DNA of 64,000 nt from Streptomyces scabiei 87.22 (lineage in GTDB: Bacteria > Actinomycetota > Actinomycetes > Streptomycetales > Streptomycetaceae). The translations under genes were made by a program, and so were the position numbers. Shown one piece after another: positions 1 to 64,000 of this stretch. Within the stretch, counting starts at the first letter, position 1, and every line of letters begins with the position of its first letter. The stretch is from contig NC_013929.1 of NCBI RefSeq assembly GCF_000091305.1, forward strand, positions 5,642,001-5,706,000, read 5' to 3'. The notes beneath the pieces were generated by a model. That model was given only the letters and a program-made list of their open reading frames with translations. It had not been told where the DNA came from and searched no databases.

Positions 1-1347
1 GACGAGCACGGCGTCGGCGGCGGACCACCTGGCCGCCTTCACGCTCCGCGCCGGCTTCGCCCACAGGATCGTCTTCTGCTCGTCGCCCGTGAGGATCCCG
101 TCCGCGTGCGCGGCGAGGAAGTCCGCGTCGGAGAGCAGTCGCAGGACGAGTCTGGCGGGATCGACGGGCGGCCACATCGCCTTGACCGCCGCCTTCACGG
201 CGGTGTTGCGGGCCACCGCGTCCTGTACCCGGTCGTCGGGCGCCTCCCCGGACCGCTCCATCTGCACCAGCACGGCGTGCGCGATCCGCTGCGGCAGGGC
301 CTCGCGGGCGGCCCCGTAGCGGATGTCCCGCTCCAGCAACTCCCGCACGATGTCCTCCAGTTCGTACGCCGGTACGCGCCAGCGACGGGAACCCCGGACG
401 ACCATCACGGGCTCGGCGGGCAGGGTGACGTGCGAGCGGACGGCCCGGCGGAGCACCTCGGCCATGCGGGCGTCGCCCTTGACGACGGCGGCGGGTGCCT
501 CGTCCGTGCCCCGCACCTCGACGTGGGAGACGAGGTCGTCGACGGTGGCCTGCTTGACCTCCAGCTCGCCCAGCGCGGGCAGGACCTGCTCGATGTAGTG
601 CAGGAAGGAGCGGTTCGGCCCGATGACGAGGGTGCCGGTGCGGGCGAGGCGCTCGCGGTGGGCGTAGAGGAGGTAGGCGACGCGGTGCAGGCCGACGGCG
701 GTCTTTCCGGTGCCGGGGCCGCCCTGGACGCAGAGGGAGCCGGCGAGGTCGGACCGGACGATCTCGTCCTGCTCCGGCTGGATGGTCGCCACGATGTCCC
801 GCATCGGACCGACGCGCGGCCGCTCGATCTCCTGCTGCAGCAGTTTGCTGGTGGTGGCCGCCTCGGCGGGGTCGGAGAGGTGCTCGTCCTCGTAGGCGGT
901 GAGGTCGCCGCCGGTGTACCCGAAACGCCGCCGCAGGCCGACGTCCAGCGGATCGGTCCTGGAGGCCCGGTAGAACGGCTGCGAGACGGGGGCGCGCCAG
1001 TCGATCACCATCGGGTCGCCGTCCGCGTCGTGCACATGACGGCGCCCGATGTAGAACCGCTCCCCGGCCGCGCCCTCGGCCCGGTCGGCGCCGGGGGCGT
1101 GCAGGTAGTCGAGACGGCCGAAGAAGAGCGGGGTGTGGCTCAGGTCGGCCAGCGACTTGATCCGCTCCGCGATCTGGCGGGCCAGCACCTCCGCGTTCAC
1201 CCAGTTCGCGGTGACGTCCTTGATGTCCAGCGCCTCCGCGTCCTCCCGCATGGCGCGCAGTGCGGAACGGGACGCGGCGAGGTGCGAGCGCTCTCGGGAG
1301 AGGGGGTCGGCCGGGTGGGTCGGGTCGGCGGTGGGGTGCGCGGACAA
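1..1347 (-). CDS. HelD/HelR-like RNA polymerase-remodelling UvrD-type ATPase (C-terminus outside window)
   Basis: The gene runs off the left edge, so only about 449 N-terminal residues are visible; the family is usually 650-800 residues. I read the start as TTG at 1347, with GGAGG about nine bases upstream. A Walker A motif, GGPGTGKT, lies near residue 207 and is followed by AVGLHRVAYLLY, typical of HelD-family superfamily 1 ATPases. The N-terminal region is long and charged, which in the family forms the arm that enters the RNA polymerase secondary channel. Known members release stalled RNA polymerase from DNA, and the actinobacterial HelR branch can displace rifamycins. I did not see the rifamycin-associated promoter element upstream, so HelR rather than plain HelD is an inference. 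An ordinary UvrD-like DNA helicase is less likely given the N-terminus. Confidence 0.82.
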   Translation of the reverse strand, partial: MSAHPTADPTHPADPLSRERSHLAASRSALRAMREDAEALDIKDVTANWVNAEVLARQIAERIKSLADLSHTPLFFGRLDYLHAPGADRAEGAAGERFYIGRRHVHDADGDPMVIDWRAPVSQPFYRASRTDPLDVGLRRRFGYTGGDLTAYEDEHLSDPAEAATTSKLLQQEIERPRVGPMRDIVATIQPEQDEIVRSDLAGSLCVQGGPGTGKTAVGLHRVAYLLYAHRERLARTGTLVIGPNRSFLHYIEQVLPALGELEVKQATVDDLVSHVEVRGTDEAPAAVVKGDARMAEVLRRAVRSHVTLPAEPVMVVRGSRRWRVPAYELEDIVRELLERDIRYGAAREALPQRIAHAVLVQMERSGEAPDDRVQDAVARNTAVKAAVKAMWPPVDPARLVLRLLSDADFLAAHADGILTGDEQKTILWAKPARSVKAARWSAADAVLV

Positions 1348-1390
1348 GGGGGTGCCTCCGGGGGCCTACGGGACCTAGGGGTGCCGCCCG

Positions 1391-1450
1391 CACGGCGTGC
1401 CTGACGGCGGTGTGCGTGAGGGCGGTGTGCCTGAGGGCGGTGTTCTGCCT
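1391..1450. repeat. 15-bp tandem repeat, four copies, upstream of the HelD-like gene
   Basis: Four head-to-tail copies of a 15-bp unit (best copy GGCGGTGTGCCTGAG, 1421-1435) lie just upstream of the helicase start. The outer copies are diverged. They sit in the likely 5' leader or promoter of the minus-strand gene. The rest of the 343-base gap between 1347 and 1691 holds no gene that I can support. Confidence 0.6.
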
Positions 1451-1690
1451 GTGGCGGTGGCCGACCGGTTTCCGTCCGGGCGACGGCGCTCCACGGAAGG
1501 GAGGCGGGCAAGAGCGGAGAGTGTAGGTGAGGGAGGGGGGCCAGGGCCAACGCGTTTCCCGGCGGTACCCCTAGGGGGTGAGTACGTCGCGGGTACGAGG
1601 GGCGGCCCAGACCTGAGAGTGAGCCGGGGACTCAGCGGGTTCACTCCGCAGACCGACGCGATCCACAGGCGGACGTTCCACCATGGAGAC

Positions 1691-1888
1691 ATGAGTGCAG
1701 CGACGTTCATCCCCGCCTCGGCCTCCGGCCGACCCGGTCCGCCGTCCGGCGCGACCGGCCTCGACGACCACCACAACCGTCACCGCCTCGCCGACGCCCT
1801 GCGCGCCGTCAAGGTCTTCGCGAGCGCCGCCTTCGGCGTGATCGTGCTCGGTGAGTACGCGGAGGAGGCGGGCATACGCCGCCGGTGA
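1691..1888 (+). CDS. Small conserved Streptomyces protein, 65 aa, function unknown
   Basis: A 65-residue ORF starts at ATG 1691, five bases after a GGAG. The first half is low-complexity (Ser, Ala, Pro, Gly). The second half, from HRLADALRAVKVFASAAF onward, is an amphipathic to hydrophobic segment ending in a charged tail. The pattern is that of a short membrane-associated or protein-binding peptide. Codon bias fits its neighbours, and it stands alone between divergent helicase genes. From memory, similar small proteins occur in other streptomycetes, but no function is known to me. No cofactor motif or signal peptide is visible. Confidence 0.6.
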   Translation: MSAATFIPASASGRPGPPSGATGLDDHHNRHRLADALRAVKVFASAAFGVIVLGEYAEEAGIRRR

Positions 1889-2053
1889 GGCCCGGCCTCA
1901 CCCCGCGTACCCCGCCCGTCCCGCCGCGCCCCGCGCCCGGCACGGGGCGATCGCTCCTGCCTGTGCCGCCCGACGACCCCGGCTCCCGCTGCCCGCACTC
2001 AAGGCGGCCCGGTCCTCGGCGCCCCGGCAGCAGCGGCCGCCCCGTCCGCGCCC

Positions 2054-3694
2054 TCAGCCCTCCGTCAGCAGCTCGTCCGCGTCCATGATCCGGTAGGCGT
2101 ACCCCTGCTCGGCGAGGAACCGCTGCCGGTGGGCGGCGAAATCCTGGTCGATGGTGTCCCGGGCGACCACCGAGTAGAAGTGCGCCTGGTGGCCGTCGGC
2201 CTTGGGGCGCAGGACGCGGCCGAGACGCTGGGCCTCCTCCTGGCGGGAGCCGAAGGTGCCGGAGACCTGGATGGCCACCGTGGCCTCCGGGAGGTCGATG
2301 GAGAAGTTCGCGACCTTCGACACCACCAGTACGTTGATCTCGCCCTGCCGGAACGCGTCGAACAGCTTCTCGCGCTGGGCGTTGCTGGTCTCGCCCTTGA
2401 TCACCGGCGCGTCCAGATGGGCGCCCAGCTCGTCGAGCTGGTCGATGTACTGGCCGATGACGAGGATCTGCTGCCCCGCGAAGCGGCGGACGATCGCCTC
2501 GGCCACCTTCCGCTTCGTCGCGGTCGTGGAGCAGAAGCGGTACTTCTCCTCCTGCTCGGCGGTGGCGTAGGCGAGCCGCTCGGAGTCGGTCAGGTTCACC
2601 CGGACCTCGACGCAGTCGGCGGGCGCGATGTAGCCCTGCGCCTCGATCTCCTTCCAGGGGGCGTCGAACCGCTTGGGCCCGATGAGGGAGAACACGTCGG
2701 ACTCCCGCCCGTCCTCCCGGACGAGCGTCGCCGTCAGCCCGAGCCGCCGGCGTGCCTGCAGATCGGCGGTGAACTTGAAGACCGGAGCGGGAAGGAGATG
2801 CACCTCGTCGTAGACGACGAGCCCCCAGTCACGGGAGTCGAACAGCTCCAGGTGCGGGTAGACGCCCTTCCGGCGGGTCGTCAGCACCTGGTAGGTGGCG
2901 ATGGTGACCGGCCGGATCTCCTTGCGCGTCCCGCTGTACTCGCCGATCTCCTCCTCGGTCAGCGACGTCCGCTTGATCAGCTCGTGCTTCCACTGCCGCG
3001 CGGAGACGGTGTTGGTGACGAGGATGAGGGTGGTCGACTTGGCCTGCGCCATGGCCCCGGCTCCGACCAGCGTCTTCCCGGCGCCGCAGGGCAGGACGAC
3101 GACGCCGCTGCCGCCGTGCCAGAAGTTCTCCACGGCCTGCTTCTGGTAGGGGCGCAGCGCCCAGCCGTCCTCGGCCAGCTCGATCGGGTGGGCCTCGCCG
3201 TCCACGTAGCCGGCGAGGTCCTCGGCGGGCCAGCCCAGCTTCAGCAGGGTCTGCTTGACCTGCCCGCGCTCGGAGGGGTGCACGGCGACGGTGTCCGGGT
3301 CGATCCGGGCGCCGACGAGCGGAGTGATCCGCTTCGACCGCAGGATCTCCTCCAGCACGGGACGGTCGGTGGTGGTGAGGACGAGACCGTGCACCGGGTG
3401 CTTGGAGAGGGTGAGGCGGCCGTAGCGGTCCATGGTCTCGGCGACGTCCACGAGGAGCGCGTGCGGCACCGGGTAGCGGCTGTACTGCACCAGCGCGTCG
3501 ACGACCTGCTCGGCGTCGTGCCCGGCGGCCCGCGCGTTCCACAGGCCGAGCGGGGTCACCCGGTAGGTGTGGATGTGCTCGGGCGCCCGCTCAAGCTCGG
3601 CGAACGGCGCGATGGCCCGGCGGCACGCGTCCGCCTGCTCGTGGTCGACCTCCAGGAGCAGCGTCTTGTCGGACTGGACGATCAAGCAGGACAC
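2054..3694 (-). CDS. Bacterial XPB/ERCC3-type DNA repair helicase
   Basis: This 546-residue superfamily 2 helicase matches bacterial XPB. The Walker A region reads PCGAGKTLVG, motif II is the DEVH box (YDEVHLLP), an RED motif (REDGRE) follows, and motif VI is QRLGRVLRP. The N-terminal 180 residues form the damage-recognition-like domain of XPB. The frame is open further upstream, but I chose GTG at 3694 because GGAGG lies five bases before it and family members begin with the LIVQSDKTLLLEVDH block. XPB unwinds DNA 3'-5' and acts in nucleotide excision repair in archaea and eukaryotes; its role in actinobacteria is less settled. A Helicase_C_3 gene, a frequent partner, lies on the same strand 2.7 kb upstream. 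Confidence 0.93.
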   Translation of the reverse strand: MSCLIVQSDKTLLLEVDHEQADACRRAIAPFAELERAPEHIHTYRVTPLGLWNARAAGHDAEQVVDALVQYSRYPVPHALLVDVAETMDRYGRLTLSKHPVHGLVLTTTDRPVLEEILRSKRITPLVGARIDPDTVAVHPSERGQVKQTLLKLGWPAEDLAGYVDGEAHPIELAEDGWALRPYQKQAVENFWHGGSGVVVLPCGAGKTLVGAGAMAQAKSTTLILVTNTVSARQWKHELIKRTSLTEEEIGEYSGTRKEIRPVTIATYQVLTTRRKGVYPHLELFDSRDWGLVVYDEVHLLPAPVFKFTADLQARRRLGLTATLVREDGRESDVFSLIGPKRFDAPWKEIEAQGYIAPADCVEVRVNLTDSERLAYATAEQEEKYRFCSTTATKRKVAEAIVRRFAGQQILVIGQYIDQLDELGAHLDAPVIKGETSNAQREKLFDAFRQGEINVLVVSKVANFSIDLPEATVAIQVSGTFGSRQEEAQRLGRVLRPKADGHQAHFYSVVARDTIDQDFAAHRQRFLAEQGYAYRIMDADELLTEG

Positions 3695-3721
3695 ACATAC
3701 CTCCGGAGATAAGGTCGTCTC

Positions 3722-4009
3722 ATGACAGAAGCAACACCTGTCACCGCACGGGCTATGCCCCGCGCCCGACGCCGGAAGGGCGTCCCGGCCGGCGCGCCGG
3801 GGATGCGCGCCGCTCTCCATGTTCGCCTATCGCGCGAAACCGGCGAGACGACTTCGCCGGAATCCCGGCGCGCGGCGCGCGAAGCGTGGCGCACGACACG
3901 CGGCACGGTCGCCGCGAGGGAGGCGGACCCGCCGTCCGCCCGCACGCGACCGTGCCGGTCGCGGACACCGACGAGCGGCCGTGACCGGTACGGGCCTGAC
4001 GCGTCCTAG
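3722..4009 (+). CDS. Possible small Arg-rich ORF, 95 aa (doubtful)
   Basis: This is the only candidate in the 311-base gap between the XPB and PPOX genes. It starts at ATG 3722, seven bases after AAGG, and ends four bases into the 3' end of the convergent PPOX gene. The product is very rich in Arg, Ala, Thr and Pro, with no domain, signal peptide or motif that I recognise. The composition is also what random high-GC sequence gives, so it may not be translated. I list it only because the gap otherwise holds nothing. Confidence 0.18.
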   Translation: MTEATPVTARAMPRARRRKGVPAGAPGMRAALHVRLSRETGETTSPESRRAAREAWRTTRGTVAAREADPPSARTRPCRSRTPTSGRDRYGPDAS

Positions 4010-4464
4010 CCGTTGATGTCGAGTGCCGTGCCGTAGAGCCGGTCCACCTTCAGCCGGATGACCAGCCGGCGCTCGGCCACCAGCTGCTCCAGAAAAGCGT
4101 CCTCGTTCTCGGGCTTCGCAGCCTGCGGGACCATGCCGAGCAGTTCCCGGCCCACCGCGTCGCCCGGAGCCGTCGTGATCTCGGAGACCTCGGCCTCGCC
4201 CTCGGCCACGGCCAACGACCACACGTCGCCGCCCTGCACATGCAGTGAGGCACGCGGGTCGCGCCGAAGGTGCCCGACCTTGACGCGGTCGGCCGTCGTG
4301 GAGAACCGCACGATGCGGGCCTCGGAGTCCCAGCTGTACAGCATGGTGGTCTGGTGGGGATGGCCGCTGCGCTTGACGGTGGCGAGCGTGCCGAACTGCT
4401 GCGTGCCGAGCAGGGCGGAGAGGGCTTCGTCGGACAGGGGGCGAGGCGAAGGTCCTTGAGTCAT
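4006..4464 (-). CDS. PPOX-class split-barrel flavin/F420-dependent oxidoreductase family protein
   Basis: The 152-residue product has the split beta-barrel fold of the pyridoxamine 5'-phosphate oxidase superfamily. The N-terminal LLGTQQFGTLATVKRSGHP stretch and the central FSTTADRVKVGHLRRDPRASL stretch (the phosphate-binding strand region) are characteristic of the small F420- or FMN-dependent enzymes common in actinobacteria. I used ATG 4464 because the protein then begins just before the fold; the open frame upstream is not conserved-looking. The enzyme is probably cytoplasmic and dimeric and reduces a small substrate, but neither substrate nor cofactor can be read from the sequence. It is divergent from the UPF0114-IstB fusion gene across an AT-richer 112-bp promoter region. 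Confidence 0.82.
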   Translation of the reverse strand: MTQGPSPRPLSDEALSALLGTQQFGTLATVKRSGHPHQTTMLYSWDSEARIVRFSTTADRVKVGHLRRDPRASLHVQGGDVWSLAVAEGEAEVSEITTAPGDAVGRELLGMVPQAAKPENEDAFLEQLVAERRLVIRLKVDRLYGTALDING

Positions 4465-4576
4465 GACGTGATCAACATCCGCGGCCGTCCCGTCATTTCC
4501 CGATCCCGATCTTATGAGATGTCTATTCATTCCGATGAGTGGCTGGAATTCAGATTTGCCGCATTGATTCCGAAGA

Positions 4577-6022
4577 ATGTGCACCGTGCAGCCAACCACC
4601 CCGGCAGACCCGGTCACCCCGTCCGTCTCTCCGCAGGGCACCACGCTCGGCTACGCCCTGTTCGCCACCCGCTGGCTCCAGGCACCCCTGTACTTCGGCC
4701 TCGTCGCGGCCCAGGGGGTTTACGTCTACAAGTTCTTCAACGAGCTGTGGACGTTAATCGTCAGGTGCGTGGGCGGCAGCGCCACCGAGACCTACGTGAT
4801 GCTCGCCGTGCTCAAACTGGTCGACGTCGTCATGATCGCCAACCTCCTGATCATGACGATCGTCGGCGGCTACGAGACCTTCGTCTCCCGCATCGGCCTC
4901 CAGGGCCACCGTGACCAGCCGGAATGGCTCTCGCACGTCAACTCCAACGTGCTGAAGGTCAAGCTCGCCACCGCCATCGTGGGCATCTCCTCCGTCCACC
5001 TCCTCCAGATGTTCGTGGACGTCCACCACACCTCGCACCACGCCCTGCTCTGGGGCACGGTGATCCACATGGCCTTCATCGCCTCCGCGGTGCTCCTGGC
5101 GTACATGTCGGGGCCGATGCTCCGCGACGACAAGGCCCACGGCTGCTCCCACCCCGGCCCGTCCGGCACCGCGAAGCCGTTCGTGCCGGGCCCGCGGGTG
5201 CCGGCGGAGCCCACGGAGTTCCGGGACGAGACCGGCGAGTCCACGCCATCGGCGGGACCGGAGCTGCCGAAGGGCCCGGCCGCCTCCGCCCTCCGCCGGG
5301 GAACCCTGCCGATCCCGGCCCAGGCAGCCTCGTACGAGAACCACCTGACCGACGACGGCCGGGTCTCCGCCCCCGGGACCCGGTTCACCCGGGGCGGGGC
5401 CCGCATCGTGCCGTACGAGGCCCGGCCCACGCCGTCCCTGGCCGAGAGCGGGGTCGAGGGGCGGGTGCGGGCGGCCGGCTTCCCGGCGCGCAAGCTGCTG
5501 GAGGACTTCGACACGGGCCACCCGTCCTCCTTCGACCGCCGGGTGCTGACCCGGCTCGGGACGCTGGACTTCATGGCCGCCGGACGGAACGTGGTGTTCG
5601 TCGGCGCCCCCGGCACCGGCAAGACGCACCTGGCGATCGGGCTCGGCGTACGCGCCTGCCAGGCCGGGCACCGGGTGCTGTTCGCGACCGCCACCGAGTG
5701 GGCCGCACGGCTGGCCGGGGCACGGGCCGAGGGCAGGCTCGCGGAGGAACTGACCGCGCTCGACGCCTGCCCCCTGCTGATCGTCGACGAGGTCGGCTAC
5801 CTTCCCTTCGACACGGACACCGCCCGACTGGTCTTCCAGCTGATCGCGCACCGCTACGAGCGCGCCTCGCTCGTCGTGACCAGCGACCGGCCGCTCGGCC
5901 GCTGGGACGAGATCCTCGGCGGGGCCGCCCCCGCGGTCGTCGACCGCCTCGCGCACCACGCCGAGATCGTCCGCCTCGAAGGGGACAGCTACCGGGTCGG
6001 CCGCGCTACTTCAGCAGGCTGA
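4577..6022 (+). CDS. Fusion protein: UPF0114/YqhA-like membrane domain plus IstB/DnaC-like AAA+ ATPase domain
   Basis: One uninterrupted 481-residue frame joins two unrelated modules. Residues 25-185 look like a UPF0114 (YqhA) integral membrane protein with about four hydrophobic segments, including LYFGLVAAQGVYVYKFF and LVDVVMIANLLIMTIVGGYE. Residues 186-295 are a polar linker rich in Pro, Gly and Arg. Residues 296-475 match IstB, the ATPase helper of IS21 elements: RVRAAGFPARKLLEDFD, Walker A GAPGTGKT (343-350), Walker B LLIVDE (400-405), VVTSDRP, and DRLAHHAEIVRLEGDSYR. Both halves look intact. No istA transposase or IS ends lie nearby, so this is not a working IS. The ribosome site before ATG 4577 is weak, and GTG 4586 is an alternative. 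An ATPase held at the membrane is my inference. Confidence 0.8.
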   Translation: MCTVQPTTPADPVTPSVSPQGTTLGYALFATRWLQAPLYFGLVAAQGVYVYKFFNELWTLIVRCVGGSATETYVMLAVLKLVDVVMIANLLIMTIVGGYETFVSRIGLQGHRDQPEWLSHVNSNVLKVKLATAIVGISSVHLLQMFVDVHHTSHHALLWGTVIHMAFIASAVLLAYMSGPMLRDDKAHGCSHPGPSGTAKPFVPGPRVPAEPTEFRDETGESTPSAGPELPKGPAASALRRGTLPIPAQAASYENHLTDDGRVSAPGTRFTRGGARIVPYEARPTPSLAESGVEGRVRAAGFPARKLLEDFDTGHPSSFDRRVLTRLGTLDFMAAGRNVVFVGAPGTGKTHLAIGLGVRACQAGHRVLFATATEWAARLAGARAEGRLAEELTALDACPLLIVDEVGYLPFDTDTARLVFQLIAHRYERASLVVTSDRPLGRWDEILGGAAPAVVDRLAHHAEIVRLEGDSYRVGRATSAG

Positions 6023-6191
6023 CGTTCTGGATCAGGGGCCCCTCCACACCGATGCCCTCGCCCACCAGGGTGCCGAGTTCGGGGAGGGGCAGGGGCGGGT
6101 TGGCCGCCGCCGGGGAGCCGAGCACACCCACCAGGGCGACGGCGGCCAGGGCGGCGGCCAGGGCGGAGACGAGCGTGGCGAGGGGGCGCAT
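6006..6191 (-). CDS. Small secreted peptide precursor, 61 aa
   Basis: Starting at ATG 6191, the product has a clean signal peptide: MRPLAT, then a hydrophobic core of Ala, Leu and Val, ending SPAAA before NPPLPLPELG. A mature peptide of about 31 residues would remain, with no cysteines and with PELGTLVGEGIGVEGPL as its distinctive part. The gene converges with the fusion gene and overlaps its last 17 bases. The ribosome site (GAAAGG) is rather far, at about 13 bases. From memory, comparable peptides with GTLVG-GIGVEGPL occur in other streptomycetes. Role unknown. Confidence 0.6.
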   Translation of the reverse strand: MRPLATLVSALAAALAAVALVGVLGSPAAANPPLPLPELGTLVGEGIGVEGPLIQNVSLLK

Positions 6192-6409
6192 GCGTACGGG
6201 TGGGCCTTTCGAGCGCAGGGAGTCGATCTCGATCGGACCCAGGGTGGCTGCCCCGCCGCCCGCCCCCCGATGCGCACACCGCCGCCCGACCGCCCGTCCG
6301 GGGGAAATCACCCGGTGGCCTGCATGAACTCCGGCGTACGCCCGTCCGAGTGAGGGGCGGGAAACGGCTTGATCAACACGGTCGGAGGCGGGACGGCTGC
6401 CCCGGCCCC

Positions 6410-9007
6410 TCAGGTCGCGTCGTCCGCCAGCTCCGCGACGCCCGTGATCCGGTGCAGCGGGAACGTCCGCACCTCGTCCGCCGTGTGGTCGTACGCCGTC
6501 ACGAAGCCGCCCTCCACACGGACCGGGGCGATCACACGCTGGCTGGCGGAGCCCTCGGCGTTGACGTAGCCGATCCACAGCGCCTCGCCGGTGAGGACGG
6601 CCGCCTGCATCGTCGCGAGAGTCTCGGCGGAACCCGTGCGGGGCAGAGTGCCGGACGGCTCCTGCTCCCCCGTCGTCCTGCGGGGCGCGGTGGAGGCGAG
6701 GTCACCGGCGCGAATGGCACGGATCGCGGCGCCCAGGAGCGTGTCGTCCGGCGCCGGAGGCCCGTCCGGGACGGGTTCCGGGGCCGTGCGGGGCGGGGTG
6801 CGACGGGCATGGGCCCGGGTGATCAGGACATCCCCCTCCGCCGACTCGGCGGCCGGCGCGTACCCCATCGCCCGCAGCCCGTCGAGCAGCGTCGCCGGGT
6901 CCGCCTGCGCGGCGAGCACCGTCGGCGCCAGCCGCCGCAGCCCGAGCCCCTGCGAGCGCTTGTCGGCGAGGATCTCGCTGAGCGTCGCGTCGTCGTCGCA
7001 GCGCACGTACGCCGACGCCGCGCCGATCCGCAGCTGCCCATGGCGCCGGGCCACGTCGTCGATGAGATACGCGAGCGGCTGCGGGACCGGCGTACGGGAG
7101 TGCGCGGTCAGGAAGTCGTGCAGGTCGGAGGCGCTCCGGCCCGCGTCCAGCGCCCGGCGCACCGACCCCGGCGTGAACCGGTACACCGTCGCGCCACCCT
7201 TCGACTCCACGTCCGCCAGGACACCCAGCGCGTCGGCCAGCGGCCGCTTCAGCGGACCGGGAGCCACCGCCGTCAGGTCCGCCTGCAGCAGCACGTGGTC
7301 CAACGGCTCGGGCAGCAGCGGCGCGAGCAGCCGCCCGGCCCGGGAGGCGGCCACCGCCCGCTCGGCGACCGGGTCGGGGGAGGGCGCCGGAGGGTGCGGC
7401 AGCGGGACGTGATGGGCGGGGAGCCGGTCGCCGGGGGTCTCCGGCAGGTCGGCGGGGGCCGCCTCCTCGTGCGGCAGACCGAGGAGCGCGCGGCCGTGCG
7501 AGGACAGCGCGCCCCGCCCGGTGACCCCGAGCGACTCGGCCTCCGACAGGGTCCACCGGGCGATCCGGGCCCGCAGATCGTCCCCCTGACGGGCCTGCGA
7601 CGCCGACGACGGGGGCTGCTGGCCGCCACGGGTCGGGCGTTCCCAGTGCAGCCGGGCCAGCACGGAGTCAGGAGCGGCCGACGTGCCCTCCGGCAGCCCC
7701 GCCAGCAGCGCGAGGACCCGGTGGCGCACCTCGGGCGCGGCCGAACGGTCCAGACCCGGGCCCAGCGCCGACAACGTCCGGTCCTTGGCGTCCCGCTCGC
7801 CGATCACCCCGGCCGTACGGGTCGCCGACAGCCACGCCGTGGCCAGCCGCGCCCAGCGCTCGGCGGCGGGCGACTCCAGCCACTCGTCGTACGCGGGGGT
7901 CGCGGCGTACCGTTCGTCGGCCTCGCCGTCCGACGCCAACAGCCCCGCCGTATAAGCGAGTTCGACCCAGAACGCGGTGGTCTGCTCCGACAGGTCCAGG
8001 GCCGCGGCGGTGCGTTTCAGGTCCCGCACACTGAGCCCGCCCGCACGCAGGACGCCCGGCCCGCCCTCGTCCCAGTCCTTCAGCAGCTCCTCCACGGTCG
8101 CCAGCGCGGTGTACGCCTGACCGGCCGCCGTCGCGTCCACCACCTGCGGACGGTGCGCGCCCGACGCCTCCACCGGCGGCGGCAGCGGCCGCACCTCCCG
8201 GTGCGCCCGGCCCGCCCGCAGATGCAGAGCCACCTCGCGCGGCAGGACGACCGTGCCGGGGGCGGTGGGCAGCAGCAGACCCCGGTCCAGCAACCAGCGC
8301 AGATGGGCCGCCGGACTGGCCGTGACCTGCCCGTACGGCGGCCCCCACACCAGCCGCGCCAGGACGTCGAGCGACTCCGGGGGCGCGGCGGCGAGGAGCG
8401 CGGCCATGCGGCGGCGGTCCCGGAACAGCCCGGCGAGGGCGGCGACGGCCGACACCGAGTCGTGGGTGCTGGCCAGCCCCGCCTCCGCGACGATCTCCTG
8501 CACCCGCCCCGGCGACATGCCCGCCGTGGCCTCCGCGACGGTCGGGCCGAGACCGGTGGGCGAGGGGTGCTGCGGGGAGGGGGCGAGCAGCTCCCGGGCC
8601 GTGCGCACGAGACGCAGCCGGTCCTCGGGGCCCCACACGAGAGCCTGGTCGCGCAGGGTGCCGAGCGCGTGGGGCAGCGCGGCGGCGACGGCCGGGTCAC
8701 CCTCGTCACCGGCCAGCAGCCCCGCGAGTTCGCCGTACGACGCCGGGTCGGACGCCACGGCCAGGGCCTGCGCGGTCTGCAGGGCGAACCGGTCCAGGCG
8801 CTCCAGGGCCCGTACCACCGAGGCGCGGGTCCCCGCGCGGGTCGCCAGCTGGGTCAGGTCGGTCGGCACGGGCGTGATGAGGTCGGGCCGCGCCCGGAGC
8901 AGCACGGCGAGCGAACGGTCGTCCCGCCCGCGCAGCGCCTCCGCCAGCGAACGGGGGGCTCCACCGGCAGGCGCCGCCTCCGTGGGGGTGTGCTCCTCGG
9001 TGCTCAT
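6410..9007 (-). CDS. Helicase_C_3 (XPB-associated) winged-helix protein with WYL-like C-terminus
   Basis: The 865-residue protein contains the domain known as Helicase_C_3 (roughly residues 480-700, including RFTPGSVRRALDAGRS and the VLLQADLTAVAPGPLKR block), which resembles the N-terminal part of XPB but lacks its motor motifs. The first 450 residues are Ala/Leu-rich helical repeats with winged-helix character. The last 60 (ALWIGYVNAEGSASQRVIAPVRV ... HRITGVAEL, in two parts) look like a WYL-type ligand-sensing fold. Such proteins are often found near XPB in actinobacteria, and XPB is on the same strand here. The start ATG 9007 fits the N-terminus. A role in DNA repair or transcription with XPB is inference; no catalytic motif is seen. 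Confidence 0.82.
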   Translation of the reverse strand: MSTEEHTPTEAAPAGGAPRSLAEALRGRDDRSLAVLLRARPDLITPVPTDLTQLATRAGTRASVVRALERLDRFALQTAQALAVASDPASYGELAGLLAGDEGDPAVAAALPHALGTLRDQALVWGPEDRLRLVRTARELLAPSPQHPSPTGLGPTVAEATAGMSPGRVQEIVAEAGLASTHDSVSAVAALAGLFRDRRRMAALLAAAPPESLDVLARLVWGPPYGQVTASPAAHLRWLLDRGLLLPTAPGTVVLPREVALHLRAGRAHREVRPLPPPVEASGAHRPQVVDATAAGQAYTALATVEELLKDWDEGGPGVLRAGGLSVRDLKRTAAALDLSEQTTAFWVELAYTAGLLASDGEADERYAATPAYDEWLESPAAERWARLATAWLSATRTAGVIGERDAKDRTLSALGPGLDRSAAPEVRHRVLALLAGLPEGTSAAPDSVLARLHWERPTRGGQQPPSSASQARQGDDLRARIARWTLSEAESLGVTGRGALSSHGRALLGLPHEEAAPADLPETPGDRLPAHHVPLPHPPAPSPDPVAERAVAASRAGRLLAPLLPEPLDHVLLQADLTAVAPGPLKRPLADALGVLADVESKGGATVYRFTPGSVRRALDAGRSASDLHDFLTAHSRTPVPQPLAYLIDDVARRHGQLRIGAASAYVRCDDDATLSEILADKRSQGLGLRRLAPTVLAAQADPATLLDGLRAMGYAPAAESAEGDVLITRAHARRTPPRTAPEPVPDGPPAPDDTLLGAAIRAIRAGDLASTAPRRTTGEQEPSGTLPRTGSAETLATMQAAVLTGEALWIGYVNAEGSASQRVIAPVRVEGGFVTAYDHTADEVRTFPLHRITGVAELADDAT

Positions 9008-9104
9008 CCGGCCAACGTTAGCGCCTGGGCTCCGCCGGGCCGGGGCGCCTCAGGGGGTGGGGGCGGTCGGATCGTCGGCGGGTGCGGCCCGGTGGGGCTT
9101 CTCG

Positions 9105-9123
9105 CGCAGTTCCCCGCGCCCCT
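9105..9123 (+). repeat. Dispersed intergenic repeat (CGCAGTTCCCCGCGCCCCT), copy 1
   Basis: Exact copy of the 19-bp core, preceded by GGTGGGGCTTCTCG and followed by GAGAGGCGGGGCTGCGCCCC. It lies in the divergent gap between the Helicase_C_3 gene and the HAAS membrane protein gene, so it cannot serve as a terminator for both. Confidence 0.85.
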
Positions 9124-9223
9124 GAGAGGCGGGGCTGCGCCCCTGCCCTCCGGGCGCGGTTCCCGTGCATGCGGAAGCGATACCGTCGGGAGGAAGCACG
9201 CGCGCCAACCCCGGAGGGGCTTC

Positions 9224-10279
9224 GTGGGGATTGAGAGCGACCAGGTCGTCTACGAGTATCTGAGCCGGGTCGGTGATCTGGCTCAGCAGCGGCAGCTGCC
9301 GTCGGCGACGCGGATGCGTCTGGTGGCGGGGCTGCGGGACGAGATCGACCGGCGGCGGGCCAAGGCGCCCGTCGACAGTCCGGCCGCCGTGCGCCGCATC
9401 ATCGCCCGGCTGGGTACGCCGGGTGAGGTCGTCGAGGCGGCCGGGGCGCCCGGCGACGTACCGGAGCCCCGGGCCGCCGCGGTGCCGGTGCAGCGGGCGA
9501 CCGGGGCGGACGGCGACGGCACGGACGACGCCGGGGAGCAGGCCAAGGGGCTGTCCCGGGGGCTGCGGAGGGTCGTCCCGCGCCCCCGCTCCGCCGACGC
9601 CGGCACCCCGCCGCCCCCGGCCGGCGGTGCCGCCCCGCCGCATCTCGCCCCGCTGCACGAGCTGGGCGACGGCGACGCACAGCCCGACTGGTGGCGGGTC
9701 GGCGGCGGTGGGGGGCCCGCGGGCGCGGACATCGGGTTCGGGCTGGGGGACTCCGTTCCCGGGTTCGTCGGCGGTGTGGAGATTCCCGAGCTGCTGAAGC
9801 CGCCGCCGGTGCAGGCCGAGGGGGAGGCGGTCCGCGGGGCCGCCGAGAAGGAGAAGGAAGCGGCGGCCGCGGCGGTCGTCACGGAGGAGGACGGCGGACG
9901 GCGGCGACGGCTGCGGCTGCCTCGGCTGCGGGCCTCGGGCGCGGGGTGGAGCAATCCGCTGCTGCTGCTGGCCGCCGTGCTGCTGGTCGCGGGAGCGGTC
10001 ATGGGGAGCCTGGTGCCGCTGGGGCTCGGGTGGTTGATCGCCTATCTGTCACGGAGGCTGACGCCCGCCGAGTCGAAGTGGGCGGTCATGGGCATTCCCG
10101 GGGCGGTGGCCGCGGGCGGGGTCGTGTGGCTGTGGGGGCGTACGGACGGACGCTGGGGCGAGCCGATCGCCGAGGGCCACATGGACGCGGCGCTGGCGGA
10201 GGCGTGGCCCTGGATGCTCCGGATCGCGGCGGTGTCCTCGGCCGCGTATCTGCTCTGGCGCTCGCAACGCCCCCGGTGA
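9224..10279 (+). CDS. HAAS-domain-like membrane protein
   Basis: The 351-residue product starts at GTG 9224, four bases after GGAGGGG. Residues 8-75 (VYEYLSRVGDLA ... RRIIARLGTPGEVV) resemble the helical HAAS signalling domain that usually sits N-terminal to membrane segments in actinobacteria. A Pro/Gly-rich charged linker of about 150 residues follows, then two or three hydrophobic segments: NPLLLLAAVLLVAGAVMGSL, a second around the IPGAVAAGGVVWLW stretch, and a third near the C-terminus. The N-terminal half is probably cytosolic. HAAS domains are thought to pass signals between membrane proteins and PadR-like regulators, but no PadR gene lies beside it. The specific role is unknown. Confidence 0.75.
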   Translation: MGIESDQVVYEYLSRVGDLAQQRQLPSATRMRLVAGLRDEIDRRRAKAPVDSPAAVRRIIARLGTPGEVVEAAGAPGDVPEPRAAAVPVQRATGADGDGTDDAGEQAKGLSRGLRRVVPRPRSADAGTPPPPAGGAAPPHLAPLHELGDGDAQPDWWRVGGGGGPAGADIGFGLGDSVPGFVGGVEIPELLKPPPVQAEGEAVRGAAEKEKEAAAAAVVTEEDGGRRRRLRLPRLRASGAGWSNPLLLLAAVLLVAGAVMGSLVPLGLGWLIAYLSRRLTPAESKWAVMGIPGAVAAGGVVWLWGRTDGRWGEPIAEGHMDAALAEAWPWMLRIAAVSSAAYLLWRSQRPR

Positions 10280-10283
10280 GTCG

Positions 10284-10440
10284 GGGTGCGGGTGCGGGTG
10301 CGGGTGCGGGTGCGGGTTCGTGGGCGGGTGCGGGTGCGTGGGGCTTCTCGCGCAGTTCCCCGCGCCCCTGAAAGCAAGGGCTGCGCCCCGCTTTTCAGGC
10401 CCGCAGGGGCCCGATGCCTTTAGCGGCGCGGGCAACTGCG
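10284..10440. repeat. GGGTGC hexamer run plus facing pair of the dispersed intergenic repeat
   Basis: Five exact GGGTGC hexamers (10284-10313) precede a forward repeat core at 10351-10369. About 55 bp later a degraded reverse copy reads GGCGCGGGCAACTGCG (10425-10440). Between them lie GGGCTGCGCCCC and GCTTTTCAGGCCCGC elements shared with other copies. The whole unit fills the gap between two plus-strand genes. Confidence 0.75.
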
Positions 10441-10519
10441 CGACCAGCCCCCACCGGACCCGCACCCGACAACGCACCCCCGAGCTTCCCCGCGCACCCC
10501 TCGCCCCACAATGGGCGGT

Positions 10520-11137
10520 ATGACTTCTCGCGCGCTCACCGTCGGGTTCGATCTCGACATGACCTTGATCGACTCGCGGCCGGGGATCCACGCCTGCTAC
10601 GAGGCGCTGGCGGCGCGGACGGGCACCTACATAGACGCCGACCTGGCGATCACCCGCCTCGGCCCCCCGCTGGCGGACGAGCTGGCGTGCTGGTTCCCGG
10701 CCGCGGACATCCCGGCGATGGCGGACCTCTACCGCGCGATGTACCCCGCGATCGCGATCGCGGCGACCCCCGCGATGCCGGGCGCGCCGGAGGCCATCGC
10801 GGCGGTCCGGGCGGCCGGCGGTCGGGCGATCGTGGTCACCGCCAAGTACGAACCCAACGCCAAGCTGCACCTGGAGCACCTCGGCATCGAGCCCGACGTC
10901 GTGGTGGGCGACCTCTGGGCCGAGGCCAAGGCGGCCGCGCTGCGCGAGCACGGCGCGAGCGTCTACGTCGGCGACCACACCGGCGACGTACGAGGCGCCC
11001 GCACCGCCCGGGCGTACGCGGTCGCCGTGGCCACCGGTCCCTGCGACGAGCGGGAGCTGCGCGAGGCCGGTGCCGACGTCGTCCTGGCCGACCTGACCGC
11101 GTTCCCCGCGTGGCTCACGGGCCACCACCGCCCCTAG
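10520..11137 (+). CDS. HAD-family phosphatase
   Basis: The 205-residue protein opens with the HAD nucleophile motif FDLDMTLIDS, where the first Asp is the phospho-acceptor and the second the general acid/base. Motif II lies at VVTAK, and motif III/IV at YVGDHTGDV, with the acidic pair that holds magnesium. An alpha-helical cap lies between residues 20 and 85, placing it in subfamily I with phosphoglycolate phosphatase-like enzymes. It most likely dephosphorylates a small metabolite in the cytosol. ATG 10520 is chosen because the family begins just before the first strand; ATG 10511 is in frame and possible. The gene is separated from its neighbours by repeats, so no pathway can be inferred. 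Confidence 0.88.
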   Translation: MTSRALTVGFDLDMTLIDSRPGIHACYEALAARTGTYIDADLAITRLGPPLADELACWFPAADIPAMADLYRAMYPAIAIAATPAMPGAPEAIAAVRAAGGRAIVVTAKYEPNAKLHLEHLGIEPDVVVGDLWAEAKAAALREHGASVYVGDHTGDVRGARTARAYAVAVATGPCDERELREAGADVVLADLTAFPAWLTGHHRP

Positions 11138-11169
11138 AGCATCAGGAGCAGAGCATCAGGAGCAGGGCA

Positions 11170-11421
11170 TCAGGGACGTGCCTCGCGCGCCCTTCTGCGC
11201 CCCGCCGCGACGGACTGCAGCACTCCCGCGCCGGCGATGAGGAATCCGACGCCCATGAGCATGCTCAGGACGAACATGTAGGTCGGGAACGGCTCCGTCC
11301 CGAGGAAGAGCGGGGCCACGGTGACCAGGGTGGCCACGGCGCCGACGAAGAACACGATCGCCCCGGCACGGATCAGCCGGTCACCGGGTTCGGCGGAATT
11401 CGGTTGGGTTTTGTCACGCAC
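11170..11421 (-). CDS. Small two-helix membrane protein, 83 aa
   Basis: From a GTG start at 11421 the product has a short polar N-terminus (RDKTQPNSAEPGDRL), two hydrophobic helices (about residues 18-40 and 48-70) and an Arg-rich cytoplasmic tail (AAGRRRRAREARP). This is a simple hairpin membrane protein with both ends probably inside the cell. It is divergent from the cold shock gene. No family name comes to mind and no partner is adjacent. Codon bias supports a real gene. Confidence 0.68.
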   Translation of the reverse strand: MRDKTQPNSAEPGDRLIRAGAIVFFVGAVATLVTVAPLFLGTEPFPTYMFVLSMLMGVGFLIAGAGVLQSVAAGRRRAREARP

Positions 11422-11614
11422 CCGACCAGGGTAGTTCCCAGCGCGAGGGAACAGTCGGCCGACGTCTTGTCACCCGCCCCCGGACCAATAGGCTGGGGAC
11501 CGGCGGGTCCGGCGACCCGCTGCAGTGCTGTCCAGAGCAGTTTGCGCACACCGAGAACACCTTCAGAACACTTTTCAGACGCAGTTTCCGACGAGTACGA
11601 GGACGAGGACAGAC

Positions 11615-11998
11615 GTGCCTACCGGCAAGGTCAAATGGTTCAACAGTGAGAAGGGCTTCGGCTTTCTCTCCCGTGACGACGGCGGTGACGTCTTCGTCCA
11701 CTCCTCCGTACTGCCCGCCGGTGTCGACACCCTGAAGCCCGGCCAGAAGGTCGAGTTCGGGGTCGTCGCCGGTCAGCGCGGTGACCAGGCGCTCTCCGTG
11801 ACGATTCTGGAGCCAGCCCCCTCGGTCGCCGCCGCCCAGCGCAAGAAGCCCGACGAACTGGCCTCGATCGTGCAGGATCTGACCACGCTGCTGGAGAACA
11901 TCACGCCCATGCTGGAGCGCGGCCGGTACCCCGACCGTGCCGCGGGCGGGAAGATCGCCGGTCTTCTCCGCGCCGTGGCCGACCAGTTGGACGTGTAG
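11615..11998 (+). CDS. Cold shock domain protein with C-terminal extension
   Basis: The 127-residue product starts at GTG 11615 with [20 protein letters not shown], the CSD nucleic-acid-binding face; RNP1 is KGFGFL and RNP2 is VFVHSS. The CSD ends near residue 68. A helical extension follows ([20 protein letters not shown] and onward), which is longer than in standard 67-residue Csp proteins and is typical of the longer actinobacterial form. It should bind single-stranded RNA or DNA and act as an RNA chaperone. The roughly 190-bp region upstream is AT-richer than its surroundings and may carry a long 5' untranslated leader, as many csp genes do; I cannot define a structure in it. Confidence 0.92.
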
Positions 11999-12019
11999 AC
12001 CGGTAACTGCCGAGGTGGC

Positions 12020-12964
12020 TCAAGGGAATTCGAGCGCGTCCGGGCCGAGGGGCGGTACCAGTCCCTCGGCCGCCGCACGGGTGAGCAGACCTCTGACGGC
12101 CGCGTAGCCGTCCTCGCCGAGGCCGGCCGTGAACTCGTTGACGTACAGGCCGATGTGCTGGTCGGCGACGGCCGGGTCCATCTCCTGGGCGTGTTCGAGG
12201 ACGTACGGGCGGGAGATCTCCGGGTGGTCCCAGGCGGCGCGGACGGAGGCGCGGATGGTGTCGGCGAGCCCGGTCAGGGTCTCGGCGCCCAGTGAGCGCT
12301 TCGCGATGATCGCGCCCAGCGGGATCGGCAGCCCGGTCGTCCCCTCCCAGTGCTCGCCCATGTCGGCCAGCTTGTGGAGGCCGTAGTTCCGGTAGGTGAA
12401 GCGGGCCTCGTGGATGACGAGTCCCGCGTCGACCCTGCCGTCGCGCACGGCGGGCATGATCTCGTGGAACGGCAGCACGACGATCTCGCCGACCCCGCCG
12501 GGCAGGGTGTCCGCCGCCCAGAGGCGGAAGAGGAGGTACGCGGTCGACCGCTCGCTCGGCACGGCCACCGTACGGCCGGTGAGGTCCGTGCCCGGCTCCC
12601 GGGTGAGCACCAGCGGGCCGCAGCCCCGTCCGAGCGCCCCGCCGCAGGGCAGCAGCGCGTACTCGTCGAGGACGTACGGCAGCACGGCGTAGGACACCTT
12701 CAGCACGTCGAGTTCACCGCGCTCGGCCATGCCGTTGGTGATGTCGATGTCCGCGAACGTCACGTCGAGCGCGGGCGCGCCGGGAATCCGGCCGTGCGCC
12801 CAGGCGTCGAAGACGAAGGTGTCGTTGGGGCAGGGCGAGTACGCCATCCGCAGCGCGGTGGTCCCGGCGGGGGTGGTGGCGGGGTTCACGGGCGCCGCCT
12901 CAGTGCTCGTGGGCGTCGGAGGGGGCGTGGTGCTCGTGGGGCTCATGTGACGCGTAGGGCTCAT
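12020..12964 (-). CDS. mqnD: 1,4-dihydroxy-6-naphthoate synthase (futalosine menaquinone pathway)
   Basis: MqnD converts cyclic de-hypoxanthine futalosine to 1,4-dihydroxy-6-naphthoate. The 314-residue product has the substrate-binding-protein-like fold with the motifs MAYSPCPNDTFVFDAWAHG, VSYAVLPYVL and GLVIHEARFTY, the last carrying the conserved His-Glu. The first 35 residues are a low-complexity Thr/Pro tail; ATG 12964 and ATG 12946 are both possible starts, and neither has a strong ribosome site. The gene overlaps the 3' end of mqnB by 65 bases, so the two are surely co-transcribed. The product then needs the remaining mqn genes, which are not in this window. Identification is firm. Confidence 0.95.
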   Translation of the reverse strand: MSPTRHMSPTSTTPPPTPTSTEAAPVNPATTPAGTTALRMAYSPCPNDTFVFDAWAHGRIPGAPALDVTFADIDITNGMAERGELDVLKVSYAVLPYVLDEYALLPCGGALGRGCGPLVLTREPGTDLTGRTVAVPSERSTAYLLFRLWAADTLPGGVGEIVVLPFHEIMPAVRDGRVDAGLVIHEARFTYRNYGLHKLADMGEHWEGTTGLPIPLGAIIAKRSLGAETLTGLADTIRASVRAAWDHPEISRPYVLEHAQEMDPAVADQHIGLYVNEFTAGLGEDGYAAVRGLLTRAAAEGLVPPLGPDALEFP

Positions 12965-13670
12965 GGGGGTCCCAACTCTCCAGTACGGGCGTGAGCTTCC
13001 CGTAGGCCTCGGTGAGTGCGGTCAGCGCGTCGCCGATGCGCCAGGCGGCGCGGTCGCGCGGGCCCACGGGATTGGAGACGGCGCGCAGTTCGAGGACGGG
13101 CGTGGTGTGCGCGGCGGCGGCCTCGGCGACTCCGAAGCCCTCCATCGCCTCGGCCAGCGCGCGCGGGTGCCGGGCCCGCAGGGCGGCCGCGCGCTCGGCG
13201 CTGCCGGTGACCGTGGAGACGGTGAGCACGGTGCCGGTGCGGGCGCCGGTGGCGGTCGCGGCGGCGCGGACGAGGTCGCGCGGCGGGTGGTGGGTGACGG
13301 TGCCGAAGCCGAGGTCGGTGACCGGGACGAAGCCGTCCGGGGTCTCGGCGCCCAGGTCGGCCGCCGTGATCTCGTCGGCGAGGACGAGGGAGCCGAGGGG
13401 CGCCTCGGGCGGGAAGCCGCCCGCGATACCGGCGGACAGGACCAGCCCGTACGGCCTGCCCGCCAGGGCCGCCGCGGTCAGCGCGGCGGCGGTGGAGGCG
13501 GCGGCGAGGGCGGGGCCCACACCGGCGGCGAGGAGGTCGTGCTCGTGCGGGGTGCCGTGGAAGCGGTGGAGGGTCCCCGCCGGGAGGCGTACCTCGGTGG
13601 CGGGGCCCGGGAGCGCTCGAGCCACCGCGTCCCGTTCGGCGGGGACGGCGGTGGCTACGAGGATGCGCAT
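12900..13670 (-). CDS. mqnB: Futalosine hydrolase
   Basis: MqnB removes hypoxanthine from futalosine to give dehypoxanthine futalosine, the step before cyclisation and MqnD. The 256-residue product is a PNP/UDP-phosphorylase-fold nucleosidase: MRILVATAVPAERDAV at the N-terminus, LVLSAGIAGGFPPEAP for the phosphate-loop region, MEGFGVA for the nucleobase/ribose site, and ELRAVSNPVGPRDR near the end. After residue 230 there is an unusual His- and Glu-rich tail (HEPYASHEPHEHHAPSDAHEH) encoded by the stretch that also encodes the mqnD N-terminus. The 65-base overlap with mqnD indicates translational coupling. Confidence 0.95.
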   Translation of the reverse strand: MRILVATAVPAERDAVARALPGPATEVRLPAGTLHRFHGTPHEHDLLAAGVGPALAAASTAAALTAAALAGRPYGLVLSAGIAGGFPPEAPLGSLVLADEITAADLGAETPDGFVPVTDLGFGTVTHHPPRDLVRAAATATGARTGTVLTVSTVTGSAERAAALRARHPRALAEAMEGFGVAEAAAAHTTPVLELRAVSNPVGPRDRAAWRIGDALTALTEAYGKLTPVLESWDPHEPYASHEPHEHHAPSDAHEH

Positions 13671-13686
13671 CGGCGGCGGCAGGGGA

Positions 13687-14157
13687 TCAGGCGTCCGGGT
13701 TCTTCAGCTTGAAGTTCCACACGCCCTTGATGGCCGAGCCCGAGGCGTTCTGCTCGACGATGCTGATTGTCAGCGACTTCTGGGCGGGCTGGCCGGGCTG
13801 GGTGGCGAAGAGGCCCGGGTTCTCGAAGGACCAGTACGTCTTGTCGAACGTGTCGCTGGTGGCCTGCTCCCCGTTGATCCACAGGGCCCAGCCCGTCTTC
13901 GCCACCTCCGGGTCGACGCCGATGCGCAGGGCCTTGCCGTCCGGCAGCTCGATCGACTTGGAGGGCTTCTCCTCCGCGCACTCCTTGGCCTGGGCGACGT
14001 CGAGGGTCCGGTAGCACTCGGCCTCGGCGCTGATCGACTCCGTGCCGATCGTGACGGTGGCCATCGGCGTCGGCTCATCGCAGGCCGACAGGACGAGAAG
14101 TCCGGCGGAAACGGCGCCGAGAGTGGCTGCGGCGCGACGGGAACGCGGGAAGGTCAT
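13687..14157 (-). CDS. Lipoprotein, DUF2771-like
   Basis: The 156-residue product has an Arg-containing signal peptide and a lipobox, LLVLSAC, with the lipidated Cys at about residue 26. The mature part carries a beta-rich domain with a likely disulfide pair (AECYR ... AKECAEE) and ends GVWNFKLKNPDA. This matches the DUF2771 family of actinobacterial lipoproteins as I remember it. It is anchored to the outer face of the membrane; its role is unknown. It follows 16 bases after mqnB on the same strand in gene order, so it may be transcribed ahead of mqnB from the same promoter, although a link to menaquinone is not established. Confidence 0.78.
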   Translation of the reverse strand: MTFPRSRRAAATLGAVSAGLLVLSACDEPTPMATVTIGTESISAEAECYRTLDVAQAKECAEEKPSKSIELPDGKALRIGVDPEVAKTGWALWINGEQATSDTFDKTYWSFENPGLFATQPGQPAQKSLTISIVEQNASGSAIKGVWNFKLKNPDA

Positions 14158-14231
14158 GGGCGAAGGCTATCTGGCCCGTCCGGGGGTGCCCCTACGTGGG
14201 GTACGGCGTGCCGGGCCGGCCGGGGAATCGG

Positions 14232-15620
14232 TCAGGCCACTCGGGCGCGGGGGGCGCCGCCGTGACGGGCGGAGGAGAGCAGGCCGCGCACGGTGGTGAG
14301 CCAGCCCGCGGCGACGATCGCGGCGGCCACGGCCATGCCGAGGGTGCCGTTGAGGGGGAGGGCGATTCCGATGGCGCCGCCGACCACCCAGGCCATCTGC
14401 AGCAGGGTCTCGGAGCGGGCGAAGGCGGAGGTGCGGACGAGTTCGGGGACGTCGCGCTGGATCAGGGCGTCCAGGCACAGCTTCGACAGGGCCTGCGAGA
14501 AACCCGCGACGGCGGCGAGGCAGGCGATGAAGAACGCGCTGAAGAACAGGGCCGCCGTGATCGCCACGCCGAGTTCGACGGCCACGACGGTCACGATGAT
14601 CAGTTCCGGCGACCGCTGTTTCGCCCAGGCTCCCACGGCGGTGCCCAGGGCGTTTCCGGTGCCGGCCGCCACGGCCACCATGCCGAGGGAGACGGCGGCG
14701 CTCTGTCCGTGCAGGGGGTGGATGCGCAGCAGGAAGGCCAGGAAGAAGATCAGGAACCCGGAGAGGCCGCGCAGTGCGGCGTTGGCGGCCAGGGCGTGGG
14801 TGACCGCCGGGCCGACGGTCCTGAGGCCCGGCCGTTTCAGTGTCTCGCTGCGGTGCGGGCCGTGCAGGTGCTCGGGGTCCGCCGCGAGCAGGGCCCGGTC
14901 CTCGCCCTTCGCCGAGTCGACCTTCGCGGGGAGCGTGAAGGAGAGGAACGTACCCGCGACGAAGATCACGAAGGCGCCGTAGAGCGGCCAGCGTGGGCCG
15001 AGCGCCTGCAGTCCGGCGCCGATGGGCGCGGCGACGCCGGTGGCCAGCAGGCCGCAGAGGGTGACCCGGGAGTTGGCCTTGACCAGGGAGAACCGGGGCG
15101 GGAGGAGGCGGGGGACGACCGCGCTGCGGACCACCCCGTACGCCTTCGACGCGACCAGGACGCCCAGGGCCGCGGGGTAGAGCTGGAGGCTGCCGGTCTC
15201 GACGGCGCCGACGAGGAGGAGGGCGAGGAGGGCGCGGGCCAGCATGGCGCAGGCCATCGCGGCGCGGCGGCCGTGCGGGAGGCGGTCCAGCAGAGGGCCG
15301 ACGACGGGGGCGAGGAGGGCGAAGGGGGCGAGGGTGATGGCGAGGTAGAGGGCGACGCGGCCGCGGGCCTCGTCGGTGGGGACGGAGAAGAACACGGTGG
15401 AGGCGAGGGAGACGGTGATCATCACGTCGCCGGCGCCGTTCACTCCGTGCAGTTCGATGAGTTTGCCGAGGCCGGACTCGCCGGCGCCGTGGGCGTGGGT
15501 GGCCTTGCGGATGCCGCGGGCGGGGCCGGTGAACGGCAGGTGCAGGGCGCGGCCGACCGAGCGGACGGCGCCGGTCACCCGGCCCGATCCGCGCGCTCCG
15601 CTCCGCTCGGCGCCGGTCAC
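14232..15620 (-). CDS. MFS transporter, 462 aa
   Basis: The product has about twelve predicted membrane helices from residue 60 onward, with the cytosolic loop motif LLDRLPHGRRAAM after helix 2, typical of the major facilitator superfamily. A 50-residue soluble N-terminus precedes the first helix. The central loop (residues 225-270) is short and charged. I read the start as GTG 15620, since the upstream ATG at 15628 is closed by a stop after three codons. The substrate is unknown; the general pattern is that of a drug or metabolite exporter. It precedes the lipoprotein, mqnB and mqnD genes on the same strand. Confidence 0.82.
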   Translation of the reverse strand: MTGAERSGARGSGRVTGAVRSVGRALHLPFTGPARGIRKATHAHGAGESGLGKLIELHGVNGAGDVMITVSLASTVFFSVPTDEARGRVALYLAITLAPFALLAPVVGPLLDRLPHGRRAAMACAMLARALLALLLVGAVETGSLQLYPAALGVLVASKAYGVVRSAVVPRLLPPRFSLVKANSRVTLCGLLATGVAAPIGAGLQALGPRWPLYGAFVIFVAGTFLSFTLPAKVDSAKGEDRALLAADPEHLHGPHRSETLKRPGLRTVGPAVTHALAANAALRGLSGFLIFFLAFLLRIHPLHGQSAAVSLGMVAVAAGTGNALGTAVGAWAKQRSPELIIVTVVAVELGVAITAALFFSAFFIACLAAVAGFSQALSKLCLDALIQRDVPELVRTSAFARSETLLQMAWVVGGAIGIALPLNGTLGMAVAAAIVAAGWLTTVRGLLSSARHGGAPRARVA

Positions 15621-15752
15621 CTCGTCATAGTGCCCCGAGAAGGGGGACCGTAGTGCGCCTACCGCTCGGATGGCCCCGACGGCGGCCGGCCCCCGGGGCG
15701 ACGGGGCCCGACGGGGTGGGTTGTCCGTCTGCGGGCCGGTGGGGGTGGTTCG

Positions 15753-15771
15753 CGCAGTTCCCCGCGCCCCT
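15753..15771 (+). repeat. Dispersed intergenic repeat, forward copy
   Basis: Exact 19-bp core CGCAGTTCCCCGCGCCCCT followed by TGGGGGGTGGGC, in the gap upstream of the MFS gene start. This is the first of three copies in the 796-base intergenic region between 15621 and 16416. Confidence 0.85.
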
Positions 15772-15855
15772 GGGGGGTGGGCCCGTCGTTTTTGGCGGGC
15801 CGGTGTCGGGGTGGTGGGGTGGGTTGTGTGTCTGCGGGTCGGTGGGGGCTTCTCG

Positions 15856-16043
15856 CGCAGTTCCCCGCGCCCCTGAGAAGCCGGGGCTGCGCCCCTGGCT
15901 TTTCAGCGCCGGCTCCGGCCGTGAGAAGCCGGGGCTGCGCCTCGTGCTTTTCAGCGCCGGCCCCGGCCGCCTTCCGGGCCCGCGGGGCCCTGGGCTTTCA
16001 GGCCCGCAGGGGTCTGATGCTTTTAGGGGCGCGGGGAACTGCG
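15856..16043. repeat. Facing pair of the dispersed repeat enclosing a 48-bp tandem duplication
   Basis: A forward core at 15856-15874 and a reverse core at 16025-16043 face each other. Immediately after the forward core a 48-bp unit beginning GAGAAGCCGGGGCTGCGCC occurs twice in tandem (15875-15922 and 15923-15970), differing at a few positions. GC-rich palindromic fragments (CCGGCCCCGGCCG, GGCCCGCGGGGCC) fill the remainder. The pair could form a long hairpin. It lies in a divergent promoter region (MFS on one side, DUF3027 on the other), and the rest of that gap holds no gene I can support. Confidence 0.8.
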
Positions 16044-16303
16044 CGACCAGCCACGACGGACGCGCGGACGGGCTGCGACCTCCGTGTATCCGCATCCTGC
16101 CCGGTGGTTTTCTGCCAACTGCCGGGGTGCCGGCGAAGCCCCCGCACACCCCCTCCCCGCCCAAGCCCGGCGCAGCGGATTCGTGGAACCGCTACGTCGG
16201 TGTGGGCGCAGAGCCTCGGAGAAGGTAGCGTGCATAGCGCGCCTGCGGCGGTTGTTCTCGGCCGCGCGCCTCTCGTTCATCCCGCAGAATGGATGACATA
16301 GGT

Positions 16304-16325
16304 GCGCCCGAGTGCGATCGGGCGC
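16304..16325. promoter_or_regulatory. Inverted repeat upstream of the DUF3027 gene
   Basis: Arms GCGCCCGA (16304-16311) and TCGGGCGC (16318-16325) are perfect, with a six-base loop. The structure lies about 92 bases before the GTG start of the DUF3027 gene and could be an operator or a leader hairpin. No regulator binding it is known to me. Confidence 0.4.
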
Positions 16326-16416
16326 GGACGTCGACGCGGCCCCCTGGTCCGCTCCGTCCGCACCCCCCGCCGAGGGAGGCGCACTCGTGAGACGGCGTAG
16401 GAGAGAAGCGATACCT

Positions 16417-17349
16417 GTGAGCGCAGCGACAACGCGAAGCCGCACCCCCGACCGTCTGTGTGCCGAGGCCGTCGACCTCGCCCGCTCCGCCGCCGAGGAG
16501 GCCGCCGCACCAGGCGTGGTCGGCGAACACGCGGGGCTCGTGTCCGAGGGCGACCGGGTCGTGACGCACTTCTTCGAGTGCAAGGAGATGGGCTACCGCG
16601 GCTGGCGCTGGGCCGTCACCGTCGCCCGTGCCTCACGCGCGAAGTTCGTGACGCTGGACGAGGTCGTCCTGCTGCCGGGCCCCGACGCGCTGCTCGCGCC
16701 GGAGTGGGTGCCGTGGAGCGAGCGGCTCCGCCCCGGCGACATGGGCCCCGGCGACCTGCTGCCCACGGACGCCGAGGACCTGCGCCTGGAGCCCGGGTAC
16801 TCCGGCGAGGACGAGCCCCTGCCGAACTCGCCCGTCTCGCACGACATGGCCGAACTGGTGGAGGCGGAGGACGCCGAGGTCACCGCCGGGGTTCCGGCGC
16901 ACCTGCCGCTCGCGCCGACCCGTGGATCGATCGCCGCGGTCGCCGAGGAACTGGGCATGCGGCGCGCCCGGGTGCTGTCCCGGTACGGGCTGCACACGGC
17001 CGCGGACCGCTGGGAGGAAGGGTTCGGGGCGAAGACGGCGATGGCGCAGGCCGCGCCGGCTGCGTGCGTCAGCTGCGGGTTCCTCGTCGCGATCGGCGGC
17101 TCCCTGGGGCAGGCCTTCGGGGTGTGCGCGAACGAGTTCGCGCCGGCGGACGGGCGCATGGTGTCCCTGACGTACGGCTGCGGGGGGCACTCGGAGGCGG
17201 CCGTCATGCCCGCCCCGCCGCGCCCGGCGCCGCCGCGGCTCGACGAGACCCGCGTGGACCCCTTCCCGCTGCGGCCGTCGCCGGATTCCGGGTCGGTGCC
17301 GGTGGGTTCGGAGGAGGCCGAGTCCGAGGCGGATCTGGGGCATTCGTAG
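16417..17349 (+). CDS. DUF3027 family protein
   Basis: The 310-residue product starts at GTG 16417 after GGAGAG; a second GTG at 16387 is in frame but the family begins at the SAATTRSRTPDRLCAEAV block. The N-terminal half has WRWAVTVARASRAKFVTLDEVVLLPG, and the C-terminal half carries a conserved Cys-rich patch: ACVSCGFLV, FGVCANEFAPADG and LTYGCGGHSE. The pattern of two close Cys followed by two spaced Cys plus His suggests a metal site. DUF3027 is an actinobacterial family with no known function. In this window it stands next to the large sacsin/Hsp90-like gene, separated by about 430 bases of repeats. Confidence 0.85.
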   Translation: MSAATTRSRTPDRLCAEAVDLARSAAEEAAAPGVVGEHAGLVSEGDRVVTHFFECKEMGYRGWRWAVTVARASRAKFVTLDEVVLLPGPDALLAPEWVPWSERLRPGDMGPGDLLPTDAEDLRLEPGYSGEDEPLPNSPVSHDMAELVEAEDAEVTAGVPAHLPLAPTRGSIAAVAEELGMRRARVLSRYGLHTAADRWEEGFGAKTAMAQAAPAACVSCGFLVAIGGSLGQAFGVCANEFAPADGRMVSLTYGCGGHSEAAVMPAPPRPAPPRLDETRVDPFPLRPSPDSGSVPVGSEEAESEADLGHS

Positions 17350-17434
17350 GGCGCGGCGCCTGTTCGCGGGGGCGCGCCTCATGGCTCGGGGGTGCGGGTC
17401 TCGTCGGCGGGTGCGGCTCCGGTGGGGCTTCCCG

Positions 17435-17662
17435 CGCAGTTCCCCGCGCCCCTGAAAAGCAGGGGCTGCGCCCCATGCTTTTCAGGCCCAGGCCGTCGCT
17501 TTCAGGCCCGCAGGCCGTCGCGTTTCGGGCCCGCAGGCCGTCGCTTTTCAGGCACGCGGGGCCTGGGCCTTACGGCACGCGGGGCCTGGGCTTTCGGGCC
17601 CGCGGGGCCTGGGCTTTCGGGCCCGCGAGGGCCCGATGCCTTCAGGGGCGCGGGGAACTGCG
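17435..17662. repeat. Facing pair of the dispersed repeat enclosing seven 22-25 bp tandem units
   Basis: A forward core (17435-17453) and a reverse core (17644-17662) enclose seven degenerate head-to-tail units at 17477-17497, 17498-17519, 17520-17542, 17543-17566, 17567-17589, 17590-17612 and 17613-17637. Each unit begins GCTTT or a close variant and contains GGCCCGC or GGCACGC. It occupies most of the 427-base gap between DUF3027 and the sacsin-like gene; no gene is seen there. Confidence 0.85.
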
Positions 17663-17776
17663 CGACCAGCCCCCACGCGCCCGCACCCGCTACCCCCCAC
17701 CCCTCTGGGCGCCCGGCCTGAGCAGCGCAGCGACGCGGTACCTTCGTGGACACCAGGCGACAGGGAGAAGTGAACC

Positions 17777-20700
17777 GTGAGCAAGTTCGTGCGTCCGGCG
17801 GCCGAGGGTGCGGACCCGTTCGGGACGGCTCGGCTGCGCCGGGGCGTGCTCGACGCCTGGGCCACCAGTCCGGCCCGGTTCCGTGAGGACGCCAACGCCG
17901 AGGAGGATCTCGTCCTCGGCGGCTACCGCGACCGCCTCGTCGTGGAGTTGGCGCAGAACGCCGCCGACGCCGCCGCGCGGGCCAAGGTGCCCGGCCGGCT
18001 GCGGCTGACGCTCCGCGACGGCGTCCTCGTCGCCGCCAACACCGGCGCCCCCCTCGACGCGGGCGGCGTCGAGTCGCTGTCCACGCTCCGCGCGTCCGCG
18101 AAGCGGGACGCGCAGGGCCACGACGGTGCCGTGGGCCGCTTCGGCGTCGGTTTCGCCGCCGTGCTCGCCGTCACCGACGAGCCCGCCGTCGTCGGGCGGC
18201 ACGGCGGTATCCGCTGGTCGCTCGCCGAGGCGCGGCTGCTGGCCGCCGAGACCGCCCGGCACAGCCCCGGCCTCGGGGACGAGATCCGCCGCCGGGACGG
18301 CCATGTGCCGCTGCTGCGGCTGCCGTTCGCGGCCGAGGGGACGGCCCCGGAGTCGTACGACACCGTCGTCATCCTGCCGCTGCGCGACACCGCCGCCGCC
18401 GACCTCGCCGAGCGGCTGCTGCACGCGGTCGACGACGCGCTGCTCCTCGCCCTGCCCGGCCTCGACGAGGTCGTCATCGAGATCGGCGCCGACGAGGTGC
18501 GGACGGTGCGCCGGAGCGTGGAGGGGGCGCACGTCGTCGTCGAGGACTCGCGGGACGGGGTCACGCGCTGGCGCACGGCCGCCGAGCACGGGGCGCTCGA
18601 CGCCGCGCTGCTCGCCGACCGGCCCGTCGAGGAGCGGCTGCGGCCGCACTGGTCCGTCACCTGGGCCGTGCCGACCGGGCCCGACGGTGCGCCGGTACGC
18701 CCGCGCACCAGCCCCGTCGTGCACGCGCCCACCCCCAGCGACGAGGCCCTCGGTGTGCCCGCGCTGCTCATCGCCTCCTTCCCCCTGGACACGACCCGGC
18801 GGCACGCGGCGCCCGGTCCGCTCACCGACTTCCTGGTGGAGCGGGCGGCGGACGCGTACGCCGGGCTGCTGGCCGCCTGGGAGCCGGTGGCCGAGGGGAT
18901 CATCGGCCTGGTGCCCGGCCCGCTGGGCAAGGGCGAGCTGGACGGCGCACTGCGCCGGGCGATCCTGGAGCGGCTGCCGCGCACCGCGTTCCTGCCGCGC
19001 GCGGTGACGCCGGAGCCCGACGACGAACTGGAGGGCCTGCCCGCCGCCCTGCGCCCCCGGGACGCCGAGGTCGTCGAGGGCGCCGGCGCGGAGACCGTGC
19101 GGGTGCTCGCCGACGTCCTGCCGAGCCTGCTGCCCGCCGGGCTCGAACGACGCGCGGAGCTGCGCACGCTGGGCGTCGCGCGCCTGCCGCTGGGGGACGT
19201 CATCGACCGGCTCGCGGGCCTGGAGAAGGCGCCCGACTGGTGGCGGCGGCTCTACGACAGCCTCGCGGGCGTGGACCCGGACCGGCTGTCCGGCCTTCCC
19301 GTCCCGCTCGCGGACGGGCGGACCACCATCGGGCCGCGGCAGATCCTCCTCCCGGCCCCCGACGGCCCGCAGGCGGCCCGCCCCGAGACCCTGGCCCGTC
19401 TCGGGCTGAAGGTCGCCCACCCGGACGCCGCGCATCCGCTGCTGGAGAAGCTGGGCGCCCTGCCCGCGACCCCGCGCGCCGTGCTCACCACCCCGCAGGT
19501 CAGGGCCGCCGTCGCCGCGTCCCTGGACGACGACGGCGGGGTCTGGGACGAGGAGGACGGGCGGCCGGACGCCGACGAACTCGCCGACCTCGTCCTCGCC
19601 CTGGCCCGGGACGCCGCGCTCGAACCTGGCGACGAACCCTGGCTCGGCGCGCTCGCCCTGCCCGACGAGGACGGCGAACTGGCTCCCGCCGGTGAACTCG
19701 TCCTCCCCGGAAGCCCCTTCGCCCGGGTGATGCGCGAGGACGAACTCGCCCTCGTGGACGCCGAACTGGCCGACCGCTGGGGCGAACAGCCCCTGGCGGC
19801 CTGCGGAGTCCTCGCCACCTTCGCCCTCGTCCGCGCCACCGACGTCGTCCTCGACCCGGACGAACTGGAGCCGCGCGACGGGGACTTCGCCGAACCCGAC
19901 GACGCCGGACTGCTGGACGCGGTGGACGTGTGGTCCGAGGACATCCTCGACCGCTTCCCCGACAGCCCCGTGCCGCCGGTGGCGACGGAGATCGTGGCCG
20001 TGCGCGACCTGGACCTGGTCGACGAGGACCGCTGGCCGGAGGCGCTCGCGCTGCTCGCGAAGCCGCCGCTGCGCGACGCGCTCGTCCAGCCGGTCCGCGT
20101 CCTGCTCCCGGACGGCACGCACGAGGTCGTCCGCCCCTACACGGCCTGGTGGCTGCGCGGTCACCCGGTCCTCGACGGCCGCCGCCCCGCCGGCCTCCTC
20201 GCGGCCGGCGGCGACCCGCTGCTGCGCGGCCTGTACGACGAGGCCGATGCCACCGGCTTCGAGGACGAGCAGGTCCTGCGGGCGCTGGGCGTGCGCACCT
20301 CGGTGGCCGCGCTGCTGGACGAGCCGGGCGGCGCCGCCGAGCTGCTGGACCGGCTGGCCGACCCGGACCTCCCGGTGTCCGCCGCCCAACTCCACGGTCT
20401 GTACGGCGCGCTGGCGGACCTCGACCCCGACCAGGTGACCCTGCCGGACGAGCTGCGCGCGGTGCTGGACGGCGAGGTGACCGTCGTGGACGCGGCCGAC
20501 GCCGTCGTCGTCGACTCCCCCGACCTGCTGCCCTTCACCGCCGGGACGCCGCTGCTGCCCGTACGGCCGTCGCGGGCCGGGGAGCTGGCCGAGCTGTTCC
20601 AGGTACGGCGGCTCAGCGAGTCGGTGACGGGCGAGGTGGACTCCGAGGGCACGGAACACGACGTTCCGGAGGCGGTGCGGGTCCTGCTCGGACCGGCGAC

Positions 20701-20920
20701 GCCCGCCTCGTACGTGGAGCACGAGGAACTGCTCGTCGACGGCGTGGAACTGGACTGGCGCCGCACCCGCGACGGCGTCCTGCACGCCGCCACCCTGGAG
20801 GGCGTCGCCGCCGGGCTCGCTTGGGCGGCGGGCCAGTGGCCGCGCCGCTTCGAGGTGGCCGCCCTGCTCGAAGACCCCTCCAGGACGGCGGAACTGGCAC
20901 GGGACCGCTGGTTCGACTGA
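17777..20920 (+). CDS. Sacsin/Hsp90-like GHKL ATPase, 1047 aa
   Basis: Starts at GTG 17777, seven bases after GGGAGAAG. The N-terminal 200 residues form a GHKL ATP-binding domain as in sacsin and Hsp90: VELAQNAADA (56-65, Glu and Asn of the N box), AANTGAPL (87-94, in place of the usual DxGxG) and GRFGVGFAAVL (120-130, the glycine-rich lid). The remaining 850 residues are mainly acidic Leu/Asp/Ala-rich sequence with no motif I recognise. It should bind ATP in the cytosol; a chaperone-like role is an inference from the fold. Similar large proteins occur singly in many actinobacteria. The downstream MOSC gene is 67 bases away and probably co-transcribed. Confidence 0.85.
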   Translation: MSKFVRPAAEGADPFGTARLRRGVLDAWATSPARFREDANAEEDLVLGGYRDRLVVELAQNAADAAARAKVPGRLRLTLRDGVLVAANTGAPLDAGGVESLSTLRASAKRDAQGHDGAVGRFGVGFAAVLAVTDEPAVVGRHGGIRWSLAEARLLAAETARHSPGLGDEIRRRDGHVPLLRLPFAAEGTAPESYDTVVILPLRDTAAADLAERLLHAVDDALLLALPGLDEVVIEIGADEVRTVRRSVEGAHVVVEDSRDGVTRWRTAAEHGALDAALLADRPVEERLRPHWSVTWAVPTGPDGAPVRPRTSPVVHAPTPSDEALGVPALLIASFPLDTTRRHAAPGPLTDFLVERAADAYAGLLAAWEPVAEGIIGLVPGPLGKGELDGALRRAILERLPRTAFLPRAVTPEPDDELEGLPAALRPRDAEVVEGAGAETVRVLADVLPSLLPAGLERRAELRTLGVARLPLGDVIDRLAGLEKAPDWWRRLYDSLAGVDPDRLSGLPVPLADGRTTIGPRQILLPAPDGPQAARPETLARLGLKVAHPDAAHPLLEKLGALPATPRAVLTTPQVRAAVAASLDDDGGVWDEEDGRPDADELADLVLALARDAALEPGDEPWLGALALPDEDGELAPAGELVLPGSPFARVMREDELALVDAELADRWGEQPLAACGVLATFALVRATDVVLDPDELEPRDGDFAEPDDAGLLDAVDVWSEDILDRFPDSPVPPVATEIVAVRDLDLVDEDRWPEALALLAKPPLRDALVQPVRVLLPDGTHEVVRPYTAWWLRGHPVLDGRRPAGLLAAGGDPLLRGLYDEADATGFEDEQVLRALGVRTSVAALLDEPGGAAELLDRLADPDLPVSAAQLHGLYGALADLDPDQVTLPDELRAVLDGEVTVVDAADAVVVDSPDLLPFTAGTPLLPVRPSRAGELAELFQVRRLSESVTGEVDSEGTEHDVPEAVRVLLGPATPASYVEHEELLVDGVELDWRRTRDGVLHAATLEGVAAGLAWAAGQWPRRFEVAALLEDPSRTAELARDRWFD

Positions 20921-20988
20921 GCGGCGGACACACGGTTGAGCGGCGGACACGGTTGAGAGGCGCACACACGATGAGGGCGGACACACGA
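20918..20988. repeat. Four tandem 17-19 bp units between the sacsin-like and MOSC genes
   Basis: Units at 20918-20936, 20937-20953, 20954-20971 and 20972-20988 each begin TGAG and contain GGCGGACAC or a close variant. The first starts with the stop codon of the upstream gene and the last ends at the first base of the MOSC start codon. They therefore fill the whole gap. Confidence 0.85.
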
Positions 20989-20991
20989 TGA
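20971..20991 (+). CDS. Possible six-codon leader ORF (MRADTR) overlapping the MOSC start
   Basis: ATG 20971 opens a six-residue frame whose TGA (20989-20991) overlaps the MOSC ATG (20988-20990) as ATGA. No separate Shine-Dalgarno site precedes it or the MOSC gene. It may couple translation, or be a by-product of the tandem repeat. Confidence 0.3.
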   Translation: MRADTR

Positions 20992-21533
20992 CGGCGCGGG
21001 TCACGGCAGTGAGCGCGAACGGGACGTACTCCTTCAGCAAGCCGAACCGGACGAGCATCACGCTGCTCACCGGGCTCGGCGTCGAGGGCGACGTCCACGC
21101 GGGAAAGACCGTGAAGCACCGGTTCCGTATGACGTACGAGCCGGACGCGCCCAATCTGCGTCAGGTGCACCTCATGCACGAGGAGCTGTTCGACGAGCTG
21201 GCCGCGAAGGGCTTCACGGTCGCGGCCGGACAGCTCGGTGAGAACGTCTCCACGCGCGGGGTCGACCTGCTGGGGCTGCCGACGGGCGCGCTGCTGCGTC
21301 TCGGCGACGAGGCGGTCGTCGAGGTCACGGGGCTGCGCAACCCGTGCGACCAGATCAACACGTTCCGCAAGGGGCTGCTGAAGGAGGTCTTCGCACTCGA
21401 CGCCTCGACCGGGGAGTTCACCTTCAAGTCCGGGATCATGGGGGTCGTCCGGCAGGGTGGTGTCGTCCGCCCCGGCGACGGGATCGCCGTGGAGCTTCCC
21501 GCCGGGCCGCACCGACCGCTGGAGCGCGTCTAG
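20988..21533 (+). CDS. MOSC domain protein
   Basis: The 181-residue protein is a stand-alone MOSC domain, the beta-barrel fold of the C-terminal part of molybdenum cofactor sulfurase. Visible hallmarks are GVEGDVHAGKTVKHR, the QVHLMHEELFDEL block, GQLGENVSTRGVDL, and the conserved cysteine in VTGLRNPCDQI. Such proteins probably carry or transfer sulfur or handle molybdenum cofactor derivatives in the cytosol, but the substrate of the stand-alone form is not known. Start ATG 20988 has no obvious ribosome site and overlaps a tiny upstream ORF, so translation may depend on coupling. Confidence 0.88.
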   Translation: MTARVTAVSANGTYSFSKPNRTSITLLTGLGVEGDVHAGKTVKHRFRMTYEPDAPNLRQVHLMHEELFDELAAKGFTVAAGQLGENVSTRGVDLLGLPTGALLRLGDEAVVEVTGLRNPCDQINTFRKGLLKEVFALDASTGEFTFKSGIMGVVRQGGVVRPGDGIAVELPAGPHRPLERV

Positions 21534-21601
21534 GGCCCCAGCTTTCGGCCCAGCGGTTTCGCCCGGTTGCGCCGGGGTTGGTGCGGGGCTCACTGTGACC
21601 T

Positions 21602-21620
21602 GGGGCACATTCGCGCCGGA
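21602..21620 (+). promoter_or_regulatory. Shared promoter motif GGGGCACATTCGCG, copy 1
   Basis: The motif GGGGCA(C/A)ATTCGCG(C/T)CGG lies about 180 bases before the first secreted protein gene. A near-identical copy stands at 22793-22810, about 100 bases before the second. It may be a -35 region or a binding site for a common regulator. Confidence 0.4.
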
Positions 21621-21693
21621 TGCGCGAAACTCGTACAACCATTCCCCAGACTCGTGGATCTGATCACCCGAGCCGACGGCTTTCTCAGGAGTC

Positions 21694-21715
21694 CCGGGAG
21701 TCACACGACTCCCGG
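21694..21715. promoter_or_regulatory. Leader hairpin upstream of first secreted protein gene
   Basis: Perfect nine-base arms CCGGGAGTC and GACTCCCGG enclose a four-base loop. It stands about 80 bases before the TTG start. The paralogue's leader has a similar GACTC/GAGTC hairpin at 22714-22729. Confidence 0.45.
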
Positions 21716-21795
21716 ATCCTGGCCGGCTCGACAGACCTGAACCGGGCCTCGCGCGACGGAACCGTCCGCGAGACCCCTTCCACGTGGGGAATATC

Positions 21796-22584
21796 TTGCA
21801 CAAGCGTGCGATCGTGGGTGCCGCCATCGGCGCCCTGGCCCTGTCCGCCTTCGTCGCCCCGGCCGCGCAGGCCGCTCCGACCGCCGGCGACACGACGATC
21901 TCCAACGTCGTCGTCAACGGCGGCAAGCCGGTCGTCGTCGGCACCGGCAAGAAGACCGTCACGGTCACCTTCAAGGCGTCGGACAACGCGGGCATCGACC
22001 TCGCCAACGTCACCGTCGTCCTGTACCACGGTGCGACCCTGGACACCTCCGACAGCGGTGCTGTGGCCAACGGCAACTCCGACAGCCGCGCCACCTGCAC
22101 CGAGGTCAGCGCGACGACGGCGTCCTGCAAGGCGAGCTTCACCGTCGAGACGCAGAAGAACCTGATCAACTCCGTCGCCGGCACCTGGAAGGCCTGGATC
22201 TTCGCCTGGGCCAACGACGACGACAACGCCAAGAAGGACCCGGCCAAGACCTTCAAGATCCAGCGCCAGACGAAGCTCACCGGCGCCAACGCCTCTCCGG
22301 AGCCGGTCAAGAAGGGCAGCACCATCACGGTCACGAGCAAGCTGACCCGCGCCAACTGGGACACCGAGAAGTTCCCGGCGTACGGCGGCCAGTCCGTGAA
22401 GCTGCAGTTCAAGAAGAGCGGCACGTCCACCTACACGGACGTCAAGACGGTCAAGTCGTCCTCCACGGGCGCCCTGAAGACCACCGTCAAGGCGTCCGCC
22501 GACGGTGCGTACCGCTTCACCTTCGCGGGCAGCTCGGGCACGGCGGCCGTGACGTCGGCGGCCGACGCCATCGACGTCAAGTAA
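21796..22584 (+). CDS. Secreted Ig-like protein, paralogue A
   Basis: I chose TTG 21796 rather than GTG 21784 because its paralogue has an ATG at the same place after an identical CCACGTGGGGAA leader. The 262-residue product then starts with HKRAIVGAAIGALALSAF and a signal peptide cleaved after AAQAA. The mature part has an N-terminal domain with a Cys pair (RATCTEVS ... ASCKASF) and a C-terminal beta-sandwich: PEPVKKGSTITVTSKLTRAN, QSVKLQFKKSGTSTYTDVKT, and DGAYRFTFAG, ending IDVK. I recall such proteins as the DUF5707/calcium-binding-like family of Streptomyces. It is exported; function unknown. A strong terminator follows. Confidence 0.8.
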   Translation: MHKRAIVGAAIGALALSAFVAPAAQAAPTAGDTTISNVVVNGGKPVVVGTGKKTVTVTFKASDNAGIDLANVTVVLYHGATLDTSDSGAVANGNSDSRATCTEVSATTASCKASFTVETQKNLINSVAGTWKAWIFAWANDDDNAKKDPAKTFKIQRQTKLTGANASPEPVKKGSTITVTSKLTRANWDTEKFPAYGGQSVKLQFKKSGTSTYTDVKTVKSSSTGALKTTVKASADGAYRFTFAGSSGTAAVTSAADAIDVK

Positions 22585-22611
22585 GCGGCGACGTCGAGCA
22601 GACAGCGACAG

Positions 22612-22648
22612 CGAGGGGGTGTCCCGGTTCCGCCGGGGCGCCCCCTCG
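22612..22648 (+). terminator. Rho-independent-type hairpin after secreted protein A
   Basis: CGAGGGGG (22612-22619) pairs with CCCCCTCG (22641-22648), with TCCCGG/CCGGGG pairing further inside around a small loop. There is no T-run, as is common in Streptomyces. Confidence 0.7.
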
Positions 22649-22689
22649 TCGTGGCGCACGCCGGGCGACCGGCCTTCTCCGTACCGGAG

Positions 22690-22729
22690 TTCCTTTCCGT
22701 AAGGAATGACCCCGACTCCCGTAAGAGTC
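22690..22729. promoter_or_regulatory. Pair of small hairpins with CCGTAAG loops upstream of secreted protein B
   Basis: TTCCTT/AAGGAA (22690-22706) and GACTC/GAGTC (22714-22729) each enclose a loop containing CCGTAA or TCCGT, and a third CCGTAAGAG stands at 22739-22747. The shared promoter motif (copy 2) lies at 22793-22810. Together they fill the 309-base gap before the second secreted protein gene, which holds no other gene. Confidence 0.45.
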
Positions 22730-22893
22730 CGCGGAATTCCGTAAGAGACGTACCAAACGATCCGTATACGTCGTCCAAGAGTGCGTATGGCCGGGGCAAA
22801 TTCGCGTCGGGGACGAATGCGGGTGCAAGAACGCGTGTTCAGATCGTCCGGGCCAAAAGGCCCTGGATCACTCATTTTCCACGTGGGGAACAC

Positions 22894-23742
22894 ATGCGCA
22901 CCAGAGCCACCGTGGCCGCCGTCGTCGGCGCCCTGGCCCTTTCCGCCCTCGGGATACCGGCCGCGCACGCCGCCGGTTCGACGGCGATGAGCGGCAAGCC
23001 GTACACCCTCGACGTCAGCTTCTCGAACTTCAAGATCGCCAAGTCCGTCAAGGTCGGCATCGGCGGCACCGTCGACACGCCGGTCTCGTTCACCCTGAAG
23101 CACGGCTCCGGCGTGAACATCACCGCGAAGGACTTCGTCACCGAACCCTTCCTCTACCGGGGCACCTTCGGCGACGAGGACACCCCGCAACTGTTCGGCG
23201 ACGACTTCGCCACCTGCAAGGTCGCCACGTCGACGACGGCGAGCTGCAAGGGCACCATCACCATCCGGCCGGGCGCCGGCGACCTGCTCAACTCGCAGGC
23301 CGGGACCTGGAAGGCGGGCGCCGACGCCATCGCCTTCAACGGCCAGGACCCCTCGAACGACAAGCTCGACTACAGCAAGATCGGCTACAAGGAGCAGGGC
23401 GGACTGGCCTCCACCCTCGTGCAGCGGCTCGCGAAGCTCACCGTCAACGCCGGTCCGGAGCCCGTGAAGAAGGGCGGGACCGTCACCGCAACGGGCCGGC
23501 TCACCCGCGCCGACTGGCAGAGCCACACCTACAAGCCCTTCGCCAAGCAGCCGGTCAAGCTGCAGTTCCGCAAGGCGGGCAGCAGCACGTACACCACCGT
23601 CAGGACCGTGTACTCGGACGCCTCCGGCAACGTGAAGGCCACCGGCACCGCCACGTACGACGGGTACTGGCGCTTCAGCTACGCCGGCGTGACCACGACG
23701 GCGCCGGTCGGCGCGACGGCCGACTACGTCGACGTGAAGTAG
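22894..23742 (+). CDS. Secreted Ig-like protein, paralogue B
   Basis: The 282-residue product begins at ATG 22894 eight bases after GTGGGGAA, and has a signal peptide cleaved near PAAHA. The C-terminal 100 residues closely match the upstream paralogue (PEPVKKGGTVTATGRLTRAD, QPVKLQFRKAGSSTYTTVRT, DGYWRFSYAG, YVDVK). The N-terminal domain differs more but keeps the Cys pair (FATCKVA ... TASCKGT). Tandem duplication followed by divergence of the N-terminal half is the simplest history. It is exported to the cell surface or medium; the function is unknown. Each copy has its own promoter region with related motifs. Confidence 0.82.
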   Translation: MRTRATVAAVVGALALSALGIPAAHAAGSTAMSGKPYTLDVSFSNFKIAKSVKVGIGGTVDTPVSFTLKHGSGVNITAKDFVTEPFLYRGTFGDEDTPQLFGDDFATCKVATSTTASCKGTITIRPGAGDLLNSQAGTWKAGADAIAFNGQDPSNDKLDYSKIGYKEQGGLASTLVQRLAKLTVNAGPEPVKKGGTVTATGRLTRADWQSHTYKPFAKQPVKLQFRKAGSSTYTTVRTVYSDASGNVKATGTATYDGYWRFSYAGVTTTAPVGATADYVDVK

Positions 23743-23811
23743 GCCCCGCGCGGTGACATGACAGGGGACGGGCCGTGCTGCCGCAGGCTGCCGTGCCGAC
23801 TTCCCGCGCCG

Positions 23812-24366
23812 TCAGAGGCTCGGGAAGAGCAGCATGAAGAACAGCCACAGCAGCACGGCCCAGAACAGCGCCGCCGCCAGCGACACCAGCAGGGAACTGC
23901 GCCACTTCAGCACCAGGAACGGGAAGAGCACCAGGGCCGCCCAGTAACCGGCCACGTCGATCGACATGCCGGCGGCCTCCTTGAGGTCCCTGGCGCGGCC
24001 CGTCGCGATGCGGCGCAGCAGCCGCTGGGAGGCGAAGCCGTACAGGCCGAAGACGATGGGGAAGAACCACAGCGGGGTGATCGAGACCAGCTCGGTCTCG
24101 GAGAACTCGTCGAACATGACGAAGTAGACGAGACCCGCGCCGAGGAGGCCGCCGATCAGCGCGGTGACGTAGAGCGCGGTCAGCGCCGCCGGTTCGGCGG
24201 CTCCGGCGGGCAGCGGCACCGCCGAGGCGTAGGGGACTTCGGCCGCCGGGACCCGGGCCACCTGGTGGCAGTGCGGGCAGCGGACGTCCTGCCCGACCCG
24301 GTCGGCCGGGGCCGAGATCAGGTGTCCGCACGGGGCGTGGAACTCCACCGACTGGTACGGGTTCAT
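23812..24366 (-). CDS. Zinc-ribbon membrane protein, 184 aa
   Basis: Starting at ATG 24366 (GGGAGGGGAG about ten bases upstream), the protein has a short N-terminal zinc ribbon: FHAPCGH and VRCPHCHQVARVP, i.e. Cys-X-His and Cys-X2-Cys ligands. Four hydrophobic helices follow (about residues 62-85, 98-115, 140-155 and 158-182). The ribbon probably faces the cytosol. The frame is open further upstream, but that part looks unlike coding sequence. I know no function. It lies next to the P-type ATPase gene on the same strand, 177 bases downstream of it, and may share its transcript. Confidence 0.75.
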   Translation of the reverse strand: MNPYQSVEFHAPCGHLISAPADRVGQDVRCPHCHQVARVPAAEVPYASAVPLPAGAAEPAALTALYVTALIGGLLGAGLVYFVMFDEFSETELVSITPLWFFPIVFGLYGFASQRLLRRIATGRARDLKEAAGMSIDVAGYWAALVLFPFLVLKWRSSLLVSLAAALFWAVLLWLFFMLLFPSL

Positions 24367-24543
24367 GCGCTGCTGCTCCCCTCCCTGCGCCGCCTCCCGG
24401 TGCCGTGGGTTCCGGTGACGCGACGGCGCGGCCTCGTCGAGGCCGGTCGGAGGAAGAGGACGCCGGGCGGAGTCGTCCGGTTTCCTGCCCACGCGTGCGC
24501 CCTGCGGGTCGGGTGCGCCCCCTGATCACGCCCTGATCGCGCC

Positions 24544-26946
24544 CTACGCGGGGAAGCGGCGGTCCACCCGCCTCCACAGCAACTCCAGCAGGGCCGACGC
24601 CCCGGCCGCGACGGCGACCGCGATCCACGGCATGGCCGCCCCGACCAGCCGCAGGGCGAAGAAGTCCTGGAGCGAGGGCACGACGAGGACCACCACGAAG
24701 CATCCGCCCATCGCGGCGACCAGGCCCAGGCGCCACCAGGTGTACGGGCGGGCGATGATGGCCAGCACCCACATGGAGATCAGGAAGAGCGTGAGGGTGG
24801 CCGCGCTGGTCTCCGCCTCCAACGCGCCCTCGCCCGTGTAGTGATGCCGGGCGATCAGGTACGTGACGAAGGTGGCGACGGCGGCCAGCACACCGCCGGG
24901 GATCGAGTACCGCATCACCCGCCGCACGAAGTGGGGCTGAGCGCGCTCCTTGTTGGGGGCCAGGGCGAGGAAGAACGCCGGGACGCCGATCGTCAGGGTC
25001 GAGAGCAGGGTCAGATGGCGGGGGAGGAAGGGGTACTCCACCTGCCAGCAGACGACGAGGACGGCGAGGAGCACCGAGTACACCGTCTTGACGAGGAACA
25101 GGGTCGCCACCCGGGTGATGTTGCCGATGACCCGGCGGCCCTCCGCGACCACCGACGGCAGTGTGGCGAAGCTGTTGTTCAGCAGGACGATCTGGGCGAC
25201 GGCCCTGGTCGCCTCCGAGCCGGAGCCCATCGCCACACCGATGTCGGCGTCCTTGAGGGCGAGCACGTCGTTCACGCCGTCGCCGGTCATCGCGACCGTG
25301 TGGCCGTGGGACTGCAGTGCGCCGACCATGTCCCGCTTCTGCTGCGGGGTGACCCGGCCGAAGACTGTGCCGGAGTCGAGGGCGTCCGCCATGCCGTCGC
25401 GTTCGCCGGGCAGCCGCCGGGCGTCGACGACCTCGCCGGTCAGGCCCAGTTTCCCGGCCACCGCGCCGACCGACACCGCGTTGTCGCCGGAGATGACCTT
25501 CGCCCGTACGTTCTGCTCCTCGAAGTAGCGCAGGGTGTCGGCGGCGTCGGGGCGCAGCCGCTGTTCGAGGACGACGAGGGCGGTGGGGCGGGCGTCCCGG
25601 GCGACCTCGGGGTCGTCGAGTTCGCGGGTCACCCGGGCCAGCAGCAGGACACGCAGCCCCTGCTCGTTGAGCCGGTCGGTCTCGGTGAGGGCCGGGTCGC
25701 CGTCGGGGAGCAGGACGTCGGGGGCGCCCAGCAGCCAGGTGCTGGACTCGCCGTCGCTCTCGCCGAAGGACGCGCCGCTGTACTTGCGGGCCGAGGAGAA
25801 CGGCAGGGACTCGGTGCAGCGCCAGCCGCCGCTGTCCGGGCAGGCGTCGATGACGGCCCGGAGGGAGGCGTTCGGGCGGGGGTCGGACTCCCCGAGCGCG
25901 CCGAGCACCGTGCGGACGTACGCCTCGTCGGCGCCGTTCAGGGGGCGGAGTTCCGTGACGTCCATGCCGCCCTCGGTGAGGGTGCCGGTCTTGTCGAGGC
26001 AGACGGTGTCGACGCGGGCCAGGCCCTCTATCGCCGGCAGTTCCTGCACCAGGCACTGCTTGCGGCCGAGACGGATCACCCCGATCGCGAAGGCGACCGA
26101 GGTCAGCAGCACCAGGCCCTCGGGGACCATCGGGACGATGCCGCCGACCGTGCGGGCGACGGAGTCCTTGAAGTCGTTCTCCTTCACGATCAGCTGGCTG
26201 ACGACCAGGCCGATCGCGGTCGGGACCATCATCCAGGTGACGTACTTGAGGATGGTGGAGATGCCGGAGCGCAGTTCGGAGTGGACCAGGGTGAAGCGGC
26301 TCGCCTCCTCCGCGAGCTGGGCGGCGTAGGCCTCCCGGCCCACCTTCGTCGCGGTGAAGGCCCCGCCGCCGGCGACCACGAAACTGCCCGACATCACCGG
26401 GTCGCCGGGGTGCTTGACGACGGGGTCGGCCTCTCCGGTGAGCAGCGACTCGTCGATCTCCAGCCCGTCGGTCTCGACGCACTCGCCGTCCACGACGATC
26501 TTGTCGCCGGGGCCGATCTCGATGAGGTCCCCGAGGACGATCTCGGAGGTCCCGACCGGCGCGGCCACCCCGTCCCGCCGGACCGTGGGCTTCGCCTCGC
26601 CGATCACCGCGAGGGAGTCGAGGGTCTTCTTCGCCCGCCACTCCTGGACGATGCCGATGCCGGTGTTGGCCAGGATCACGAAGCCGAACAGGCTGTCCTG
26701 GATGGGCGCGACGAACAGCATGATCACCCAGAGGACGCCGATGATCGCGTTGAACCGGGTGAAGACGTTCGCGCGGACGATGTCCACCAGGGAGCGGCTG
26801 CTCCGCACGGGTACGTCGTTCACCTCGCCGCGGGCGACCCGGCCGGCCACCTCGGCGGCCGACAGACCACGCGCCCGCCCCGGGTGGGCCGGGACGGGCG
26901 TGGGGTGCACAGGATCGAGTTCGGTACCCGCGTCGATGTGCGTCAT
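24544..26946 (-). CDS. P-type ATPase, CtpE-like (probable Ca2+ or other cation transport)
   Basis: All landmarks of a P-type ATPase are present in 800 residues: LTGEAD in the actuator domain (169-174), a PMVPEGL motif in transmembrane helix 4 (272-278), the phosphorylation site DKTGTLT with Asp318, and the hinge MTGDGVNDVLALK. The M4 motif and overall length match mycobacterial CtpE, which takes up calcium in Mycobacterium smegmatis as I recall; heavy-metal ATPase CPX motifs and metal-binding N-terminal domains are absent. It is an integral membrane pump with about ten helices. Cation specificity is an inference from the CtpE likeness. The start ATG 26946 has no competing upstream start. Confidence 0.88.
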   Translation of the reverse strand: MTHIDAGTELDPVHPTPVPAHPGRARGLSAAEVAGRVARGEVNDVPVRSSRSLVDIVRANVFTRFNAIIGVLWVIMLFVAPIQDSLFGFVILANTGIGIVQEWRAKKTLDSLAVIGEAKPTVRRDGVAAPVGTSEIVLGDLIEIGPGDKIVVDGECVETDGLEIDESLLTGEADPVVKHPGDPVMSGSFVVAGGGAFTATKVGREAYAAQLAEEASRFTLVHSELRSGISTILKYVTWMMVPTAIGLVVSQLIVKENDFKDSVARTVGGIVPMVPEGLVLLTSVAFAIGVIRLGRKQCLVQELPAIEGLARVDTVCLDKTGTLTEGGMDVTELRPLNGADEAYVRTVLGALGESDPRPNASLRAVIDACPDSGGWRCTESLPFSSARKYSGASFGESDGESSTWLLGAPDVLLPDGDPALTETDRLNEQGLRVLLLARVTRELDDPEVARDARPTALVVLEQRLRPDAADTLRYFEEQNVRAKVISGDNAVSVGAVAGKLGLTGEVVDARRLPGERDGMADALDSGTVFGRVTPQQKRDMVGALQSHGHTVAMTGDGVNDVLALKDADIGVAMGSGSEATRAVAQIVLLNNSFATLPSVVAEGRRVIGNITRVATLFLVKTVYSVLLAVLVVCWQVEYPFLPRHLTLLSTLTIGVPAFFLALAPNKERAQPHFVRRVMRYSIPGGVLAAVATFVTYLIARHHYTGEGALEAETSAATLTLFLISMWVLAIIARPYTWWRLGLVAAMGGCFVVVLVVPSLQDFFALRLVGAAMPWIAVAVAAGASALLELLWRRVDRRFPA

Positions 26947-27073
26947 GCCTTCGACGGTACGTGCGGATTTGGGCCTTCACCCGCCGAGTGGGCCAAAGAT
27001 CCGACCTGGGGAGGAGGGGCCGGCCGCCCCGTGCTGCCGGGGTCGTACGTGAGGTGTGGGGGTGGGGCCGCGT

Positions 27074-27325
27074 GGGGGTGCGGGCCGCCGGGTGCCAGGG
27101 GGCTGGGGTTCTCGGCTCCGGTGTCGTCACCCGGGGGTATGGCCCGGACGGCTCGGGGTGGCGGGCGCGTCCGTCGTGTTGCCGGGCCGGCGTGTCGTCC
27201 GTCGGGTGGGGTGCGTGGGGGCGAGGCTGCCGGGTGTGCGAGGGCTGTCGTGTTCGGCCCCGCTGTCGTCACCCGGGAGCGTCTCCCGGACGGCTCGGGT
27301 GGCTTGGGCGTCTGTCGGGCCGCCG
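27074..27325. repeat. Diverged direct repeat in the intergenic region
   Basis: Two stretches of about 105 bases, offset by about 142, share TGTCGTCACCCGGG (27122 and 27264) followed by CCCGGACGGCTCGGG. They lie in the 611-base gap between the P-type ATPase gene and the DUF2530 gene. No coding frame with normal character is seen there; it may be decayed sequence. Confidence 0.45.
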
Positions 27326-27415
27326 GAGGCGTACGTTTCCCGCCGCGGGGCGCCGCGCCGGGGCTGCCGACCAGCCGGCCCCCGGGGCTGCCGCCCCGGC
27401 CCCGGCCCCGGCCCG

Positions 27416-27590
27416 GCTCAGCGGGTGGTGGGCCGTGCGGGCACGTCGTTGCTCAGCCAGTAGTGGGCCGCGCGGTCGCGCCGTTGCTCAGCCGGTGGTG
27501 GGACGTGCGGGCACGTCGTTGCTCAGCCAGTAGTGGGCCGTGCGGGCACGCCGTCGCTCAGCCGGTGGTGGGCCGCGCGGTCACGTCGTC
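27416..27590. repeat. Five tandem 35-bp units overlapping the 3' end of the DUF2530 gene
   Basis: Units start at 27416, 27451, 27486, 27521 and 27556, each 35 bases with no gaps and each beginning GCTCAGC. The fifth unit carries the last codons and stop of the minus-strand gene; the other four lie just beyond the stop. Two sub-types alternate (with GGTGGTGGG or AGTAGTGGG). This is a minisatellite-like array. Confidence 0.92.
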
Positions 27591-27989
27591 GTCCTCGGAC
27601 TCGGCCGCCCGGCTCCCGGCCGCCTCGGGTCCGGTCTTCGTGGACTCCGCCGTCTCGGGTCCCGCCGTCTCGGGGCCCGCAGTCTCGGGTCCCGCCGCCC
27701 CGGGCGCGGTCGTCCCAGGTCCGGCGGTCTCCTCCTCGGCCGTCCGCGCCGCGTCCCGCTTGATCGCCGCGTCCCGTCGGCGGACGTAGTAGATGCCGAT
27801 GAACCCCAGGCCGCCGCCCGCGAGGCATGTCCAGATCCACCAGGTGTGCCCGTGGTCCTCGTGCCAGCCGTAGAAGGGGAGCTGGACGACGAAGAGGACG
27901 AGCCACAGGATCGTGCCGCCGATGATGGTCGGCACGATGGGCCCCTCCAGGGGCGCCGGTGCCTCGTGCTTGGGGGTCCACTTCGCCAT
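27558..27989 (-). CDS. DUF2530-like small membrane protein
   Basis: The 143-residue product starts MAKWTPKHEAPAPLEGPIVP and has two hydrophobic helices (about residues 22-42 and 52-70) with the loop FYGWHEDHGHTWWIW between them, followed by YYVRRRDAAIKRDAA. This fits DUF2530, a two-helix actinobacterial family of unknown function. The C-terminal third is a low-complexity tail with GPETAGPETAGPETA, encoded by 15-bp direct repeats, and the last eight codons belong to a 35-bp array that continues past the stop. The gene is divergent from the purine permease. Confidence 0.8.
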   Translation of the reverse strand: MAKWTPKHEAPAPLEGPIVPTIIGGTILWLVLFVVQLPFYGWHEDHGHTWWIWTCLAGGGLGFIGIYYVRRRDAAIKRDAARTAEEETAGPGTTAPGAAGPETAGPETAGPETAESTKTGPEAAGSRAAESEDDDVTARPTTG

Positions 27990-28137
27990 GGGGCACAGCT
28001 TACGAGGCGGACGGGTCTACGCGCGGAGATGGCGAGAGCTGAATTATATGTTCATACTGAAACGGTTTCTGTCTGACCGCTTCTGTTCGTAGAAAACTCC
28101 AACAGCGCTGGACTGCCTGTTGGGGATGAGGTTCCGC

Positions 28138-29556
28138 ATGTCCCCGCAGAGCAGCACCCTCGGCGTGTTCGACCGCCATTTCCGGATCACCGAGCGCGGC
28201 AGCACGCTGTCACGCGAGATCCGGGGCGGTTTCGCCACCTTCTTCGCGATGGCGTACATCATCGTGCTGAACCCGATCATCCTGAGCAGCGCGAAGGACA
28301 TGTACGGCCATCAGCTGGACTACGGCCAGCTGGTCACCGCGACCGCCGTCACCGCCGCCTTCACCACGCTCCTCATGGGTGTCATCGGCAACGTGCCGAT
28401 CGCCCTGGCGGCGGGCCTCGGCGTGAACACGGTCGTCGCGCTGCAGCTCGCGCCGCGCATGTCGTGGCCGGACGCGATGGGCATGGTCGTCCTGGCCGGG
28501 TTCGTCGTGATGCTGCTGGTGGCGACGGGGCTGCGGGAGCGGGTCATGAACGCCGTGCCGCTGGGCCTGCGCAAGGGCATCTCCATCGGTATCGGTCTGT
28601 TCATCATGCTGATCGGGCTGGTCGACTCCGGTTTCGTCACCCGTATCCCGGACGCCGCCCACACGACCGTGCCGCTCCAGCTGGGTGCCACCGGGCACCT
28701 CGACGGCTGGCCGGTGCTGGTCTTCGTCCTCGGCGCGCTGCTGACGCTCGCGCTGATCGTCCGCAAGGTGCCGGGCGCGATCCTGATCTCGATCGTCGCG
28801 ATGACGCTGCTCGCGGTCGTCGTCCAGGCCGCCGCCGACCTGCCCGAGGGCGCCTGGGGGCTGACGACGCCGAAGTGGCCCGGCAACCCGGTCGCGAGCC
28901 CCGACTTCGGACTCATCGGCCAGGTCAGCCTCTTCGGGGGGTTCTCGAAGGTCGGCGTGCTGACCGGTGTCCTCTTCGTCTTCACGGTCCTGCTGTCGTG
29001 CTTCTTCGACGCGATGGGCACGATCATGGGCGTCGGCGACGAGGCCCGGCTGACCGACGCGGACGGCCAGCTGCCCGGCATCAACAAGGTGCTCTTCGTC
29101 GACGGCATCGCCGTGGCCGCCGGTGGAGCCAGCTCCTCGTCCGCCACGACCTGTTTCGTGGAGTCGACGGCCGGTGTGGGGGAGGGGGCGCGCACCGGGT
29201 TCGCGAACCTGGTCACCGGTGCGCTGTTCGCCGCCGCGCTGTTCCTGACCCCCGTCGCCACGATGGTGCCCTCCCAGGCGGCCACCCCGGCGCTGCTCGC
29301 GGTCGGGTTCCTGATCCTCGCGAACTCGGTCCGCGAGATCGACTGGGCCGACTACACCATCGCGATCCCGGCCTTCGTGACGATGGTGATGATGCCGTTC
29401 ACCTACTCGATCACCAACGGCATCGGCATGGGCTTCATCACCTTCGTCGTACTCCGCCTGGCCGCCGGCCGTGGACGCGAGGTCCCGGTGGCGATGTACG
29501 TGGTGGCGGCGGTCTTCGGGTTCTACTACCTGATGCCGGCGCTGGGGCTGACGTGA
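28138..29556 (+). CDS. NCS2 family purine permease (AzgA/GhxP-like)
   Basis: The 472-residue protein has twelve or more hydrophobic helices and the landmarks of the hypoxanthine/guanine/adenine branch of NCS2 transporters: GFATFFAMAYIIVLNP near the N-terminus, AAGLGVNTVVA in helix 3, and the SCFFDAMGTIMGVGDEA segment. I chose ATG 28138 with TGAGG six bases upstream over TTG 28120 and ATG 28126. It is a proton symporter for purine bases in the cytoplasmic membrane; the exact base is not decidable here. It is divergent from the DUF2530 gene across an AT-richer region (28020-28110) that likely holds both promoters. Confidence 0.92.
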   Translation: MSPQSSTLGVFDRHFRITERGSTLSREIRGGFATFFAMAYIIVLNPIILSSAKDMYGHQLDYGQLVTATAVTAAFTTLLMGVIGNVPIALAAGLGVNTVVALQLAPRMSWPDAMGMVVLAGFVVMLLVATGLRERVMNAVPLGLRKGISIGIGLFIMLIGLVDSGFVTRIPDAAHTTVPLQLGATGHLDGWPVLVFVLGALLTLALIVRKVPGAILISIVAMTLLAVVVQAAADLPEGAWGLTTPKWPGNPVASPDFGLIGQVSLFGGFSKVGVLTGVLFVFTVLLSCFFDAMGTIMGVGDEARLTDADGQLPGINKVLFVDGIAVAAGGASSSSATTCFVESTAGVGEGARTGFANLVTGALFAAALFLTPVATMVPSQAATPALLAVGFLILANSVREIDWADYTIAIPAFVTMVMMPFTYSITNGIGMGFITFVVLRLAAGRGREVPVAMYVVAAVFGFYYLMPALGLT

Positions 29557-29572
29557 GCAGTGCCCGGCCGCC

Positions 29573-29755
29573 TCACCTCACCCCGTAGAACTTCTCCGTC
29601 TCCTCCACGGCGGTCTGGAACCGCTCGTCGAAGTCGTCCCGGATGAGCGTCCCGATCACATAGTCCTGGACGCTCATTCCCCTTTTCGCCGCGTGGGTCC
29701 GGAGCCGGTCGAGCAGCTCCTCGTCTATCCGCAGGCTGAGCACAGTGGTCCCCAT
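29573..29755 (-). CDS. Ribbon-helix-helix DNA-binding protein, 60 aa
   Basis: The sequence GTTVLSLRIDEELLDRLRTHA followed by KRGMSVQDYVIGTLI is a typical Arc/MetJ/CopG fold: one beta strand with exposed Ser, Arg and one further residue for base contacts, then two helices. A short acidic tail follows. Proteins like this are often antitoxins, but no toxin gene is next to it; both neighbours are accounted for. It could be a stand-alone repressor. ATG 29755 has no ribosome site, so the mRNA may be leaderless. An 18-bp perfect palindrome stands 52 bases upstream and is a candidate target. Confidence 0.75.
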   Translation of the reverse strand: MGTTVLSLRIDEELLDRLRTHAAKRGMSVQDYVIGTLIRDDFDERFQTAVEETEKFYGVR

Positions 29756-29806
29756 GTGTACAAGAGTCGTGTATCCATCGCCCCTGGTGTCACGTTCCGC
29801 TTACTA

Positions 29807-29824
29807 GTCACTCATATGAGTGAC
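29807..29824. promoter_or_regulatory. 18-bp perfect palindrome between the RHH and MarR genes
   Basis: GTCACTCATATGAGTGAC is self-complementary over its whole length. It stands in the divergent promoter region and could be an operator for the RHH protein, for MarR or for both. Confidence 0.55.
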
Positions 29825-29886
29825 GCTGGGCCCTGAACGGGCATGAGTGGTGGGCCTCACGGGCACGGCTGTGGAGTTCCGGTGGT

Positions 29887-29916
29887 CTTTAGCGAGAGTA
29901 ATGAGTTACGCTAAAG
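29887..29916. promoter_or_regulatory. Inverted repeat immediately upstream of marR-type gene (probable operator)
   Basis: Arms CTTTAGCG (29887-29894) and CGCTAAAG (29909-29916) are perfect, with a 14-base spacer, ending three bases before the ATG. The position suits MarR autoregulation; it would block the promoter or the start site. Confidence 0.6.
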
Positions 29917-29919
29917 AAC

Positions 29920-30357
29920 ATGCCTGACCTGAACCATGGCGACGACGAGGCCGCTGTGAACGCCCTCCGTTCCGCCGTGATGCGCCTGTCCCGTCGGCTC
30001 AAGCACCAGCGGGTCGACGAGTCGCTGAGCCCGACCGAGATGTCGGTACTCGGCACCCTCGCCCGCTGCGGCACGGCCACCCCCGGTGAGCTGGCCCGCA
30101 AGGAGCATGTGCAGCCGCCGTCGATGACCCGGATCGTCGCCCTGCTGGAGAGCAAGGGCCTCGTGAAGCTGGAGCCGCACCCCGAGGACCGGCGGCAGAA
30201 GGTGGTCACCCAGACCGAGCGGGCCGAGGCGATGCTGGAGGAGAGCCGCCGCAAGCGCAACGCGTTCCTCTCCTCCCTGGTCGAGGGCCTCGACGAGGAC
30301 GAATGGGAGAAGCTGCGTGCGGCCGCGCCGGTCCTGGAGAAGCTCGCCCACCTCTGA
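29920..30357 (+). CDS. MarR family transcriptional regulator
   Basis: The 145-residue protein is a winged-helix MarR regulator: VMRLSRRLKHQRVDESLSPTEMSVL leads into the recognition helix PPSMTRIVALLESKGLVKLEPHPEDRRQKVV (two parts), with the DRR wing motif typical of the family. It should bind DNA as a dimer and lose affinity upon binding an aromatic or drug-like ligand. The next gene on the same strand is an MFS exporter, the usual MarR target. A perfect inverted repeat ends three bases before its start and probably serves in autoregulation. The MarR and MFS genes are separated by 255 bases with a hairpin between them. Confidence 0.92.
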   Translation: MPDLNHGDDEAAVNALRSAVMRLSRRLKHQRVDESLSPTEMSVLGTLARCGTATPGELARKEHVQPPSMTRIVALLESKGLVKLEPHPEDRRQKVVTQTERAEAMLEESRRKRNAFLSSLVEGLDEDEWEKLRAAAPVLEKLAHL

Positions 30358-30432
30358 CCCGCCGCCCGGCCACCGGGCGCGCCTCGGCCGGGATCGCACG
30401 CCCGCCCGGCCACCGGTGCGCCCCTGACGACA

Positions 30433-30457
30433 GCCCGCGCGCCTCCGGGGCGCGGGC
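30433..30457 (+). terminator. GC-rich hairpin between the MarR and MFS genes
   Basis: GCCCGCGC (30433-30440) and GCGCGGGC (30450-30457) form an eight-base stem with a nine-base loop. It may end or attenuate the MarR transcript. The rest of the 255-base gap holds no other gene. Confidence 0.5.
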
Positions 30458-30612
30458 ATGGGCGGGCCAGGGAACCAGCGGGCACAAGTGAGACAGAAGT
30501 GCACGGAACCACCCGGAAGAGGGCGCAAGAAGACAGAACAGACAGAACAGGAGTCGTGAGGCCGACGCAACCGCACGACACGCACGCGTTCCACCCCAAG
30601 GAGGCGAACCCT

Positions 30613-32058
30613 TTGAGTACGGGCCCCGGAGCAGCTTCCGTCCCCGCGCCACCGACCCCCCACACCACCCCGCCCCCGCACGAGGTGCGGGAAGCCCCGC
30701 CGGATACCGCCGGCCCGCAGACCTCCCCACCCGCCACCGCCCCGGCCGCCCCGCAGGTCCCCGCTCCCCGTGAGCGCGCGTCCATGTTCCGGTCGCTGCG
30801 GGTGCGCAACTACCGGCTGTTCTTCGTCGGACAGGTCGTCTCGAACGTCGGCACCTGGATGCAGCGGATCGCCCAGGACTGGCTGGTGCTGAGCCTGGCC
30901 GGCTCGTCCACGGCCGTCGGTGTGACGATGGCACTGCAGTTCCTGCCGATGCTGCTGTTCGGGCTGTACGGCGGTGTGCTGGTCGACCGGTTCCCCAAGC
31001 GGCGGCTGCTGTTCCTGACCCAGACGTCGATGGCGGTCACCGGACTCGCGCTCGCCGCGCTGACGCTGTCCGGCCAGGTCCAGGTGTGGCACGTGTACGT
31101 GGCCGCCTTCGCCGTGGGCATGGCCACCGTGGTCGACAACCCGGCCCGGCAGTCGTTCGTGTCGGAGCTGGTCGGACCGGACCAGCTGCAGAACGCGGTC
31201 AGCCTCAACTCGGCGAACTTCCAGTCGGCCCGCCTGGTCGGCCCCGCCGTCGCCGGCGTGATGATCACCACCGTCGGCTCGGGATGGGCCTTCCTCTTCA
31301 ACGGCCTCTCCTTCGTCGCCCCCATCGCCGGCCTGCTGCTGATGCGCACCCGCGAGCTGCACCCCGTCCGCCGTGCGCCCCGAGCCAAGGGCCAGCTCCG
31401 CGAGGGGCTGCGCTATGTGGCCGGCCGCCCCGAGCTGCTCTGGCCCATCGTGCTGGTCGGCTTCATCGGCACCTTCGGCTTCAACTTCCCCGTCTGGCTG
31501 TCGGCGTACGCGGACGACGTGTTCCACTCGGGCGCCGGCTCGTACAGCCTCTTCAACACCCTCATGGCGGTCGGCTCGGTCGCCGGCGCCCTGCTCGCCG
31601 CCCGCCGCGGCACCGCCCGGCTGCGGGTGCTGATCGGGGGCGCCCTCGCCTTCGGCCTGCTGGAGATCGTGGCCGCGCTGGCACCGGCGTACTGGATGTT
31701 CGCGCTGCTCATGGTGCCGATCGGGATGTTCGGGCTGACGGTGAACGTCACCACCAACACGGCGATCCAGATGAACACCGACCCCGTCATGCGCGGCCGT
31801 GTCATGGCCCTCTACATGATGGTCTTCCTCGGCGGCACCCCGCTGGGCGCGCCGGTCGCCGGCTGGGCCACCGACGCGTACGGCGCCCGCGCGGGCTTCG
31901 TCGCCGGAGGTGCCGTCTCCACCGTCGCCGCCGTCGCCGTGGGCCTGGTCCTGGTCAGGGCCGGCGGACTGCGGCTGTCGATGGGGTGGAACCGCGGTCA
32001 TCCGAGGATGCGGGTCGTCCCCAAGGAGCGGGCCGTTCCCGTGACGACGGCGGCGTAG
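30613..32058 (+). CDS. MFS exporter, enterobactin-exporter-like (MarR-linked)
   Basis: The 481-residue protein starts at TTG 30613, nine bases after AAGGAGG; GTG 30556 with AGGAG is an in-frame alternative. A 55-residue Pro/Thr-rich N-terminus precedes FRSLRVRNYRLFFVGQVVS, the standard opening of MFS_3 transporters, then GTWMQRIAQDWLVL in helix 1 and YGGVLVDRFPKRRLL in the loop after helix 2. About twelve helices follow. The family exports siderophores and drugs by proton antiport. The MarR gene upstream suggests induction by its substrate; the substrate is unknown. Confidence 0.87.
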   Translation: MSTGPGAASVPAPPTPHTTPPPHEVREAPPDTAGPQTSPPATAPAAPQVPAPRERASMFRSLRVRNYRLFFVGQVVSNVGTWMQRIAQDWLVLSLAGSSTAVGVTMALQFLPMLLFGLYGGVLVDRFPKRRLLFLTQTSMAVTGLALAALTLSGQVQVWHVYVAAFAVGMATVVDNPARQSFVSELVGPDQLQNAVSLNSANFQSARLVGPAVAGVMITTVGSGWAFLFNGLSFVAPIAGLLLMRTRELHPVRRAPRAKGQLREGLRYVAGRPELLWPIVLVGFIGTFGFNFPVWLSAYADDVFHSGAGSYSLFNTLMAVGSVAGALLAARRGTARLRVLIGGALAFGLLEIVAALAPAYWMFALLMVPIGMFGLTVNVTTNTAIQMNTDPVMRGRVMALYMMVFLGGTPLGAPVAGWATDAYGARAGFVAGGAVSTVAAVAVGLVLVRAGGLRLSMGWNRGHPRMRVVPKERAVPVTTAA

Positions 32059-32077
32059 ACCTGCGAAGGTGGCCCCC

Positions 32078-32668
32078 ATGAGTGCCACGCGTACCGTGCG
32101 GCTGTTCGCCGCCGTGCTGCCGCCCGCCGACGTCGTCGACGAACTCGGATCTCTGGTCGGGGAGTTGAAGGGGCGCGCCGGGGCGGACCGGTTGCGCTGG
32201 ACCGAACCGCCCGGCTGGCACTACACCCTCGCCTTCTACGGGGAGGTCGAGGAGGACGTCGCGGAGGAGCTGTCCCGCCGCCTGGAGCGGGCCGCGCGGC
32301 GGAGCGAGCCGTTCGCGCTGGCGGTGCGCGGCGGCGGGCAGTTCGGGCACGGGCGGGCGCTGTGGGCGGGCGCCGAGGGGGACCTCGACGCGCTCCGGCT
32401 GCTGGCCGACCGCGCGGAGGCGGCGGCGCGCAGGGCCGGGGTGCCGATGGGGGAGCACCGCCGGTACACGCCCCATCTGACCGTGGCCCGCAGCCGGAGC
32501 GACGTCGACGTACGCCCGTACGTCGACGTCCTCGGCACCTTCGCCGGGCGGACGTGGACGGTGGCCGACCTCGTCCTGGTGCGCAGCAACCTGCCGACGT
32601 CCGGGCTGCCGGGGGAGCAGCCCCGGTACGAGGCGGTGGGGCGCTGGCCGCTCGGGGCGGCCGGATGA
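32078..32668 (+). CDS. thpR: RNA 2',3'-cyclic phosphodiesterase (2H family)
   Basis: The 196-residue protein has the two HxT(L/V) motifs of the 2H phosphoesterase superfamily: HYTLAFYGEV near residue 48 and HLTVARSR near residue 133. With RLFAAVLPP at the N-terminus and the spacing of the two motifs this is ThpR, formerly called 2'-5' RNA ligase. It hydrolyses 2',3'-cyclic phosphate ends of RNA to 2'-phosphates. I chose ATG 32078 after GAAGG; GTG 32069 is also in frame. It follows the MFS gene after 19 bases and is probably in the same transcript, although no functional link is obvious. Confidence 0.92.
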   Translation: MSATRTVRLFAAVLPPADVVDELGSLVGELKGRAGADRLRWTEPPGWHYTLAFYGEVEEDVAEELSRRLERAARRSEPFALAVRGGGQFGHGRALWAGAEGDLDALRLLADRAEAAARRAGVPMGEHRRYTPHLTVARSRSDVDVRPYVDVLGTFAGRTWTVADLVLVRSNLPTSGLPGEQPRYEAVGRWPLGAAG

Positions 32669-32697
32669 CCGTTCGGGCCGCCGGTTAGGCTCGGGGG

Positions 32698-32787
32698 GTG
32701 GACCCGAAGACCCGTAACCGGATCATGGCCGGTGTGCTTGTGCTGATGTTCGCGGTGGTCGCTCTCGCGGCGGCGCTCGGCAGATGA
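32698..32787 (+). CDS. Very small membrane peptide, 29 aa
   Basis: GTG 32698 follows a G-rich stretch (TCGGGGG) directly. The product, DPKTRNRIMAGVLVLMF then AVVALAAALGR, is a charged N-terminus plus a single membrane helix. It ends with TGA and lies 29 bases after thpR on the same strand. From memory, near-identical short ORFs occur at this place in other streptomycetes, which is the main reason to trust it. Too short for family assignment. Confidence 0.6.
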   Translation: MDPKTRNRIMAGVLVLMFAVVALAAALGR

Positions 32788-32800
32788 GCGCCGGGCTTCG

Positions 32801-32875
32801 CTGACGGTCCGTGCCGTGACGGTCCGTTCCGTGACGTTCCGTTCCGTGACCGTCCGTTCCGTGACGGTCCGTTTC
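32801..32875. repeat. 15-bp tandem repeat, five copies
   Basis: Five head-to-tail copies of GTGACGGTCCGTTCC and close variants (32801, 32816, 32831, 32846, 32861) lie after the 29-aa peptide gene. A degenerate copy of the dispersed intergenic repeat follows at about 32981-33000. No gene is seen in this 232-base gap. Confidence 0.9.
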
Positions 32876-33019
32876 CGCGGCCTTCTCTTGTGGTGGGCGC
32901 CCGACTCGGTGGCCGTCGGTTCCGGTGGCCGTCGGGGAACCGCGGACCGTCCTCACCCCTGCCCTGTCGTGCGGGCCGGTCGCGCGGTTCCCCGTGCCCT
33001 TACGGGCGGCGGCCGGTGG

Positions 33020-34012
33020 TCACCAGGCGAAGGCCTCCGGGGACGGGCCGGGGCCCGGGAAGATCTCGTCCAGCGACGCCAGCAGCTCCTCGCTCAGCTC
33101 CAGCTCGCTCGCGCGGATCGCCGACCGGAGCTGCTCGGCCGTACGGGGACCGACGATCGGGCCCGTGATGCCCGGCCGGGTGAGCAGCCAGGCCAGGGCG
33201 GCCTCGCCGGGTTCGACGCCGTGCTTGTCGAGGAGGTCCTCGTACGCCTGGACCTGGCCGCGCACGGCCGGGTCGGTGAGGGCGTCGGCGCTGCGGCCGG
33301 AGGTGCGGCGGCCCTGCGTGGCCTCCTTCTTGATGACCCCGCCGAGCAGTCCGCCGTGCAGCGGCGACCAGGGGATGACCCCGAGCCCGTACTCCTGGGC
33401 GGCCGGGATGACCTCCATCTCGGCGCGGCGCTCGGCGAGGTTGTAGAGGCACTGCTCGCTGACGAGACCGATCGTGCCGCCGCGGCGGGCGGCCGTCTCG
33501 TTCGCCTGGGCGATCTTGTAGCCGGGGAAGTTGGACGAGCCGGCGTACAGGATCTTGCCCTGCTGCACGAGCACGTCGACGGCCTGCCAGATCTCGTCGA
33601 ACGGGGTGGCCCGGTCGACGTGGTGGAACTGGTAGACGTCGATGTGGTCCGTGCGCAGCCGCTTGAGGCTGGCGTCGACGGCCCGCCGGATGTTCAGCGC
33701 GGAGAGCTTGTCGTGGTTGGGCCAGGAGTCGGCGGAGGCCGCCATGTTGCCGTAGACCTTGGTGGCGAGGACGACCTTGTCGCGGCGGTCGCCGCCCTTC
33801 GCGAACCAGTTGCCGATGATGCTCTCGGTACGGCCCTTGTTCTCGCCCCAGCCGTACACGTTCGCCGTGTCGAAGAAGTTGATGCCCGCGTCCAGCGCGG
33901 CGTCCATGATCGCGTGACTGTCCGCTTCGTCCGTCTGCGGACCGAAGTTCATCGTGCCGAGGACCAGCCGGCTGACCTTGAGACCTGTGCGTCCGAGCTG
34001 TGTGTACTTCAT
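33020..34012 (-). CDS. Aldo/keto reductase
   Basis: The 330-residue protein is a (beta/alpha)8 NAD(P)H oxidoreductase of the AKR superfamily. The catalytic tetrad is visible: Asp48 and Tyr53 in FFDTANVYGWG, Lys85 in LATKVYG, and His130 in YQFHHVD. SSNFPGYKIAQA and the C-terminal GPIVGPRTAEQL block bind the cofactor phosphate. It reduces aldehydes or ketones in the cytosol; the closest general type is the YajO/IolS or potassium-channel-beta-like group. The start ATG 34012 gives the family N-terminus MKYTQLGRTGLKVSRL. It stands alone; the MFS gene upstream on the same strand is 69 bases away. Confidence 0.93.
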   Translation of the reverse strand: MKYTQLGRTGLKVSRLVLGTMNFGPQTDEADSHAIMDAALDAGINFFDTANVYGWGENKGRTESIIGNWFAKGGDRRDKVVLATKVYGNMAASADSWPNHDKLSALNIRRAVDASLKRLRTDHIDVYQFHHVDRATPFDEIWQAVDVLVQQGKILYAGSSNFPGYKIAQANETAARRGGTIGLVSEQCLYNLAERRAEMEVIPAAQEYGLGVIPWSPLHGGLLGGVIKKEATQGRRTSGRSADALTDPAVRGQVQAYEDLLDKHGVEPGEAALAWLLTRPGITGPIVGPRTAEQLRSAIRASELELSEELLASLDEIFPGPGPSPEAFAW

Positions 34013-34081
34013 GACCGTCCAGCCAAAACGGTGGAGTGCGCTCTAGGCAAGGGGGACGTGCGGGACGGGGTCCACGACCCG

Positions 34082-35554
34082 CTAGGCCCGTCGCGGACGT
34101 GCCGGGGCGAACAGGAGCAGAGGGGTCGCCAGGAGGAGGAGGCCGCCGACGGCGATCGCGGTGCGGGGGCCGGTGAGGGCGGCGAGGAGGCCCCAGAGGG
34201 CGGTCGTGGCGGCGGTGATGAGTTTGCCGGTGACGGACCAGGCGGTCAGCACGCGGGCGACGCGGTCCGAGGGGGTCCGGGTGAGGCGCTGGGTGGCGAG
34301 CACGGGGGTGAACACGCTGATGCAGGTGATCAGACCGAACTCGGTGATCATGACGAGGGCGAGACCCGCCGGGCCGCTGCCGACGAAGGCCAGGCCCAGC
34401 GGCCAGCATGCCCGCAGGGTTCCGGCGACCCGCAGGACCCGGTCGGTGCCGTGCCGGGCGACCAGCCGGGGGGAGAGACGGGAGCCGATCAGCCCACCGA
34501 GGCAGGGGACGGCGAAGGCGAGGCCGTACTGCCAGGGGGCGAAGCCGAGTTCACCGATCATGAGGATCAGCAGCAGCGGGGCGGGCGCCATGATCAGCGC
34601 GTTGACCAGGACGGTGTTGGTGAACAGGGGGCGCAGGACGGGATCGGCGAGGAGGAACCGCCAGCCGTCGAGGAGATCGGTGGGGCGCAGACGGGGGGCG
34701 GGGGTGCGCTTCGGGGTGGGTGCGACGGGCTCCCGGAGCGGCTCGGACGCCGTGGGCTCGGCGACCTCGGCGGGCACGACCGCCTGCGCGGGCGCTGCGG
34801 GTGTTGCGGGTGCCGGGGGTACGACGGTCTGCGAGGGCGCTGCGGGTTCTGAGGGTGCCGCGGATACGACGGTCTGTGCGGGCGCTGCGGGCGCCGTGGG
34901 CGCGACGGCGTGTGCGGGCTGTGCGGTGCCTGCCGGGCGCGGTTCCCTGCCGCTTACGTCGCCGACGTCGCCGATCGCCCGGATGCCCGCCGCCGAGAGC
35001 AGATAGCTGCCGGCGTCGATCAGCAGCGTGACGACCGGGCCGAAGAGACCCATCGCGGCGCCGCCGAGCGGCGGGCCGAGCATCGTGGTCGTCCAGGTCG
35101 TGGCCTCGAAGCGGCCGTTGGCGGCCACGAGGTGCTCCGCGGGGACCAGGGACTTCAGAAAGGCGCCGCTCGCCGCCGTGAAGGTGATGTCGGCCACGGC
35201 GACGACCACGGAGACCAGGAGGAGCTGGGAGAAGGTGAGCAGGCCGAGGGCGTAGGCGGCCGGGACGGTCAGCAGGGCCGCGCAGCGGACCAGGTCCATC
35301 GCCGTCATCACCGGGCGCTTGCGGCGGAACTCCACCCAGGGGCCGAGCGGCACGGCCACCGCCGCGCCCACCGCGAGGCCGACTGCCGCCAGCGCGGACA
35401 CCTGCGCCGGGCCGACGTGCAGGACCAGCACCGCGATCAGGGGGAACGCGTCGAACGACAGCCGCGTACCGAACGCGCTGACCGTGTACGCCGTCCACAA
35501 CCACCGGAACTCCCGTCCCAGCCCGCCGCCCCGCGCCATCCACCCGCCCCGCAT
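34082..35554 (-). CDS. MFS transporter with repeat-expanded central loop
   Basis: The 490-residue protein has twelve helices with the MFS loop motif GPWVEFRRKRPVMTAMD. Between helices 6 and 7 (about residues 205-285) there is a long Ala/Pro/Val linker of degenerate 15-residue repeats, encoded by three 45-bp tandem units. Most relatives have a much shorter loop. The start ATG 35554 is chosen, with ATG 35539 an alternative. The type resembles macrolide-efflux-like MFS proteins; the substrate is unknown. It may be co-transcribed with the downstream aldo/keto reductase. Confidence 0.82.
   Translation of the reverse strand: MRGGWMARGGGLGREFRWLWTAYTVSAFGTRLSFDAFPLIAVLVLHVGPAQVSALAAVGLAVGAAVAVPLGPWVEFRRKRPVMTAMDLVRCAALLTVPAAYALGLLTFSQLLLVSVVVAVADITFTAASGAFLKSLVPAEHLVAANGRFEATTWTTTMLGPPLGGAAMGLFGPVVTLLIDAGSYLLSAAGIRAIGDVGDVSGREPRPAGTAQPAHAVAPTAPAAPAQTVVSAAPSEPAAPSQTVVPPAPATPAAPAQAVVPAEVAEPTASEPLREPVAPTPKRTPAPRLRPTDLLDGWRFLLADPVLRPLFTNTVLVNALIMAPAPLLLILMIGELGFAPWQYGLAFAVPCLGGLIGSRLSPRLVARHGTDRVLRVAGTLRACWPLGLAFVGSGPAGLALVMITEFGLITCISVFTPVLATQRLTRTPSDRVARVLTAWSVTGKLITAATTALWGLLAALTGPRTAIAVGGLLLLATPLLLFAPARPRRA
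34776..34910. repeat. Three 45-bp tandem units inside the MFS gene
   Basis: Units at 34776-34820, 34821-34865 and 34866-34910 begin ACGACGGTCTG or a close variant and keep the reading frame (15 codons each). The third is more diverged. They encode the Ala/Pro-rich central loop. Confidence 0.75.
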
Positions 35555-35644
35555 CCGTCGCCGCCTCCGACCGGGACATCCAAGCGAGTGGGCCGCGGCC
35601 GGGCAAGTGCGGACGGCGGGGCCGGGAGACCGCGGGTGAGGGCG

Positions 35645-36235
35645 TCAGCCCCGGGGGAGATCGGCGGTCGGCAGGACCAGGCCGAGGAGGGTGGTGGTCA
35701 TGTCGACGTCGCCGCCGTAGGTGACCGACAGGTCGTTGATGTAGTCGCCGTCCTTGGGCTGGGTGAACAGACGGCAGGTGCCCGTGTACGGGTCGGCGAT
35801 CAGGTAGACGGGGACCTCGGCCAGTGCGTACGCGGTCTTCTTGGGGCCGTAGTCGTTCCTGGCGGTGTCCTTGGAGATGACCTCGGCGATGAACTCGACG
35901 TCCTCGTGACGCCAGCGGCCGTGGGAGTCCTTCTCGGCGTCGTCACGCAGCTTCGCCACGTCGGGGGCGAGGCCGTTCAGCTGGCCGGGGAAGTCGATGC
36001 GGACGTCCGAGAACACCGTCGTCTCCCGCCCGAAGTGATCCTCCAGCGCCCAGATGATCTTGCGAATCGTCTGCCAGTGGATGTCCCGCTGCGGCGACAT
36101 GTAGATGGTCCCCTCGACGATCTCGACCTTGTATCCCTCGGGGACGGGCATCTTCTCGAGCCGCTCGAACATCTCGTCCAGCTGTCGCGTGTTGTCGCTC
36201 TCGGCCATCGCGATCCTGTCTTCAAGGACGGTCAT
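35645..36235 (-). CDS. Uma2 family protein (DUF820, restriction endonuclease-like fold)
   Basis: The 196-residue protein begins at ATG 36235, eight bases after GGAGGAG. It carries the Uma2 pattern: VEIVEGTIYMSPQ with the conserved Glu-Gly, a middle block around GLAPDVAKL with an Asp, and VEFIAEVISKDTARND followed by KKTAYALAEVPVYLIADP, where Glu and Lys complete a PD-(D/E)XK-like site. The fold suggests a nuclease, but no activity is established for most members, which are multi-copy in streptomycetes and cyanobacteria. No methylase or other restriction partner is adjacent. Confidence 0.88.
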   Translation of the reverse strand: MTVLEDRIAMAESDNTRQLDEMFERLEKMPVPEGYKVEIVEGTIYMSPQRDIHWQTIRKIIWALEDHFGRETTVFSDVRIDFPGQLNGLAPDVAKLRDDAEKDSHGRWRHEDVEFIAEVISKDTARNDYGPKKTAYALAEVPVYLIADPYTGTCRLFTQPKDGDYINDLSVTYGGDVDMTTTLLGLVLPTADLPRG

Positions 36236-36334
36236 CGTGGCGCTCCTCCCCGGCCGCCCCTCGATCGAGGACGGCCGCGCAGTACAACGATACGTACGGT
36301 GACGAGGGCACGACCGATGAAAGGGACGCGGAGG

Positions 36335-37018
36335 CTATACCTCCTCGTACGGTCCCCCCAGGTCCCACGCCTCGTGCATCGCGTTCGCGAAGGTGGCCGC
36401 GATCTTGTGTTCGCCGGAGGTGTTGGGGTGGGTGCCGTCGTAGGTGTCCCAGTGGATGTCGTACGACGGAGGTGGGGAGGCCAGGAGGAGGGGGGAGCGG
36501 GGTTCGTCGAGGTCGGCTGCCGTCTTGGCGAGGAGTTCGTTGAAGCGGGCGACCTGGGCGGCGAAGGGGGCGTCGGACTCGGCGCGGACGTTGGGGGTGA
36601 CCGGGAGGAGGACCATGCGGACGTGCGGGTTCGCCTCGCGGGCGGCCTCGACGAAACGGCGGGTGTTCTCGGCGGTCTGCTCGGCGTTGGTGTAGAAGCC
36701 GAGGTCGATGAGGCCGAGGGAGACGAGCAGGACGTCCGCCCGGTGGGAGCGGACCGCGTCGGCGATCAGCGGGGCCATGTGCAGCCAGCCCTCGCCCCAG
36801 CCGGCGAGGTGGGCGCGGGGGAAACGGGGGTCGATCCCGGCGTACTCGTAGGAGGTGGGGGCGTCCGTCGCCTTGTCGTGGAGCGTCTCGCGCGGTCCGA
36901 CGATCTTGAAGGGGCCGTCGTACGTCGTGCGCAGGTGCTGCCAGAGCCGGTAACGCCACGTGTGTTCGCCCGCGCTCCCGATCGTCATGGAGTCGCCTAC
37001 GGGCATGAACCTGAGCAT
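36335..37018 (-). CDS. SGNH/GDSL hydrolase, cytoplasmic type
   Basis: The 227-residue protein opens MLRFMPVGDSMTIGSAGEHT, where the Ser of GDSM is the nucleophile (block I). The catalytic Asp and His lie in DGTHPNTSGEHK (Asp194, His197; block V). Block III, usually GxND, reads SLGLIDLGFYTN here, so the oxyanion-hole Asn is replaced by Ile. There is no signal peptide with the start at ATG 37018; GTG 37024 is a close alternative and no good ribosome site is seen for either. It probably cleaves an ester or acetyl group. It is divergent from the anchored propeller protein. Confidence 0.85.
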   Translation of the reverse strand: MLRFMPVGDSMTIGSAGEHTWRYRLWQHLRTTYDGPFKIVGPRETLHDKATDAPTSYEYAGIDPRFPRAHLAGWGEGWLHMAPLIADAVRSHRADVLLVSLGLIDLGFYTNAEQTAENTRRFVEAAREANPHVRMVLLPVTPNVRAESDAPFAAQVARFNELLAKTAADLDEPRSPLLLASPPPSYDIHWDTYDGTHPNTSGEHKIAATFANAMHEAWDLGGPYEEV

Positions 37019-37105
37019 CCGCACATCATGAACGATCGCTACCGACCGGTACGACCTCTCGACGCAGAACACCCCTGTGAACCCCGCCACGTGGGCCCCT
37101 CCTCC

Positions 37106-37124
37106 AGGGGCGCGGGGAACTGCG
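37106..37124 (-). repeat. Dispersed intergenic repeat, reverse copy
   Basis: Exact reverse core AGGGGCGCGGGGAACTGCG followed by CGAGAAGCCCCACCGACCC, alone in the 200-base divergent gap between the SGNH gene and the propeller protein gene. Confidence 0.85.
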
Positions 37125-37218
37125 CGAGAAGCCCCACCGACCCGCACCCGCCCACTCACCCACCCCCCACGGCGCTCCCCCACCCCACCCAGCGGAGCGA
37201 GATGGCAGGCTTGGGCCC

Positions 37219-38268
37219 ATGCGCCGTCGCCCCCTCAACCACCCTCACCCCCTCCGCCGGTTCCGCGCGCCCCGCGCGGCCCGCGCCGGCTTCGCCGGTC
37301 TCGCCGCGGTCCTGCTCGCCGCCCTCCCGGCCGCGCCCGCGTCCGCCGACGACGACGGGTTCACGATGAAGGACTCGCGGATCACCGAGTCGAGCGGTCT
37401 CGCCGCGTCGCGTCAGCACCCGGGGGTCTACTGGACCCACAACGACAGCGACGACGGGGCGTTCCTCTACGCCGTCGACAGCAGGACGGGCGAGACGGTC
37501 GCCACGGTGACCATGACGGGCGTCGGCACCCCGCGTGACGTCGAGGCGATCTCCATCGGGCCGGGCGACAAGCTCTACGTCGGTGACATCGGCGACAACC
37601 TCGGCGGCACCTGGGCGTACGTCTGGATCTACGAACTCCCGGAGCCGAAGGAGCTGAAGGACCAGACGATCAAGGCCACGCAGTACGTGGTGAAGTACGA
37701 GGACGGGGCGCGGGACGCGGAGGCGCTGATGGTGCATCCGAAGACCGGGCGGGTCTACATCGCGGACAAGAACGAGGAGGGCGGATCGCTGTACGAGGGT
37801 CCGGCCGACCTCTCGCCCTCCGGCACGAACGTGTTCAAGAAGGTCGCGGCCGTCCCCGACCTGGAGGTCACCGACGGCGCGTTCTCGCCGGACGGCAAAC
37901 AGCTGGCCCTGCGCGCGTACTTCGGCGGCATCCTCTACGACTGGAACGGCGGCAGGATCAAGAAGGCCGAGCGGCTGAACGTGCCCCTGCAACGGCAGGG
38001 CGAGTCCGTCACCTTCGACACCGACGGCTCGAAGATCATGTACGGCAGCGAGGGGGCGGGCAGCTCGGTCGTCGCGAGGGACGTGCCCGGCGGCGGCTCC
38101 GGAAGCGGTGGCTCCGGCTCGTCGTCCTCCGGCGGGAAGGACTCCGGCACCGCCGGGGCGGACGGCGAAGGGACCAGCTCCACCTTCAAGGTCGGCGCGC
38201 TCGCCGTGGCCGGCGGGGTCGTCGTCCTCTGGGGCTTCAGACGACTGCGGCGGCGCCCGTCCTCCTGA
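37219..38268 (+). CDS. Secreted, membrane-anchored beta-propeller-like protein
   Basis: The 349-residue protein has a signal peptide (Arg-rich start, then FAGLAAVLLAALPAAPASA). The mature part has repeated beta-propeller-type strands: SSGLAASRQHPGVYWTHNDS, LYVGDIGDNLGG, DAEALMVHPKTGRVYIADKN, and VTDGAFSPDGKQLALRAY. A Gly/Ser-rich linker (GGGSGSGGSGSSSSGG) then leads to a C-terminal membrane helix and an Arg-rich tail (RRLRRRPSS). The propeller is therefore held outside the cell. Function unknown; similar proteins are common in streptomycetes. Confidence 0.82.
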   Translation: MRRRPLNHPHPLRRFRAPRAARAGFAGLAAVLLAALPAAPASADDDGFTMKDSRITESSGLAASRQHPGVYWTHNDSDDGAFLYAVDSRTGETVATVTMTGVGTPRDVEAISIGPGDKLYVGDIGDNLGGTWAYVWIYELPEPKELKDQTIKATQYVVKYEDGARDAEALMVHPKTGRVYIADKNEEGGSLYEGPADLSPSGTNVFKKVAAVPDLEVTDGAFSPDGKQLALRAYFGGILYDWNGGRIKKAERLNVPLQRQGESVTFDTDGSKIMYGSEGAGSSVVARDVPGGGSGSGGSGSSSSGGKDSGTAGADGEGTSSTFKVGALAVAGGVVVLWGFRRLRRRPSS

Positions 38269-38329
38269 GCCCGCGGATCCTCCGGGGGCGCCTCCCGGCC
38301 CGCGGAGACCCACCCGTCCGCGGAGTCAC

Positions 38330-38866
38330 CTACCCGTCCGCGGAGGTCACCGCGGACTCCACGGTCTCCGCCCCTGCCTTTGCCCCCGCCCCCGCGCGCC
38401 GCCGGGTCACCAGCGTCTCCAGCCCGTCCAGGACGCACTGCAACCCGAACTCGAAGTGGTCGAACTCCGCGCCGAACGCGTCCTCGGGGAGGCCGGCGAG
38501 AAGGGGGTAGCGGCCGGAGAGCATGAGCTGTTCGAGGACCGGCGCCTGGGCCTGCCAGAACTCCGCGTCGGTGAGACCGGTGCGGTGTTCCGCCTCCTGC
38601 TCGTAGAGCCGGGTACGGGCGGCGCCGACGACGTAGCTGTCCACGGCGATGATCGCGCTGACCAGTTCGGGGTCGGTCAGCCCCGTGGACTTGATGCGCG
38701 AGAGCACCTTCTCCATGCCGTCGAGCGCGCTCGGCCCGAGGACGGCGCGGGACTGGTTGACCTGCAGCAGCCAGGGGTGGCGGCGGTAGAGCGCCAGCGT
38801 GGCGCGGCCCAGGGCCTCCAGGGCGGAGCGCCAGCCGCCGTCGCCGAGGTCGGCGGGGTTCTCACC
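38330..38866 (-). pseudogene. TetR-family regulator, C-terminal fragment only
   Basis: The reading frame carries a TetR C-terminal ligand domain: [54 protein letters not shown] and FGLQCVLDGLETLV. Homology stops abruptly near 38866 and the N-terminal DNA-binding domain is absent. ATG 38716 could still initiate a 128-residue fragment, but it would lack DNA binding. The opposite-strand permease fragment begins where this one ends, so a deletion joined the two genes. Confidence 0.8.
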
Positions 38867-39150
38867 CGGAGGCGGCGGGCGGACTCTTCGCGGTCGCGTT
38901 CCCGCTGACCATGATCTCCAGCATCTTCGTCGCCCCGCAGCTCATGCCCGACTGGCTGGGCTGGATCGCCGCCTGGAACCCGGTCTCCTCCACGGCCGCC
39001 GCGACCCGCGACCTGTTCGGCACGCCGGTCGGCGGCGGTGACTCCTGGATCGAACAGCACGCGCTGCTGATGGCCGGGGTGTGGCCGATGGTGCTCACGC
39101 CGGTCTTCCTGCCGCTGGCGGTGCGGAGGTTCCGGAACCTGAGCCGGTGA
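38866..39150 (+). pseudogene. ABC-2 type permease, C-terminal fragment only
   Basis: In one frame from about 38866 the sequence reads [19 protein letters not shown], then [19 protein letters not shown], then [12 protein letters not shown], ending RRFRNLSR. This is the last 95 or so residues of a drug-exporter ABC-2 permease (DrrB-like). Its N-terminal part and the ATPase gene are missing. ATG 38911 opens the last 79 codons, but the fragment cannot form a transporter. Confidence 0.8.
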
Positions 39151-39273
39151 GGCGGGGCCCCGGAGGGCGGGGCTCGGGGGCTCGGGGGAGCACGGTCGAG
39201 GCGTCCGGCGTATCAGGTGACGCCGGACGTCTTGACGTGTTCATGCGATCTGTTTCCAATGGGAGGCACGGGT

Positions 39274-40880
<1,607 letters not shown>

Positions 40881-41011
40881 CGAGCGGGGGGTGACGGGGC
40901 GCCCGGTGCAGCCGCCGGGCGCCCTTCTCCGGCGGAGCGGCGGGGCGGGTCGGAGCGGCGGCGCGGCGCGGCGCGGCGAACTGTCCGGATTGGTGCAACC
41001 GCCCCTTTCTG

Positions 41012-41040
41012 TGAGTCATTTGCGAGTAAGCAATGACTCA
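41012..41040. promoter_or_regulatory. Inverted repeat upstream of the secreted peptidase gene
   Basis: TGAGTCATT (41012-41020) and AATGACTCA (41032-41040) are perfect arms, with further TGC/GCA pairing inside and a GAGTAA loop. It lies about 114 bases before ATG 41154 in an AT-richer promoter region and may be an operator. The 273-base gap from the cellulase holds no gene. Confidence 0.45.
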
Positions 41041-41153
41041 ATTCGGTCAAGTCTTGGTCGAATAAGTTATCGCGGCGTGTCCTCTTCGGGAACCATGCGG
41101 CCTGGGCCGCGAACCTCGCGGACCTGCACCCCCCATCGTTCAGAGAGAACTTC

Positions 41154-42773
41154 ATGAGAAGAAGCGCAGCCGTGCTGTGCGGCGCCGGCGTTGTTCTGGC
41201 CGGGACGCTCAGCGCCGTACCCGCCAACGCCAGCGGGTCGCCCTCCGCGAACACCGTCCAGGCCGCCGTCGCGAAGGTCGCCTGGAAGAAGTGCGCCACC
41301 GACAACTACCCGACGCTGCAGTGCGGCTCGGTGAAGGTGCCGCTCGACTACGCGAAGCCGAGCGGGAAGAAGATCACGCTGGCGCTGTCCCGCGTGCCGC
41401 ACACCTCGAAGACGTTCCAGGGCCCGCTGCTGGTCAACCCCGGCGGCCCCGGCGGCAGCGGTCTGACGCTGGCCGGATTCGTCGCCTCCTCGCTGCCGAA
41501 GAAGGTGGCCGCGCAGTACGACGTCATCGGCTTCGACCCGCGTGGAGTGGGCGCGAGCAAGCCCGCCCTGGACTGCAAGCCGGGCTACTTCGACCCGGTG
41601 CGTCCGGACTCCGTGCCGAGCACCTCCGCGCTCGAGAAGGCCAACGTCGAGCGCGCCCAGTCCTTCGCCAAGGCCTGCGGCACGAAGTACAAGGACGTCC
41701 TGCCGTACATCAACACGATCAGCGCCGTGAAGGACCTGGACTCGATCCGTAAGTCCCTCGGCGCGAAGAAGATCAACTACTTCGGCTACTCGTACGGCAC
41801 CTACCTCGGCGCGGTCTACGCCAAGCTGTACCCGACGAAGGTGCGGCGTCTGGTGCTCGACTCGATCGTCGACCCGACGGGTGTCTGGTACCAGGACAAC
41901 CTCGACCAGGACTACGCCTTCGACAAGCGCCACAAGGCCTTCATGAAGTGGGTGGCCAAGAACAACGCCACCTACAAGCTCGGTACCGACGCCAAGAAGA
42001 TCGAGGCCAAGTGGTACGCCATGCGTGCCGCCCTCGCCAAGAAGCCGGTGGGCGGCTCGGTGAAGGTGGGTGCCTCGGAGCTGGAGGACACCTTCATCCC
42101 CGGCGGGTACTACAACGGCTACTGGCCGTTCCTCGCCGAGGCGTTCGCCGCCTACGTGGGCGACAAGAACTCCGACCCGCTGGTCGAGGCGTACCAGAAC
42201 TTCGCCGCCGTCGACTCCTCCGGTGACAACGGCTACAGCGTCTACACCTCGGTGCAGTGCCGTGACGCGTCCTGGCCGCGTGACTGGAAGAAGTGGACCA
42301 AGGACAACTGGGCGGTCTACAAGAAGGCCCCCTTCATGGCCTGGAACAACGCCTGGTACAACGCGCCGTGCGCGTTCTGGCCGACCAAGTCGCTGAAGCC
42401 GGTGAACATCGCCAACTCCAAGCTGCCCCCGACGCTGCTGTTCCAGGCGACGGACGACGCGGCCACCCCGTACCAGGGTGGTGTGACCGTCCACAAGCTG
42501 CTCAAGAACTCCAGCCTGGTGGTCGAGCAGGGTGGCGGCAACCACGGCATCACGCTGAGCGGCAACAGCTGCCTCGACAAGTACCTGGCCACGTACCTGA
42601 CCAACGGCAAGGTGCCGCACGGCAAGGGCACGGCCGACGCCACCTGCAAGAAGCTGGCCGACCCGAAGCCGTCGGCCGCGGAGCAGTCGGCGCAGTCGAC
42701 GCTCAGCACGGCACCGGGGAACGCCGCGACGAGCGGCGAGACCCTGCACGGCATACTCGGCTTCCGGGGCTGA
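41154..42773 (+). CDS. Secreted S33 alpha/beta hydrolase (Slp/tripeptidyl aminopeptidase family)
   Basis: The 539-residue precursor has a signal peptide (MRRSAAVLCGAGVVLAGTLS, cleaved near ANA). The fold markers are VNPGGPGGSG (oxyanion loop), DVIGFDPRGVG, the nucleophile elbow GYSYGT with Ser213, the Asp in ATDDAATPYQGG and the His in GGGNHGI, as in Streptomyces tripeptidyl aminopeptidases and SlpD/SlpE. It removes short peptides from N-termini outside the cell. Cys residues (CATDNYP ... LQCGSV, others near the end) suggest disulfides. Whether it is lipid-anchored is excluded by the lack of a lipobox. It ends before a 34-bp palindromic terminator shared with serC. Confidence 0.9.
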   Translation: MRRSAAVLCGAGVVLAGTLSAVPANASGSPSANTVQAAVAKVAWKKCATDNYPTLQCGSVKVPLDYAKPSGKKITLALSRVPHTSKTFQGPLLVNPGGPGGSGLTLAGFVASSLPKKVAAQYDVIGFDPRGVGASKPALDCKPGYFDPVRPDSVPSTSALEKANVERAQSFAKACGTKYKDVLPYINTISAVKDLDSIRKSLGAKKINYFGYSYGTYLGAVYAKLYPTKVRRLVLDSIVDPTGVWYQDNLDQDYAFDKRHKAFMKWVAKNNATYKLGTDAKKIEAKWYAMRAALAKKPVGGSVKVGASELEDTFIPGGYYNGYWPFLAEAFAAYVGDKNSDPLVEAYQNFAAVDSSGDNGYSVYTSVQCRDASWPRDWKKWTKDNWAVYKKAPFMAWNNAWYNAPCAFWPTKSLKPVNIANSKLPPTLLFQATDDAATPYQGGVTVHKLLKNSSLVVEQGGGNHGITLSGNSCLDKYLATYLTNGKVPHGKGTADATCKKLADPKPSAAEQSAQSTLSTAPGNAATSGETLHGILGFRG

Positions 42774-42791
42774 CCGCGCGGTGACGAACGA

Positions 42792-42825
42792 GAAGGGCGC
42801 CCGGCACATGTGCCGGGCGCCCTTC
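42792..42825. terminator. 34-bp perfect palindrome, bidirectional terminator
   Basis: The palindrome is centred at 42808/42809; its left arm is GAAGGGCGCCCGGCACA. It lies between the convergent peptidase and serC genes, 19 bases from either stop. It should fold on both transcripts and end both. Confidence 0.9.
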
Positions 42826-42844
42826 GGCGTCGTACGAGGGGGTG

Positions 42845-45475
<2,631 letters not shown>

Positions 45476-45495
<20 letters not shown>

Positions 45496-45823
45496 CTAGC
45501 ACCTGCTCCAGGATGTCCGGATCGATCAACGCGGCCTGGTTCGGATGCCGGGCGCTGACCCGGCCGGCCGAAAGGAGGTCGGAGAGCAGCACCTTCGTGA
45601 TGCTCACCGGCAGCCGCAGCTCGGCGGCGATCTCCACGACCGCCGTCGGCCGCTCCGTCAGCCGCAGGATCGCCACATGCTCCGACTGCATGCCCGGCAG
45701 CGGCTGGCTCTCGGCCACCACCAGGGTCATCAGGTCGAACGGCGTTCCGGGAGCCGAACGGCTGCGTCCCCCGGTGAGCGTGTAGAGCCGGTCGGGCAGG
45801 TCGTCCCTGCCGGGCCGGCTCAT
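45476..45823 (-). CDS. Conservon protein CvnC (DUF742)
   Basis: The 115-residue DUF742 protein starts at ATG 45823, overlapping the cvnB stop as ATGA. It contains DRLYTLTGGRSRS, LMTLVVAES, HVAILRLTERPTAVVEIAAE and LSDLLSAGRVSARHP, in the winged-helix-like order of the family. DUF742 proteins act with the CvnB roadblock protein and the CvnA kinase at the membrane; in other conservons they are followed by a CvnD GTPase. Here the P450 gene follows directly and overlaps by 20 bases, so the GTPase is absent. Cytoplasmic or membrane-associated. Confidence 0.9.
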
Positions 45824-46314
45824 GACGTACGGGGCGCCAGAGCCGTAGCCGCGGTCGGGGTCGTCGTCGTGGTGGTGGTCGCGCCGGTGGTCGCGCCGGT
45901 CCGGTGACGCGGCTTCGCGCTCAGGTGCTCGCCGAGCTGTTCGATCAGCTCGCTCATGTTGTGGCCGACGAGGCCGGGGTCGGCGTCCTCGTCCGTCACC
46001 AGGGCCAGATGCGCGCCCTCGCCCGCCTCCACGATGAACAGGACCCCGCCGTGGAACTCCGCCATCGCCGACCGGACGCCTCCGCTGCCGTCGCCGAACT
46101 CCATGGACGCCCCGTGGGAGAGCGACTGGATGCCGGCGGCGATCGCGGAGAGCTGGTCGGCCCGGTCGACGGACAGTTCGGGGGTACGGCACAGTCTCAG
46201 GCCGTCCCGGGAGAGGACGAGCGCGTGCCGGGCACCCGGCGTGCGTTCCAGCAGTCCCTCCATGAGCCAGGTGAGCCTGTCGTCGGCGGTGGTGCCGATA
46301 CCGGTACCGGTCAT
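45820..46314 (-). CDS. Conservon protein CvnB (roadblock/LC7)
   Basis: This 164-residue roadblock/LC7 protein starts at ATG 46314, overlapping the cvnA stop (ATGA). The fold region is LTWLMEGLLERTPGARHALVL, LCRTPELSVDRADQLSAIAAG, and FIVEAGEGAHLALVTDEDAD, followed by GHNMSELIEQLGEHL. Such proteins usually form dimers that bind or regulate small GTPases. The C-terminus is a Thr/Ala-rich low-complexity tail (residues 138-164; TTGATTTTTTTPTAATAL), unusual for the family. It is the second member of a tightly coupled operon, between the CvnA sensor and DUF742 genes. Confidence 0.92.
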   Translation of the reverse strand: MTGTGIGTTADDRLTWLMEGLLERTPGARHALVLSRDGLRLCRTPELSVDRADQLSAIAAGIQSLSHGASMEFGDGSGGVRSAMAEFHGGVLFIVEAGEGAHLALVTDEDADPGLVGHNMSELIEQLGEHLSAKPRHRTGATTGATTTTTTTPTAATALAPRTS

Positions 46315-48605
46315 GGGGTGTGGTCGCCTTCCAGGTGGGGGTGCGTGCGCGGGTCCGGGGCGGGCAGCCGCTCCCCGGCCGGGTCGGGGGCCGGGTCCGG
46401 GTCGGGGTGGGGGTAGGACGGGGAGGGGAGGGGCGCGGGTTCCCAGGCCGGTTCCCGTACGGGATCCAGCTCCCATCTGGCCTCCGCTGCGGGGTCCGGC
46501 GCCCAGGGCAGCTCGGCGGCGGCCTCCGCCTGCCAGGCCGCCTCCTTCACCGCCTCCGGCTCCCACGCGAGTCCGCGCGAGGGCTCGGGCTCCCATCCGG
46601 TCTCCCGCACGGGCGGCCCGGGCTCCCAGGCCGCCTCCGCCACGGGTTCGGGTCCGGGCTCCCACGCCGCACCGGCCACCGCGCCCCACTCGGGCTCCCG
46701 TACGGGCTCCAGCTCCGGCGGCCGCACGGTCTCGGCGGCCGGGGTGGTGTCCCGTACGGGTTCCAGGGCGGTGCCCGGTTCCGGTCGGGCCGAGGTCTCG
46801 GGCAGGTCGGGGGAGCCCTCGTCACCCGCGGCGGTTCCCTGGACGAACGCCTGGTCCAGCCCGCCGCCCGTGCCCCGCACCGCGCGGCGGAAGCTGCTGA
46901 AGCGGACCGCCCCGCTGCCGGCGTCCTCGGCGGGCCGGGAGGCCCGTCCCGGCCGGGCGGCCGCGTCGGAGGCGGCCTGGGTACGGGCTTCCGCGTCGGC
47001 GAGGGACTGGCCGCGCCGGCGCCGGGGGAGGCCGTCGGAGGGGGCCGGGGTCTCGTCCGCCGAGCCCGGCCCGGGCGTGCCGTCGGAGCCGAACGCGTAC
47101 TCCCCGGTGCCGAACTCGGAGCTGAGCGACGAGGTGAACGACGAACCGGACCACGACCCCGGCGCGGAACCGGGCGTCGGTGGGCCGGCCGGGGTGTCGT
47201 AAGCGGAGGTGGGACCGGCCGGACCGGGCGCCGGTGTCCCGTACCTGTAGCCGGACAGGGAGTCGATCAGGGCGTCGGCCACCGGGTCGGCGACGGGCGC
47301 GGCAGGGGCCTCCGCCGGGAACTCATGCGTGGGCGTCGGCTCGGCGTCCAGGTCGTGCGGGGCGCGCACGCCCGCGTGGGGCGGGGGCGCGGACGGTGCG
47401 GGAGACGCCGTAGTCGGTGCCGTGGGGACCGTGCTCGCCAGGACGTCCTGCGGGATGAGCATCAGGACGCCCGTGCCGCCGCGCGCGGACGGGCGGAAGG
47501 AGATGCGCAGGCCGTGCTTGCGGGCGAGGCGGCCGACGACGGCGAGGCCGAGACGGGTGCCGGACAGGCTCGCCAGATCGGTCGCCTCGCCCGACACGGC
47601 CCGTTCGGCGCGCCGGAGCTGGACGTCCCCCATGACCAGGCCGGAGTCCTCGACGGAGATGATCGCGCCGGCCGGGACCTCCTCGACGTACACATGGACC
47701 TCGGCGGTCGGCGGCGAGAAGTTGGCCGCGTTGTCGAGGAGTTCGGCGAGCGCGTGCATGACGCCCTCGGCGGCGTGCCCGGCGACGGCGGCCTCGCTGG
47801 AGGAGTGCAGCCGGACCCGGCGGTAGGCGCCGATCCGGCCCATCGCGCCGCGCAGGATCGACTCCATCGGGATCGGGCGCGCCCAGCGGCGGCCCGAGCG
47901 GGCGCCCGCGAGGACGGCGACGGAGTCGGCGAGACGGCCCGCCTGGGCGGTGCGGTGGTCGAGGTGGAGCAGGTCGGCGAGGACGTCCTCGTCGGCGTGA
48001 CGTTCCTCCATGGCGCGGAGGTCGGCGAGCGTGCCGGTGGCGAGGGCCTGCATCCGGCCGGCCACGTTGGCGGTGACGGCGAGGAGGGCGGACCGCTCGG
48101 TCTCGGCCTGTCTGGCGCGTTCCGAGAGCAGGACCCGCTCCTGGATGATCTCCTCCGCCGTTCGGTCCCGTTCGTCGGACAGCCGTGCGCGCTCGCGCTC
48201 GGACTCCGTCGTCAGCCGTACCCGTTCCCGGGCGAACTCGGCCGCGATCCGGGCCCGCTCCTGGACGAACTCCTCGGTCAGCCGACCGCGTTCCTGCGCG
48301 TACTCCTCGGCCGTCCGCGCCCGCTCCCGCAGCAGCAGACCAGCCTCCTGGGAGACGGCGGCGAGCCGCAGGCGCAGCAGGCGCACCGACACGCGCGCGT
48401 GCACGGCGACCGCGACGGCGGCCGTGAGCAGCAACGCCGCCGCGCCGGCGCCCCCGGCGAGGGGCAGCCGCACGGACTGCGGCGCCACCGCGACCGCGGC
48501 CCCGGCGGCGGTCGCGGAGAGCAGGGCGGTCACCAGGGGAAGGGGAAGGACTGAGCGCGGGGCGGGGCGTTCGCCTGGTGAGCGAGGTGAGCTGGGCGCG
48601 GTCAT
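46311..48605 (-). CDS. Conservon sensor-like histidine kinase CvnA
   Basis: The 764-residue protein has two membrane helices near the N-terminus (about residues 22-45 and 50-70), a long coiled coil (RERARTAEEYAQERGRLTEEF in part), and a GHKL ATPase domain with N box ELLDNAANFSPP, G1 EDSGLVMG and G2 GTRLGLAVVGRLARKHG. No phospho-acceptor HE-box of standard kinases is seen; the DHRTAQAGR segment is the equivalent region, and conservon kinases have unusual dimer domains. The last 350 residues are disordered with repeated WEP/AWE motifs. It is membrane-bound and is the first gene of the operon. Confidence 0.92.
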   Translation of the reverse strand: MTAPSSPRSPGERPAPRSVLPLPLVTALLSATAAGAAVAVAPQSVRLPLAGGAGAAALLLTAAVAVAVHARVSVRLLRLRLAAVSQEAGLLLRERARTAEEYAQERGRLTEEFVQERARIAAEFARERVRLTTESERERARLSDERDRTAEEIIQERVLLSERARQAETERSALLAVTANVAGRMQALATGTLADLRAMEERHADEDVLADLLHLDHRTAQAGRLADSVAVLAGARSGRRWARPIPMESILRGAMGRIGAYRRVRLHSSSEAAVAGHAAEGVMHALAELLDNAANFSPPTAEVHVYVEEVPAGAIISVEDSGLVMGDVQLRRAERAVSGEATDLASLSGTRLGLAVVGRLARKHGLRISFRPSARGGTGVLMLIPQDVLASTVPTAPTTASPAPSAPPPHAGVRAPHDLDAEPTPTHEFPAEAPAAPVADPVADALIDSLSGYRYGTPAPGPAGPTSAYDTPAGPPTPGSAPGSWSGSSFTSSLSSEFGTGEYAFGSDGTPGPGSADETPAPSDGLPRRRRGQSLADAEARTQAASDAAARPGRASRPAEDAGSGAVRFSSFRRAVRGTGGGLDQAFVQGTAAGDEGSPDLPETSARPEPGTALEPVRDTTPAAETVRPPELEPVREPEWGAVAGAAWEPGPEPVAEAAWEPGPPVRETGWEPEPSRGLAWEPEAVKEAAWQAEAAAELPWAPDPAAEARWELDPVREPAWEPAPLPSPSYPHPDPDPAPDPAGERLPAPDPRTHPHLEGDHTP

Positions 48606-48627
48606 CGGCTGGTGTCCTCGGTCGGTT

Positions 48628-48677
48628 CTGAACTCGGTAACTCAGTCGGTTCCTGAATTCGGTAACTCGGTCGGTCC
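48628..48677. repeat. Two tandem 25-bp units upstream of cvnA
   Basis: CTGAACTCGGTAACTCAGTC and its neighbour beginning CTGAATTCGGTAACTCGGTC are consecutive 25-bp copies (48628-48652, 48653-48677), with a third CTGAA start after them. They lie 23 bases upstream of the cvnA start and may bind a regulator. The 260-base divergent gap holds no gene. Confidence 0.75.
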
Positions 48678-48865
48678 CTGAACGAGAAGCGACGTCTGGT
48701 GCTCAATTGGGCGTCACTATATGGGAGTTCGTGACGGGGGTTGGCCGGTTTCCGGTTAGCTCTCCGGAATCAGGCCAACGTCCCCGGTGAGCGGCGCGCC
48801 GCCTTTCCGCCCGTCGCGCCGCCGCCTCGTCGTCACTGTCAGTGGTCGGGTGCATCCTGGGACGC

Positions 48866-51800
48866 ATGACGGAACTCGGGGGCACGACGGGCGGTGGAGG
48901 CGCGGCCGCGCGGGACACGGCAGGTGACGCGGACGCGGCGGCGCTGCGGGCCGCGCTGCCGGCCGCGCTGCGGGCGGCCGGTGTGCGCGGCGAGGCGGCC
49001 TTCGACGTGACGGCCCGTGCGCTGACGACCATGGACGCGTCCAACTACCGGCGGGTGCCGCTGGGCGTGGTCGCGCCCCGGGACGCGGACGACGTGGCGG
49101 CCGTCCTGTCCGTGTGCCGGGAGCACGGCGTCCCGGTCGTCGCACGCGGCGGCGGCACCTCGATCGCCGGGCAGGCCACGGGCACGGGCGTGGTGCTGGA
49201 CCTCACCCGCCACATGAACCGGCTGGTCTCCCTCGACCCCGGGACGCGCACGGCGGTCGTCCAGCCGGGCCTGGTCCTGGACCGGCTCCAGGAGGCCGCC
49301 GCCCCGCACGGCCTGCGCTTCGGCCCCGACCCCTCCACCCACAGCCGCTGCACGCTCGGCGGCATGATCGGCAACAACTCCTGCGGCGCGCACTCGGTCG
49401 CCTGGGGCACCACGGCCGACAACGTGCGCGCACTGTCGGTGACCGACGCCCGGGGCGAGGCACGGCGGCTCGGGCCGGGCTGGTCGGGCGCGCCGGACGG
49501 CCTCCGCCCGCTCGTGGAGCGAGAACTGGCCCGCCTGCGCACCGGCTTCCCCGACCTCCCCCGCCGTATCTCCGGTTACGCCCTCGACGCCCTCCTCCCG
49601 GAGAACGGCTCGGACGTGGCCCGTTCCTTCTGCGGCTCCGAGGGCACGCTCGGGGTGCTCACGGAAGCGGTCGTCCGTCTCGTCGAGGCACCCCGCGCGC
49701 GTGCCCTCGCCGTCCTGGCGTACGCCGACGAGAGCGCGGCGGCGGAGGCCGCCCCCGGCCTGCTGCCGCACCGCCCGTACACGGTGGAGGGCATGGCCGC
49801 GGACCTCGTCCCGCCGGGGACGGCCGGCCTCCCGGCGGGCGGGGCCTGGCTGTTCGTGGAGACCGGCGGTGCCACGCCCGCCGAGGCGCGGGCGCACGCC
49901 GGCACGATGGTCCGCGCGGCCCGGGCGGACGGCGCGCTCGTGGATTCCCTGGTGGTGACCGACCCCGCCGCCCAGCGCGCGCTGTGGCGGGTCCGCGAGG
50001 ACGCGAGCGGTACGGCGACCCGGATGCCCGACGGAACCGAGGCGTGGCCGGGCTGGGAGGACTGCGCGGTGCCACCGGCCCGGCTCGGCGCCTACCTGAA
50101 GGACTTCCGGGGCCTGCTGCGCGCCCACGACCTGCGGGGCACGCCCTACGGCCACTTCGGCGACGGCTGCATCCACGTCCGGGTCGACTTCGATCTGCTG
50201 ACCCCGGCGGGCATCGCCCGCTTCCGCCGCTTCTCCGAGGAAATGGCCGAACTGGTCACCTCGCACGGCGGCTCCCTCTCCGGGGAACACGGCGACGGAC
50301 AGGCCCGCGCCGAACTCCTGCCGACGATGTACGGGCCCGAGATGGTCCGGCTGTTCGAGAAGGTGAAGGGGATCTGGGACCCCGACGACCTCCTCAACCC
50401 CGGCATGCTCGTCCGCCCCGCCCCGCTCGACGCCAACCTGCGCTTCGCGGTCCTGCCACGCACACCCGTGCCGGTGGAGTTCGCCTACCCGGACGACGGC
50501 GGCGACTTCTCGGCGGCGGTCCGGCGCTGCGTGGGCGTCGCCAAGTGCCGGACCACCGAGGTGAGTCCGGCGTCCGGGGCCGTCATGTGCCCCTCCTTCC
50601 GCGCGACGGGGGAGGAGGAGCACTCCACCCGGGGCCGGGCCCGCCTGCTGCACGAGATGCTGGCCGGTGAGGTGGTCACCGACGGCTGGCGCTCACCGGA
50701 GGTCCGGGACGCCCTCGACCTCTGTCTGTCCTGCAAGGGCTGCCGCTCCGACTGTCCGGTCGGCGTCGACATGGCCACGTACAAGGCGGAGTTCCTCCAC
50801 CACCACTACGCCGGCCGCCGCCGCCCGGCCGCCCACCACACGATGGGCCGGCTGCCGCTCTGGCTGGGCCTGGTCGCCCGTACGCGCACGGCCGCGCTGG
50901 TCAACCTCCTCGCCGGGTTCCGCCCCGCGGCCGCGCTCGCGAAACGGCTGGGCGGGATCGCGGAGGAGCGGGAGCTGCCCCGGCTCGCGCGGGTGCCGTT
51001 CACGCGGTGGTACGCGCGGTCGCTCGGAGAGCGGGGAGAGCGGGGAGAGCGGGGAGAGCGGGGAGAGCGAGGGGAGCGGAGGGAGCGGAGGGAGAGGGTG
51101 GAGGCCGGGGGCCGGGCCGGTGCCCACGAGGCACCCCCGACCGTGTTCCTGTGGCCGGACACCTTCACGGAGCACCTCTCGCCGTCCGTGGGGCAGGCGG
51201 CGCTGAAGGTGCTGGAGGCGGCCGGTCTGCGGGTGATCGTGCCGCCGACGCCGTGGGCGAGGCGGGGACCCACCCGGCCACGGCTCCCCCGGGCGCCGTT
51301 CGCGACGGGCGGGGCCCGCCTCTGCTGTGGCCTGACCTACGTCTCGACGGGCCAGCTCGACCGGGCCCGCACGGTACTGCGCCGCACCCTCGACCTGCTG
51401 GAGACCCCGGACGCGCCCATGAGCGACACGCCCGGGCAGCGGCCCCCGCACGAGGACCCGGGCCTCGCCCCACCCACGCCTGCCGACCTGCCCGTCGTCG
51501 TCCTCGAACCGAGCTGCGCGGCGGCGCTCCGCACCGACCTGCCCCAACTGCTCCCCGACGACCCCCGGGCCCACCGGCTCGCCGCCTCGGTCCTCACCTT
51601 CGCGGAGGCGCTCGAACGCCACGCCCCGCACTGGGCCCCGCCCGTCATCGGCCGCCCGGTGACCGGTCAGACCCACTGCCACCAGCACGCGGTCCTGGGC
51701 GACGCCCCCGACCGCCGCCTGCGCACCGCCGCCGGCCTCACCGGCGACCTCGGCGGAGGCTGCTGCGGCCTCGCCGGCAACTTCGGCTTCGAGAAGGGCC

Positions 51801-51994
51801 ACTACGAGGTCTCGGTCGCCTGCGCGGAGGACCAGCTCCTCCCGGCGGTACGCAACGCGACCCCCGACACGCTGATCCTGGCGGACGGCTACTCCTGCCG
51901 GACCCAGCTGGAACAGCTGGCGGGCAGACGGGGGCTGCACCTGGCGGAGGTGCTGGCGCGAGGGCTGGACCGGACGGACGGATCACACGAGTGA
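48866..51994 (+). CDS. FAD-binding and Fe-S-binding oxidoreductase, 1042 aa (YdiJ/D-lactate-dehydrogenase-like)
   Basis: One polypeptide combines an FAD-linked oxidase (PCMH) domain (about residues 60-270; VARGGGTSIAGQATG and RCTLGGMIGNNSCGAHS), the FAD-oxidase C-terminal domain (about 280-540; SGEHGDGQAR), a 4Fe-4S segment (CVGVAKCR and CLSCKGCRSDCPVGVD, about 560-640), and CCG domains (ARLCCGLTY, GGCCGLAGNFG). This is the YdiJ/Dld-type fusion, oxidising a 2-hydroxyacid and passing electrons to quinone. I chose ATG 48866. Residues 720-735 carry a GER repeat encoded by 9-bp tandem units. The natural substrate is not readable from the sequence. It is divergent from the conservon. Confidence 0.92.
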   Translation: MTELGGTTGGGGAAARDTAGDADAAALRAALPAALRAAGVRGEAAFDVTARALTTMDASNYRRVPLGVVAPRDADDVAAVLSVCREHGVPVVARGGGTSIAGQATGTGVVLDLTRHMNRLVSLDPGTRTAVVQPGLVLDRLQEAAAPHGLRFGPDPSTHSRCTLGGMIGNNSCGAHSVAWGTTADNVRALSVTDARGEARRLGPGWSGAPDGLRPLVERELARLRTGFPDLPRRISGYALDALLPENGSDVARSFCGSEGTLGVLTEAVVRLVEAPRARALAVLAYADESAAAEAAPGLLPHRPYTVEGMAADLVPPGTAGLPAGGAWLFVETGGATPAEARAHAGTMVRAARADGALVDSLVVTDPAAQRALWRVREDASGTATRMPDGTEAWPGWEDCAVPPARLGAYLKDFRGLLRAHDLRGTPYGHFGDGCIHVRVDFDLLTPAGIARFRRFSEEMAELVTSHGGSLSGEHGDGQARAELLPTMYGPEMVRLFEKVKGIWDPDDLLNPGMLVRPAPLDANLRFAVLPRTPVPVEFAYPDDGGDFSAAVRRCVGVAKCRTTEVSPASGAVMCPSFRATGEEEHSTRGRARLLHEMLAGEVVTDGWRSPEVRDALDLCLSCKGCRSDCPVGVDMATYKAEFLHHHYAGRRRPAAHHTMGRLPLWLGLVARTRTAALVNLLAGFRPAAALAKRLGGIAEERELPRLARVPFTRWYARSLGERGERGERGERGERGERRERRERVEAGGRAGAHEAPPTVFLWPDTFTEHLSPSVGQAALKVLEAAGLRVIVPPTPWARRGPTRPRLPRAPFATGGARLCCGLTYVSTGQLDRARTVLRRTLDLLETPDAPMSDTPGQRPPHEDPGLAPPTPADLPVVVLEPSCAAALRTDLPQLLPDDPRAHRLAASVLTFAEALERHAPHWAPPVIGRPVTGQTHCHQHAVLGDAPDRRLRTAAGLTGDLGGGCCGLAGNFGFEKGHYEVSVACAEDQLLPAVRNATPDTLILADGYSCRTQLEQLAGRRGLHLAEVLARGLDRTDGSHE
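51026..51070 (+). repeat. 9-bp tandem repeat (GGAGAGCGG) inside the FAD/Fe-S gene
   Basis: Five near-perfect units keep the frame and encode GERGERGERGERGER between the Fe-S domain and the CCG domains. It is likely a length-variable linker. Confidence 0.85.
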
Positions 51995-52124
51995 GACGGC
52001 GTCGGCACTGCTGAACTCGTACTGCCCTGTGCTGCGTTGCCCAGCGTCCGTCATCGAGCTGAGGGCTGGGCCCACTGCCGATCCATGTGTCCGCTCACGA
52101 GGTCCGGGTCGGACTGCCGTATCC

Positions 52125-52334
52125 CTATCGAGGTGAGTCGGCCGACGGCAGTCGCTGGATGCCGTCGATGAACCCCGTCCATGTTCCTGGTGCCACCGCG
52201 AGCGTGGCAGCGACCGGGAACTTGCTGTCCCGCACCCGGACCGAGGGCACGGGGGCGGTGCACAGGGCGACTTCGACACAGTCGAGCCCGGCCGAGTCGC
52301 AGTAGCTCGACCTGGTCCATCGGGCTGCGCTCAT
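52125..52334 (-). CDS. DUF397 protein, 69 aa, without an adjacent XRE partner
   Basis: The product fits DUF397: ARWTRSSYCDSAGLDCVEVA at the start, then VRVRDSKFP and a final TWTGFIDGIQRLPS. ATG 52334 follows GGAG by five bases. DUF397 proteins normally follow an XRE-family HTH/DUF5753 regulator gene and modulate it. Here the upstream 116 bases do not contain one, and the next gene upstream is a membrane coiled-coil protein. The gene is therefore orphaned, or the partner is elsewhere. Confidence 0.85.
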   Translation of the reverse strand: MSAARWTRSSYCDSAGLDCVEVALCTAPVPSVRVRDSKFPVAATLAVAPGTWTGFIDGIQRLPSADSPR

Positions 52335-52450
52335 CGGCTCTCCGTCGATCACTGGAACTTCACGGGTGCGTGGACAACAGCTCTCTACCCAGGCCCTGAT
52401 GATCCGCTACGCGATCCGGAGATGTCGCGCAGCTCGGGGGCGAGAACAGG

Positions 52451-53032
52451 TCAGGTGGCGCCGTACCCGTCAGGCCGGCGGACCGGCAGTTCAGTGATGC
52501 CGAGATCCTTCCGCATCGTCTGCCGCACCTCGTACAGACCCTCCGATGCCTTCTCCAGCCGTGCCTTGATGTCCTCCAGCGCCTCGTCAGCAGCGGCTGT
52601 CCCGAGTTCATGCTGAGCGAGGAGAGCATGAACGCGATGGAGCTGGTGGACGAGCTTGCCGCCGACAGCGAGCACTTCGTCGGGAACCACCATCTGAGCC
52701 TCCGCATACACGTTGCGCAGGTCGCGCCTGGACTCATCACGTTCCCGTGTCTGTTCGGGACCGGCTTGCCCCGCTTCAAGCGCCAGGTAGTGCCTCGACA
52801 GCACTTGGTGAAACTGTCGCAAGTGCTGGTTGAACGCCGTGTAGGACGCCCTCCGCTCGCTCATTGCCGCACGGCGATCCGTCGCCGATTGTTCGTCACG
52901 CCGCTGTCGTTCCGCGTGGTCGAGTTCCATCGATGTGGAGCGAAGGGCGCTGCGATAGGCCAGGACGCCGGACAGGAGGGTACCGAGGACCCCGACCACA
53001 GCGACGATCAAGGAGCTTGTGGAAGGAGTCAT
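52451..53032 (-). CDS. Membrane-anchored coiled-coil protein, 193 aa
   Basis: From ATG 53032 (GGAAGGAG just upstream) the protein has one N-terminal membrane helix (SLIVAVVGVLGTLLSGVLAY) and then a long helical cytosolic part rich in Arg, Glu and Gln (RSTSMELDHAERQRRDEQSA in part; LVHQLHRVHALLAQHELGT), which likely forms a coiled coil. No enzymatic motif is visible. Similar short membrane coiled-coil proteins are scattered in streptomycetes. It is 116 bases upstream of the DUF397 gene on the same strand. Function unknown. Confidence 0.72.
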   Translation of the reverse strand: MTPSTSSLIVAVVGVLGTLLSGVLAYRSALRSTSMELDHAERQRRDEQSATDRRAAMSERRASYTAFNQHLRQFHQVLSRHYLALEAGQAGPEQTRERDESRRDLRNVYAEAQMVVPDEVLAVGGKLVHQLHRVHALLAQHELGTAAADEALEDIKARLEKASEGLYEVRQTMRKDLGITELPVRRPDGYGAT

Positions 53033-53113
53033 GGCCAGGAATGTAGCTCAGCCGGTGCCGGCCGTGTTCGGCTCGGCTTCAGCTGCTTCTGTGAGGCTGG
53101 AATCCCCGCATCG

Positions 53114-53473
53114 TCAGTTTTCCCCGAGGCCCACCGCCCGGCCCTCTTCGTCCCACTGGATCTCCAGAACCCGTGCGACGGCGTCCCGGTCCAGGGGCCC
53201 GAACACATGGGGAAACAGCACGTCCGCCCCGACCCCCGGTGGCGGAGCGGGCGCGGCCGCCTCGAACTCCACCCGGGCGGACAGCCGTTCCTCGTCGAGG
53301 ACGAGCACGTGCAGCGGCTTCGGCGCGTCCCGGTAGAAGGCGTTGACGACGGCGAGGGTCGTCGCCTCGTCGGGGGAACAGTGCACGAACCCGTCCTCCG
53401 GGAGCGAGGCGGGGGCGTAGGGCCGGTCGGGGTGGGCGTTCCAGGCATCGAGGGAGGCGACGTGGTAGATCAC
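53114..53473 (-). CDS. DUF952 family protein, 119 aa
   Basis: From GTG 53473 the product reads IYHVASLDAWNAHPDRPYAP, followed by DGFVHCSPDEATTLAVVNAF, the core of DUF952. The fold is related to ADP-ribosyltransferase-like and RES-type barrels; in DUF952 the FIHCS-like motif (here FVHCS) is conserved. The C-terminal half contains LFPHVFGPLDRDAVARVLEI. It is probably a small cytosolic enzyme acting on a nucleotide or similar ligand, but no activity is known. The ribosome site is poor. Confidence 0.87.
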   Translation of the reverse strand: MIYHVASLDAWNAHPDRPYAPASLPEDGFVHCSPDEATTLAVVNAFYRDAPKPLHVLVLDEERLSARVEFEAAAPAPPPGVGADVLFPHVFGPLDRDAVARVLEIQWDEEGRAVGLGEN

Positions 53474-53559
53474 AGAGCGGTTATACAACAGTGCCCGGTG
53501 ACCGGGACGAACAGCGCCGCAGTCACCGGACTCGACAGATCCGCACGCGTCGCCCGAGT

Positions 53560-53877
53560 TCAAGGGCCCAAGCGGTGGCCACGGCTTTCGGCGACTCGGA
53601 GTGCGTCGGCGAGAGCCTCGGTCAGCCTCGCGGACAGGAATGCCAGTTCACCGGGCAGGGCGTTCGGCAGCATGTCGCGCGCATGGGCGAGGAGTTCCGA
53701 GGCCATGCCGAGCTGGATGGATTCGGTGGCGTCGGCGAGGCGTGAGATCGGTCCGCCGCGGCCGTCACCGACGAGACAGCACGGTTTGCCTTCGATGCCG
53801 GTCCAGGGGAGCAGTCGTACCTCGCCTTCAGATCGCTGGAACGCTCCGGCGTCGGCTTCCGCTCCCGGCTCCCTCAC
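53560..53877 (-). CDS. Conserved small Streptomyces protein, 105 aa (third gene of a compact operon)
   Basis: GTG 53877 overlaps the upstream stop (GTGA). The product contains GEVRLLPWTGIEGKPCCLVGD, GPISRLADATESIQLGMASE and LTEALADALRVAESRG. I remember close relatives in many streptomycetes, usually next to the 107-aa protein encoded just upstream and to GntR-type regulators. It is predicted to be cytosolic, with no catalytic motif. Gene coupling suggests that it acts with its neighbour. Function unknown. Confidence 0.78.
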   Translation of the reverse strand: MREPGAEADAGAFQRSEGEVRLLPWTGIEGKPCCLVGDGRGGPISRLADATESIQLGMASELLAHARDMLPNALPGELAFLSARLTEALADALRVAESRGHRLGP

Positions 53878-54197
53878 GCGACCTCCGTCCCATGGATCCA
53901 GTACGGACCGGGCATGTCGAACCCCATGGCCGCCATGGCGAGTTCGCGGCGCCGCTGCCGTTGCTCATGGGCGGTGACGTAGGGGCGTACGGCGATGGTG
54001 GTGGTGCCGTCGTGGATCTCGTGGAGGCCGTAGGGGCTGCGGTGGGTGGGCAGTGAGGTGTCGAGGGTGGGGGGTGCGGCGATCGGCCGGGAACGCGGGC
54101 CGGGAGCGGCACGGTGTCTGCCGCTCGGCTTCGAGAGCAAGCCGGCCCAGGCGAGAAGGAGTCCGATAAGGTCGGTTATGTCATTGGCTCCCATCAC
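53874..54197 (-). CDS. Conserved small protein with N-terminal membrane helix, 107 aa (second gene of the operon)
   Basis: The start GTG 54197 (or ATG 54194) lies three bases after the stop of the Cys-rich gene. The product has a short hydrophobic N-terminus (LIGLLLAWAGLLS), an Arg/Pro-rich linker and a C-terminal domain with HRSPYGLHEIHDGTTTIAVRP, RQRRRELAMAAMGFDM and YWIHGTEVA. The C-terminal pattern is familiar from many streptomycete proteins found beside the 105-aa protein downstream. The HGTEVA end overlaps the next start. The role is unknown. Confidence 0.78.
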   Translation of the reverse strand: MMGANDITDLIGLLLAWAGLLSKPSGRHRAAPGPRSRPIAAPPTLDTSLPTHRSPYGLHEIHDGTTTIAVRPYVTAHEQRQRRRELAMAAMGFDMPGPYWIHGTEVA

Positions 54198-54200
54198 GGA

Positions 54201-54470
54201 TCATCGATGACCGCGCCCCCGGACGGCTCCACCCGTCGCGGGGGCTTTCTGTGCCGAAGCGGATCGTCCTGCGTGGCAGTCGCAGCCACAGCGCAGGGAC
54301 AGCAAGGGGTGTTCCCAGTCGGCGGCGCCAGGACGTCTGACGTCGCGGTTGCCGGAGCACAGTCGGTGTTCCTCGCAGACGCACTCCGGTGAGGTGCCGT
54401 CGGGGGGTGTCGCTGCCCGACTTCGTTGCAGGGCGGCGGTGGGGCACTGCCTTTGTTCTGGGGCATCCAT
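54201..54470 (-). CDS. Small Cys-rich protein, 89 aa (first gene of the operon)
   Basis: ATG 54470 opens a frame with a Cys/His pattern: ECVCEEHRLCSGNRDVRRPG, then LLSLRCGCDCHAGR. Six Cys and two His in this arrangement suggest a small metal-binding domain. Its stop is three bases from the start of the next gene on the same strand, which supports its reality. The last 20 residues look random, so the 3' part may be recent. No function known. Confidence 0.55.
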   Translation of the reverse strand: MDAPEQRQCPTAALQRSRAATPPDGTSPECVCEEHRLCSGNRDVRRPGAADWEHPLLSLRCGCDCHAGRSASAQKAPATGGAVRGRGHR

Positions 54471-54485
54471 GCGGACAGCCTTAGC

Positions 54486-54545
54486 ACTATTCGGGAATAG
54501 TAGAGAGGTTTCGACGGTAAGTCATACAGACCGAGTCGCTTACCG
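54486..54545. promoter_or_regulatory. Two inverted repeats in the divergent promoter of the UTRA/GntR and Cys-rich operons
   Basis: ACTATTCGGGAATAGT (54486-54501) is a palindrome with seven-base arms. CGGTAAG (54515-54521) and CTTACCG (54539-54545) are a second pair with a 17-base spacer. They stand between the Cys-rich operon (minus) and the UTRA gene (plus). They are good candidates for operators of the GntR regulator encoded here. Confidence 0.55.
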
Positions 54546-54592
54546 TGTACACCGGCAAGGTCCGTGACACGTCAGTCGATCCGGAGGACGCG

Positions 54593-55147
54593 ATGGGCAC
54601 CGACAGGTGGGTCAGCACATCTATGCCGTATCTGACGCCACGGGAGGAGGGGCAGGGTGACGCCTGGGGCGCGGACGCGGCGGCCCAGGGGCGGCGGGGT
54701 ACCCAGCGGATTCTGCACGCCGGTGAGGTTGCGGCGCCCGCCGAGGTGGCGCGGTTGCTCGGGCTGGCCGAGGGTGAGGCGGTCGTCGTACGCCGCCGTC
54801 TGATCCTCCTCGACGACCGGCCGAACGAACTCACCGACACCTACTATCCGGTGGGCATCGCTCGCGGCACCGGTCTCGCCGGGACAGCCAAGATCCCCGG
54901 TGGAGCCGTCACCTTGCTCGCCCGGCTGGGCCACGTCGGCGCCGTCGTCCGCGAGGACGTGATCGCCGACAACCCGGACGACGAGGAGCGGGAAATACTC
55001 CTGACCGCACCGGACGAACCGGTGCTCCGACTCACCAGGGTGACCGTCGACCGGAAAGGCCGACCGCTCCAGGTCGACCGCATGGTCATGCCTGCGCTGA
55101 GCCAGCGACTGCGCTACGAAATCGCCATCGGCAACGGAATCGGCTGA
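54593..55147 (+). CDS. UTRA-domain protein lacking a DNA-binding domain
   Basis: ATG 54593 follows GGAGG by five bases. The 184-residue product consists only of a UTRA ligand-binding domain: EVAAPAEVARLLGLAEGEAV, VVRRRLILLDDRPNELTDTY, VGIARGTGLAG and EREILLTAPDEPVLRLTRV. The winged-helix part that normally precedes UTRA in the HutC/GntR family is absent; upstream sequence does not contain it. The next gene, two bases on, is a full GntR regulator with the same UTRA fold. It may form mixed dimers or sense a second ligand. From memory such short UTRA proteins exist in other streptomycetes. Confidence 0.85.
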   Translation: MGTDRWVSTSMPYLTPREEGQGDAWGADAAAQGRRGTQRILHAGEVAAPAEVARLLGLAEGEAVVVRRRLILLDDRPNELTDTYYPVGIARGTGLAGTAKIPGGAVTLLARLGHVGAVVREDVIADNPDDEEREILLTAPDEPVLRLTRVTVDRKGRPLQVDRMVMPALSQRLRYEIAIGNGIG

Positions 55148-55149
55148 CG

Positions 55150-55923
55150 ATGCCCAAGGCCGAACCCGACGCCACCGACCGCCGCTCCCTTCATGAGCGC
55201 ATCGCCGCCGACCTGCGTGACGACATCATGAGCGGTGAGTTCCCGCCCGGAGCGAAACTGCCCTCCACCACCCACTTGAAGACCCGCTTCGACGCCTCCA
55301 ACGCCACAGTGCAGAAGGCACTGCAACTCCTCAAGGACGAAGGCTTGGCGGTGGGACGGGCCGGAGCGGCGGTCACCGTACGCGAACATCGGCAGCGTGC
55401 CGTGCGGCCCGCCGTTCTCATGGCGCCGACCGCGCCCGGGAGCCCCTACCGTTGGCTGGATGAGGCGGCCAAGCACGGTACGAGAGCGCGCAGCGACCTC
55501 TTGGATGTCGCGGAGCGTCTTCCACCCGCCGACGTCCGGGCGGTCCTCGGTCTTGCGGAGGGCGAACCCGCCCTGTTCCGCAGCCAACTGCTCGTGATCG
55601 ACGACGAGCCCGCGGAACTCGTCAGTTCCTACTACCCGTTGGACATTGCGCAGGGCACGGAGTTGATGGGGCGACGCAAGATCAAGGGAGGTACTTCCAC
55701 CCTTTTCGCGGCACTGGGGCATCCGCCTCGCCGCAGCGTCGACCGTGTCTCCGCGAGGATTCCGACCCAGGACCAGTACCGGGCCTTGAACCTGCCGAGC
55801 AGTCTGCCGGTGCTGCGTACCCTCAGGGTCGTCCTCAGCGACGATGATCGTCCGATCGAGGCGACCGTGATGGTGAAGGCGGGACATCTCTACGAGCTGG
55901 AGTACGAGTTCACGCCCGAGTGA
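55150..55923 (+). CDS. GntR family regulator, HutC/UTRA subfamily
   Basis: The 257-residue protein has an N-terminal GntR winged helix (about residues 12-78: SLHERIAADLRDDIMSGEFP, ATVQKALQLLKDEGLAVGRA) and a C-terminal UTRA domain (about 95-250: VRAVLGLAEGEPALFRSQLL, LVSSYYPLDIAQGTELM). ATG 55150 lies two bases after the preceding stop, so it is co-translated with the UTRA-only protein. UTRA domains bind small molecules that alter DNA binding. The divergent promoter with two palindromes is a likely target. The effector is unknown. Confidence 0.92.
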   Translation: MPKAEPDATDRRSLHERIAADLRDDIMSGEFPPGAKLPSTTHLKTRFDASNATVQKALQLLKDEGLAVGRAGAAVTVREHRQRAVRPAVLMAPTAPGSPYRWLDEAAKHGTRARSDLLDVAERLPPADVRAVLGLAEGEPALFRSQLLVIDDEPAELVSSYYPLDIAQGTELMGRRKIKGGTSTLFAALGHPPRRSVDRVSARIPTQDQYRALNLPSSLPVLRTLRVVLSDDDRPIEATVMVKAGHLYELEYEFTPE

Positions 55924-55987
55924 CCCGAACGCGCATGGCTCGAACCGGCAGCGCGGCAGCCCTGTGCGGCGTGCGGTCGCGTCCGCC

Positions 55988-56968
55988 TCACCCCACGACC
56001 CCCGCTTTCCCCCGCCCCACCTGCGTCCGCACCGCCCCCATGCTCGCCCCGATGACCAGTGCGATCGCGAGGGCCTCGGTGGCGGCGAGGGCCTGGTCGA
56101 GGATCAGGAAGCCGGCGGTGGCGGCGATCGCGGGCTCCAGGCTCATCAGGACCGCGAAGGTGGACGCGGGGAGGCGGCGCAGGGCGAGGAGTTCGAGGGT
56201 GTAGGGGAGGACGGAGGAGAGCACGGCGACGGCGGAGCCGAGGGCGAGCGTCGTCGGGTCCAGCAGCCGTGTCCCCGACTCGACGATGCCGAGCGGCAGG
56301 AACAGCACCGCCGCGACGGCCATGGCCAGCGCCAGCCCGTCGGCCTGCGGGAACCGCCTGCCCGTACGCGCGCTGAAGAGGATGTACAGGGCCCACATCA
56401 ACCCGGCGGCGAGGGCGAAGGCGACGCCGAGGGGGTCCAGGGCGCCGAAGTTCCCTCCGCCGCCCAGGAGGAAGACGCCGCAGAGGGCGAGCCCGGCCCA
56501 CACGAGGTTCACGGCCCGGCGGGAGGCGAGGACGGAGAGCGCCAGCGGGCCGAGCACCTCCAGGGTGACGGCGGGGCCCAGGGGGATGCGGGCGACGGAC
56601 TGGTAGAAGAGGCCGTTCATCGCGGCCATGGTGGCGCCGAAGACGACCACCGTGCCCCAGTCGGCGCGCGCGTGCCCGCGCAGCCGGGGGCGGCAGACCA
56701 CCAGCATCACCACCGCGGCCACCGCGAGCCGCAGCGTCACCACCCCGAGCGCCCCCGCCCGCGGCATCAGCGTCACCGCCAGCGCCCCGCCGAACTGCAC
56801 GGAGATCCCGCCGGCCAGCACCAGCCCGACGGGCCCGAGGGCACCCAGACGGCCGGGAGCATGCGCGGCGCGGGTGTCGCCGGGGGCGAGGCCGGCCGAG
56901 GGCGAGGGCGAGGGCGTGGCGGCAGGCGTGGCGGCGGGCGCGGGCTGGTCAGCGCGGGGGAGTGTCAC
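55988..56968 (-). CDS. EamA/DMT family exporter (RhtA-like)
   Basis: From GTG 56968 the 326-residue protein has about ten hydrophobic helices in two EamA repeats after a Pro/Ala-rich N-terminus: LGALGPVGLVLAGGISVQFG, then FGATMAAMNGLFYQSVARIP, and in the second half LSSVLPYTLELLALRRLPAS followed by FAVLMSLEPAIAATAGFLIL. This is the RhtA-like threonine/homoserine-exporter branch of the drug/metabolite transporter superfamily. The frame is open upstream to TTG 57067, so the start is uncertain and the ribosome site is poor. It is divergent from the acyl-CoA operon. Substrate unknown, probably an amino acid or related metabolite. Confidence 0.85.
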   Translation of the reverse strand: MTLPRADQPAPAATPAATPSPSPSAGLAPGDTRAAHAPGRLGALGPVGLVLAGGISVQFGGALAVTLMPRAGALGVVTLRLAVAAVVMLVVCRPRLRGHARADWGTVVVFGATMAAMNGLFYQSVARIPLGPAVTLEVLGPLALSVLASRRAVNLVWAGLALCGVFLLGGGGNFGALDPLGVAFALAAGLMWALYILFSARTGRRFPQADGLALAMAVAAVLFLPLGIVESGTRLLDPTTLALGSAVAVLSSVLPYTLELLALRRLPASTFAVLMSLEPAIAATAGFLILDQALAATEALAIALVIGASMGAVRTQVGRGKAGVVG

Positions 56969-57153
56969 GGGGGCCGTCCAAGAAGAGCGGGAGTGTGGAG
57001 CGGAGGGTCGAGAGTGGGCCGGGGAAGTCGTCTCGTTCAGTATGAGTGACTTGAGAGTGCAAAGCAATGGACTAAGTCATGCCTGTAAGTGTTTTTGCAG
57101 CTTACGCCCGCGCCTCCAGCCTCGCTTTTCCCTCGCTTCTGGCCTCAAAAATG

Positions 57154-57165
57154 CAAGCATGCTTG
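57154..57165. promoter_or_regulatory. 12-bp palindrome CAAGCATGCTTG upstream of the acyl-CoA operon
   Basis: The palindrome is perfect and lies 33 bases before ATG 57199 in an AT-rich promoter stretch. It is placed to control the acyl-CoA operon. It could be the operator of a TetR- or MerR-type catabolic regulator; none is encoded in this window. Confidence 0.45.
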
Positions 57166-57198
57166 ATTGTTTATTCCGTCGCTGTCATGCTCCCCCTC

Positions 57199-57996
57199 AT
57201 GGCCGACCCGACGCCCGTGATCGACGACCTCCATGCCGAGAGCAGCCAACTCGACCTGCTCGTCGCCGAGTTGAGTCCAGAGCAGTGGGCGCTCCCGACG
57301 CCCGCACCCGGCTGGACCGTCGCCCACCAGATCGCCCACCTCGCCTGGACGGACCACTCCTCCGTGCTGGCCGTGACCGACCAGGCCGCCTTCGCCCGTG
57401 AGGTCGAGAGCGCGCTGACGGCACCCGGCGACTTCGTGGACCGCGGCGCGGAGGAAGGGGCCGGAAAACCGTCCGAGCGGCTCGTCGCGGACTGGCGGGC
57501 CGGGCGCGCGGCCCTGGAGGACGCCCTGCGCGCGGCACCCGAGGGCGCGCGCTTCCCCTGGTACGGCCCGCCCATGTCCACCGCCTCCATGGCGACCGCC
57601 CGCCTCATGGAGACCTGGGCCCACGGCCTGGACGTCGCCGACGCGCTCGGAGTCCCCCGGATCGCCCCCGGCGACCGGCTCCGCCACATCACCCGGCTCG
57701 GCATCCGCACCCGCGACTTCGCCTTCGGCGTGCACGGGCTCACCCCGCCGTTCGAGGAGTTCCGCGTCGAACTCACCAGCCCCGGCGGCGAGCTGTGGAC
57801 GTACGGCCCCGAGGACGCGACCGACCGGGTCGGCGGTCCCGCCCTCGACTTCTGCCTCCTGGTCACCCAGCGCGCCCACCGCGGCGATCTCGCCCTGCAC
57901 ACCGAGGGTGCCGACGCCGACCGCTGGCTGGACATCGCCCAGGCGTTCGCCGGCCCCCCGGGCGCGGGACGCGAACCGAAGGGGACCACCCGGTGA
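57199..57996 (+). CDS. TIGR03084-type DinB/maleylpyruvate-isomerase-like metal-binding protein
   Basis: The 265-residue protein has the DinB-like four-helix start: VIDDLHAESSQLDLLVAELS, then GWTVAHQIAHLAW with the first metal His, and METWAHGLDVADALG with the second. The C-terminal part is beta-rich (FRVELTSPGGELWTYGP). The family, TIGR03084, is known from actinobacteria; mycothiol-dependent chemistry is likely by analogy with maleylpyruvate isomerase but not shown. ATG 57199 and ATG 57187 are both possible; neither has a ribosome site, so the mRNA may be leaderless. It overlaps the AtuA gene by four bases (GTGA). Confidence 0.85.
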   Translation: MADPTPVIDDLHAESSQLDLLVAELSPEQWALPTPAPGWTVAHQIAHLAWTDHSSVLAVTDQAAFAREVESALTAPGDFVDRGAEEGAGKPSERLVADWRAGRAALEDALRAAPEGARFPWYGPPMSTASMATARLMETWAHGLDVADALGVPRIAPGDRLRHITRLGIRTRDFAFGVHGLTPPFEEFRVELTSPGGELWTYGPEDATDRVGGPALDFCLLVTQRAHRGDLALHTEGADADRWLDIAQAFAGPPGAGREPKGTTR

Positions 57997-59815
57997 CGGA
58001 GGCGACGGAGGTGGCGGAGGTGACAGAAGAGAAGGCAGCGACGGCGGCGACGACAGCGACGGCGGTGGCGCGGACCCCGGCCGCCCCCGCCACCCCCGCC
58101 ACCCCCCTCCGCATCGGCAACGCCTCCGGCTTCTACGGCGACCGTTTCGACGCCATGCGCGAGATGCTCACCGGCGGCGAACTCGATGTCCTCACCGGCG
58201 ACTACCTCGCCGAACTGACCATGCTCATCCTCGGCCGCGACCGCCTGAAGGACCCCGCCGCCGGGTACGCCCGCACGTTCCTGCGCCAGCTGGAGGAGTG
58301 CCTGGGCCTGGCGCGGGAGCGGGGCGTCCGGATCGTCGCCAACGCCGGCGGGCTCAACCCCGCCGGACTCGCCGACGCCGTACGGGAGCTGGCCGGCCGG
58401 CTCGGCGTCCCCGTCCGCGTCGCGCACGTCGAGGGCGACGACCGTACCGTCCTGCACCCCGGCAGCCTCGCCGCCCACGCCTACCTCGGCGGCTTCGGCA
58501 TCGCGGCCTGTCTGCGCGAGGGTGCCGACATCGTGGTCACCGGCCGGGTGACGGACGCTGCCCTGGTCACCGGGCCCGCCGCCGCCCACTTCGGCTGGGG
58601 CCCCGGCGAGTACGACCGTCTCGCGGGCGCGGTCGTCGCCGGGCACGTGCTGGAGTGCGGCACGCAGGCCACCGGCGGCAACTACGCCTTCTTCGGCGAG
58701 GCCGGCGCCACCCGCCCCGGCTTCCCGCTCGCCGAGATCCACGCCGACGGCTCGGCCGTCATCACCAAGCACCCCGGCACCGACGGCCTCGTCGACGTCG
58801 GCACGGTCACCGCCCAGCTCCTCTACGAGACCGGCGGCGCGCGCTACGCGGGACCGGACGTCACCGCCCGCCTCGACACGGTCAGACTCACCCAGGACGG
58901 GCCCGACCGCGTCCGTGTCCACGGCGTCCGCGGCGAGGCCCCGCCCCCCACCCTCAAGGTCGGCGTCAACCGGCTCGGCGGCTTCCGCAACGAGATCGTC
59001 TTCGTGCTGACCGGGCTGGACATCGACGCCAAGGCCGGCCTCGTCCGCCGCCAGATGGCGGACGCGCTCGCCAAGTCCCCGCCCGCCGAGGCCCGTTGGA
59101 GTCTCGTCCGCACCGACCGGCCCGACGCCCCGACCGAGGAGACCGCGAGCGCGCTGCTGCGGCTGGTCGTCCGGGACCAGGACCCGGAGAAGGCCGGACG
59201 GGCGCTCGGCGCGGCCGCCGTGGAACTGGCGCTCGCCAGCTACCCCGGCTTCCACGTGCTCGCCCCACCGGGCAAGGGCACGCCCTACGGCGTCTTCGAG
59301 GCGGCGTACGTCCCGCAGGGCGAGGCCGCCCACACGGCGGTCCTCGACGACGGCCGCCGCATCCCCGTACCCCCGGCCCTCGACACCGCCGTACTCGACG
59401 ACGTGCCCGAGCCGCCCCTGCCGGAACCGCTGCCCGCCGGTCCCGCCCGGCGCGCCCCGCTGGGGCTGGTCGCGGGGGCCCGCAGCGGGGACAAGGGCGG
59501 GGACGCCAACGTCGGCGTGTGGGTCCGGACGGACGCGGCCTGGCGCTGGCTCGCCCATGAGCTGACCGTGGACCGGTTCCGGCAGCTGATCCCGGAGAGC
59601 GGCACCCTGGAGGTGACCCGGCACGTCCTCCCGCACCTCCGCGCCCTCAACTTCGTGGTCGAGGGCATCCTCGGCGAGGGCGTCGCCGCGCAGGCCCGCT
59701 TCGACCCCCAGGCCAAGGCCCTCGGCGAATGGCTGCGCTCCCGCCACCTGGACATCCCGGTGACGCTCCTGCGAGCGCCCGCCGCCGACCGCCCGGACCC
59801 CGCGGAGGTACACCC

Positions 59816-59819
<4 letters not shown>
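57993..59819 (+). CDS. AtuA family protein (acyclic terpene utilisation)
   Basis: The 608-residue protein starts at GTG 57993, overlapping the preceding stop. After a 45-residue Ala/Thr/Glu tail the family begins: RIGNASGFYGDRFDAMREML, then YLAELTMLILGRDRLKDP, ANAGGLNPAGLADAV, ECGTQATGGNYAFFGE and SGDKGGDANVGVWVR. AtuA was named from the acyclic terpene (geranyl-CoA) pathway of Pseudomonas and is always near an acyl-CoA carboxylase, as here; its reaction is still not established. The carboxylase genes follow with four-base overlap. Cytosolic. Confidence 0.92.
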
Positions 59820-61414
<1,595 letters not shown>

Positions 61415-61419
61415 GGCCC

Positions 61420-63270
61420 ATGATTACTTCCCTCCTGGTGGCCAACCGGGGCGAGATCGCCTGCCGGATCTTCCGCACCTGCCGTGACCTGGGCATCCGG
61501 ACGGTCGCCGTGCACTCCGACGCCGACGGGACCGCCCTGCACACGCGCACGGCCGACACCGCCGTACGACTGCCGGGCGCGGCCCCCGCCGACACCTATC
61601 TGCGGGGCGACCTCGTCGTGAAGGCGGCCCTCGCGGCCGGCGCCGACGCCGTCCACCCCGGCTACGGCTTCCTCTCCGAGAACCCCGGCTTCGCCCGCCG
61701 GGTCCTCGACGCGGGCCTCACCTGGATCGGCCCGCCTCCCGAGGCGATCGAGGCCATGGCCTCCAAGACCCGCGCCAAGGAACTCATGGGTCTGGCCCCC
61801 CTCCACAAGGTCACCGAGGACGACCTGCCCGTCCTGGTGAAGGCCGCCGCGGGCGGCGGCGGACGCGGCATGCGCGTGGTCCGCCGGCTCGACGACCTGG
61901 ACGCGGCGCTGGAGAGCGCCCGCGCCGAGGCGGCGAGCGCCTTCGGCGACGGGGAGGTCTTCGTCGAGCCCTACGTCGAGAACGGCCGCCACGTCGAGGT
62001 CCAGATCCTCGCCGACACCCACGGCACGATCTGGCCGCTGGGCACCCGCGACTGCTCCCTCCAGCGCCGCCACCAGAAGGTCGTCGAGGAGGCCCCGGCC
62101 CCCGCCCTCTCCGGCGAACTCACCGAGGAACTCCACACCCTGGCCGTACGCGCCGCCCGGGCCGTCTCCTACACCGGCGCGGGCACGGTCGAGTTCCTCG
62201 TCGCCGACGGCCACGCCCACTTCCTGGAGATGAACACCCGCCTCCAGGTCGAACACCCGGTCACGGAGGCCGTCTTCGGCCTCGACTTGGTCGCCGAACA
62301 GATCCGTGTCGCCGAGGGCCACGCCCTCCCCGCCGACCCCCCGCCCGCACGCGGCCACGCGATCGAGGCCCGCCTGTACGCCGAGGACCCGGCCCGCGAC
62401 TGGGCCCCCCAGACGGGCACCCTGCACCGCCTGTCCGTGCCCGGGGTCCGCCTGGACACCGGCTACGAGGACGCCGACACGATCGGCGTCCACTACGACC
62501 CCATGCTCGCCAAGGCCGTCGTCCACGCCCCCACCCGCGCGGAGGCGGTCCGCGCCCTGGCGGGCGCCCTGGAACGGGCGACGATCCACGGCCCGGCCAC
62601 CAACCGGGCCCTGCTGGTGAACTCCCTGCGCCACCCGGAGTTCACCTCGGCCCGCATGGACACCGGCTTCTACGACCGCCACCTCACCGGCCTCACGGAC
62701 CCCGCCCCCGACCCGTACGCCCCGCTGGCCGCCGCCCTGGCCGACGCCGCCGCCACCGGCGACCCCCGCTTCGGCGGCTGGCGCAACCTGCCCTCCCGGC
62801 CGCAGGTCAAGCGGTACCTCATGGCGGGGGAGGAGCACGAGGTCCGCTACCGGCACACCCGGACCGGCCCGGAGGCGGACGGCGTCCGGGTCGTCCACGC
62901 CGACGGCTGCCGCGTCGTCCTCGAAGTGGACGGCGTACGGCGGACGTTCGAGGTGGCACGGTACGGCGACCGCGTCCACGTCGACGCCACCACCCTCACC
63001 GTCCTCCCGCGCTTCCCCGACCCCACCACCGCACACGCCCCCGGCTCCCTCCTGGCCCCCATGCCGGGCACGGTCGTCCGCGTGGCCGAGGGCCTGAAGC
63101 AGGGCTCGACGGTGGAGGCGGGCCAACCCCTCCTCTGGCTGGAGGCGATGAAGATGGAACACAAGATCACCGCCCCGGCGACGGGCACCCTGACGGCACT
63201 GCACGCTGTACCCGGCCAACAAGTAGAGGTGGGCGCCCTTCTGGCATTGGTCGAGCATCAGCCCACCTAA
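61420..63270 (+). CDS. Acyl-CoA carboxylase alpha subunit (biotin carboxylase plus BCCP)
   Basis: The 616-residue subunit begins SLLVANRGEIACRIFRTCRD and contains the ATP-grasp loop AAAGGGGRGMRVVRR, HVEVQILAD, EMNTRLQVEHPVTE and, at the end, EAMKMEHKI, whose Lys carries biotin. It carboxylates biotin and delivers it to the beta subunit encoded just upstream. The stretch between ASKTRAKELMG and DDLPVLVKAA is short; compared with other biotin carboxylases about ten residues around the usual AAGVP segment are missing. ATG 61420 is six bases after the preceding stop with a weak GAGG site. It is the last gene of the overlap-coupled operon. Confidence 0.93.
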   Translation: MITSLLVANRGEIACRIFRTCRDLGIRTVAVHSDADGTALHTRTADTAVRLPGAAPADTYLRGDLVVKAALAAGADAVHPGYGFLSENPGFARRVLDAGLTWIGPPPEAIEAMASKTRAKELMGLAPLHKVTEDDLPVLVKAAAGGGGRGMRVVRRLDDLDAALESARAEAASAFGDGEVFVEPYVENGRHVEVQILADTHGTIWPLGTRDCSLQRRHQKVVEEAPAPALSGELTEELHTLAVRAARAVSYTGAGTVEFLVADGHAHFLEMNTRLQVEHPVTEAVFGLDLVAEQIRVAEGHALPADPPPARGHAIEARLYAEDPARDWAPQTGTLHRLSVPGVRLDTGYEDADTIGVHYDPMLAKAVVHAPTRAEAVRALAGALERATIHGPATNRALLVNSLRHPEFTSARMDTGFYDRHLTGLTDPAPDPYAPLAAALADAAATGDPRFGGWRNLPSRPQVKRYLMAGEEHEVRYRHTRTGPEADGVRVVHADGCRVVLEVDGVRRTFEVARYGDRVHVDATTLTVLPRFPDPTTAHAPGSLLAPMPGTVVRVAEGLKQGSTVEAGQPLLWLEAMKMEHKITAPATGTLTALHAVPGQQVEVGALLALVEHQPT

Positions 63271-63380
63271 AAGGGGCGCGGGGCTGTATCGATATGCGGC
63301 TCCGCCGCGCGGGCGCGACAAGCCACAACTCACCCGCACCCTCCAAACAACGATGGGACTTCCCCCCTTAGGAGCCCTTG

Positions 63381-64000
63381 ATGTCCCCGGTCCTCGAAAC
63401 CGAAGAACACAAAGCCCTCCGAGCCGCCGTCTCCGCCCTCGGAAAGCGCTACGGCCGCGACTACATCGCCACGACCACCAAAGAAGGCCGCCACCCCGAC
63501 GAACTCTGGGCCGAGGCCGCCAAACTCGGCTACCTGGGCGTCAACCTCCCCGAGGAGTACGACGGCGGAGGCGGCGGCATAGCCGAACTCTCCATCGTCC
63601 TGGAAGAACTCGGCGCCGCGGGCTGCCCCCTGCTCATGATGATCGTGTCGCCGGCCATCTGCGGCACCGTCATCGCCCGCTTCGGCACCGACGCCCAGCG
63701 GCGGACCTGGCTGCCCGCGCTGGCCAACGGCACCCGCCTCATGGCCTTCGGCATCACCGAACCCGACGCCGGCTCCAACAGCCACCGCATCACCACCACG
63801 GCCCGCCGCGACGAGACCGGGGACTGGCTGCTCACGGGCCGCAAGGTCTTCATCTCCGGCGTCGACCGGGCGGACGCCGTCCTCGTCGTCGGCCGCACCG
63901 AGGACGCCCGCACCGGCACCCTCAAGCCCTGCCTCTTCATCGTCCCCACGGACACCCCGGGCTTCCAGTACCGCCCCATCGACATGGAACTCCGGGCCGC
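63381..64000 (+). CDS. Acyl-CoA dehydrogenase (C-terminus outside window)
   Basis: ATG 63381 follows AGGAG by eight bases; the gene runs off the right edge after 206 residues. The visible part is the N-terminal helical and middle beta domain of an FAD-dependent acyl-CoA dehydrogenase: LGVNLPEEYDGGGGGIAELS, LMAFGITEPDAGSNSHRITT, and WLLTGRKVFISGVDRAD. It desaturates an acyl-CoA at the alpha-beta position, the step before carboxylation by the preceding operon if the pathway is branched-chain or terpenoid. A partial copy of the dispersed repeat (63270-63285) separates it from the biotin carboxylase gene. Confidence 0.93.
   Translation, partial: MSPVLETEEHKALRAAVSALGKRYGRDYIATTTKEGRHPDELWAEAAKLGYLGVNLPEEYDGGGGGIAELSIVLEELGAAGCPLLMMIVSPAICGTVIARFGTDAQRRTWLPALANGTRLMAFGITEPDAGSNSHRITTTARRDETGDWLLTGRKVFISGVDRADAVLVVGRTEDARTGTLKPCLFIVPTDTPGFQYRPIDMELRA

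Follow-up and report, generated by a model that had tools for sequence, protein, structure and literature searches.

What does the ATPase of a transposon do when it is encoded in one frame with a membrane protein? IstB, MuB and TnsC are transposon ATPases that have been studied as DNA-bound target selectors. In the 64,000-nucleotide stretch of Streptomyces scabiei DNA analysed here (the window), an IstB-like AAA+ core lies behind a UPF0114 domain. The locus was examined for whether the join is genuine, where its IstB half came from, and what the product may do.

Architecture of the fusion gene

The frame encodes 481 residues and contains no internal stop. The joining of UPF0114 and IstB within it, first proposed in a sequence-only reading, was borne out by Pfam and NCBIfam matches above their cut-offs. 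The first half matched the Pfam UPF0114 profile over its whole length (positions 1–117 of 117; E 3.9e-35, 121 bits, cut-off 23.1) and the NCBIfam profile TIGR00645 over residues 26–188 (positions 7–167 of 167; 174.3 bits, cut-off 144.4). The second half matched IstB_IS21 (PF01695; positions 50–232 of 238) with E 2.4e-55 and 188.1 bits (cut-off 24.1), and IS21_help_AAA (NCBIfam) with 211.6 bits against a cut-off of 200. Translation may start at GTG 4586 instead of ATG 4577, since three relatives (L007, L016 and L018) share the in-frame GTG, and the ATG is missing from one of them, L007. The features are collected in Table 1.

Table 1. Features of the fusion locus, in window coordinates
Feature	Position	Strand	Remarks
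Conserved upstream DNA element	4509..4585	+	once in genome; no predicted RNA pairs
UPF0114-IstB fusion gene	4577..6022	+	481 aa from ATG 4577; alternative start GTG 4586
UPF0114 domain	4658..5014	+	Pfam, residues 28-146
Variable Ala/Pro/Gly-rich linker, predicted disordered	5123..5455	+	about residues 183-293
IPAQ short motif	5312..5323	+	residues 246-249, in linker
IstB AAA+ core without IstB N-terminal domain	5456..5998	+	residues 294-474
Walker A GAPGTGKT	5603..5626	+	residues 343-350
Walker B LIVDEVGY	5777..5800	+	residues 401-408
Sensor I position, Asp 437	5885..5887	+	Asn in 16/16 IS21 IstB compared
Arginine finger position, Arg 457	5945..5947	+	presumed from similarity to DnaC; 93/93
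Sensor II Arg 473	5993..5995	+	aligned onto Arg237 of IS5376 IstB; 93/93

In a structure predicted from 46 sequences (model 1), the IstB core was confident from residue 321 to residue 470, with block means of 77–98. The pLDDT of the linker was mostly below 50, and four helices were obtained at low confidence. When the UPF0114 domain was modelled alone (model 2), with an alignment of 10 viral-contig relatives and 11 Streptomyces sequences, it gave four long helices (pLDDT 77.7, pTM 0.66). The predicted helices extend to about residue 177, and hydropathy alone marked three segments. The UPF0114 fold had no PDB match at E ≤ 0.001 and nothing credible in the fold search. With the fused core, Foldseek retrieved IstB first (5BQ5, 1.3e-15), then 8Q3W, 8Q4D, DnaA and DnaC. 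Over 27 sequences, the mean identity of the UPF0114 columns is 94%.

The linker varies between 37 and 178 residues across 71 loci, and this variation fits a flexible tether. Of these 71 linkers, 69 contain a PxQ motif, in most cases [VIL]P[AR]Q, with P247 invariant and Q249 nearly so. Composition alone would produce it in about 31% of 60-residue linkers, and its recurrence is owed in part to shared ancestry.

Three papers, in the portions available, bear on the E. coli member YqhA. Overexpression of yqhA led to growth at 6 mM H2O2 (PMC8228696), a W14L change in yqhA arose in inhibitor-tolerant strains (PMC10991953), and an EchoBase note of a putative Cl- domain in YqhA is quoted by PMC3246468.

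Occurrence and genomic setting

UPF0114 was present in 33 of 199 Streptomyces genomes, as one gene per genome, and 30 of these 33 genes are fused to IstB in a single frame. Two others (G032 and G081) are cut by a contig end. The last (G012, L195) stands alone; it shares about 50% identity with the fused UPF0114 and has no IstB match within the 12 kb around it. An IstB half also lies at the start of a contig in G139, which is outside the 33. Another scan, with each species represented by a single genome, gave 112 relatives, of which the best 80 were analysed; all 80 are Streptomyces, and the set overlaps the 199 genomes. Both halves lie in one frame at 74 of these best 80 loci. Three of the remaining loci are at contig ends (L108, L126 and L128), one contains a run of N (L120), and at two (L066 and L077) the frame switches within the linker, so that the halves are in different frames.

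A missed frameshift is ruled out by the identical one-frame architecture of the 74 loci. A conserved stop in the linker of relatives and the loss of the IstB half from close strains had been named beforehand as refuting the fusion: no such stop was found, and the IstB half is retained. The fusion is genuine, long-standing and maintained. The gene is nevertheless dispensable, because UPF0114 occurs in a minority of the Streptomyces genomes (33 of 199) and a decayed remnant is found in another genus.

That remnant came from a family sample in which 7 of 150 genomes matched, six of them Streptomyces. The seventh genome, G606, retains the latter half of UPF0114 together with a linker that contains LPAQ (L235, about 2479–2790), with IstB absent from the 6 kb around. 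It reads as a decayed fusion, and the fusion may therefore once have been present beyond Streptomyces. In a class sample of 394 genomes, UPF0114 was found in 64: six Streptomyces, with frames of 426–484 residues, and 58 others, among which only G263, G232, G210 and G515 had frames longer than 400 residues. No IstB match was present in the stretches taken from these four, and no UPF0114–IstB fusion was found beyond Streptomyces in the class sample. In G515, the 405-residue frame contains two UPF0114 domains in tandem (C103:2431-3351). When UPF0114 alone was used as the query, 107 plasmid and 8 phage records matched, all with less than 60% identity.

Six ORFs near the fusion were scanned; they encode an XPB-type helicase, a PNPOx-like protein, a small unmatched protein, a Helicase_C_3/WYL protein, a HAD protein and a cold-shock protein. 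The XPB-like helicase and the Helicase_C_3/WYL protein flank the fusion in the window (2054–3820 and 6413–9007, minus strand). A small predicted secreted protein of 61 residues without Pfam match is encoded at 6009–6191 on the minus strand, its 3' end overlapping the end of the fusion, and a similar sequence adjoins the fusion in some relatives.

Among the best 80 loci, the XPB-like gene is in the fetched flank of 65 and the Helicase_C_3/WYL gene in that of 64; at least one of the two is found at 67 loci and neither at 13. A helicase-family neighbour accompanies 62 of the 74 full cores, and these form one group in the tree (support 0.748) together with L117, which has no such neighbour. The gap between the matched parts of the two helicase-family genes was also measured in 20 chosen genomes, 18 free of the fusion and two (G044 and G006) with the fusion elsewhere. 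It was 91–829 bases in 13 and 1,165–4,236 in 7, these being upper bounds where the match was partial, and it is 2,593 in the window. From the tree grouping and this spacing, it appears that members of the main group inherited the gene at a single site, and that in the others it was moved or separately acquired. When 23 loci were searched for further neighbours in common, no set exceeded 4 loci, and no neighbour gene common to all locations was found.

A conserved DNA element precedes the gene, no more than 330 bases from where the domain starts, at 76 of the best 80 loci, with 0–9 mismatches in 34 of them; it was not found at L129, L135, L140 and L142. It is kept at 9 of the 13 loci located elsewhere in the genome. 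Considered as an RNA, it gave no Rfam match in window positions 4200–6300 and no consensus pairs, and a sigma-70 type promoter scan of 4380–4700 found nothing. A model of the element (R1) hits this genome once, which disposes of a shared regulon. It matched 5 of 101 family genomes, four strongly and the fifth, G618, weakly (E 0.0016); the fusion is absent from the 5 kb around this weak match. The element is specific to the gene and presumably acts as its dedicated promoter or operator.

Origin and conservation of the AAA+ core

In a tree of 112 distinct AAA+ cores, the 93 fused cores form one clade (local support 0.875), which joins 10 Streptomyces IstB sequences at a node with support 0.997. 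A single capture of the IstB half is indicated, since every fused core falls in this clade beside Streptomyces IS21 IstB. Nine of the ten IstB genes are preceded on the same strand by an ORF of 414–463 residues with a similar start, L184 being the exception. Four of these nine ORFs were scanned; they proved IstA-like and matched Mu-transpos_C_2 and rve. Mu-type transposases are encoded by five ORFs that precede separate IstB genes. A distant IS21-type element is present in genome G000 (5859148–5859852), where a separate IstB (L194) has a Mu-type transposase ORF of 552 residues upstream. Within the genus, the closest IS21 IstB is about 61% identical to the fused core.

The fused cores begin at the point where IS21 IstB reads HGAEGRIRAARFP, so that about 70 N-terminal residues of IS21 IstB are missing. 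The dimerisation domain, formed by the first ~65 residues, is absent: the match to PF01695 starts at position 50 and that to NF038214 at position 46, and the solved IstB aligns to the fusion from chain residue 58. The membrane module occupies the place of the missing domain.

It had been remarked that no istA or IS ends are near, and none was seen. Neither IstA nor another transposase was found among the six ORFs scanned between 2054 and 11995. The 400 bases downstream were compared with four Streptomyces IS21 loci, the IS ends of which are unmapped, and their similarity was about that of shuffled controls. Against 20 IstB loci, also with unmapped IS ends, the upstream element scored 19–24 for shuffled means of 19.3–22.3, exceeding the best of ten shuffles by 1–2 points at L175, L185 and L193. 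An IS21 remnant with its ends is unsupported by these comparisons. Because the N-terminal domain and istA are absent, the protein is not classed as an IS21 IstB.

The Lys of Walker A, the Asp of Walker B, the arginine finger, the sensor II Arg and Arg378 are invariant in the 93 fused cores, the position of the finger being the one that we assume from the likeness to DnaC. The switch Tyr is present in 90 cores and Arg387 in 91. The Walker B Glu is kept in 89 and replaced by Ala in the other four (L029, L030, L129 and L130), a lineage that reads DALG and retains Walker A and the arginine finger. The sensor II and switch residues were located through alignment to Arg237 and Tyr170 of IS5376 IstB, which have these functions according to the available portion of PMC11208146.

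The sequence-only reading had described the motifs as intact. This stands for Walker A and Walker B but not for sensor I, which is nonstandard: Asp in 88 of 93 fused cores, against Asn in all IS21 IstB compared. Position 396 is Asp in all 93 fusions and mostly Gly or Ser in IS21. Basic residues of the IS21 cores are lost at 394 (Arg/Lys to mostly Ala), 397 (Arg to Ala, Glu or Asp), 468 (Lys to Glu or Asp, 88/93), 320 (Lys/Thr to Asp) and 301 (Arg to Gly, 77/93); Arg or Lys is gained at 326, 329, 337, 383, 466 and 476. A gap column follows position 449 in 75 of 93 fused cores. The median net charge of the core is −2 in the fusions versus 0 to +2 in nine IS21 IstB.

Both halves are under purifying selection. 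The median dN/dS was 0.094 for UPF0114 and 0.351 for IstB, about 3.7 times higher, absolute values being rough in view of the high-GC codon bias (Nei–Gojobori, 75 sequences, 2,775 pairs, of which 2,752 were within distance limits). Judging from its residues, the fused core should bind ATP and assemble as the IstB AAA+ core does; a multimer is argued for since the arginine finger acts in trans and is invariant. Given the single IstB origin, retention over many species and purifying selection, it is nearly certain that an IstB ATPase has been domesticated, and the proposal of a transposition ATPase joined to a membrane protein is thereby sustained.

Possible role and comparison with known systems

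The 3' part of a Streptomyces IS21-related istB would have been captured once, behind the gene of a UPF0114 membrane protein, and the resulting fusion would since have been retained as a solitary gene, preceded by an element of its own. The four UPF0114 helices would lie in the membrane; as the number of spans is even, the linker and the AAA+ core would be on the side of the N terminus, presumably in the cytoplasm. There, the core would bind ATP and assemble with its neighbours through the arginine finger. The dimerising, capping and IstA-cleft domain being gone, this assembly would be under new control: the membrane module would nucleate or limit it, and IstA would not be required.

In the available portion of PMC11208146, the first 65 residues of IstB are the dimer interface; the N-terminal region blocks continuous oligomers, touches DNA and, through its basic residues, accounts in part for the ~30-fold tighter binding of duplex by full-length IstB; and the ATPase module on its own does not suffice for interaction with IstA. 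With the part so described missing, we infer that the fusion cannot serve IstA. The likely output would be a nucleotide-dependent clustering or gating of UPF0114 as the client, which ATP hydrolysis would reset. This output is a guess, because we know of no activity for UPF0114.

The lineage lacking the Walker B glutamate, which still keeps the assembly residues, may dispense with the reset; ATPase-deficient IstB supports activity to differing extents and a Walker B mutant retains its oligomeric state, as far as the same source goes (PMC11208146). That the core assembles with ATP beneath the membrane and thereby controls or clusters UPF0114 is given slightly less than an even chance. The fuller reading is put forward as tentative: a target-selection ATPase may have been turned into an ATP-dependent assembly switch that organises UPF0114, having lost the part that grips DNA and docks the transposase, with several basic residues lost or reversed and those for ATP-driven assembly kept, and with hydrolysis-free assembly sufficing in one lineage.

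The locus had also been thought a possible membrane–DNA or membrane–replisome device, in which the IstB core would hold chromosomal or plasmid DNA and UPF0114 would anchor it at the membrane. The core fold is kept, Arg378 and Arg387 lie in the region of a putative initiator-specific motif, some basic residues have been gained, and a helicase-family gene is in the flank of 67 of the best 80 loci. Yet such a tether is not favoured and is considered unlikely, even if the core may still bind DNA. The domain that contributes to the ~30-fold duplex affinity (PMC11208146, available portion) is absent, basic positions 394, 397, 468 and 320 are lost or reversed, the net charge of the core is lower, and no neighbour is universal, neither helicase-family gene being present at 13 of the best 80 loci.

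A sensor in stress or defence is distinctly unlikely as well. The AAA+ core would detect a foreign or damaged molecule and drive UPF0114 to alter the membrane. Defence systems that pair an AAA+ sensor with a membrane effector are known, and the faster-evolving IstB half and the putative Cl- domain of YqhA would agree with it. Most copies, however, occupy one shared site and not varied islands, and the UPF0114 columns are highly conserved. The best PADLOC match, DISARM DrmD, is unspecific, as it gave 134.6 bits with the fusion and 180.1 with an ordinary IS21 IstB, so that the annotation as DrmD was rejected.

Interference with IS21, by co-assembly of the core with a resident IS21 IstB that would be sequestered at the membrane and kept from transposition, could draw on the ~61% identity to the nearest IstB of the genus and on the intact assembly residues. 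It is very unlikely, since a separate IstB of at least 53% identity was found in at least 2 of 33 genomes with the fusion and at least 12 of 166 others (Fisher p = 1.0; 8 candidates scored per genome, among the matches listed), and no depletion of IS21 IstB was seen in fusion genomes among these matches. A role as a helicase loader at the membrane, comparable to DnaC or DnaI, is most improbable. The sensor I Asp with TSDRP is, we assume, DnaA-like, and the matches that rank directly below IstB are DnaA and DnaC. Profile searches, however, found no helicase-binding N-terminal domain of the loader type, and most Streptomyces examined lack the gene, which therefore has no essential role in replication. 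A recent read-through or an error of assembly, the IstB tail having no function, has a probability close to nil and is already refuted: two of the best 80 loci change frame in the linker, against which stand the retention of the fusion at 74 of them and in 30 of 33 genes, the near-invariant catalytic residues and a dN/dS well below 1.

Literature searches, judged from titles and abstract openings, returned no prior account of a UPF0114–IstB fusion. The joined protein resembles a domesticated component that has taken on new work, and not the product of a sequencing error. If so, a long-kept, transposase-free IstB fused to a membrane protein would be a transposition machine redirected to membrane work. 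It would also offer a way into the widespread membrane family UPF0114/YqhA, through a fused ATPase that can be inactivated by changing single residues.

Among known systems, IS21 IstB (PF01695, NF038214; IS5376 structures 5BQ5, 8Q3W and 8Q4D) is 40–42% identical to the AAA+ core by Foldseek, and the fusion retains its Walker A and B motifs, arginine finger, sensor II and, in 90 of 93 cores, switch Tyr. The fusion differs by the absent N-terminal dimerisation domain, the change of sensor I from Asn to Asp, the gap after 449 (75/93), the basic losses and the membrane-protein partner, with neither istA nor IS ends seen. The helicase loaders DnaC and DnaI, and DnaA, share a similar AAA+ fold at about 15–24% identity (Foldseek), but the fusion carries a membrane module in front instead of their helicase- or origin-binding domains. 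With UPF0114/TIGR00645, represented by E. coli YqhA, the fusion shares the whole domain, above both curated cut-offs, and 25 stand-alone actinobacterial members aligned to it are 36–66% identical. Unlike in these proteins, the domain is followed in the fusion by a linker and an AAA+ core.
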